A DNA stretch of 29,891 bases, taken from IMG/VR virus record IMGVR_UViG_3300032304_001838, positions 1 through 29,891 of that record. One strand, 5' to 3'. Below, in pieces: positions 1 through 29,891 of the stretch. The notes beneath the pieces were generated by a model that had not been told where the DNA came from, made no database searches, and saw only the letters and a program-made list of their open reading frames with translations. Source of the DNA: a virus. A program made the position numbers and the translations under genes. Positions within the stretch are counted from its first letter, which is position 1. Each line of letters begins with the position of its first letter.

Positions 1-27
1 GCTTTATTAGCAGCATATAACGCATAA
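1..27 (+). CDS. 3' end of a truncated gene
   Basis: Reading from base 1 gives the residues ALLAAYNA and then a TAA stop at 25-27. Only eight codons are visible, so no function can be assigned. The frame is the same as that of the adhesin gene left open at the end of the window, so it may be the last eight codons of that gene if the molecule is circular. It could equally be an unrelated upstream gene. Confidence 0.35.
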   Translation, partial: ALLAAYNA

Positions 28-43
28 AAATAAATGAAATAAG

Positions 44-205
44 ATGCCTATACAAGAATGTCAGTTAAATGGAAAAGATGGTTATAAGTGGGGAAATGAA
101 GGAAAATGCTATATCCATAATAATACACCATCTTCAAAAAAAGAAGCGAAAAGAAAGGCTTTAGAGCAAGGATTAGCAATTGGATTTAAAAATGAAGATA
201 AGTAA
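44..205 (+). CDS. small conserved phage protein (GYKWG...GKCY type)
   Basis: A 53-residue ORF starting at ATG 44. It carries the pattern NGKDGYKWGNEGKCY (residues 10-24), followed by a basic helix (SKKEAKRKALEQGLAI). I recognise this layout (GxKWGxxGKCY then a Lys/Arg-rich helix ending in QGxAI) from small uncharacterised proteins in many phage structural and packaging modules; its function is not known to me. Two Cys are present (C6, C22), so a metal site inside one chain is unlikely unless it dimerises. Its last 14 bases overlap the next gene, which suggests translational coupling. Confidence 0.6.
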   Translation: MPIQECQLNGKDGYKWGNEGKCYIHNNTPSSKKEAKRKALEQGLAIGFKNEDK

Positions 206-518
206 GGATTTACAAAAGTTATTAAATGATTTTGGAAGAGATACAGTAGATGATATTGTAAGTGAGATTGTAAGAAAAAACGTAATCAAAACTGGAGCCT
301 TAAAAAACAGCATAGACTATGATATATTTAATGAAGGAGATGATCTTGTTATTAGATTTGAAATGATTGAATATGGAAAGTTTGTTGATGAAGGAACGAT
401 TTATATAAAACCAAGAGAGTTTTTTAATAAAGTGATTGAAAGAAATTATATTAGATTAGGTGAGAGTTTAGAAGATGAAATCGCTGAGGAGTTTTATAGA
501 GCCTTAGGAATAAAATAA
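192..518 (+). CDS. HK97 gp10-like head-tail/tail completion protein
   Basis: 108 residues from ATG 192; an in-frame TTG at 180 exists but ATG is preferred, and it overlaps the previous stop by 14 bases. Two signatures of the HK97 gp10 family are visible: TGALKNSI at residues 34-41 and YGKFVDEGT at 61-69. An amphipathic N-terminal helix precedes them, and the length is typical of the family. In related siphophages these proteins act at the head-tail interface or in tail completion. It lies directly upstream of distal-tail genes, not next to the portal, which is unusual here. Family assignment is fairly secure; the exact position in the virion is inferred. Confidence 0.7.
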   Translation: MKISKDLQKLLNDFGRDTVDDIVSEIVRKNVIKTGALKNSIDYDIFNEGDDLVIRFEMIEYGKFVDEGTIYIKPREFFNKVIERNYIRLGESLEDEIAEEFYRALGIK

Positions 519-528
519 AGAAAATAAA

Positions 529-1992
529 ATGTTTAATACTACAATACTTGGAACACCATCATATTTATCACCGATGAATGTTGAGTTTAATACAACATAT
601 ACTCTAAATAATTTAGGTTCAACGGCTGATAATTTTAAATATGTTGTTAAACTTTATGAATGGAGTTCGCCATCAGGACCAACACAGAGTTTAGGCAGAG
701 AATTAATAGTTCCAAGACCTATAAATGGACGTGGAAAGTACTCACCATTTAAATCTATATTACCAGAATTAACTTATGATTTACAATTAATAAATGGCAC
801 TGGTATATTTGGGGCAATATCTAATAATTCATTATCAAAATACTGGATTGAATATGGATATTCATATGATCCTAATTTAGATATAACACTTGGTAATATA
901 CAACAAGTAATTATAGGAAGTTCTTCTTTTTTTGGATTTACATTTTCATCACCACATAATTTAGAAATAGGTGATACAATAAATATATCAACTCAAAATC
1001 CATTTTTTGGTGGCACTTCTTCAATAGTTCCAACAGGATTTGGAACATTTAGTTTTGTTACTGATAGTATATTCTCATCAGCATCAAATGTCTCAATCGG
1101 AATTATAAATAATGCTGAGAGATTTAATGGAACATCATCAGAGTTCTGGGGATTTAATGGAAGAAGACAATATAGTGAGATAAACTTTCCATATGAAGAT
1201 AATTATATTATTAATGGAGTAAATACAGGAAGGAAGTTTTTAACTAAATATGAAAACAATTCGATTGATTCATCAAAGAAAGTTAAATCAGGTCAGTGGG
1301 AAACAATTTCACTTATTGTTGATGGAAATACTTGGACTGGTAATACAACAAGTAATGTTTATAATTTTTATAATAATAGTAAAGCAATTATAGGTAGTTT
1401 TTCATCATCACAATCAATAAGTGGTGATTTGTTAAGACGTATATCTTATATTGGACCACAGAATTTAATTAACGCGACAATAACTATACCAACAGGAACA
1501 AGATTTTATTCTTTTCAAATTAAAAATATAATTGGATTAACAAGTTCAGAAGTTAAATTTTATGAAATAGATGATCAATGCTCGGAATATAAAAACGTTA
1601 GATTAATGTTTTTAAACTCACTTGGAGGATTTGATTTTTGGAATTTTGAATTGGATGATAAAAAAAGTTATACAGTAACCAGAAATGAATATAAGAAAGA
1701 ATTAGATTTTGAATATAATATAGGTGATAGAGAAAGGACTATAATGAGTCAGATAGTTAAAGAACAACACGTAATAAATACGAATTGGATTATTGAAGAT
1801 GATTATAATTTTTTATCAGAAGAGTTAATGATCTCACCAGAAGTTTATGTAATAGATGAGGATAATGGTAATATATTTCCTATAATAATAACAGATAATA
1901 ATGTAATGTTTAAAAATACTTTTAGAGATAAAATTTTCAATCTGACTCTGACATATGAGACGAGTTATGATATAAGAACACAAAATATGTAA
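529..1992 (+). CDS. putative distal tail / baseplate protein
   Basis: 487 residues, beta-rich, Ser/Asn/Gly-rich, with no signal peptide or membrane segment. The N-terminal part looks like beta-sandwich material. The C-terminal third contains NSLGGFDFWNFEL (about residues 363-375) followed by a charged segment and SPEVYVIDEDNG. I associate this arrangement with tail-tip proteins of Bacteroidota phages that precede a large hub protein. The stop and the next start share one base (TAATG), so the two are probably translationally coupled and work together. No catalytic motif is visible. Assignment rests on context and a remembered family pattern, not on a search. Confidence 0.5.
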   Translation: MFNTTILGTPSYLSPMNVEFNTTYTLNNLGSTADNFKYVVKLYEWSSPSGPTQSLGRELIVPRPINGRGKYSPFKSILPELTYDLQLINGTGIFGAISNNSLSKYWIEYGYSYDPNLDITLGNIQQVIIGSSSFFGFTFSSPHNLEIGDTINISTQNPFFGGTSSIVPTGFGTFSFVTDSIFSSASNVSIGIINNAERFNGTSSEFWGFNGRRQYSEINFPYEDNYIINGVNTGRKFLTKYENNSIDSSKKVKSGQWETISLIVDGNTWTGNTTSNVYNFYNNSKAIIGSFSSSQSISGDLLRRISYIGPQNLINATITIPTGTRFYSFQIKNIIGLTSSEVKFYEIDDQCSEYKNVRLMFLNSLGGFDFWNFELDDKKSYTVTRNEYKKELDFEYNIGDRERTIMSQIVKEQHVINTNWIIEDDYNFLSEELMISPEVYVIDEDNGNIFPIIITDNNVMFKNTFRDKIFNLTLTYETSYDIRTQNM

Positions 1993-4900
1993 TGAGATTT
2001 GAAGTAATTGTAAAAATAAATGGTGTAAATCAATACTTGGAGACTTCGGATTATGCTTCATTTCCAATAAACTATAATATAGCAGATATAGAAGATATAT
2101 CTAAAAAGAATTCTTCATATTCTAAAACCTTATCTTTTCCAGATACAAAAAATAATAGAAAAGTTTTTGAATATATTTATTCGATTCAATCAGATTCGAC
2201 TTTTGATCCAACTAAAAAATCAAGATGTTGGATTATAAAAGATACTTTAACTCAATTAGAAGGATTCCTTCAATTAACCGATATAGTATATGATAATGAA
2301 GGAAATAGATCATCATATAATTGTGTTATTTATGCTGATAATGGTAATCTATTTACAAATATAGGAGAAAAATTATTAACAGATTTAAATTTAAGTCAAT
2401 TCGACCATAATTGGACTATAAACTCAATCACTCAAAGTTGGACCAGAGATTATACAAATGGTTATTATTATCCATTGATTGATTATGGATTTGGATTAGA
2501 TACACAAAAGTTAAGTAGTGGTTTATCAGTAAATTATTTTTATCCATCATATTATTTAAAGCCAATAGTAGATCAGATAATACTGGAAGGTGGTTATTCA
2601 TATACATCAGATTTTTTAAATAGTTTTGATTTTAAAAACATAGTTATTCCTTTTTCTAATAAGAATTTGGTTCCGAGTTTTTCGAATACATTAGTTTTTC
2701 AAAATGATGGTTTATTATTTAGTGCGAATCCAACTGGATCAGTGTCGGTAATTTCAAATTCATCACAATTTGGAAGTTCAATAACATCTTTTAATGCTGG
2801 AAATGACATTTATGATCCTAATTCTTTTTATAATATAACAGGAAGAGTTTATCAGAATGGTATATCAGATCCAATAGCTCAAAGATTTGGAGTAAAGATT
2901 GATATAACTTATATAGATTATAGTGGATCAACAGATGGATGGCCTTTTGACGGAGATATACTAATTTGGATTAAAAGAAGTAGATCACAACAGACAGGAG
3001 TAACAGTGTCGAACTGGGTGAATACACCAACTTATAATCAATTTTATTCATATCCAAGTATTCCATTTTTAAGCACTTCGTTTTATTCAATGAGATATGT
3101 TGGAATTCCTCAAAATGAGATAACACATACAAATTTAGGTGGTAATGTTTGGAGATTAGAAGGAACAATATATTCAAAATACTTAACAGGTGAAGATATA
3201 GCAAGGACTCCTTTATATTCAGGTGAGGAGGTTAGATTCTTCGCTGAATCAACTAATATATCTGATCCATCAGTAGCTTTTACAATAGCAACTTCATCAG
3301 TTGTTTTTAGTGAAGTTGATTCTAATCAAACAACAATTGGATCTCTTATATCTTTTAATAATAATATACCTAAAAACATAAAGCAGAAAGATTTTTTATC
3401 TTCTATTATGAAAGCGTTCAATCTTTATGTTGAACCAGATAAAAATAATCTAAACAATTTAATAATTGAACCAAGAGATGATTATTACAGGAAATACCAA
3501 GTTATAAAAGATTGGTCAGATAAATTAGATGTTAGTAAAAATATAACTTCTCAAATTTTATCTAATACTCAAAATAGAATAAATTATTTCACATATAAAG
3601 AAGATAAAGATTATTATAACTCAGTATATAAAACAAATACTGGACAGATTTTTGGTGAATATAAAAGTGAGACAAATAATGAATTTACAAATGGAGAGAA
3701 AAAAGTTGAATTGATATTCTCACCAACTCCTATAAATAAAATTACACAAACAAATGATGTTTATGCTCCAACTATTGTAAATTATAATAATGGTAATTTT
3801 ACAAAAGTGGATGGTATGAATTTAAGACTTTTATATAAAAATCTTTTAGGCTTAAATGGTGATATATTCAAGGTTAGAAATAGTAATAATAATCAAAGTT
3901 TTACTCAAAGTTTTTATCCATATGCTGGACCAATGAATGATCCTTTAAGCCCAACATATTCATTAAACTTTGGTCAAGTAGATATGTTTTATAATGGTTA
4001 TAATGAAACCATAAATAATTTATTTTTTAATTATTATCAAAATCAAGTTGAAGAATTAAATAATAAAAACGCCAGATTAATTACAGCGTATTTTAAATTA
4101 GATCCACAAGATATATCTAATTTTAGATTTAGTGATTTAATCTTCTTTAAATATAAAGGAACAGAAGGTTATTATAGAGTTAATAAAATTGTTGATTATG
4201 ATCCATCAGTTAATGCAACAACTAAAGTTGAATTAATAACAGCGATTGATTATAAGATAAAAAGAAGCAGAAGATTCTCTAAACCAATAGCTGATTCAGT
4301 AAGACCAGGTCCGATTGGAACGATTGGAACGATTGGAATTGGTGTAGGAATAATTGGAGATGGAATCGGAGTGGTTGTTAATGGAGATAATAACTCTTTT
4401 GTTGGGCCGAAATCATTATTGATTGGTGATGATAATAGTGTAAGCACGAGAGGATCAGTTGGAGTTTTAGGAGATTTAAATCAAGTTAGTGGTGAGTATA
4501 TACTGACAACTGGTGTTAGAAATAGATTATTGGGTCAGAATCTTGTTGTTTTTGGAAATGATAATAATTTACAAGGTGTTACAAACTCATATGCAATTGG
4601 ATCAGGTATAACATTAACTCAATCTAATACGACTATTATTACAAATGATATAATAAGTATATCAGCCTCACAGATTAATATAAATGGGACTATATCAGGC
4701 TCGTTCTCTATTCCAACTAATTATATTTCAACAACTATAACGAATTTAAATACAACTTTAATTCCTGGTAATTTATTACAACCTGGAAGTTTATATAGAA
4801 TTGATACAGAAGAAACGACCTATAAGAATAATGGTATATTCTTAACTGCGATTACAACAAATGAGTTAGATAAGAAAGGAACTATTATATTTTTAGCACC

Positions 4901-6455
4901 TGGAACATATCAAACAACAACTGATGGTTTTGGTAACGTTTGGTTAGGAATATGGCAACCAACTTTAACACCATCAGTTGGTGATTTAGTAATATGGGCT
5001 GGTTTAGTATGGAGTAATGTTAATGGTTTAGTTGGAGCATCAATTGATGAATATACTTTAGATTCTGAATGGAGTCCGATTGGAAGAAATACTTTTTCTA
5101 ATGGAGAATATATTGAAATGTTTTTAGGTTGTCAATATGATTACACTAATAATTGGATTGAAAAACAATTTGATGGAAATAGTAATATAGTTGGAGTCTC
5201 ATATATAACAGCAACAACAATTTCTTTAACAATAAATCCAACCAGCGTAACGGATTGGAATGCCAATACACTTTATGCTTTATTTTATGAAAATAATGTT
5301 CCTTTTGGAATTTGGAATAATATTACAACACAATTAATTAAAAATAAATGTTCTTCTATTTATAATAATAGAACAAGTGGTTCTATATCTGGTAATACAA
5401 TTCCATTATCTATATTTGATAATATAGAAGTTGATATAGTTGATAATAATAATGAAGGACAAATATCAAATAATAATCAAATAAATCAAACTTTTTTTGA
5501 TATACTCAAAAACTCAAATAAAGGTAGTATAATTGGTAATGAGAATACTTTTGGTGGTAGTTTATCTCTTAGACAAAACTATAATAATGGTGATATAAGT
5601 AATAATGAACTTAAAGGTAACCTACAATATAATGGAAATAATGGTCAAATAAATAATAATATTGGTTTATTTAGTGGTGATAACGTTGAATTTAATACAA
5701 ACTCTGGTGGTATTGGTAGTAATCAAGGACCTATAATATATAATTCAAATAATGGTGAAATATCTTCTTCAACAAATATACAATTTAACTCCAATAATGG
5801 ATATATAACTGCAAATACATCTTCAAGTGTAATATATAATTCAAATTTGGGAAATATAACCAGTAATACGAATGGTGATATATCTAATAATTTTAATGGT
5901 GGTAATATTAATAGTAATTCAAATACTGGCGTTATTAGTAATAATTTTAATGGTAGTGATATTTTTAATAATTCAAATACTGGTGATATAACTTTTAATT
6001 CTAATTTAGGAGTTATAGTAAATAATATAAATGCTGGAAATATATCTTTAAACTCAAATGATGGTCAAATTGATAGTAACTCTTGTGAAGACATTTTTAA
6101 TAATTCAAATTCAGGAAATATAAGTAGTAATTCAAATACTGGTGATATAGAATTTAATAATAATAATGGTGATATATCAAATAATTCAAATGGTGGTCCT
6201 ATTCAAAGTAATTCAAATTTAGGTTCTATTGATAATAATAGTAATACTCAAAAAATTAATCTTAATTCTAATAATGGTTCAATAGGTGGAAATGACAACG
6301 AGATAGCAGATATATCTAATAATCAAAATAATGGTGTAATATTAAATAACACAGGATCAGGTGGTCCTTGGAATATACAGAATAACATAAACAATGGTTT
6401 TATATCTGGAAACTTTATAGCAGATGTTGATGATACTATTGTTAATAAAACATAA
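1992..6455 (+). CDS. giant tail hub/tip protein with Asn-rich repeat region
   Basis: 1487 residues, starting in the TAATG overlap with the previous gene. The N-terminal ~780 residues resemble tail-hub proteins of Bacteroidota siphophages (early motif YSKTLSFPDT and a later hub-like segment up to ITAIDYKIKRSRRF). Residues ~790-885 form short Gly/Asn repeats such as SLLIGDDNSV, VGVLGDLNQV and SYAIGSGITL, reminiscent of YadA-type head repeats. A middle domain (~910-1090) has fibre-like motifs (PGSLYRID, GDLVIWAGLVWSN). Residues ~1150-1475 are an array of nonapeptides. Likely role: tail tip with a built-in receptor-binding or spike region. No peptidase or glycanase motif is seen. Hub identity is inferred from position just before the tape measure and from size. 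Confidence 0.6.
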   Translation: MRFEVIVKINGVNQYLETSDYASFPINYNIADIEDISKKNSSYSKTLSFPDTKNNRKVFEYIYSIQSDSTFDPTKKSRCWIIKDTLTQLEGFLQLTDIVYDNEGNRSSYNCVIYADNGNLFTNIGEKLLTDLNLSQFDHNWTINSITQSWTRDYTNGYYYPLIDYGFGLDTQKLSSGLSVNYFYPSYYLKPIVDQIILEGGYSYTSDFLNSFDFKNIVIPFSNKNLVPSFSNTLVFQNDGLLFSANPTGSVSVISNSSQFGSSITSFNAGNDIYDPNSFYNITGRVYQNGISDPIAQRFGVKIDITYIDYSGSTDGWPFDGDILIWIKRSRSQQTGVTVSNWVNTPTYNQFYSYPSIPFLSTSFYSMRYVGIPQNEITHTNLGGNVWRLEGTIYSKYLTGEDIARTPLYSGEEVRFFAESTNISDPSVAFTIATSSVVFSEVDSNQTTIGSLISFNNNIPKNIKQKDFLSSIMKAFNLYVEPDKNNLNNLIIEPRDDYYRKYQVIKDWSDKLDVSKNITSQILSNTQNRINYFTYKEDKDYYNSVYKTNTGQIFGEYKSETNNEFTNGEKKVELIFSPTPINKITQTNDVYAPTIVNYNNGNFTKVDGMNLRLLYKNLLGLNGDIFKVRNSNNNQSFTQSFYPYAGPMNDPLSPTYSLNFGQVDMFYNGYNETINNLFFNYYQNQVEELNNKNARLITAYFKLDPQDISNFRFSDLIFFKYKGTEGYYRVNKIVDYDPSVNATTKVELITAIDYKIKRSRRFSKPIADSVRPGPIGTIGTIGIGVGIIGDGIGVVVNGDNNSFVGPKSLLIGDDNSVSTRGSVGVLGDLNQVSGEYILTTGVRNRLLGQNLVVFGNDNNLQGVTNSYAIGSGITLTQSNTTIITNDIISISASQININGTISGSFSIPTNYISTTITNLNTTLIPGNLLQPGSLYRIDTEETTYKNNGIFLTAITTNELDKKGTIIFLAPGTYQTTTDGFGNVWLGIWQPTLTPSVGDLVIWAGLVWSNVNGLVGASIDEYTLDSEWSPIGRNTFSNGEYIEMFLGCQYDYTNNWIEKQFDGNSNIVGVSYITATTISLTINPTSVTDWNANTLYALFYENNVPFGIWNNITTQLIKNKCSSIYNNRTSGSISGNTIPLSIFDNIEVDIVDNNNEGQISNNNQINQTFFDILKNSNKGSIIGNENTFGGSLSLRQNYNNGDISNNELKGNLQYNGNNGQINNNIGLFSGDNVEFNTNSGGIGSNQGPIIYNSNNGEISSSTNIQFNSNNGYITANTSSSVIYNSNLGNITSNTNGDISNNFNGGNINSNSNTGVISNNFNGSDIFNNSNTGDITFNSNLGVIVNNINAGNISLNSNDGQIDSNSCEDIFNNSNSGNISSNSNTGDIEFNNNNGDISNNSNGGPIQSNSNLGSIDNNSNTQKINLNSNNGSIGGNDNEIADISNNQNNGVILNNTGSGGPWNIQNNINNGFISGNFIADVDDTIVNKT
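5440..6430 (+). repeat. DNA array encoding degenerate xNxNxGxIx nonapeptides
   Basis: Within the giant tail gene, this stretch codes for about 30 imperfect 9-residue units such as NNSNTGDIT, FNSNLGVIV, LNSNDGQID, SNSNTGDIE and FNNNNGDIS. Every unit keeps Asn at positions 2 and 4, usually Gly at 6, and Ile/Val at 8. At DNA level the 27-base unit varies around aattcaaatactggtgatata. The nine-residue period with one buried aliphatic residue suggests a parallel beta-roll or solenoid. Confidence 0.85.
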
Positions 6456-6495
6456 TGAATAAAAATATATTTAATAAAAGAATAAAATCATAAAA

Positions 6496-9168
6496 ATGGC
6501 AAAAGAATTAGTTTTTGATGTTAAGGTAAATAATTTAGATGATGCTCAAAAAAGTTTTGGACAACTTAAAGAAGATGTTAAGAATTTAAGGAGAGAGTTA
6601 GAATCAACTCCAATTGGATCAAAAAGATTTGAAGAATTAACGGCTGAAATCCAGAAGGCTGGATTTCAAATGAGAGAAGTTAAAAAAGATCTTAGAGAAA
6701 TGTCATCTGGTGCTCAACAATTAGGTGATTTATCAGAAGGAGCATCAGCAATTACAAGAGGATTCGCAATGGCAGCCTCAGCAGCCGCACTTTTTGGAGA
6801 AGAAAATGAAAAGGCAGCTCAAGAAGCAATTAAAAACGTAGTAGCTTTAACAAGTTTGGCTGAAGGTTTAGGACAAATACCACAAATGGTTAAAGGACTT
6901 GGTAAGGCTTTTGATGTTTTGAAAGCCAATCCTTTTATATTAATAACAGCGGCAGTGATTGGATTACTGGCAGCAACTGGTAATCTTGATGATATAATGC
7001 AGATTTTAAGTGATACTTTTAATCAAATAATGGAATCTATTGGACCAGTTATTGATGAATTACTCACACTTTTATCAGATGCAATAGAGCCATTGTTAAA
7101 ACTCTTAATGCCATTATTGAAATTAGCTCTAATTCCATTACAATTAGCGTTTAAGGCTCTGGCAGTTGTTTTAGAGTTAATAACTCCGACCATAGAAGTT
7201 ATATCATTGGCAATACAAGAGTTATCAGGATTTTTATTAAATATAGCCGATGCGGTTTTAGGAGCAGTTGATTCATTTTTATCTTTTATTGGAGTTAGTA
7301 GTGAGGTTGATAAGGGCGTTAAGAAGACTAAGGTCAATATGGAGGATTTAAAAAAGACTCAAGAAGATTTTAGATCATCTAATGATATTTTAAATAAGTC
7401 ATATCAAAGACAGATTGATTTAATGAAGGCTCAAGGAAAATCTATTGATGATATAGAGACAAAAGAGTTGAATTTAATAAAGGTTAAGTTAAGTCAAGCA
7501 GAAGCCGAGTTCAAGATAGCACAATCAATAAGAACAAGATTAGAATTAGAAGGAAAGGCTTTAACTGGTGATCAGTTAAAGTTATATAATGATGTTGAAC
7601 AGAATTTCTTGGATTTAAAGAATCAAGTCGCAATAAAAGAAGCTGAGATTGATAAGAGAAGAAAAGAAGAGAGTAAAAAGGATGCTGAAGATAGAAATAA
7701 AAACTCTGAAAAATCTTATGATGAATTATTAAAGAAACAACAAGACTTTATAGCAAAAGCAAATAAGGACTTAGATACAGAATATGTTAAAAAGCAGACT
7801 CAATTATATTCAGACTTCGGATCTGGTTTAATAAAAACAGAAGAAGAGTTAAATAAAAAACTTGATGATTTGGATAGTCAAAAGTTAATCAGTCAAAAGA
7901 TTAATTTACAAAAACAAATCGATGAAGTTAATAATAATGAAAAGATTAAAAAAGAAGATAAGATTAAATTAACAACTCAACTTGGTGATCAGATTATTAA
8001 GTTAGATAATGATATAGCAAAAAGATTAGTTGAAAATACTAAAAAGAATAATGCCGAGCAAGAAAAGAAAGATAAAGAAAATTTTGATAAGAAGTATGGT
8101 CAAGAAAAGTTAGATTTAGTTAAGAAGTATAATGATGGTGAAATTAAGGCAAAAGAAGATTTAGATATAAAACTGGCAGAATTAGATTTAAAAAGATCTA
8201 ATGAAGAATTACAAAAGTTAGATGTAGGATCAAAAGAATATATTGATAAATTAACTGAAATTACTAATAAGGAGATTGATTTAAAGCAACAGAAGGCAGA
8301 TAGAGTAGTACAGATACAAGATGATGAAATTGAAAGGATTAAAAAAGCTCAAGATAAAAAGAAGGCAGAAGATGAGAAAGAATTAAAAAAGAAAACCGAT
8401 TCTATTAAGGCCGTAATTAATTCAGTTAATCTTATATCAAACATTGGTGCTGGATTTGATTCATTATTTTCTAATATAGTGGCTGGATTTGGAAATATAT
8501 CTGCGGGTGCCGAAAAATTCGCCAATACTTTAGTTACTGCCAAGACAACTGCTGAAAAGGTAGCAGCTGGATTAGAATTGGCAGGCAAGATAGCAGGTGA
8601 GATAGGAAATATATTAAGTCAGAACTCGGAAAGAAATCTAATGAAGATTGAAGAAGAGAAAAATGCTGAAATAATGGCTTTAGAAGAACAGAAAAATGCT
8701 GGAATAATTTCTGAAGCACAATTTAATGCCGCAAAAGAAAAGATTGATAATGCCGCAAGAAAAAAAGAGTTACAAGAAAAGAGAAAAGCTTTTAATCAAA
8801 ATAAGGCAATTAAAATTTCAGAAGCAGTTATAGCAACTGCTCAAGCGATTGTGGCAGCTCAAATACTGCCATTTCCTCTTAACACAATACAAACAGTAAT
8901 AGCAGCAGCGGTTGGAGCAGCTCAAATTGGAATAATAGCCGCTCAAAAATTTCCAGAAGGTGGTGGATCTGGTGGATCTGGTGGATCTGGATCTATATCA
9001 ACACCATCAATTCCGAATACAGGAGCAGTTGGAGGAGCAACGGAAGTGTCAAACCAGCCTAATCTTGTACAAAGAGGATTAGAGGCTCAAAAAGTTTATA
9101 TATTAGAGTCAGAAATAACAGATTCTCAAAACAGAGTTGATGTTATAGAAACAAGAGCCAGATTTTAA
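6496..9168 (+). CDS. tail tape measure protein
   Basis: 890 residues with the classic tape-measure build. Residues 1-70 are a charged coiled coil, 90-165 are Ala-rich and hydrophobic (including NPFILITAAVIGLLAATGNL), and 185-265 are a very hydrophobic Leu/Ile/Val block. Residues ~275-640 are a long Lys/Glu/Asp/Gln coiled coil. A second hydrophobic patch follows at ~640-690 (INSVNLISNIGAGFDSLF), then another helical block, a Gly/Ser linker (GGGSGGSGGSGS, ~822-833) and a short C-terminal tail. These proteins set tail length and are ejected with the DNA; the hydrophobic blocks fit membrane insertion. It sits immediately after the tail-hub genes and before the prohead protease, which is a non-standard order. 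No lytic transglycosylase motif is recognised. Confidence 0.88.
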   Translation: MAKELVFDVKVNNLDDAQKSFGQLKEDVKNLRRELESTPIGSKRFEELTAEIQKAGFQMREVKKDLREMSSGAQQLGDLSEGASAITRGFAMAASAAALFGEENEKAAQEAIKNVVALTSLAEGLGQIPQMVKGLGKAFDVLKANPFILITAAVIGLLAATGNLDDIMQILSDTFNQIMESIGPVIDELLTLLSDAIEPLLKLLMPLLKLALIPLQLAFKALAVVLELITPTIEVISLAIQELSGFLLNIADAVLGAVDSFLSFIGVSSEVDKGVKKTKVNMEDLKKTQEDFRSSNDILNKSYQRQIDLMKAQGKSIDDIETKELNLIKVKLSQAEAEFKIAQSIRTRLELEGKALTGDQLKLYNDVEQNFLDLKNQVAIKEAEIDKRRKEESKKDAEDRNKNSEKSYDELLKKQQDFIAKANKDLDTEYVKKQTQLYSDFGSGLIKTEEELNKKLDDLDSQKLISQKINLQKQIDEVNNNEKIKKEDKIKLTTQLGDQIIKLDNDIAKRLVENTKKNNAEQEKKDKENFDKKYGQEKLDLVKKYNDGEIKAKEDLDIKLAELDLKRSNEELQKLDVGSKEYIDKLTEITNKEIDLKQQKADRVVQIQDDEIERIKKAQDKKKAEDEKELKKKTDSIKAVINSVNLISNIGAGFDSLFSNIVAGFGNISAGAEKFANTLVTAKTTAEKVAAGLELAGKIAGEIGNILSQNSERNLMKIEEEKNAEIMALEEQKNAGIISEAQFNAAKEKIDNAARKKELQEKRKAFNQNKAIKISEAVIATAQAIVAAQILPFPLNTIQTVIAAAVGAAQIGIIAAQKFPEGGGSGGSGGSGSISTPSIPNTGAVGGATEVSNQPNLVQRGLEAQKVYILESEITDSQNRVDVIETRARF

Positions 9169-9201
9169 TTCAACGATAAACAAAAAATTATATTTATAAA
9201 T

Positions 9202-10152
9202 ATGAAGAAATTACCAATATATGAAATAATAATTGATGAAAATGATGACGAAAGTGGAGTTGATTTTATATCTTTAGTTGATGAGCCAGCAATGGAATTG
9301 AATTGGTTAAAGTTTAATAAAGAAATTAAATTAGAGTTTAAGGCTGATAAAGAAAAGAAATTATTATATGGCGTTTTTATAGTTCCAGATAAAATGATTT
9401 ATAGAGATAGTGATAATATGGGTGAGTTTTATACTTTCTTTTCAAAAGATACAATTCAAAAGATTGTTAAAAAGTTTAATAAAAACAATTTTAATAAAAA
9501 TATAAACTTCCAACACGGAAATAACATTGTTAAAGGATTTGTAGTTGAAAACTTTATAACATCACCAATGATGAAGGCAGATTTTGGATTTGAAGTTCCT
9601 GATGGATCCTGGGTTGGTTCAGTACATATTGAAGATACAGAGTTTTGGAATGATTTTATAAAAACTGGAGATCTAAAAGGTTTTTCAGTTGAAATTATAT
9701 CAAAGTTACAAAAGATAGATTTTATTAAAAATGAGTTTGAATCATATTCAGATTATCCAGAGGCAGCATCAGAAAACGCGAAGGTAGCGCTTAGATGGGC
9801 AGAAGAAAATGGATGGGGAGATTGTGGAACACCAGTTGGTAAAGTAAGAGCCAATCAATTAGCAAATAAAGAACCTATATCAAGAGATACAATAGCGAGG
9901 ATGGCGGCTTTTGAAAGACATAGGCAGAATTCAGATAGACCATTAGGTGAAGGATGTGGTCGGTTGATGTGGTTGGCCTGGGGCGGAGATGAAGGCGTGG
10001 CTTGGGCTCAAAGAAAGTTAGAACAGATAGATAGACAAGATTTTAATAAAACTCAAAGAGTTGATGAATTACATAATGAATTAATTAATATATTTAAATC
10101 AGAGTATTCTATAAATGAAGTATATGATAGGTTAAAATCTATATTTGAATAA
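9202..10152 (+). CDS. XkdF-like prohead protease with extra C-terminal domain
   Basis: 316 residues. The N-terminal opening (IYEIIIDENDDESGVDFISLVDEPA) is typical of XkdF-type phage proteases. Likely catalytic residues are His105 in NFQHGN and Ser162 in LKGFSVE, in the usual His...Ser order and spacing; the GSWVGSVHIED segment (136-145) lies between them. Residues ~184-280 form a second domain: DYPEAASENAKVAL, NGWGDCGTPVGKVRANQLAN, ISRDTIARMAAF and GEGCGRLMWLAWGGDEG. I recognise this as a small phage-associated domain fused to various head proteins; its role is unknown to me. Followed by scaffold and capsid genes, so it should cleave the scaffold or capsid during head maturation. The local sequence coding the second domain is visibly more GC-rich than its surroundings. 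Confidence 0.8.
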   Translation: MKKLPIYEIIIDENDDESGVDFISLVDEPAMELNWLKFNKEIKLEFKADKEKKLLYGVFIVPDKMIYRDSDNMGEFYTFFSKDTIQKIVKKFNKNNFNKNINFQHGNNIVKGFVVENFITSPMMKADFGFEVPDGSWVGSVHIEDTEFWNDFIKTGDLKGFSVEIISKLQKIDFIKNEFESYSDYPEAASENAKVALRWAEENGWGDCGTPVGKVRANQLANKEPISRDTIARMAAFERHRQNSDRPLGEGCGRLMWLAWGGDEGVAWAQRKLEQIDRQDFNKTQRVDELHNELINIFKSEYSINEVYDRLKSIFE

Positions 10153-10207
10153 TCAACAAAAAATCTATATTTATATTTAAGTATAGAATAAAAAACAAAT
10201 CAATAAA

Positions 10208-10852
10208 ATGAATAAAGCAGAAATTATAGAGCAAGTTAAAAATCTTCTTTTCGGTAACAAGATGAAATTCGCTGAAACTAAATTAGAAGATGGAACAACC
10301 ATCTATTGTGATGGTGATAGTTTTGAAGTTGGCTCAGAAGTTTATACATTAGACGAACAAGGAAATAAAGTTCCAGTTTTTGATGCTGAACACAAACTTG
10401 AAGATGGTACAATAGTGGCAACAGTAGGTGGTAAAATCACTGAAATTAAGCCAGTTGAAAATCTTAAAAAAGATGAGGAAATGGGTAAGAAGGAAAAAAT
10501 GGAAGAAGTTGATGTTGAAGACGACATTAATGTTGAAGACGAAGAAATGAAAGAGGAAAAACAAATGGTTAATAAAATGTCAGAAGAAGAACTTATGATG
10601 ATCATTGGAAAATTAGAGGCAAGAATAGCGGCTTTAGAAGGTAGTAAAGAAGATTATTTGAAAAAAGTTGAAACTAAATTAAGTAAAGTTGAAAGTGCAA
10701 CTATTTATTTAGCAGAAGAATTTTCTAAAACTCCAGGTGGTGAAAAAATTGATGTTAAACCAACAGGTTATATGGATCAGTTTAAAAAAACTACAAACAG
10801 AGAAGATAGATTAAGAGATTTAATGAAAACAATAAATACAAAGGAGAACTAA
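10208..10852 (+). CDS. putative scaffold protein
   Basis: 214 residues, very acidic in the middle (many Glu/Asp around residues 88-118), with a predicted coiled coil at ~125-165. The N-terminal half carries a repeated beta motif: LEDGTTIYCDGDSFEVG and KLEDGTIVATVGGKITEI. It lies between the prohead protease and the major capsid gene, the standard place for a scaffold. Role inferred from position, charge and coiled coil; the beta motif is familiar from pre-capsid proteins of Bacteroidota phages. Confidence 0.65.
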   Translation: MNKAEIIEQVKNLLFGNKMKFAETKLEDGTTIYCDGDSFEVGSEVYTLDEQGNKVPVFDAEHKLEDGTIVATVGGKITEIKPVENLKKDEEMGKKEKMEEVDVEDDINVEDEEMKEEKQMVNKMSEEELMMIIGKLEARIAALEGSKEDYLKKVETKLSKVESATIYLAEEFSKTPGGEKIDVKPTGYMDQFKKTTNREDRLRDLMKTINTKEN

Positions 10853-10885
10853 TCCTAAATTAGTAAAAAATAAAAAAGAAAAATT

Positions 10886-11848
10886 ATGGCAGGTGTTATT
10901 AACTTAGCAAGTTTGACAAAATATACAGATGAGTTGGCAACCGACTTGATCGCGAAATCGGTTTTAAAAGGTAGAACAATTGATACTGGTATATCTATTC
11001 AACCAGACATTAAATACAAGGCATCTTTAAACATCCTTAATTCAACACTTACAGCAATAGCAACCAGTTGTGGTTCTGGAGCGACTGGATCAGTTGTTTT
11101 ATCTCAAAGAGATATTCAAGTTTGTCCTTTAACAGTGTTTGAAAACGTATGTTTGAATGATTTAGAAGAGTATTGGACTGGAAAACTTATGAGAGCAGGT
11201 TCTTATAATGAACAAATTCCTTTCGAACAACTTTATACAGAAGATAAAGTAAGAAAAATTCAAGCTCTTTCAGAAGATCTTTTCTGGAAAGGCTCTAAAA
11301 ATGGAAACAACGTAACAGGACAAGGTGCTGCTTCAGGTAACTTGGCTTTATGTGATGGTATATTAGATATACTTCAATTCACATCAGCAACTACTTCAGT
11401 TGTTACTCCAGGCACAACAGCTTCTTTTACAAAAGCAAATGCGATCGCAATTATTGATTCAATAATCAATGCTTTCAATACTTCTTGTACAGACGCTTTA
11501 GGTCAAGAGGATTTGAATATCTATATTTCATATCCTAACTTCACTCTTTTAACTCAAGCTTTAAGAGATGCAAACTATTTCCACTATGATGCGAATCAAG
11601 GTGATTTTAGAATTGATGGTTATCTTGGAACTGCTTTCAATGTAATCGCAGTTAGAGGTTTAAATGGTTCAAACAGAGTATTATGTACTCCAGCATCTAA
11701 TCTTTATTTAGGTGTTGATATGGTGAATGATTATGAAACTTTTGAAGTATTCTATTTCCAAAGAGAAGATCAGGTTTATTTCAGATCTAAATGGAAACAA
11801 GGAGCTCAAATTGCTTTTCCAGAATTTGTAGTACTTTACAAAATCTAA
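10886..11848 (+). CDS. major capsid protein (HK97-fold, predicted)
   Basis: 320 residues, preceded by an A-rich leader (aaaaaataaaaaagaaaaatt). Size, position after protease and scaffold, and sequence character fit an HK97-type major capsid protein: N-terminal helix, a central mixed domain with NIYISYPNFTLL and DANYFHYDANQGDF, and the ending KWKQGAQIAFPEFVVLYK, typical of the last strands of the A-domain. It uses more GC-ended codons (TTC, AAC, CTT) than neighbours, as expected for a highly expressed gene. It contains several Cys residues (for example ATSCGSG, QVCPL, ENVCLND). A hairpin follows 17 bases after the stop. Confidence 0.85.
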   Translation: MAGVINLASLTKYTDELATDLIAKSVLKGRTIDTGISIQPDIKYKASLNILNSTLTAIATSCGSGATGSVVLSQRDIQVCPLTVFENVCLNDLEEYWTGKLMRAGSYNEQIPFEQLYTEDKVRKIQALSEDLFWKGSKNGNNVTGQGAASGNLALCDGILDILQFTSATTSVVTPGTTASFTKANAIAIIDSIINAFNTSCTDALGQEDLNIYISYPNFTLLTQALRDANYFHYDANQGDFRIDGYLGTAFNVIAVRGLNGSNRVLCTPASNLYLGVDMVNDYETFEVFYFQREDQVYFRSKWKQGAQIAFPEFVVLYKI

Positions 11849-11864
11849 TTAAATTAAATTGAAA

Positions 11865-11898
11865 AGGTGGTGAGGTTTTGGAGAATTCCTCACCACTT
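11865..11898 (+). terminator. hairpin after capsid gene (partial terminator or processing site)
   Basis: GTGGTGAGG (11867-11875) pairs perfectly with CCTCACCAC (11888-11896), extended by a G-T and an A-T pair, with a 12-base loop. The trailing bases are only weakly T-rich (ttattcaaataaaa), so it may be a leaky terminator or an mRNA 3'-end stabiliser that raises capsid expression over downstream genes. Confidence 0.65.
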
Positions 11899-11925
11899 AT
11901 TCAAATAAAAAAATAACAAAACAAA

Positions 11926-12435
11926 ATGAGTTGTGTAATATCATCAGGTTATAGTTTAGGTTGTAGGGACTCCGTGGCAGGTGTTGAATATATCGCCATA
12001 TCTTCTTATAACTCAGCAACCACATATACATTAGGAACTGCATCAGTCATTACAGGTATATCACCAACAGCATCTTTCTTCAAATTCGAGCAATATACTG
12101 AACAAGCATCAGTGACTCAAGAAGGTCAGTTTAATAATGAAACTGGAACTACTCACTACGTTCAAACTGTCACTATTACATTAGAAAAAATGGATAGCGC
12201 AACAAGAGAACAATTCTTAGCTTTAACGCAAGCAAGAGTTAGAATAATCGCCAAGACACAAAATGGTAAATTCTTCTTACTTGGAAAAGTTAATGGTGGT
12301 AGAGCAAGTGCAGGATCATCTGGTCCAGGAAAAGCTTTTGGAGATTTAGCAGGTTTTACTTTAACTTTCGAGTTAAAAGAGCCAGAGCCAATGAATGAAG
12401 TTAATGGAACATATGCTTTAACAATTATTTCGTAA
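11926..12435 (+). CDS. putative major tail tube protein
   Basis: 169 residues, beta-rich. It has the pattern I associate with tail-tube proteins of Bacteroidota phages: an N-terminal SGYSLGCRDSVAGVEYIAI, a central FFKFEQYTEQASVTQEGQFN, ETGTTHYVQTVTITLEKMD, a conserved RVRIIAKTQNGKFFLLG strand pair, and a C-terminal GDLAGFTLTFELKE. It lies between two hairpins (11865-11898 and 12454-12489), giving it its own transcript segment next to the capsid gene, as fits an abundant virion protein. Tail-tube role is inferred; a head decoration protein is the main alternative. Confidence 0.6.
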   Translation: MSCVISSGYSLGCRDSVAGVEYIAISSYNSATTYTLGTASVITGISPTASFFKFEQYTEQASVTQEGQFNNETGTTHYVQTVTITLEKMDSATREQFLALTQARVRIIAKTQNGKFFLLGKVNGGRASAGSSGPGKAFGDLAGFTLTFELKEPEPMNEVNGTYALTIIS

Positions 12436-12453
12436 TCTTTATATTCTTAATGG

Positions 12454-12489
12454 AAAAGGTTGGTATAAATATATCAACCTTTTTTTATT
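12454..12489 (+). terminator. intrinsic terminator
   Basis: AAAAGGTTGGTAT (12454-12466) pairs with ATATCAACCTTTT (12471-12483) through 13 pairs including one G-T, with a 4-base loop, and is followed by a run of T (TTTTTTTATTTTT overall). It is a textbook factor-independent terminator on the + strand, 18 bases after the putative tail tube gene. Confidence 0.88.
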
Positions 12490-12544
12490 TTTATAAACAA
12501 AATCGAATAAAATATATTTAAAGTTAAGAAAAGTTGTTAAAAGT

Positions 12545-12937
12545 ATGGTATTAATTCAGGAAAGTGGTACTTCAAGTGTAATTTATAGATTGAACAAGGT
12601 GTCTCAATATACTCAACCATACTTTATTTTTCAATTAAAGAATCAAAATTCTAATGTTTTAACAACTTTTACAGGTGATGACGTCTCACCGATTCCATTA
12701 TCATATAATGAGTTTAAATTTGTTAATGGAGTAACGTTCTCGGCAACTCAGTCGAAGTTTAATCTTGACGCAGGTTTATATTTTTTAAGTATATTTGAGA
12801 CACCTTTTCAATATGATTTAAATATAGGATCATCTTCCTTAATATATACAGGAGAATTAAAAATAGAAGGAGCAGTTATACCGAACACTATATATTATGA
12901 TGGTGGTGATGATAATATAATTGTTTATTTTGAATAA
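12545..12937 (+). CDS. beta-rich virion-module protein, function unknown
   Basis: 130 residues, no membrane segments and no catalytic motif. Sequence alternates hydrophobic and polar residues (YTQPYFIFQLKNQNS, LSYNEFKFVNG, LDAGLYFLSIFE), which suggests a beta-sandwich. I recall similar short proteins next to the portal gene in Bacteroidota phages, where the function is not established. The gene begins after the 12454 terminator, so it must have its own promoter or rely on read-through. It is 13 bases upstream of the portal gene. Confidence 0.55.
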   Translation: MVLIQESGTSSVIYRLNKVSQYTQPYFIFQLKNQNSNVLTTFTGDDVSPIPLSYNEFKFVNGVTFSATQSKFNLDAGLYFLSIFETPFQYDLNIGSSSLIYTGELKIEGAVIPNTIYYDGGDDNIIVYFE

Positions 12938-12950
12938 ATAAAATATAAAT

Positions 12951-14075
12951 ATGGATAATCAAGGATTAAATTTTAGAATAATAAATATAAATGAAAAGAT
13001 AAACATACCAGAGTTTAGAGAAAGTGGTTATAAAGACTGGATTGAATATGGAATAGATAATCTTTTTCCTCAATTTTTAGTTGATGTTTATCATATGAAA
13101 TCAATTACACATAAAACTATTATTAATAGAAAAGTTAAAATGATAGTTGGTGGTGGTTTTGAAAAATCTGATAATCCAGAAATTAATAATTTTATATCTA
13201 ATAGATTTAATGATAATGATGATTTAAATGATGTATTAATAAAGGTGGCATATGATCTTGAAATACACGGAGGTTTTAGTTTGAATGTTAGATGGGATCA
13301 ATTAGGTAATAAAATTTCAGAAATAAATCATATACCTTATGAAACTTTAAGAGTTAGTAAGAATAATGGTTCTAATGGATTACCTGATTATTATTGGCAC
13401 TCAAATGATTGGTCGAATATAAGAAGATTTACACCTCGAAAAGCACAAGGATTTTCAACAAAGTATAAAGAAAACAAATCACAAATCTTATATAAGAGTG
13501 AGTTTATGCCAGGTGCAAGGATGTTTTATCCAATACCTATGTACTATTCATCTATAAATTGGATCCTGGCTGAGTGGGAGATCTCTAATTTCCATAGAGC
13601 AACTATTCAAAATGGATTTAATGCAGGATTTATTTTAAACTTCGCAACAGGAGTTCCAACTCCAGAAGAAATGGAGATAGCTTATAGAGAAATTAGAGAA
13701 AAATATACTGGTACTTGGAATGCTGGTAAGTTCATTTTAACATTTAGTAATGGTAAAGATGAGGCTCCACATTTGGAACCGATTCCATTGGCTGATACGG
13801 ATGCGAGATATAAAGAATTAAACGATTTGATTAGACAGAATATATTTACAGCAAATGAGGTTACAACTCCTGATTTATTTGGTGTCTCAACTCCAGGACA
13901 ACTTGGAACAAGAGATCAATTATTTGAAGGACTTGAAGTATTTCAAAGCGTTTATATAAATTATAAACAAAGATTGATTGAAAGAGAGTTCAACAGATTA
14001 TTATCAGCAAGTGGTATAGTTGGTGAGTTAAAAATCAAAAAATATGAAATTGATTTACAAAAAATAGGACAATAA
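12951..14075 (+). CDS. portal protein
   Basis: 374 residues, at the short end for HK97/PBSX-type portals. N-terminal segment YKDWIEYGIDNLFPQFLVDVYHMKS followed by THKTIINRKVKMIVGGGF is typical of the portal family, as is the central EIHGGFSLNVRWDQLGNKISEINHIPYETLRV. The C-terminal half has the helix-rich stem region, with IRQNIFTANEVTTPDLFGV and GTRDQLFEGLEVFQSVYINYKQRLIEREFNRLL. The portal forms the dodecameric DNA channel and docks the terminase. It lies after the capsid gene, not before it, which is not the common order. Confidence 0.85.
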   Translation: MDNQGLNFRIININEKINIPEFRESGYKDWIEYGIDNLFPQFLVDVYHMKSITHKTIINRKVKMIVGGGFEKSDNPEINNFISNRFNDNDDLNDVLIKVAYDLEIHGGFSLNVRWDQLGNKISEINHIPYETLRVSKNNGSNGLPDYYWHSNDWSNIRRFTPRKAQGFSTKYKENKSQILYKSEFMPGARMFYPIPMYYSSINWILAEWEISNFHRATIQNGFNAGFILNFATGVPTPEEMEIAYREIREKYTGTWNAGKFILTFSNGKDEAPHLEPIPLADTDARYKELNDLIRQNIFTANEVTTPDLFGVSTPGQLGTRDQLFEGLEVFQSVYINYKQRLIEREFNRLLSASGIVGELKIKKYEIDLQKIGQ

Positions 14076-14076
14076 T

Positions 14077-14652
14077 ATGACATTTAGCGCTTTTATAACC
14101 ACAAAATACATTAAAGATAATACTCCAGTGCTTGGATATGTTAATGATGATGAATTAAAGACGTTCATTAAACCAAGTCAGGACGTTTATATAGCAAGAT
14201 TATTAGGAACGAACCTTTATGATACTTTAAAGAGTGGAGTAATAAACGGAAACTTAACAGCAGACCAAGATAATCTTTTAAGAGAATATATTCAACCAGC
14301 GCTTCAATACTGGGTAATCTATGATTATATTTTATGGAGTAATTATAAATTAACCAATAAGGCAGTCTCAAAACAAAGTAGTGATAATTCAACTCCATCT
14401 GATTTAAGAGAGGTTAATTATTTAAAAGACTCGATTAGAAATTGGGCTGAATACTATAATCAATTAACAACAAATTGGTTAAGAGATAATCCTAATCTTT
14501 TTCCTGAATACTTGGCGGGAGGTAGTGGATTTTCAAATAAATTTCCTAAATCAGATAACTATTTCTGGGGAATGTATATACCGAATCAAAGAGGAGCTCG
14601 TTGTCCAGCACCAGTTCAGTGGGAAACTTGGAGATTAGGTTGGGGTTGGTAA
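14077..14652 (+). CDS. head-tail adaptor / neck protein (predicted)
   Basis: 191 residues beginning one base after the portal stop. The N-terminal half is helical, with IKPSQDVYIARLLGTNLYDTLKSG and LLREYIQPALQYWVIYDYI, resembling head-completion adaptor proteins that bind beneath the portal. The C-terminal part is Trp/Pro/Gly-rich (FWGMYIPNQRGARCPAPVQWETWRLGWGW). Position right after the portal supports the call. No enzyme motif is visible. Confidence 0.6.
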   Translation: MTFSAFITTKYIKDNTPVLGYVNDDELKTFIKPSQDVYIARLLGTNLYDTLKSGVINGNLTADQDNLLREYIQPALQYWVIYDYILWSNYKLTNKAVSKQSSDNSTPSDLREVNYLKDSIRNWAEYYNQLTTNWLRDNPNLFPEYLAGGSGFSNKFPKSDNYFWGMYIPNQRGARCPAPVQWETWRLGWGW

Positions 14653-14669
14653 AAAAATTAAATATAGAT

Positions 14670-15098
14670 ATGAAATGGATTAAATATGTCATAGGCTCTC
14701 TTTTTGTTTTTTTATCGCCTATAAAACCACTTATATTCTTGGTTGGATTTATAGTAGTTTTAGATACTATATTTGGTATATTAAGAAGCAGGAAGCTCAA
14801 AATTAAATTTACAAGTAGAAGATTCTATGCTTTTTTTAAAAAGAGTTTAGTTTATCAATTATTGATTATAGCAACTTTTATATTAGATAAAAATCTAATC
14901 AATGAGTTTATGAATATGGTGATGGCAGTAGATTATTTAACAACCAAGATTATAACAGCAGCAATTTGTTTTAATGAAATAAAATCAATCGACGAGAATA
15001 TAAAGATAGCCTTCAAGATAGATATATTAAAGTGGATCTTGGATTTGTTTAAATTTAGTAGGTCAGTTAAAGAAGGTATAAATGAGATAAAGGATTAA
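14670..15098 (+). CDS. holin-like membrane protein
   Basis: 142 residues from ATG 14670; a longer reading from 14601 would overlap the previous gene by 52 bases and is less likely. Two or three membrane segments are visible: WIKYVIGSLFVFLSPI joined to IFLVGFIVVLDTIFGIL, then LVYQLLIIATFIL, and a possible amphipathic segment at ITAAICFNEIKS. A basic patch (RSRKLKIKFTSRRF) lies between them. The motif VLDTIFGI followed by a basic loop resembles phage holin families that depolarise the inner membrane before lysis. No endolysin gene was recognised nearby, so lysis role is inferred from topology alone. Confidence 0.55.
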   Translation: MKWIKYVIGSLFVFLSPIKPLIFLVGFIVVLDTIFGILRSRKLKIKFTSRRFYAFFKKSLVYQLLIIATFILDKNLINEFMNMVMAVDYLTTKIITAAICFNEIKSIDENIKIAFKIDILKWILDLFKFSRSVKEGINEIKD

Positions 15099-15104
15099 CG
15101 GCTT

Positions 15105-15121
15105 TAAAAAATCCACCTTTT
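15105..15121 (+). repeat. 17-base shared intergenic element, copy 1
   Basis: TAAAAAATCCACCTTTT occurs here, 35 bases before the nuclease gene start, and again exactly at 17070-17086. Both copies sit immediately after a stop codon (the second overlaps it) and before an AT-rich stretch, so a phage promoter or operator element is possible. Confidence 0.5.
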
Positions 15122-15155
15122 TAGAAAATCATATTTTTATATTTATAAATATAGT

Positions 15156-15734
15156 ATGAAGTTTTTAGATGATTATCAAAAAAGAGAATGGTTAGGAAGA
15201 AGAGCTCTATTAGAGTTACAAAAACTTTATCCTAAAACCTTTAAATATGAGATAAACTTCACACCAGGAAGGTATGATGATTATGATGCTTACTTCACAA
15301 TTTTTGATGAGAATGGTAGTTTTAAAAAAGCAATTTGGATTGAAATAAAAACCAGATATAAAACATATCCTGATTATTATTTAGAAAAGGAGAAATGGGA
15401 TAGAATTGAAGATTATAGAAAAAGAAATTATATTGATAAAAAAGATGTTTTATATTTTTATCTATGTTTTTGTCCAGAAGGAACCTATATTTGGAATATA
15501 ACAAATATGGAGAATGTTAAATGGACGAAAGAATATATGAATAAAAGTACTTCAAAGAGTAGAAAAGAAAAAGAGAATAAACCAGTAGTTTGTTTAAAGA
15601 TTGAAGATTCAAAAAGTTTTAATTATACTTTAAATGAATTTAAGATAATAAAAGATTATGAAGATTCTAAAAAGAAACAAGAAATAAAAGAAGAAAAATT
15701 AACGAATGCGGAAAAAAATTCTAAACTTTTTTAG
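15156..15734 (+). CDS. PD-(D/E)XK-like nuclease (predicted)
   Basis: 192 residues. A candidate PD-(D/E)XK core is visible: Asp44 in YDDYDAYF, then Glu63-Ile-Lys65 in KAIWIEIKTRYK, with the expected beta-strand character on both sides and a helix before it (DYQKREWLGRRALLELQKLY). The C-terminal 50 residues are highly charged and probably disordered. Enzymes of this fold cleave DNA in recombination, restriction or DNA processing; the target here is unknown. It follows the holin-like gene and ends at a strong terminator, so it closes the late gene block. Alternative: a structural homologue without activity. Confidence 0.55.
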   Translation: MKFLDDYQKREWLGRRALLELQKLYPKTFKYEINFTPGRYDDYDAYFTIFDENGSFKKAIWIEIKTRYKTYPDYYLEKEKWDRIEDYRKRNYIDKKDVLYFYLCFCPEGTYIWNITNMENVKWTKEYMNKSTSKSRKEKENKPVVCLKIEDSKSFNYTLNEFKIIKDYEDSKKKQEIKEEKLTNAEKNSKLF

Positions 15735-15770
15735 TTTTAGATTATATAAAGAATGTCTTTCTAATGTTAG

Positions 15771-15816
15771 AAACCCTTGGACACACCACACACACGCGGT
15801 CCAGGGGTTTTTTATT
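15771..15816 (+). terminator. strong intrinsic terminator, 12-bp stem
   Basis: AAACCCTTGGAC (15771-15782) pairs with GTCCAGGGGTTT (15799-15810) through 12 pairs with one T-G, followed by a T run (ttttttattttat). The 16-base loop is CA-rich (acaccacacacacgcg). It separates the structural/nuclease block from the small-gene block. Confidence 0.92.
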
Positions 15817-15939
15817 TTATAAAAAAAATAAAAATAATTTTTACTCACCATCAAAATTTCTAAAATTTCCCACATATAGTTATAAACTAATATATAATTT
15901 TTATATATAATATATATAAATAAAAAAGAAAGATAAATT

Positions 15940-16107
15940 ATGAAAACAAAATTAAACAAAAAAGAAAGAGAAAGGTTAGAATTCTTAATAGAATTTACAC
16001 AAATGTTAAAAACACCTTTAACAAATAAAGATGAAATAACTGAGAAAAATCTACAAAAAGCTAACCAAGAAATGAGAGAATTGAAACTAAAAGAGCTCGG
16101 AATATAA
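15940..16107 (+). CDS. small helical protein, unknown
   Basis: 55 residues from ATG 15940, with an A-rich leader (aaataaaaaagaaagataaatt). Highly charged and helical (KKERERLEFLIEFTQML; NLQKANQEMRELKLKEL), probably a short coiled coil. It is the first gene after the 15771 terminator and an AT-rich stretch of about 120 bases containing TAATATATA at 15888-15896, so it probably opens a new transcription unit. No family recognised. Confidence 0.5.
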   Translation: MKTKLNKKERERLEFLIEFTQMLKTPLTNKDEITEKNLQKANQEMRELKLKELGI

Positions 16108-16138
16108 TCCGATCTTTAAAAAATAAAAAACACACATT

Positions 16139-16345
16139 ATGAGAACATTAGATTATGAAAAAAAGACAAGAGTTATTCAAAAGATTAATTCAATCCAACC
16201 GAAGTTTAGATATACAATCTATTATAGAGAGTTGGAGCAAATGAAAAAGAAGTACATCTATAAAGATATATCAGAAAACGATTTTAAACGTGATTTAAGA
16301 ACGCTTAAACTAATAAACGATATATCTATTATAAACAAAAAATAA
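16139..16345 (+). CDS. small basic protein, unknown
   Basis: 68 residues, Lys/Arg-rich, with two or three helices (DYEKKTRVIQKINSI; YRELEQMKKKYIY; DFKRDLRTLKLIN). The arrangement could be a small winged-helix or DNA-binding fold, but no diagnostic motif is seen. It lies in a run of similarly small genes with 10-30 base gaps. Confidence 0.5.
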   Translation: MRTLDYEKKTRVIQKINSIQPKFRYTIYYRELEQMKKKYIYKDISENDFKRDLRTLKLINDISIINKK

Positions 16346-16355
16346 TCAATTAAAA

Positions 16356-16691
16356 ATGAGAACAAAAGAAGAAATAAAAGATTTAGTAAAATCATTATCA
16401 GAAGATGAAATTGATTTATTAACAAATGAATTAAGCCATAGAGTTATAATGCCTAATTATATGACAAAAAATGGATTCAAATGTATGTTAGAAGAATATG
16501 AATCATATAAAGATTTATATAAGAGATATGTTAGAGAAGAAAAAATAAATAATTTATTAGAAGATAGGAGCGAGCATAATATATTTGATAATATGTTTGA
16601 TAATTTGGCAGATGAATTAGATAATGATCAGTATTTAAGTGAAACATTTCATAATGTAGTATATGAATTTTTTCATAGTGTAGAGGAATAA
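16356..16691 (+). CDS. acidic helical protein, unknown
   Basis: 111 residues, acidic, helical throughout (KEEIKDLVKSLSEDEIDLLTNEL at the N-terminus; FDNMFDNLADELDNDQYLSETFHNVVYEFF at the C-terminus). It begins 10 bases after the preceding stop. The charge and size are those of phage host-takeover or DNA-mimic type proteins, but nothing specific supports such a role. Confidence 0.55.
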   Translation: MRTKEEIKDLVKSLSEDEIDLLTNELSHRVIMPNYMTKNGFKCMLEEYESYKDLYKRYVREEKINNLLEDRSEHNIFDNMFDNLADELDNDQYLSETFHNVVYEFFHSVEE

Positions 16692-16710
16692 AAAATATAT
16701 ATATAAAGAT

Positions 16711-16896
16711 ATGAGTCAAATAAATATAAAGAAATGGATTAAAGACCATTTTAATTTACACGGAAATCAAAAGGTATATTTAACAGATTATAATACGTTT
16801 TGGATAACAATTGGTGATTGTAGTACAATGGAGATTCCATTTCCACAATCATTAATGAGGCAATTACTCATAGAGAGTATTCTAAAAAATAAATAA
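16711..16896 (+). CDS. small protein, unknown
   Basis: 61 residues with a mixed alpha/beta appearance: an N-terminal helix (INIKKWIKDHFNL), two short strands (KVYLTDYNTFWITIGD), and a C-terminal helix (PQSLMRQLLIESILKN). Not recognised. It sits 19 bases after one small gene and 5 before the next, in a likely common transcript. Confidence 0.5.
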   Translation: MSQINIKKWIKDHFNLHGNQKVYLTDYNTFWITIGDCSTMEIPFPQSLMRQLLIESILKNK

Positions 16897-16901
16897 AAAA
16901 T

Positions 16902-17072
16902 ATGAACGATTATTATGAAAAGTATTTAAAAGGAAAAACCACTTCATTATTAGTTAAGAATGAAACTAAAGAAGAGTTAAATGAAATGAAGTATGATTTA
17001 AAAATTAAGTCAGTTGATGGATTGATTGATTTTTTAATTCAGTATTATAAAAAAGATCAAAAATCTCTATAA
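16902..17072 (+). CDS. small protein, unknown
   Basis: 56 residues from ATG 16902. Contains KTTSLLVKNETKEELNEMKYDLKIKSVDGLIDFLIQYY, which looks like a ribbon-helix-helix-type arrangement (a strand followed by two helices), a fold common in small phage DNA-binding regulators. That is a suggestion from pattern only. The stop TAA (17070-17072) overlaps the second copy of the 17-base shared element. It is the last gene before the non-coding interval. Confidence 0.5.
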   Translation: MNDYYEKYLKGKTTSLLVKNETKEELNEMKYDLKIKSVDGLIDFLIQYYKKDQKSL

Positions 17073-17086
17073 AAAATCCACCTTTT
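17070..17086 (+). repeat. 17-base shared intergenic element, copy 2
   Basis: TAAAAAATCCACCTTTT, identical to 15105-15121. Here it opens the 643-base non-coding interval and lies about 100 bases upstream of the structured RNA candidate. It is followed by an AT-rich stretch (agaaaaaatatatatacaat). Confidence 0.5.
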
Positions 17087-17133
17087 CGAAAAAACAATTA
17101 TAGAAAAAATATATATACAATAAGAAACAAAAT

Positions 17134-17181
17134 AACGGGCAATTTATATAACAAACATTAACGGCAATTAAACGGCAATTA
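17134..17181 (+). repeat. tandem 11-base direct repeats upstream of the RNA
   Basis: AACGGCAATTA occurs twice back to back (17160-17170 and 17171-17181), with a degenerate copy AACGGGCAATT at 17134-17144. The 11-base period puts the adjacent copies on the same DNA face, as expected for a protein-binding site. They end about 10 bases before the G+C-rich segment begins. Confidence 0.6.
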
Positions 17182-17186
17182 GATTT

Positions 17187-17560
17187 AACAGGGGAGGTGA
17201 AAGCGATGTGGCCTTGTTATCTTATCATTACTACCACGGGGAGCTCACATAAAAGTAATAACTCTGGTATTTAAGTTAGGAGGAGTTGAGTGAGCGGAGG
17301 ACCTAATACCTTCGATAAGTAGCTGACAAATGAATATACATAGGTGCTATATTCTGGACCGATGGGGAACACGGCAAGTGATTCAACTCAGAAGCGTTCG
17401 ATAACTCACCTTGACTCAATAAAAAGAGCCGAGGAGGGTTATCGTATGCGAACCTCAAAAGAACTGGCAAATGAGCAGAAGCACTAGATTATCTAGATGC
17501 GAAAATTAAAAAATAAAGAAGTTTAAAACGACTCGTCCTGGTGACGAGTCTTTAAGTTTA
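17187..17560 (+). ncRNA. candidate large structured non-coding RNA (~370 nt)
   Basis: No long ORF lies between 17073 and 17715. From 17191 to 17550 I count about 42% G+C, far above the surroundings. Compatible nested helices are visible: 17194-17200 with 17406-17412; 17283-17291 with 17381-17389 (9 pairs, one G-T); hairpin 17332-17338 with 17348-17354 (7 pairs). Downstream hairpins are 17481-17488/17492-17500 (bulged A) and 17521-17527 plus 17530-17537 pairing with 17543-17557 (15 pairs, 5-base loop), a plausible 3' end. Other pairings (17276-17280/17302-17306; 17232-17236/17265-17269) would form alternatives or pseudoknots. Not recognisable as tmRNA, RNase P, SRP, tRNA or a self-splicing intron. 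GOLLD, ROOL or HEARO-type phage RNAs are possible relatives; I could not test this. Strand is assumed from the neighbours. Confidence 0.7.
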
Positions 17561-17603
17561 AGGACATATATATCAAGAGAATCATAAAGATTAACTTAGT
17601 ATC

Positions 17604-17645
17604 AAGTGGTATATCTCTCTCAAAGAGATAATGAAGATAACACTT
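17604..17645 (+). other. hairpin between RNA candidate and next gene
   Basis: TATCTCT (17612-17618) pairs with AGAGATA (17624-17630) around a 5-base loop, enclosed by AAGTG (17604-17608) with CACTT (17641-17645). There is no T-run after it. It may be a further domain of the RNA or a leader structure of the gene at 17716. The rest of 17561-17715 is AT-rich with nothing else recognised. Confidence 0.45.
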
Positions 17646-17715
17646 TATTATATTATGGAAGATTTGAAAAAGATTCCGACTAATTTACACTTTTATAATA
17701 TAATATATAATATAT

Positions 17716-17892
17716 ATGGAAAACGATAAATACTTAAATATAAGACCTACCTTCAACAGGAATAATCCTCATAACACCGAAATGATTACAAAAGAAAGAT
17801 TATGGCAATGGGTTGATTCATTTCACCAAAGAACAGGATTTAAAGATGGTATTGAAAGATCAGAAAGAGAGAAAAACAGAAATGACTTTTAA
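17716..17892 (+). CDS. small protein, unknown
   Basis: 58 residues from ATG 17716. N-terminal part is Asn-rich (NIRPTFNRNNPHNTEM), then an aromatic helix (ITKERLWQWVDSFHQRT) and a charged end (DGIERSEREKNRNDF). No family recognised. It follows the structured RNA candidate and precedes the zinc-ribbon gene by 17 bases. Confidence 0.5.
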   Translation: MENDKYLNIRPTFNRNNPHNTEMITKERLWQWVDSFHQRTGFKDGIERSEREKNRNDF

Positions 17893-17909
17893 ATTTTAAT
17901 ATATAAATT

Positions 17910-18494
17910 ATGAATAGAACAGTTAGAATAAACGGACAACATTATCAAAGATTTTGTAATTGTGGTGATTTAAAAGAAGATCCAACAAGATCTAAATGTG
18001 ATAAATGCCGTCCAGAAATAAAATCAATTAAGATTGAAGGAAAATACCATAAAAAGTTTTGTAAGTGTGGTAAATTAAAAGAAACAATAACTTCAAAGAA
18101 GTGTAATGGATGTGCCCAGAATCAATTAAAATCAATAGATCCGAGATATTATAATAATGATAAGTTGATTAAATTTGTTGAAAAGATTAAAAGAAGAAAT
18201 GGTATAGCATCATTAGAGGATATATTTGTAGATATGATAACGATTTATAATAGTTATGGTGATAGATCAATGGATACTTTATCAGTAGGAACACAATTAG
18301 GATTGATGTGGCAACAATTAAATGAAATCTATAACAAATTGATTGGAGAAGATGGTGAGGCTAAAACTTTTGATGAAGTTGAAGAAAAGAAAAGATACAG
18401 ACAAGATTATTATCAAAGAAATAAAGATAGAATTAGAAAGTATCAAAATAATTATAATGATGAAAAGCGGCGAAAAGCGACTTTTGAGAACTAA
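17910..18494 (+). CDS. double zinc-ribbon protein, unknown
   Basis: 194 residues. Two almost identical Cys4 modules are visible: C16-x-C18-x11-C30-x2-C33 (FCNCGDLKEDPTRSKCDKC) and C51-x-C53-x11-C65-x2-C68 (FCKCGKLKETITSKKCNGC), each preceded by a short strand with a His (GQHYQRF; GKYHKKF). This indicates an internal duplication and two zinc sites. Residues 75-140 are helical and the C-terminal 40 are strongly basic (KKRYRQDYYQRNKDRIRKYQ), suitable for nucleic-acid binding. It lies just upstream of the DNA methyltransferase, 26 bases away. Function unknown; a nucleic-acid-binding or regulatory role is inferred. Confidence 0.6.
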   Translation: MNRTVRINGQHYQRFCNCGDLKEDPTRSKCDKCRPEIKSIKIEGKYHKKFCKCGKLKETITSKKCNGCAQNQLKSIDPRYYNNDKLIKFVEKIKRRNGIASLEDIFVDMITIYNSYGDRSMDTLSVGTQLGLMWQQLNEIYNKLIGEDGEAKTFDEVEEKKRYRQDYYQRNKDRIRKYQNNYNDEKRRKATFEN

Positions 18495-18500
18495 TATATA
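18492..18500 (+). promoter_or_regulatory. TAATATATA motif before methyltransferase gene
   Basis: TAATATATA lies 20 bases before the ATG, with cttttgag upstream. The same 9-mer stands 18-21 bases before the ATGs at 21327 and 26395. Possibly a phage -10-like element; in such AT-rich DNA chance is a serious alternative. Confidence 0.25.
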
Positions 18501-18520
18501 CTAAAAAAAAGATAAAGATT

Positions 18521-20410
18521 ATGAAATTAATGTTAGGAAATAATATAGAATCATTGAAACAATTACCAGATAACTCGGTAGATTCAGTAGTTACTGATCC
18601 ACCTTATGGTTTAAGTTTTATGAATAAAAAATGGGACTATGATGTTCCATCAGTCCAATTCTGGAAAGAGGTTTATAGAGTTTTAAAACCAGGAGGACAT
18701 ATATTGAGTTTTGGTGGAACCAGAACATATCACAGAATGGTTGTAAATATAGAAGATGCTGGCTTTGAAATTAGAGACCAGATTATGTGGTTATATGGTA
18801 GTGGCTTTCCGAAAAGCCATAATATAGGTAAAGCAGTTGATAAGTTTGGTGGTAATAATTTATTATCCACTGAAATAGGAACTCAATTAAAAGAAGCCAG
18901 AACCAAAAGAGGTTTAACATTAAAAGCGGCTGATGAATTATTTTGTAATGGAACATCAAATTACAACTGGTTAGAAGGTAGAAGTGATGGACAGAGGATT
19001 CCGAATCAAGAATTATTTGATAAGATAGTTGTTGAATGGCCTGAATTAAAAGATATAAGAGATAAAGTTTTAGAGACAGAAAGAGAAATACTTGGAACTG
19101 AAATTACAAACAAAACAGTAATGAGTAAAATTGGTGAAGAAAATGAATCAGGTGAATATGTAAGAACAAAAGGTCAATCTGATTGGGAAGGTTGGGGAAC
19201 CGCGCTCAAACCAGCAAATGAACCAATTTGTGTAGCAAGAAAACCTTTAAGTGAAAAATCAGTGGCTGAAAATGTTTTGAAATGGGGAACTGGTGGTATA
19301 AATGTTGATGGATGTAGAGTTGGATTTGATATGAGTGATAAAAACCCTGCGACTAATCCTTTATATAGATTCCAAAATAAAGATAAATATAAACAAGTAA
19401 CAGATCACGGGCAAAGAGAAGGAGAAAATGTCGCTTTTACAAACTCATTAAATCCACCATCAACAGAAGGCAGATTCCCAGCCAACATCATATTAGAGTG
19501 TATATGTGATAATCGTGAAGGTAGTGAGTCTCACGAAAATCCGAATTGTCCTTGTTATTTATTAGATGAACAGAGTGGTGTAACTATATCAAAAGGACCT
19601 CTAAAATATGATTTAAATGAATCAACGAATCAAAATAACCAAACAAAATTGACAAAAAATATAAAAAGTGGAATTCATTTTACTGATAAAGGTGGTGCAT
19701 CAAGATTCTTTTATCAAGCAAAAGTCTCAAAAGCAGAAAGAAATATGGGATTAGATGGATTTGAAGTAGAACACACCAATCCGAATTGTCCTTGTTATAT
19801 ATTAGATGAGCAGAGTGGATTTTTAAAAGGAGATAGTCCTAATAGAAAACCAAGAAAGGAAGGACATAGACAAGAATATGTTGGAACTGATAATAATGAA
19901 ATTAGAAATATAGTTATTGAGCCAACAATTTTTGATAGTGGCGGTGCATCAAGATTCTTTTATCAAGCAAAAGTCTCAAAAGCAGAAAGAAATATGGGAT
20001 TAGATGGATTTGAAGAGAAAGAAGTGTCAATACAACAACCACATAATTCTAAATCATTAGAGGAAAGATATGAAATGAAAACAAAGAACAACCATCCAAC
20101 AGTCAAACCAGTTAATTTAATGGCATATCTATGTAGATTAGTAACACCACAAGGTGGAGTTGTTTTAGATCCTTTTATGGGTTCTGGATCAACTGGTATA
20201 GCAGCAAGATTGGAAGGATTTGATTTTATTGGGATGGAAATGGATTCGGACTATATGAAAATAGCAGAATCAAGAATAGAAAGTTTTGACAAATATAAAA
20301 AATTCCATAATAAAAACACTGACCTTAAAAATGGTAATACAAGAATGGCAAGTCGTAGTGATAATAGTAATTCAATCGGACTCGGTATATGTAAAAATAA
20401 GAAAAAATAA
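18521..20410 (+). CDS. beta-class DNA N4/N6 methyltransferase with insert and internal duplication
   Basis: 629 residues. The catalytic motif DPPYG is at residues 26-30 and the AdoMet-binding motif VLDPFMGSGSTG at about 548-559, so the motif order is that of the beta class (N4-cytosine or N6-adenine). Residues ~119-170 hold a helix-turn-helix-like segment (IGTQLKEARTKRGLTLKAADEL...NYNWLEGR), as in XRE repressors, inserted in the methylase. The middle carries RFPANIILE and a Cys-rich NPNCPCYLLDEQSG motif. A tandem duplication repeats that motif (340-353 and 420-433) and GASRFFYQAKVSKAERNMGL (from 392 and from 475). No partner restriction gene is next to it, so it is probably a solitary phage enzyme protecting its DNA or altering host methylation. 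Target sequence cannot be read. Confidence 0.85.
   Translation: MKLMLGNNIESLKQLPDNSVDSVVTDPPYGLSFMNKKWDYDVPSVQFWKEVYRVLKPGGHILSFGGTRTYHRMVVNIEDAGFEIRDQIMWLYGSGFPKSHNIGKAVDKFGGNNLLSTEIGTQLKEARTKRGLTLKAADELFCNGTSNYNWLEGRSDGQRIPNQELFDKIVVEWPELKDIRDKVLETEREILGTEITNKTVMSKIGEENESGEYVRTKGQSDWEGWGTALKPANEPICVARKPLSEKSVAENVLKWGTGGINVDGCRVGFDMSDKNPATNPLYRFQNKDKYKQVTDHGQREGENVAFTNSLNPPSTEGRFPANIILECICDNREGSESHENPNCPCYLLDEQSGVTISKGPLKYDLNESTNQNNQTKLTKNIKSGIHFTDKGGASRFFYQAKVSKAERNMGLDGFEVEHTNPNCPCYILDEQSGFLKGDSPNRKPRKEGHRQEYVGTDNNEIRNIVIEPTIFDSGGASRFFYQAKVSKAERNMGLDGFEEKEVSIQQPHNSKSLEERYEMKTKNNHPTVKPVNLMAYLCRLVTPQGGVVLDPFMGSGSTGIAARLEGFDFIGMEMDSDYMKIAESRIESFDKYKKFHNKNTDLKNGNTRMASRSDNSNSIGLGICKNKKK
19538..20015 (+). 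repeat. tandem duplication inside the methyltransferase
   Basis: A 73-base block starting ggtgcatcaagattctttta is identical at 19694-19766 and 19943-20015 (offset 249). A second block of about 41 bases starting aatccgaattgtccttgtta recurs at 19538-19578 and 19778-19818 (offset 240) with two differences. Both are in the same reading frame. Confidence 0.92.
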
Positions 20411-20432
20411 TTTTAAAAACAATATATAGAAT

Positions 20433-20624
20433 ATGACAATAAGAGAAGAAATAGATGAGTTAATTCCTTTTTCAAAGAATATTCCTGATAACGAATTAAT
20501 TGAAGTTTTAGAAAGGATTATAATGATGTGTGATGAAGAATGGATTGAAGATAATCAAAGGTTATTAAGTGGATTAAAGGCCGAAATGAGAGAAAAAAAG
20601 ATTGATGAGATCTTAAAAAAATAA
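20433..20624 (+). CDS. small acidic helical protein, unknown
   Basis: 63 residues, all helix (REEIDELIPF; DNELIEVLERIIMMCDEEWIEDNQRLLSGLKAEM), with a basic end. It starts 22 bases after the methyltransferase stop and ends 9 bases before the next gene. No family recognised. Confidence 0.5.
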   Translation: MTIREEIDELIPFSKNIPDNELIEVLERIIMMCDEEWIEDNQRLLSGLKAEMREKKIDEILKK

Positions 20625-20633
20625 AGAAAGATT

Positions 20634-21278
20634 ATGTTAAGTTATCCTCAAAACATTAAAATTAGTCAAGTAGTTGTTGATGAAGTTAATAATAAAGCCT
20701 TTTTAGATATAGGTGGAACTATAAATGAAGTACATCTTAATCCTGATGAAGTTGATTGTGGCTTAATAATTGATAAAATAGAAGATTTATCAAAGCAATC
20801 AGAAGAGTGTTGTGATTTACTAAATGATAAATTAGATAAGATTGATTATAAATTAAAACCAAAGGTTGTTGTAAAACCAGTTTATATTGATAGAGTTGTT
20901 TATAAACACATCTATACAATTGTTTATAAAACAGATTATGTAATCAGTTATAAGAATTGTAAGAAAGAAAATCCAAAACTAAATGATGAGATATTAATTC
21001 CTCAAAAATCAGTTATAAGAAAGATTGTAACACCACCAGTTTTAAATCCTTGTTTAATTTATGAAAATCTATTGAAAAAAGATATAGAAGAATCAAGAAA
21101 GAGATGGGAGAATGACAGGTATAAAAAGTATAAAAACTTTGGATGGATGATATGGCAATTATATTCAAATAGTAAAGAAATCTGGAAACCAAAATGTTGG
21201 GAAGAAACTTATAGAAAAGTAGTTTTTGATGTTTTTGGAGAAAGATTAACAAAAGTAAAAGAAAACAAAAAGCGATAA
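20634..21278 (+). CDS. hypothetical protein
   Basis: 214 residues. Residues 1-40 are beta-like (NIKISQVVVDEVNNKAFLDIGG), 45-75 a helix with a CC pair (SEECCDLLNDKLDKI), and 80-105 an unusual Val/Tyr/Lys strand run (VVVKPVYIDRVVYKHIYTIVYKTDYVI). The C-terminal half is helical with many Trp and Lys (FGWMIWQLYSNSKEIWKPKCW). No signal peptide or recognised motif. It is followed by about 48 bases containing a TAATATATA motif. Confidence 0.5.
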   Translation: MLSYPQNIKISQVVVDEVNNKAFLDIGGTINEVHLNPDEVDCGLIIDKIEDLSKQSEECCDLLNDKLDKIDYKLKPKVVVKPVYIDRVVYKHIYTIVYKTDYVISYKNCKKENPKLNDEILIPQKSVIRKIVTPPVLNPCLIYENLLKKDIEESRKRWENDRYKKYKNFGWMIWQLYSNSKEIWKPKCWEETYRKVVFDVFGERLTKVKENKKR

Positions 21279-21296
21279 AAAGTCATATTTTTTACT

Positions 21297-21305
21297 TAAT
21301 ATATA
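21297..21305 (+). promoter_or_regulatory. TAATATATA motif before small gene 21327
   Basis: TAATATATA within tttttacttaatatatacta, 21 bases before ATG 21327, in one of the longer gaps of this block. Candidate promoter element by analogy with 18492 and 26368. Confidence 0.25.
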
Positions 21306-21326
21306 CTATAAAAATAAAACATAATT

Positions 21327-21494
21327 ATGACAAAAGATGAGAGATATAAAAAGATTTTATGGGATATAATAAAAATCTCTTCAAAGATTGGATGGGATGC
21401 TTCAACAGATAATTGGAAAGGATTAGATCCTTTAAGGATGGCTTTAAATTATAGAATAAATGAAGCAATTCAAATGAATAAAGAAAACAAATAA
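21327..21494 (+). CDS. small protein, unknown
   Basis: 55 residues from ATG 21327. Lys-rich N-terminal helix (DERYKKILWDIIKISSK), a turn with Trp residues (GWDASTDNWKG), and a C-terminal helix (LRMALNYRINEAIQMN). No family recognised. It ends 2 bases before the next start, so the two are probably co-translated. Confidence 0.5.
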   Translation: MTKDERYKKILWDIIKISSKIGWDASTDNWKGLDPLRMALNYRINEAIQMNKENK

Positions 21495-21496
21495 TT

Positions 21497-21883
21497 ATGG
21501 AAGATCAAATTAAGAATTCAGTTAGAAATATAAGAAGGAAATACCAGACTATTTCTATGAATATACCAGATTTTATTGATAATACTTCAAATAAAGATTA
21601 CGATGCTTATAATAATTATAGAGAGATTATGAATTATATATGTAGTTTTATAAGGAGCTCAGTAATAGATCAAAAGGCGATTGATAATATATTATTGAAT
21701 TGTAATGAACATATGGATAGGATTTATCTTATATGTGGTGAAGGATATAAGTATTTACAATTTTGTAATTTAATAATAGATTTTGTAGATGGATTATTAA
21801 TTGATTTAGTTGAAAATGAATTATATGAAGCGGCAAGTAATCTAAAAAAGTTTTCTGAAAATTTTTATAGAGATGAAGGATAA
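21497..21883 (+). CDS. hypothetical helical protein
   Basis: 128 residues, mainly helical (SVRNIRRKYQTI at the N-terminus, then helices with YNNYREIMNYICSFI and ILLNCNEHMDRIYLICG, and LVENELYEAASNLKKFS at the C-terminus). It overlaps the following gene by 11 bases, which points to coupling with the sigma-like protein. No motif recognised. Confidence 0.5.
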   Translation: MEDQIKNSVRNIRRKYQTISMNIPDFIDNTSNKDYDAYNNYREIMNYICSFIRSSVIDQKAIDNILLNCNEHMDRIYLICGEGYKYLQFCNLIIDFVDGLLIDLVENELYEAASNLKKFSENFYRDEG

Positions 21884-22424
21884 AATAATAGCAGATTTAT
21901 GGTTGGATAAAAATTTTAATAGCGCTTTAAATAAGATTTGTAATGATGATAAGTATAGAGATGATTTAAAAAGTGAATTTTTTTTAATACTAATGGATAA
22001 GAGTGACGCAGATGTTATTAAAATGGAGAAGGAGAATTATTTAATGAAGTGGTCAGTAAGTGTTTTACAAAACCAATACCACTCAAATACGAGTCCATTT
22101 TTTAAAAAGTATAGAAGTGATTATGATGAAAATTATAATTTTGATAATTTAGGTGAAACGAAAACTGATAATAGAATTTTAGAAGAGATAGACAATATAT
22201 TAGATAATGAGATTCATTGGTTTGATTCTCATTTATTCAAGTTATATTATTTACAAGGAATAGATTTGAATGGAGATATAAGAAAACCTTTATCAACAAG
22301 AAAGATTGAAAATTTACACAGATATAATAATTTAAAGATAGACCATACTTCGGTACATAAGTCAGTAAAGAAAACGTTATTAGTTGTAAAAGAAAAATTA
22401 AGATTAAAAGGATATGATGTATGA
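21873..22424 (+). CDS. possible sigma-factor-like phage transcription protein
   Basis: 183 residues. DDLKSEFFLIL (30-40) resembles the region-2 helix (DLxQExxLxL) of sigma-70-type factors, and the following NYLMKWSVSVLQNQYHSNTSPFFKKYR fits a basic second helix. The C-terminal part (LFKLYYLQGIDLN, then LSTRKIENLHRYNNLKIDHTSVHKSVKKTLLVV) can be read as a helix-turn-helix of the region-4 type. Proteins of this layout occur in Bacteroidota phages next to packaging genes. In this phage it could switch on the packaging and structural transcripts. The similarity is by eye and distant; a plain HTH regulator is the alternative. Confidence 0.42.
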   Translation: MKDKIIADLWLDKNFNSALNKICNDDKYRDDLKSEFFLILMDKSDADVIKMEKENYLMKWSVSVLQNQYHSNTSPFFKKYRSDYDENYNFDNLGETKTDNRILEEIDNILDNEIHWFDSHLFKLYYLQGIDLNGDIRKPLSTRKIENLHRYNNLKIDHTSVHKSVKKTLLVVKEKLRLKGYDV

Positions 22425-22689
22425 TATAATAGTAGTTTGTTTATTAGGATGGTTCTTGGTTGAATTTCCATTATTTGAATTGATACCATCTATAATAATT
22501 GATAGATTTAAAGTAAAAAATGAAATGTTAAAGTTTTTAATACTGAAACCATTTCAATGTTATAAGTGCGCAGCGTGGTGGATTGGATTAATTTATTGTA
22601 TAGTTTTATGGAAGAGTTTATTGATAGCGATAGCAGCATCATTTCTAATGAAATTGTATGATCAAAAATTAAATAGTATAGAATTATGA
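22414..22689 (+). CDS. small membrane protein with CxxC motif
   Basis: 91 residues with a hydrophobic N-terminus (IIVVCLLGWFLVEFPLFELI) and a second hydrophobic segment (WIGLIYCIVLWKSLLIAIAASFLM). Between them is PFQCYKCAAWW, a Cys-x2-Cys motif next to the membrane. Overlaps both neighbours (11 bases upstream, ATGA downstream). Proteins with this pattern recur in Bacteroidota phages, with unknown function; a membrane-anchored accessory role is inferred. Confidence 0.55.
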   Translation: MMYDIIVVCLLGWFLVEFPLFELIPSIIIDRFKVKNEMLKFLILKPFQCYKCAAWWIGLIYCIVLWKSLLIAIAASFLMKLYDQKLNSIEL

Positions 22690-22874
22690 TAGAATTGGAT
22701 AAGTTTAACAAGTGGAAAAGTATAACAAATAATAGAGTACCATTATTAATTGAATTATATGATTATTATATTAAAGGAGATGAAACAAAGTCATATGAGA
22801 TATGTAAGTGCCCATCAAGTATAAGAATAATGTGGTTGGAATTAAAGAAATATTGTAATGAAAACAATATATAA
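22686..22874 (+). CDS. small CPSxIR-type protein, copy 1
   Basis: 62 residues, start within the ATGA overlap. Contains LIELYDYYIKG followed by CKCPSSIRIMWLELKKYC. The next gene has the parallel pattern LRNLYEKYVN followed by SCPSCIRAVRDELINF, so the two appear to be paralogues of one small family. This copy has lost the second Cys of the CPSC motif but has one two residues earlier (CKCPSS). Function unknown. Confidence 0.55.
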   Translation: MIELDKFNKWKSITNNRVPLLIELYDYYIKGDETKSYEICKCPSSIRIMWLELKKYCNENNI

Positions 22875-22888
22875 AAAAATATATTAAT

Positions 22889-23125
22889 ATGAAGATAAGT
22901 AAAGCAGATTGGAATGAAGTTCAAAGATTGAGAAGTATATCAAGAGCTCAACCATCAGACGTAACATCGTTAAGAAATCTATATGAGAAGTATGTAAATG
23001 TTAGATTAAAAAAAACAATTGATTGGAGTTGTCCTTCTTGTATAAGAGCAGTGAGAGATGAGTTAATTAATTTCCAATCAACAGCAGAGATAGAAGATGA
23101 AGTTAAAGATAATACAGGGAACTGA
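22889..23125 (+). CDS. small CPSxIR-type protein, copy 2
   Basis: 78 residues: basic N-terminal helix (KADWNEVQRLRSISRA), then LYEKYV and CPSCIRAVRDEL, then an acidic tail. I recall this layout from small phage proteins upstream of terminase genes in Bacteroidota phages. The single CxxC could bind metal only in a dimer. A further short ORF begins inside its last 29 bases in another frame. Confidence 0.55.
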   Translation: MKISKADWNEVQRLRSISRAQPSDVTSLRNLYEKYVNVRLKKTIDWSCPSCIRAVRDELINFQSTAEIEDEVKDNTGN

Positions 23126-23246
23126 CTTACAAAAGTTAGAGATAATAGTAAATAATTTTTTAACAACGATTAAATTTGAGTCGATAGATTTAAAGGTGAT
23201 TGATAATAAGTATATTTTTATAGTGATGTACTTTGATAAAATATGA
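23097..23246 (+). CDS. short overlapping ORF, unknown
   Basis: 49 residues from ATG 23097, starting inside the previous gene in another frame (29-base overlap). Translates to MKLKIIQGTDLQKLEIIVNN and a beta-rich remainder (TIKFESIDLKVIDNKYIFIVMYFDKI). The clean strand-helix-strand pattern and the fact that it fills an otherwise empty 150-base gap support a real coupled gene. No family recognised. Confidence 0.45.
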   Translation: MKLKIIQGTDLQKLEIIVNNFLTTIKFESIDLKVIDNKYIFIVMYFDKI

Positions 23247-23276
23247 CTAATATGACAATTGAAAAAATAGAAAAAT

Positions 23277-23993
23277 ATGAAAATAGAAAAAGTTAAAATT
23301 GAAGAAATAATTCTTAATCCTAATAATCCAAGAATTATAAAAAATGATAAATTTAAAAAATTAGTTAAATCCATAAAGGAATTTCCAGAAATGTTGGAAG
23401 TTAGACCGATTGTTGTTGGTGATGATATGGTTGTTTTAGGTGGTAATATGAGAACGAAGGCGTGTATAGAGGCTGGTTTAAAAGAAGTTAGTATAATAAA
23501 ATTTAGTAATTTATCAGAAGATAGAAAGAAAGAATTTATTGTTAAAGATAATGTTGGTTATGGTGAGTGGGATTATGATCTATTATTAGAGGATTGGAGT
23601 AAAGGACAATTGTTAGATTGGGGTATTGATATACCATCTAATAATAAGGTTGATAATTATAGCACTAAAATAGAAGCACCTATATATAATCCATCTGATA
23701 ATAAGCCACTCATTGAAGATTTATATAGTGATGATAAATATAGTTCATTATTAAATGAAATAGATAGAAGTGATGTTGATGATGTTACAAAAGGATTTTT
23801 AAAAATGGCGGCCGCAAGACATATAGTCTTTGACTATTCTAAAATAGCCGACTTTTATGCGAATAGTGATAAAAATATACAAGGTTTGATGGAATCATCA
23901 GCTTTGATTATTATTGATTTTGATAAAGCAATAGAGCAAGGTTTTATTGGATTGAGTGAAGATATAAAAAAACAATATAGTGATGAAAATTAA
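23277..23993 (+). CDS. ParB-like nuclease-domain protein
   Basis: 238 residues. The ParB/Srx-type N-terminal domain is clear: NPNNPRI (14-20), then VRPIVVGDDMVVLGGNMRTKACIEAG, with the GGNMRTKA box at 55-62. Residues 80-115 follow the usual phage pattern (EFIVKDNVGYGEWDYDLLLEDW). The C-terminal ~100 residues (SDNKPLIEDLY...VTKGFLKMAAARHIVFDYSKIADFYANS) form a separate domain that I associate with phage ParB proteins next to terminase genes. It could bind or nick DNA or support packaging or modification; no partition site is seen. It overlaps the glycosyltransferase gene by 11 bases, so the two are coupled. Confidence 0.75.
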   Translation: MKIEKVKIEEIILNPNNPRIIKNDKFKKLVKSIKEFPEMLEVRPIVVGDDMVVLGGNMRTKACIEAGLKEVSIIKFSNLSEDRKKEFIVKDNVGYGEWDYDLLLEDWSKGQLLDWGIDIPSNNKVDNYSTKIEAPIYNPSDNKPLIEDLYSDDKYSSLLNEIDRSDVDDVTKGFLKMAAARHIVFDYSKIADFYANSDKNIQGLMESSALIIIDFDKAIEQGFIGLSEDIKKQYSDEN

Positions 23994-24834
23994 TGATTTT
24001 GTAGCCTTTATATTAACATATGGGAGACCTGATAAAGTTCTAACTTTGGATACTTTGAATAAACAAAATTATAAAGGTGACTATTATTTAGTATGTTCTG
24101 TCGATGATAGTAGATTACCTGATTATATTAGTAAATATGGAGATAAAGTTATAACTTTTGATAAGAATGATTATATTAATGATTATGATTTAGGTGATAA
24201 TTTCCACGATAAGAGAGGCGTTATAATCTATGCAAGGAATGCTTGTTTTGATATAGCTGAAAAATTAGGTTATAAATACTTTATCGAATTAGATGATGAC
24301 TATACTGATTTTAGATATAAGTTTAATGATAAAGGTGATTATATTGATAAGAAGACGATTAAAGATATATCTATTACTTTTAATTATCTATTAGAATTTT
24401 ATAAAAAGATACCAGCTTTAAGTATAGCCTTCGCTCAGGGTGGTGATTTTATTGGTGGTAAGAATTCTAAAAGATCTATTAATACTAAAAGAAAGGCAAT
24501 GAATAGTTTTATATGCTCAACTGAAAGAAGATTTAAATTTTTCGGAAGGATAAATGAGGATGTTAATACTTATGTTAATTTAGGAAGTAGAGGATATATA
24601 TTTTTACAGATTAATCAAGTGGCTTTGAATCAAATGATAACTCAAAAGAATAAAGGTGGTATGACTGAATTATATTTAGATAGTGGGACATATATAAAAT
24701 CGTTCTATACTATTATCTATAATCCGAGTTCTGTTAAAATATGTCTTATGGGTAATAAAAATAAAAGATTACATCATAGAATAAATTGGAATAATACAAC
24801 ACCGAAGATTTTAGATGAAAAACATAAAAAATAA
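23983..24834 (+). CDS. GT-A glycosyltransferase, likely phage DNA-modifying type
   Basis: 283 residues from ATG 23983 (GTG at 23980 is an alternative). The opening VAFILTYGRPDKVLTLDTL (about residues 7-25) matches the start of TET-associated glycosyltransferases, and YFIELDDDYTDF (DDD at 104-106) supplies the metal- and sugar-nucleotide-binding Asp cluster of a GT-A fold. An Arg (YARNACF) lies upstream of it. In other phages such enzymes sit beside ParB and terminase genes and are predicted to glycosylate modified DNA bases. No hydroxylase, thymidylate hydroxymethylase or JBP gene is visible here, so the acceptor base is unknown. Glycosylation of a protein is the alternative. Confidence 0.65.
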   Translation: MKINDFVAFILTYGRPDKVLTLDTLNKQNYKGDYYLVCSVDDSRLPDYISKYGDKVITFDKNDYINDYDLGDNFHDKRGVIIYARNACFDIAEKLGYKYFIELDDDYTDFRYKFNDKGDYIDKKTIKDISITFNYLLEFYKKIPALSIAFAQGGDFIGGKNSKRSINTKRKAMNSFICSTERRFKFFGRINEDVNTYVNLGSRGYIFLQINQVALNQMITQKNKGGMTELYLDSGTYIKSFYTIIYNPSSVKICLMGNKNKRLHHRINWNNTTPKILDEKHKK

Positions 24835-24836
24835 TT

Positions 24837-25202
24837 ATGAAACAGAATCCAGAATTACATAAAAAGAAATTGATAGAAGCTCTTGAAAAAAGTTTAGGTA
24901 TAGTGACTCCTGCTTGTAAAGAAGTTGGTATATCTAGAAATCAATTTTATAATTATTATAAAGAAGATTTAGATTTTAAGAAAGCAGTTGATGATATAAA
25001 TGAAATTACATTAGACTTCGCTGAAAACCAATTATTGAAAAAGATAAAAGAAGGTAGTGAAAGATCTATATTATTTTATATGAAATATAAAGCCAGAAAG
25101 AGAGGATATACTGATAGTTTAGATATAACCTCTGATGGTAAAGCAATTACTGAAATAAAATTAATTGAAATAAAAAGTAATAAAGATGAAACTGGAAATT
25201 AA
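24837..25202 (+). CDS. small terminase subunit
   Basis: 121 residues beginning 2 bases after the glycosyltransferase stop. The N-terminal helix-turn-helix reads LGIVTPACKEVGISRNQFYNYYKED (20-44). A second signature, AENQLLKKIKEGSERSILFYMKYKARKRGY, is typical of phage small terminases. The short C-terminal tail probably contacts the large subunit. It binds the packaging start site and feeds DNA to the large subunit, which overlaps it by 17 bases. Confidence 0.85.
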   Translation: MKQNPELHKKKLIEALEKSLGIVTPACKEVGISRNQFYNYYKEDLDFKKAVDDINEITLDFAENQLLKKIKEGSERSILFYMKYKARKRGYTDSLDITSDGKAITEIKLIEIKSNKDETGN

Positions 25203-26340
25203 ACACTCTTCTATATTTTCTAAAAATTTTGAATCATATAATTCAGATAAAAGATTTATAGTTAATCAAGGTGGATCAAGATCAAGTAAAACATATTCAT
25301 TATGTCAGTTAATGATTGTTATATGTTTGAAGGGTAAAATTGGTGTGAGTATAGTTAGGAAATCATTTCCATCTTTAAGAGGATCGATTTTAAGGGACTT
25401 TATTTATATACTTAAAGAGATGAATATATATAATGAAATGAGTCATAATAAAACAGAACAAGTTTATAATTTTAGTAATGGATCTTGGGTTGAATTTTTC
25501 TCATCAGATAATGAACAGAAGTTAAGAGGTAGAAAAAGAGATATATTATATTGTAATGAGGGAAATGAACTTGGATTTGATGAGTTTAACCAACTTGTTA
25601 TGAGAACAACTGGTAAAGTTTTTATAGATTTTAATCCATCAGATACAGAACATTGGATATATGATTTGATTAAACAAGATAATTGTGATCTAATAAAATC
25701 AACATATAAGGATAATCCATTTTTAACAAAAGATCAAGTTGAATATATTGAGAATCTTATAAATGTTGATGATAATTATTATAAAATATATGCGTTAGGG
25801 GAAAAACCAATTTCAGAAAGCAGGATATATTCTCATTTCAAACAATATAATGAGGAAATTAATCATAAAGATTTTTGTTATGGATTGGATTTTGGATATA
25901 ATCACCCTTGCGCTTTAGTCCAGACTTGGTTTAGTGGAAATAAAGTTTATGTTAAAGAGTTGATTTATAAACAAAAATTAACAACAAGTGATTTAGTAAA
26001 TGAGATGAAGAATCTTAATTTAGATAGAAGTAAAATAATATATTGTGATTCGGCAAGACCAGATGTTATAGAGGAGTTAAGAAGAAATGGTTTTAGTAAG
26101 GCTCAGTTATCAGATAAAAACGTTAAACAAGGAATAGATAAGGTTAAATCTATGGAAGTTTATACTCATTTCGAATCAACTAATTTATGGAAAGAGTATA
26201 GATTATATAGTTGGAAGACAGATAAGGATAGAATTTTAGATGAGCCAATAAAATTAAATGATGATGGATTAGACGCGATGAGATATGCGATATATACACA
26301 CCATAAGTCAGTTAAAGGAGTTCCATTTTTTGTTGGATAA
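25186..26340 (+). CDS. large terminase subunit
   Basis: 384 residues. ATPase: Walker A-like GGSRSSKT (29-36), and Walker B DILYCNE (119-125) ending in the catalytic Glu. Nuclease: Asp235 in YGLDFGYNH, Asp288 in IIYCDSARPD and Asp363 in GLDAMRYA, the expected three acidic residues of an RNase H-like terminase nuclease. Slightly short but complete. It translocates DNA into the prohead and cuts it; the sequence does not reveal cos or pac type. Start ATG 25186 lies inside the small-subunit gene, implying coupling. A 54-base gap with a TAATATATA motif follows. Confidence 0.92.
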   Translation: MKLEIKHSSIFSKNFESYNSDKRFIVNQGGSRSSKTYSLCQLMIVICLKGKIGVSIVRKSFPSLRGSILRDFIYILKEMNIYNEMSHNKTEQVYNFSNGSWVEFFSSDNEQKLRGRKRDILYCNEGNELGFDEFNQLVMRTTGKVFIDFNPSDTEHWIYDLIKQDNCDLIKSTYKDNPFLTKDQVEYIENLINVDDNYYKIYALGEKPISESRIYSHFKQYNEEINHKDFCYGLDFGYNHPCALVQTWFSGNKVYVKELIYKQKLTTSDLVNEMKNLNLDRSKIIYCDSARPDVIEELRRNGFSKAQLSDKNVKQGIDKVKSMEVYTHFESTNLWKEYRLYSWKTDKDRILDEPIKLNDDGLDAMRYAIYTHHKSVKGVPFFVG

Positions 26341-26367
26341 AAAAGGATATTTTATGGTTTTTGAATT

Positions 26368-26376
26368 TAATATATA
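26368..26376 (+). promoter_or_regulatory. TAATATATA motif before tail chaperone gene
   Basis: TAATATATA within tttttgaatttaatatataaaat, 18 bases before ATG 26395, in the 54-base gap after the terminase. Candidate promoter for the tail genes that follow, on the same reasoning as 18492 and 21297. Confidence 0.25.
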
Positions 26377-26394
26377 AAATAAAAAATAAAGAAT

Positions 26395-27030
26395 ATGATG
26401 AAAATTACAATTGGTACGGAAGAATTTAATAACATACCAGAGAGTTATGATGAAATGAATTTAGGAAAGTTTATGGAGATTATGATTCTTCAAAACAAAG
26501 AAAAAGATTTTAAAAGTAAAAGTTTATTTACAGCTCATTTGTTATCAGTAATAATTGGTTGTGAAGTTGAATATATTTTAGAATTTGATTCTGATGAGAT
26601 AGGTATATTAGCAGATGCTTTTTCTTGGTTAAGAGAACAGCCAGAGATTAAAGAAATGAAAACAATAGTTATAGATGATATAACATATGTAATGAAAACT
26701 AATTCAGTATTAACATTAGGCGAGCAAGTCTCGATTGAAACGTTTTTACAGAAAGATTTATCAAACGCAGAAAACTTCCACTTGGTGATGTCAATTTTAT
26801 TAAGACCAGCAATAAAAGTGGTTGATGAATTTACTAAAATAGAATCTTATAAGATTAAACCATTGGAGGATGATTTTAATGTTATCTTGGAGAGAGCAGA
26901 AATGTTTAAGAAAAAGTTAATGATTGAAAATATATATGGAGTATTAACGGCTTTTTCAACTGGCGTCAAAAACTCTTCTATGAAGACTTCGGTGGATTCT
27001 TCTCGCCTAAAAATAGTAAGAGGAAAGTAA
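26395..27030 (+). CDS. tail assembly chaperone-like protein (short, unshifted product)
   Basis: 211 residues, start ATGATG at 26395. Helical, acidic protein with NIPESYDEMNLGKFMEIMIL near the N-terminus and SVLTLGEQVSIETFL in the middle, then LVMSILLRPA. This helical architecture, the length, the position before tail genes, and the overlap with a second ORF in the -1 frame are the hallmarks of the siphophage tail assembly chaperone pair (gpG/gpGT in lambda). The -1 frame is open from about 26928 through 27227 and would add a C-terminal T-like domain after a shift near 26967-26973 or 27021-27027. The short form ends at TAA 27028-27030. Chaperones of this kind coat the tape measure during tail assembly. 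Identification by architecture, not by homology search. Confidence 0.55.
   Translation: MMKITIGTEEFNNIPESYDEMNLGKFMEIMILQNKEKDFKSKSLFTAHLLSVIIGCEVEYILEFDSDEIGILADAFSWLREQPEIKEMKTIVIDDITYVMKTNSVLTLGEQVSIETFLQKDLSNAENFHLVMSILLRPAIKVVDEFTKIESYKIKPLEDDFNVILERAEMFKKKLMIENIYGVLTAFSTGVKNSSMKTSVDSSRLKIVRGK
26967..26973 (+). promoter_or_regulatory. candidate -1 frameshift site C AAA AAC
   Basis: In the frame of the chaperone gene the codons are GTC AAA AAC, giving the heptamer C AAA AAC. This resembles the -1 slippery pattern A AAA AAC but has C in place of the first A. A second candidate is A GGA AAG at 27021-27027, directly before the stop and one base from lambda's G GGA AAG. In the first window the -1 frame reads as natural protein (LFYEDFGGFFSPKN), while the 0 frame uses the rare codons CGC, GTC and CTA, favouring a shift here. 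Confidence 0.4.
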
Positions 27031-27230
27031 ATAAGAGTTCAGTCGATTTAGATGATAGATGGATTTGGATGGTATTAGTTCATAAATTAGTTGAAAGATT
27101 AAACTTGACGCCGAAATTAGTTTATGAAATGAATATGGTTGATGCTTGTAACTGGTTATCATATTTTAAGGAATATGATGAATATACACAAAAGTTAGAA
27201 GATAGAGCAAGAGGTGTAAATAAACTCTAA
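26973..27230 (+). CDS. -1 frame extension of tail chaperone (T-like domain)
   Basis: Open in the -1 frame relative to 26395-27030, with no plausible early start of its own. It reads LFYEDFGGFFSPKNSKRKVN and then DRWIWMVLVHKLVERLNLTPKLVYEMNMVDACNWLSYF, ending at TAA 27228-27230. The aromatic WIWMVL / YEMNMVDACNWL pattern resembles the C-terminal domain fused by frameshifting in many siphophage tail chaperones. The full shifted product would be about 278 residues. The first ATG in this ORF (about 27070) would remove most of it, which supports frameshifting. Confidence 0.55.
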   Translation, partial: LFYEDFGGFFSPKNSKRKVNKSSVDLDDRWIWMVLVHKLVERLNLTPKLVYEMNMVDACNWLSYFKEYDEYTQKLEDRARGVNKL

Positions 27231-27277
27231 AACAAAATATAATTTATTATATTTAATAAAAGAAATTAATTAATATA

Positions 27278-28729
27278 ATGGCACTACCAATAAGTAACGC
27301 TCCTAAAAACTTCCAATGGATTTATAAAATCTTCCAAGACTTCGCTTTAAGGAGCAGAGATTTAAAAGGACATTTTGGATTTGGACCAATGGATGATATT
27401 AATCCAGAGGTTCTTCAATATCCATATCTATGGTTGGAGCCAGTTAGAACAAGAGTTATTGAATCAGATAGAGAATTTAAGGCTGGATATTCAACGATAG
27501 AGGTTGAAATAAACGTGATTGTGGCTGATAAGGTTAGAAGTGATTTTTTGAATACAGTTGAAGCCGTGTCAGATGTTAATGAGATTATAATGGGTGTAAT
27601 AGCTGAGTTATCAAAACATCCTTACTATGCTCAAAATAATGTTAAACTTGTTGGTGATATAGATATACCAGTTGAATTTGATGAGAATGATGATATAGTT
27701 AATAGAGCCATAGCGAATATGACTTTACAATATCCGTTTAAATATACATACTGCTCAGATCCAGTAGATCCAATTCCAAGTTATCAAAGTATATCAGATT
27801 TATTTTTATCAGTAACAGCATCTTTTTGTGAGTTGGTTAAAGATTGTTTAGAATCATCTGGTGTTATTGGAGCAACTGGACCTCAAGGAGCAACTGGACC
27901 TCAAGGAAATCAAGGTCCTCAAGGAGCAACAGGATTTCAAGGATTTCAAGGACCTACAGGACCTCAAGGAACAAATGGAACTATTGGTATTAATGGAGCA
28001 ACAGGACCACAAGGAGCAACAGGACCTCAAGGTTTTCAAGGTCCTCAAGGATTTGTTGGAGCAACAGGAGCTGGTGGAGCTTTAGGTTATTACTTTTCAG
28101 GTTATGATACTACAACTCAAACAAATCCAGGAGCAACTTTCGCCAACGCGATGAGAATAAACACAACTGCCGAAGCGAATGGTATATTTGTTACTGGTAG
28201 TTCAAGAGTTGTTATAGAAAATGGCGGAACATATAATATACAATTCTCAGCTCAGATTGATAAAACAGATGGTGGAAATGATCAGGTTGAAATATGGTTA
28301 AGTAAGAATGGTATAAACGTTGCAGATTCATCAACAACTCTTGAAGTGCGTGGTGAATCGGCTGAATTAGTGGCAGCTTGGAATTTTGTTTTAAGTTTTA
28401 ATAGTGGTGATTATTTTGAATTATACTGGCATAGTAATGATGTTAATGTTAGATTATTAAATAGAGGAACACAATCAAATCCAACGAGACCTGCGATTCC
28501 TTCTTTAATCTTAACAGTGCAACAAGTGATATACACTCAAGTGGCTCCGACTTTAGAGAGAAGAAATGATTTTACAGGCACTTTTTCATATGCTGGCTCA
28601 GCTCCACTCGGAAGTTTAGAGAGTGATCCAATATGGAATATAACAAGAATAGATTATTCAACTTTAACTCCATTATCATTAAGATCATTTGGATCTTGGA
28701 CAAATAGGTTTAGTTTAATATATACATAA
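27278..28729 (+). CDS. tail-completion-like protein fused to collagen stalk and C1q-like head
   Basis: 483 residues in three parts. Residues 1-~195 are a mixed alpha/beta domain ([26 protein letters not shown]; then [41 protein letters not shown]), with the look of a tail-terminator or neck-completion protein. Residues ~197-268 hold about 23 Gly-X-Y triplets ([12 protein letters not shown]). Residues ~270-425 form a beta-sandwich with [17 protein letters not shown] and [11 protein letters not shown], the pattern of C1q/TNF-like trimeric heads. The last ~58 residues ([13 protein letters not shown]...) are separate. A collagen stalk plus C1q-like head is typical of trimeric surface fibres. If the first domain is a virion docking part, this is a single-chain appendage. 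The docking role is inferred. Confidence 0.6.
27865..28080 (+). repeat. collagen-like Gly-X-Y coding repeat
   Basis: The DNA repeats variants of gcaactggacctcaagga, coding for Gly-X-Y triplets rich in ATG, PQG and FQG. Another frame stays open through most of it, so frame-shift or length variation by slippage is easy here. The region is also higher in G+C than its neighbours. Confidence 0.9.
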
Positions 28730-28745
28730 AAAATAAAATAAGAAT

Positions 28746-28991
28746 ATGTTAGAATTAATTTCTCAATCAGAACCAGATTTAAAATACGAATTGTTATTGA
28801 ATATAACAGGTTTAATGACAAATTGTGTTTTTAAAGGTTATAAAATCGAAAGTGGTAATAAAGTATATTATCCAGAGTTTGATAAAACAATCTTATATTT
28901 AGATATAAGTCAATCACCATTAGAAGAACAAACAGCAGCATATGGTATAATGATCTCATTACAGAATTATATCGATGCAAAAAATTATTAA
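28746..28991 (+). CDS. small protein, unknown
   Basis: 81 residues: LELISQSEPDLKYELLLNITGLMTNC, then a short beta part (KGYKIESGNKVYYPEFDKTILYLDISQSP) and a helical end (EEQTAAYGIMISLQNYIDAK). It lies between the collagen-fibre gene and the adhesin, 16 bases after the first and 6 before the second, in one transcript. No family recognised; a tail-fibre accessory or chaperone role is possible by position only. Confidence 0.5.
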   Translation: MLELISQSEPDLKYELLLNITGLMTNCVFKGYKIESGNKVYYPEFDKTILYLDISQSPLEEQTAAYGIMISLQNYIDAKNY

Positions 28992-28997
28992 TAGATT

Positions 28998-29891
28998 ATG
29001 GCAACGAGATATGCAGTAGCAACAGGTAACTGGTCAAACACCGCAACTTGGAATGGTGGTACGTTACCAACGAGTGCCGATGATGTATTTAGTAATAACT
29101 TTAATGTTACTATTGATATAGATATAACGGCTATTACTCTTAGAAATACATCTAACGTATCACCAGCGATTGCAGCTGGTGGCCAATTTATAGTTACAGG
29201 TAGTACAGGAACAAGAGTTATAACATTAACAGATGTAACTTCTGGAGTTAGAAGTAATGGTGCGACTGTGACTACAACAGCAATCGTAATAAATTCAACT
29301 TCTGGTGCAACAGTAACAATAAACAGTACTTTTAATAATCCTGGCGTACAACAAGGTGTATTTTGCAATGGAAATTGCACAGTTAATTTAGTTGGCGGTA
29401 GTACTGGTGTCTATGGTACGTTTTTTTCTAACAATACGAATGCAAATGGAGGAACACTTAATATAGTTGGTAATATAGCCGGCAACATTTTCTCTGGTGG
29501 TGGTTCTCTTTTATTAGGTGCTACTAATTACACTACTAACATAACAGGTAATGTAACAGGTAGCGGTGGTTGGTGTATAACAGCCAATTCTACGACCATA
29601 AATATAACAGGTAATGTTTTCGGTGGTACCGAACCCGCAATTAATGCTGGTGCAAGTTGTGTTATTAATATAACAGGTAATGTGACGGCTGGAACGGCTA
29701 TGGCAATTGGTGGTGGTGGTAATACTGCAGCAACAGGAGCAATAACAGTAACAGTCAATGGAACTATTACATCAAGTTCTACTGCCATTGCAATCACCAC
29801 AACAAATGCTTCATCACTTGTTATAGCAAATGGAAATTTAATCAACACAAACAATGTTATTGCAGTTTATTGTCAAAGAATGAGAATCTCA
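28998..29891 (+). CDS. G8-like beta-solenoid adhesin, truncated at window end
   Basis: 298 codons visible from ATG 28998, no stop before the window ends. The N-terminus (GNWSNTATWNGGTLPTSADDVFSNNFNVTID) resembles the G8-type opening of phage fibre and adhesin proteins. The rest is Thr/Ser/Gly/Asn-rich with repeats such as INITGNVTG and NITGNVFGG, indicating a right-handed beta-solenoid. No catalytic residues recognised. Codon use and G+C are higher in the second half (about 43-45% in two 60-base lines I counted), unlike most genes here, suggesting recent acquisition or exchange. Likely receptor binding, following the collagen-fibre gene. If the genome is circular, eight more codons at 1-27 complete it to about 306 residues. 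Confidence 0.7.
   Translation, partial: MATRYAVATGNWSNTATWNGGTLPTSADDVFSNNFNVTIDIDITAITLRNTSNVSPAIAAGGQFIVTGSTGTRVITLTDVTSGVRSNGATVTTTAIVINSTSGATVTINSTFNNPGVQQGVFCNGNCTVNLVGGSTGVYGTFFSNNTNANGGTLNIVGNIAGNIFSGGGSLLLGATNYTTNITGNVTGSGGWCITANSTTINITGNVFGGTEPAINAGASCVINITGNVTAGTAMAIGGGGNTAATGAITVTVNGTITSSSTAIAITTTNASSLVIANGNLINTNNVIAVYCQRMRIS

Follow-up and report, generated by a model that had tools for sequence, protein, structure and literature searches.

The window analysed here, a 29.9-kb virus record (G000) taken over its whole length of 29,891 nucleotides, carries on its + strand what is almost certainly a real structured RNA gene. Together with two homologues that share its helices through compensatory base-pair changes it makes up a well-supported three-member family of structured RNA. 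Our best explanation of the whole, held somewhat short of even confidence, is a stand-alone RNA gene of a tailed Bacteroidota phage, about 375 nt long, whose product would bind a partner and act in trans.

The window encodes a terminase, a tape measure protein, a tail fibre and a head protease (PHROG matches), as well as a DNA methylase and a holin (Pfam/PHROG matches). The portal protein shares 28% identity with its counterpart in Nonlabens phage P12024S, which makes a Bacteroidota host most likely; in P12024S a single annotated gap (16021-16313) is large enough for such an RNA. The RNA gene lies in a block of small genes, with the structural genes on one side and the methylase/terminase genes on the other; more narrowly, the block is bounded by the holin/nuclease region and the methylase. 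Accessory blocks of this kind are where phages often keep anti-host and anti-defence genes. Two other features of the window were recorded in passing. The protein encoded at 23980-24834 matches the PHROG of beta-glucosyl-HMC-alpha-glucosyltransferase (E 9e-73), which hints at glucosylated DNA bases in this phage, and the methylase gene contains a 94%-identical direct repeat (19677-19771 and 19928-20019).

A first-pass annotation had singled out 17187-17560 as a G+C-rich stretch of some 370 bases without a long ORF, and both observations held. Its G+C content is 0.412 (that is 41.2%, where 42% had been claimed) against 0.286 for the whole window, with a peak of 0.425 in the sliding profile. No ORF of at least 60 aa crosses it and G+C varies little with codon position (0.38-0.44); as the mini-ORFs within it are not conserved either, a protein-coding reading was discarded. 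The stretch has a minimum free energy of -96.9 kcal/mol (z = -2.55), which 2 of 100 dinucleotide shuffles equal or better, and a repeat run gave z = -2.78 with 0 of 100, so that the fold beats 98-100% of dinucleotide shuffles. These folding z-scores are modest in the window (-2.6) and only -1.3 in the more divergent homologue.

Both homologues come from IMG/VR. One of them, L095 (L142 is the same contig), was brought in by a 15-base motif scan and is 77% identical to the window RNA over about 400 nt (411 nt, E 1e-83), with similarity from 17159 to 17561 by blastn and nhmmer. The other, L045, was brought in by a methylase search and is very divergent (nhmmer E 3e-8); with the window as its only input, a covariance model scores it at 51 bits (E 6.5e-10 over 615 kb). 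One more record, L002, is identical to the window over 18 kb, and the distinct sequences known are three, all in phages of one lineage. The RNA is absent from the nearest relatives of the window, L004 and L005 (portals 76% and 65% identical); it gives the top match when the DNA of the window and of L142 is compared, even though their portal proteins are only 37% identical. This suggests a cassette either exchanged between phages or held by strong selection, and the data fit both. No relative was found among 50,697 phage records, and the matches in cultured phages and plasmids were short AT-rich chance matches rather than homologues. A covariance-model search of 395 Bacteroidota genomes, run with strict filters and no positive control there, gave no match. 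Further motif scans of viral contigs and one across bacterial and archaeal genomes added no genuine member by the criteria of the model and nhmmer; the hits in L125, L072 and genome contigs were coding or due to chance.

The features of the locus are as follows.

17159..17561, + strand: whole RNA gene, defined by similarity to L095/L142
17161..17187, + strand: region directly 5' of P1 and possible promoter; two ACGGCAATT copies, with AATTAGATTTA abutting P1 (alignments, pattern counts)
17186..17219, + strand: helix P1 (17186-17193 with 17212-17219); 3 of 8 pairs changed on both sides between the window and L095
17193..17209, + strand: Shine-Dalgarno-like GGAGGTGA, 8 nt, then ATG; start of a 22-codon mini-ORF whose protein is not conserved
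17244..17294, + strand: helix P2 (17244-17248 with 17290-17294); 3 of 5 pairs changed on both sides, and three pair types in two of these
17261..17286, + strand: helix P3, nested in P2 (17261-17264 with 17283-17286); 1 compensatory pair
17295..17314, + strand: helix P4 (17295-17300 with 17309-17314); 2 of 6 pairs changed on both sides
17315..17331, + strand: unpaired P4-P5 linker; AAGTRGMTG...AATGRA conserved in all three RNAs
17332..17354, + strand: helix P5 (17332-17338 with 17348-17354); 3 of 7 pairs changed on both sides
17373..17377, + strand: GGCAA motif 1, internal and unpaired; same spacing from P1 in all three RNAs
17394..17449, + strand: long hairpin P6; sequence almost wholly replaced in L045, still a helix (hand alignment)
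17466..17470, + strand: GGCAA motif 2, internal; same spacing in all three RNAs
17481..17500, + strand: hairpin P7 (core 17484-17488 with 17492-17496; hand alignment)
17530..17559, + strand: P8, terminator-like hairpin with T-rich tail, GACTCGTC/GACGAGTC in the window and GACCCGTC/GACGGGTC in L095; similarity to L095 ends here

Compensatory changes maintain five or more local helices (P1-P5), downstream of which come three hairpins, P6-P8. In the model-based alignment of the three sequences, which covers the 5' half, 97.7% of cells are standard pairs and 12 of 31 pairs are changed on both sides. None of 500 shuffles reaches any of the observed values, and shifting the 3' partners 1 to 3 columns along lowers pairing to 40-51% and double changes to 0-2. 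Covariation is clearest in P2, which reads CUCAC/GUGAG, CUUAUC/GAUAAG and CUAUAC/GUAUAG in the three phages. The alignment behind these counts was fitted to the window's structure, and with only three distinct sequences known the covariation rests on few events. When P6-P8 and the L045 counterpart of P1, an equivalent bulged helix, are added by hand, 26 of 55 pairs show double changes, a count that is supportive only, because these helices were chosen by eye. The hand alignment has 11 G-U pairs and no A-C on the + strand, which favours an RNA of that strand. Two homologues and strong covariation now support the view that this phage carries a large structured non-coding RNA gene. The pairings originally named fared unequally: the local hairpins 17332-17354 (P5), 17481-17500 (P7) and 17521-17557 (P8) are conserved, whereas the long-range pairings 17194-17200/17406-17412 and 17283-17291/17381-17389 are present in the window and not kept in L095 and L045. 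We also propose that the P3 loop UGGUA may form a pseudoknot with UACCA at 17232-17236, a pairing that covariation does not test because it is invariant or nearly so.

The first conserved helix begins at 17186, and the RNA probably starts near 17180-17187 and ends after P8. The element abutting P1 has counterparts in L095 (AAAATTGATTTA) and L045 (CAATTTGGCTTA), and the region 5' of P1 may be a promoter. P8 resembles a terminator in the window and L095; the L045 hairpin has no T run. The genes flanking the RNA on both sides differ in each of the three phages, and this, with the stop of similarity at the terminator-like hairpin, points to an independent, exchangeable RNA gene rather than a 5' UTR. 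We consider it probable that the RNA acts in trans rather than as a cis-regulatory element.

None of 4,227 Rfam families, GOLLD, ROOL, HEARO, introns, tmRNA and RNase P included, matches the window RNA at gathering thresholds. At the homologue loci, too, every Rfam family, GOLLD, ROOL and HEARO included, stays below threshold, and searches of all three RNAs at E up to 10 return only chance-level, implausible matches. The first-pass annotation had found the RNA unlike tmRNA, RNase P or an intron, which agrees with these scans and, for tmRNA, with ARAGORN. It had also offered membership of GOLLD, ROOL or HEARO or else a new class; the former falls and only a new class is left. The window RNA resembles ROOL as a large multi-helix RNA encoded in phages or prophages, and GOLLD as a phage-borne, structured RNA with variable 5' and 3' domains. 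Compared with ROOL, however, it is much shorter, matches neither in sequence nor by covariance model and has no tRNA island nearby (ARAGORN detects no tRNA gene in the 29.9-kb window); compared with GOLLD, often more than 800 nt long (PMC12286853), it has no model match and three known members. By the tests applied it is no member of GOLLD/ROOL, and we take it for a new family of structured phage RNA. Sponge RNAs of the CsrB/RsmZ type are about 370 nt long and consist of a chain of hairpins with a terminator hairpin at the end and a repeated short motif. The window RNA shares this size and layout but keeps its repeated GGCAA outside hairpin loops and has no Rfam match. Nor is there an excess of GGA, as would mark a CsrA sponge (9, 9 and 10 copies in the three RNAs against shuffle means of 9.1, 9.0 and 11.0).

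The two GGCAA motifs hold their position across the family. Their offsets from P1 are 186, 184 and 189 for the first and 279, 281 and 283 for the second in the window, L095 and L045 respectively, and the helices around them are replaced while this spacing stays fixed. Such fixed spacing amid fast-changing helices is as expected of an RNA that binds at several sites. In L045 both motifs sit in a 19-nt direct repeat with 18/19 identical positions, a match that none of 60 shuffles equals; in the other two RNAs the repeated leader falls short of significance (p = 0.07 in the window, p = 0.49 in L095). The P1 loop of the window and L095 presents GGAGGTGA and ATG at ideal spacing. Neither mini-ORF is conserved as protein, the one opened in P1 being frame-shifted between the window and L095 and the other differing by non-synonymous changes. 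From the GGCAA spacing, the P1 loop and the non-conserved mini-ORFs we infer a partner-binding, trans-acting RNA. Its own promoter would drive the gene and the transcript would be released at P8; the RNA would then serve as a sponge, decoy or scaffold for a single protein or RNA of host or phage, to which it would offer the two unpaired GGCAA segments and perhaps also the purine-rich P1 loop. Candidate partners would be a protein and the 30S subunit. For the binding-decoy or scaffold mechanism taken alone our confidence is tentative. The window as a whole has 28 copies of GGCAA on the + strand and none on the - strand, a bias that probably reflects codon usage and gene orientation.

Among other readings of the locus, the RNA could be a ribosome-binding decoy or a dual-function RNA, in which GGAGGTGA and ATG in the P1 loop and GGAGG and ATG in P6 engage the 30S subunit or its anti-Shine-Dalgarno sequence, with or without translation of the mini-ORFs. 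GGAGG occurs 4 times in the 375 nt of the window RNA (0 of 1000 shuffles) and 3 times in L095 (p 0.015), and nearly all other genes of the window have A-rich starts with no Shine-Dalgarno sequence. Three of the five GGAGG-N4-10-RTG sites of the window lie within the RNA, both strong Shine-Dalgarno and ATG pairs (17193-17209 and 17433-17448) are conserved in L095, and the L045 P1 loop reads GAGG...AUG AUG AUA UAA. However, GGAGG is not enriched in L045 (p 0.16), some of the Shine-Dalgarno-like sites fall inside conserved helices and the encoded peptides are not conserved; we hold this reading to be unlikely. We regard as rather unlikely a self-assembling ornate RNA of the GOLLD/ROOL type that forms RNA-only oligomers through loop-loop contacts. 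GOLLD and ROOL are phage-encoded, often near tRNA islands, and build RNA-only cages, and together with OLE they form homo-oligomers (PMC12286853). By analogy the window RNA, phage-encoded, rich in helices and with no evident protein partner, might perhaps work like them. It is smaller than GOLLD, though, lacks Rfam similarity and a tRNA island, and no palindromic kissing loop common to all three RNAs was noticed.

A cis-acting leader of the downstream small gene, be it a 5' UTR, a riboswitch or an attenuator, is quite unlikely in our judgement. Some 155 nt of further non-coding DNA separate P8 from the gene at 17716 and the RNA ends in a terminator-like hairpin, as a leader might. The downstream genes (17716 in the window, 6920 in L095, 830 in L045) are unlike one another by eye, however, and have no Pfam match, and in L095 the next operon has a promoter-like motif of its own after the RNA. 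A degenerate or unrecognised ribozyme or self-splicing intron would suit the size and number of helices. We nevertheless find it very improbable: with E allowed up to 10, none of the three homologues matches a group I or II intron, HEARO, RNase P or tmRNA, the Rfam models recognise no conserved core of an intron, RNase P or tmRNA, and the locus lies between genes and not inside one. A type III toxin-antitoxin system was dropped, since there is no tandem repeat array and the adjacent gene encodes only 58 aa.

Two AT-rich phages of the same methylase group, L019 and L073, carry G+C-rich, ORF-free islands that fold strongly on the + strand (2626-2995, z -4.4, and 5244-5545, z -3.4, respectively). 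They are not members of the family, the scores obtained with model filters off being those of chance, and they have no Rfam match at gathering thresholds. The L019 island immediately precedes a gene homologous to window gene 17910, and its segment 2787-2968 matches most of the glmS ribozyme model below threshold (19 bits where the cut-off is 37; E 0.012 to 0.066), which may be due to chance. These islands suggest that medium-sized structured RNAs may recur in this phage lineage. A broader proposal, fairly unlikely as it stands, is that these phages carry a new class of RNA able to commandeer a core piece of host machinery, such as the 30S subunit (by Shine-Dalgarno mimicry) or an RNA-binding protein (by means of paired GGCAA modules). 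This RNA would be exchanged as a cassette among Bacteroidota phages, and unrelated RNAs of the same size would fill its role in sister phages L019 and L073. Large structured phage RNAs are few and their jobs are mostly unknown. The window RNA is compact, has clear ends and exists in three comparable versions; it offers a predicted transcript of defined extent, a fold open to testing and two candidate motifs for contact with a partner.

A non-coding motif, TTTTTAnYCACCATnRAAATTT followed by TATATAATATATAT and then ATG, is common to the window (15838-15918), L142 (9772-9850) and L045 (1140-1230). In the window and L045 a strong terminator comes before it, and its features resemble those of a conserved phage promoter that would serve the small-gene operon.
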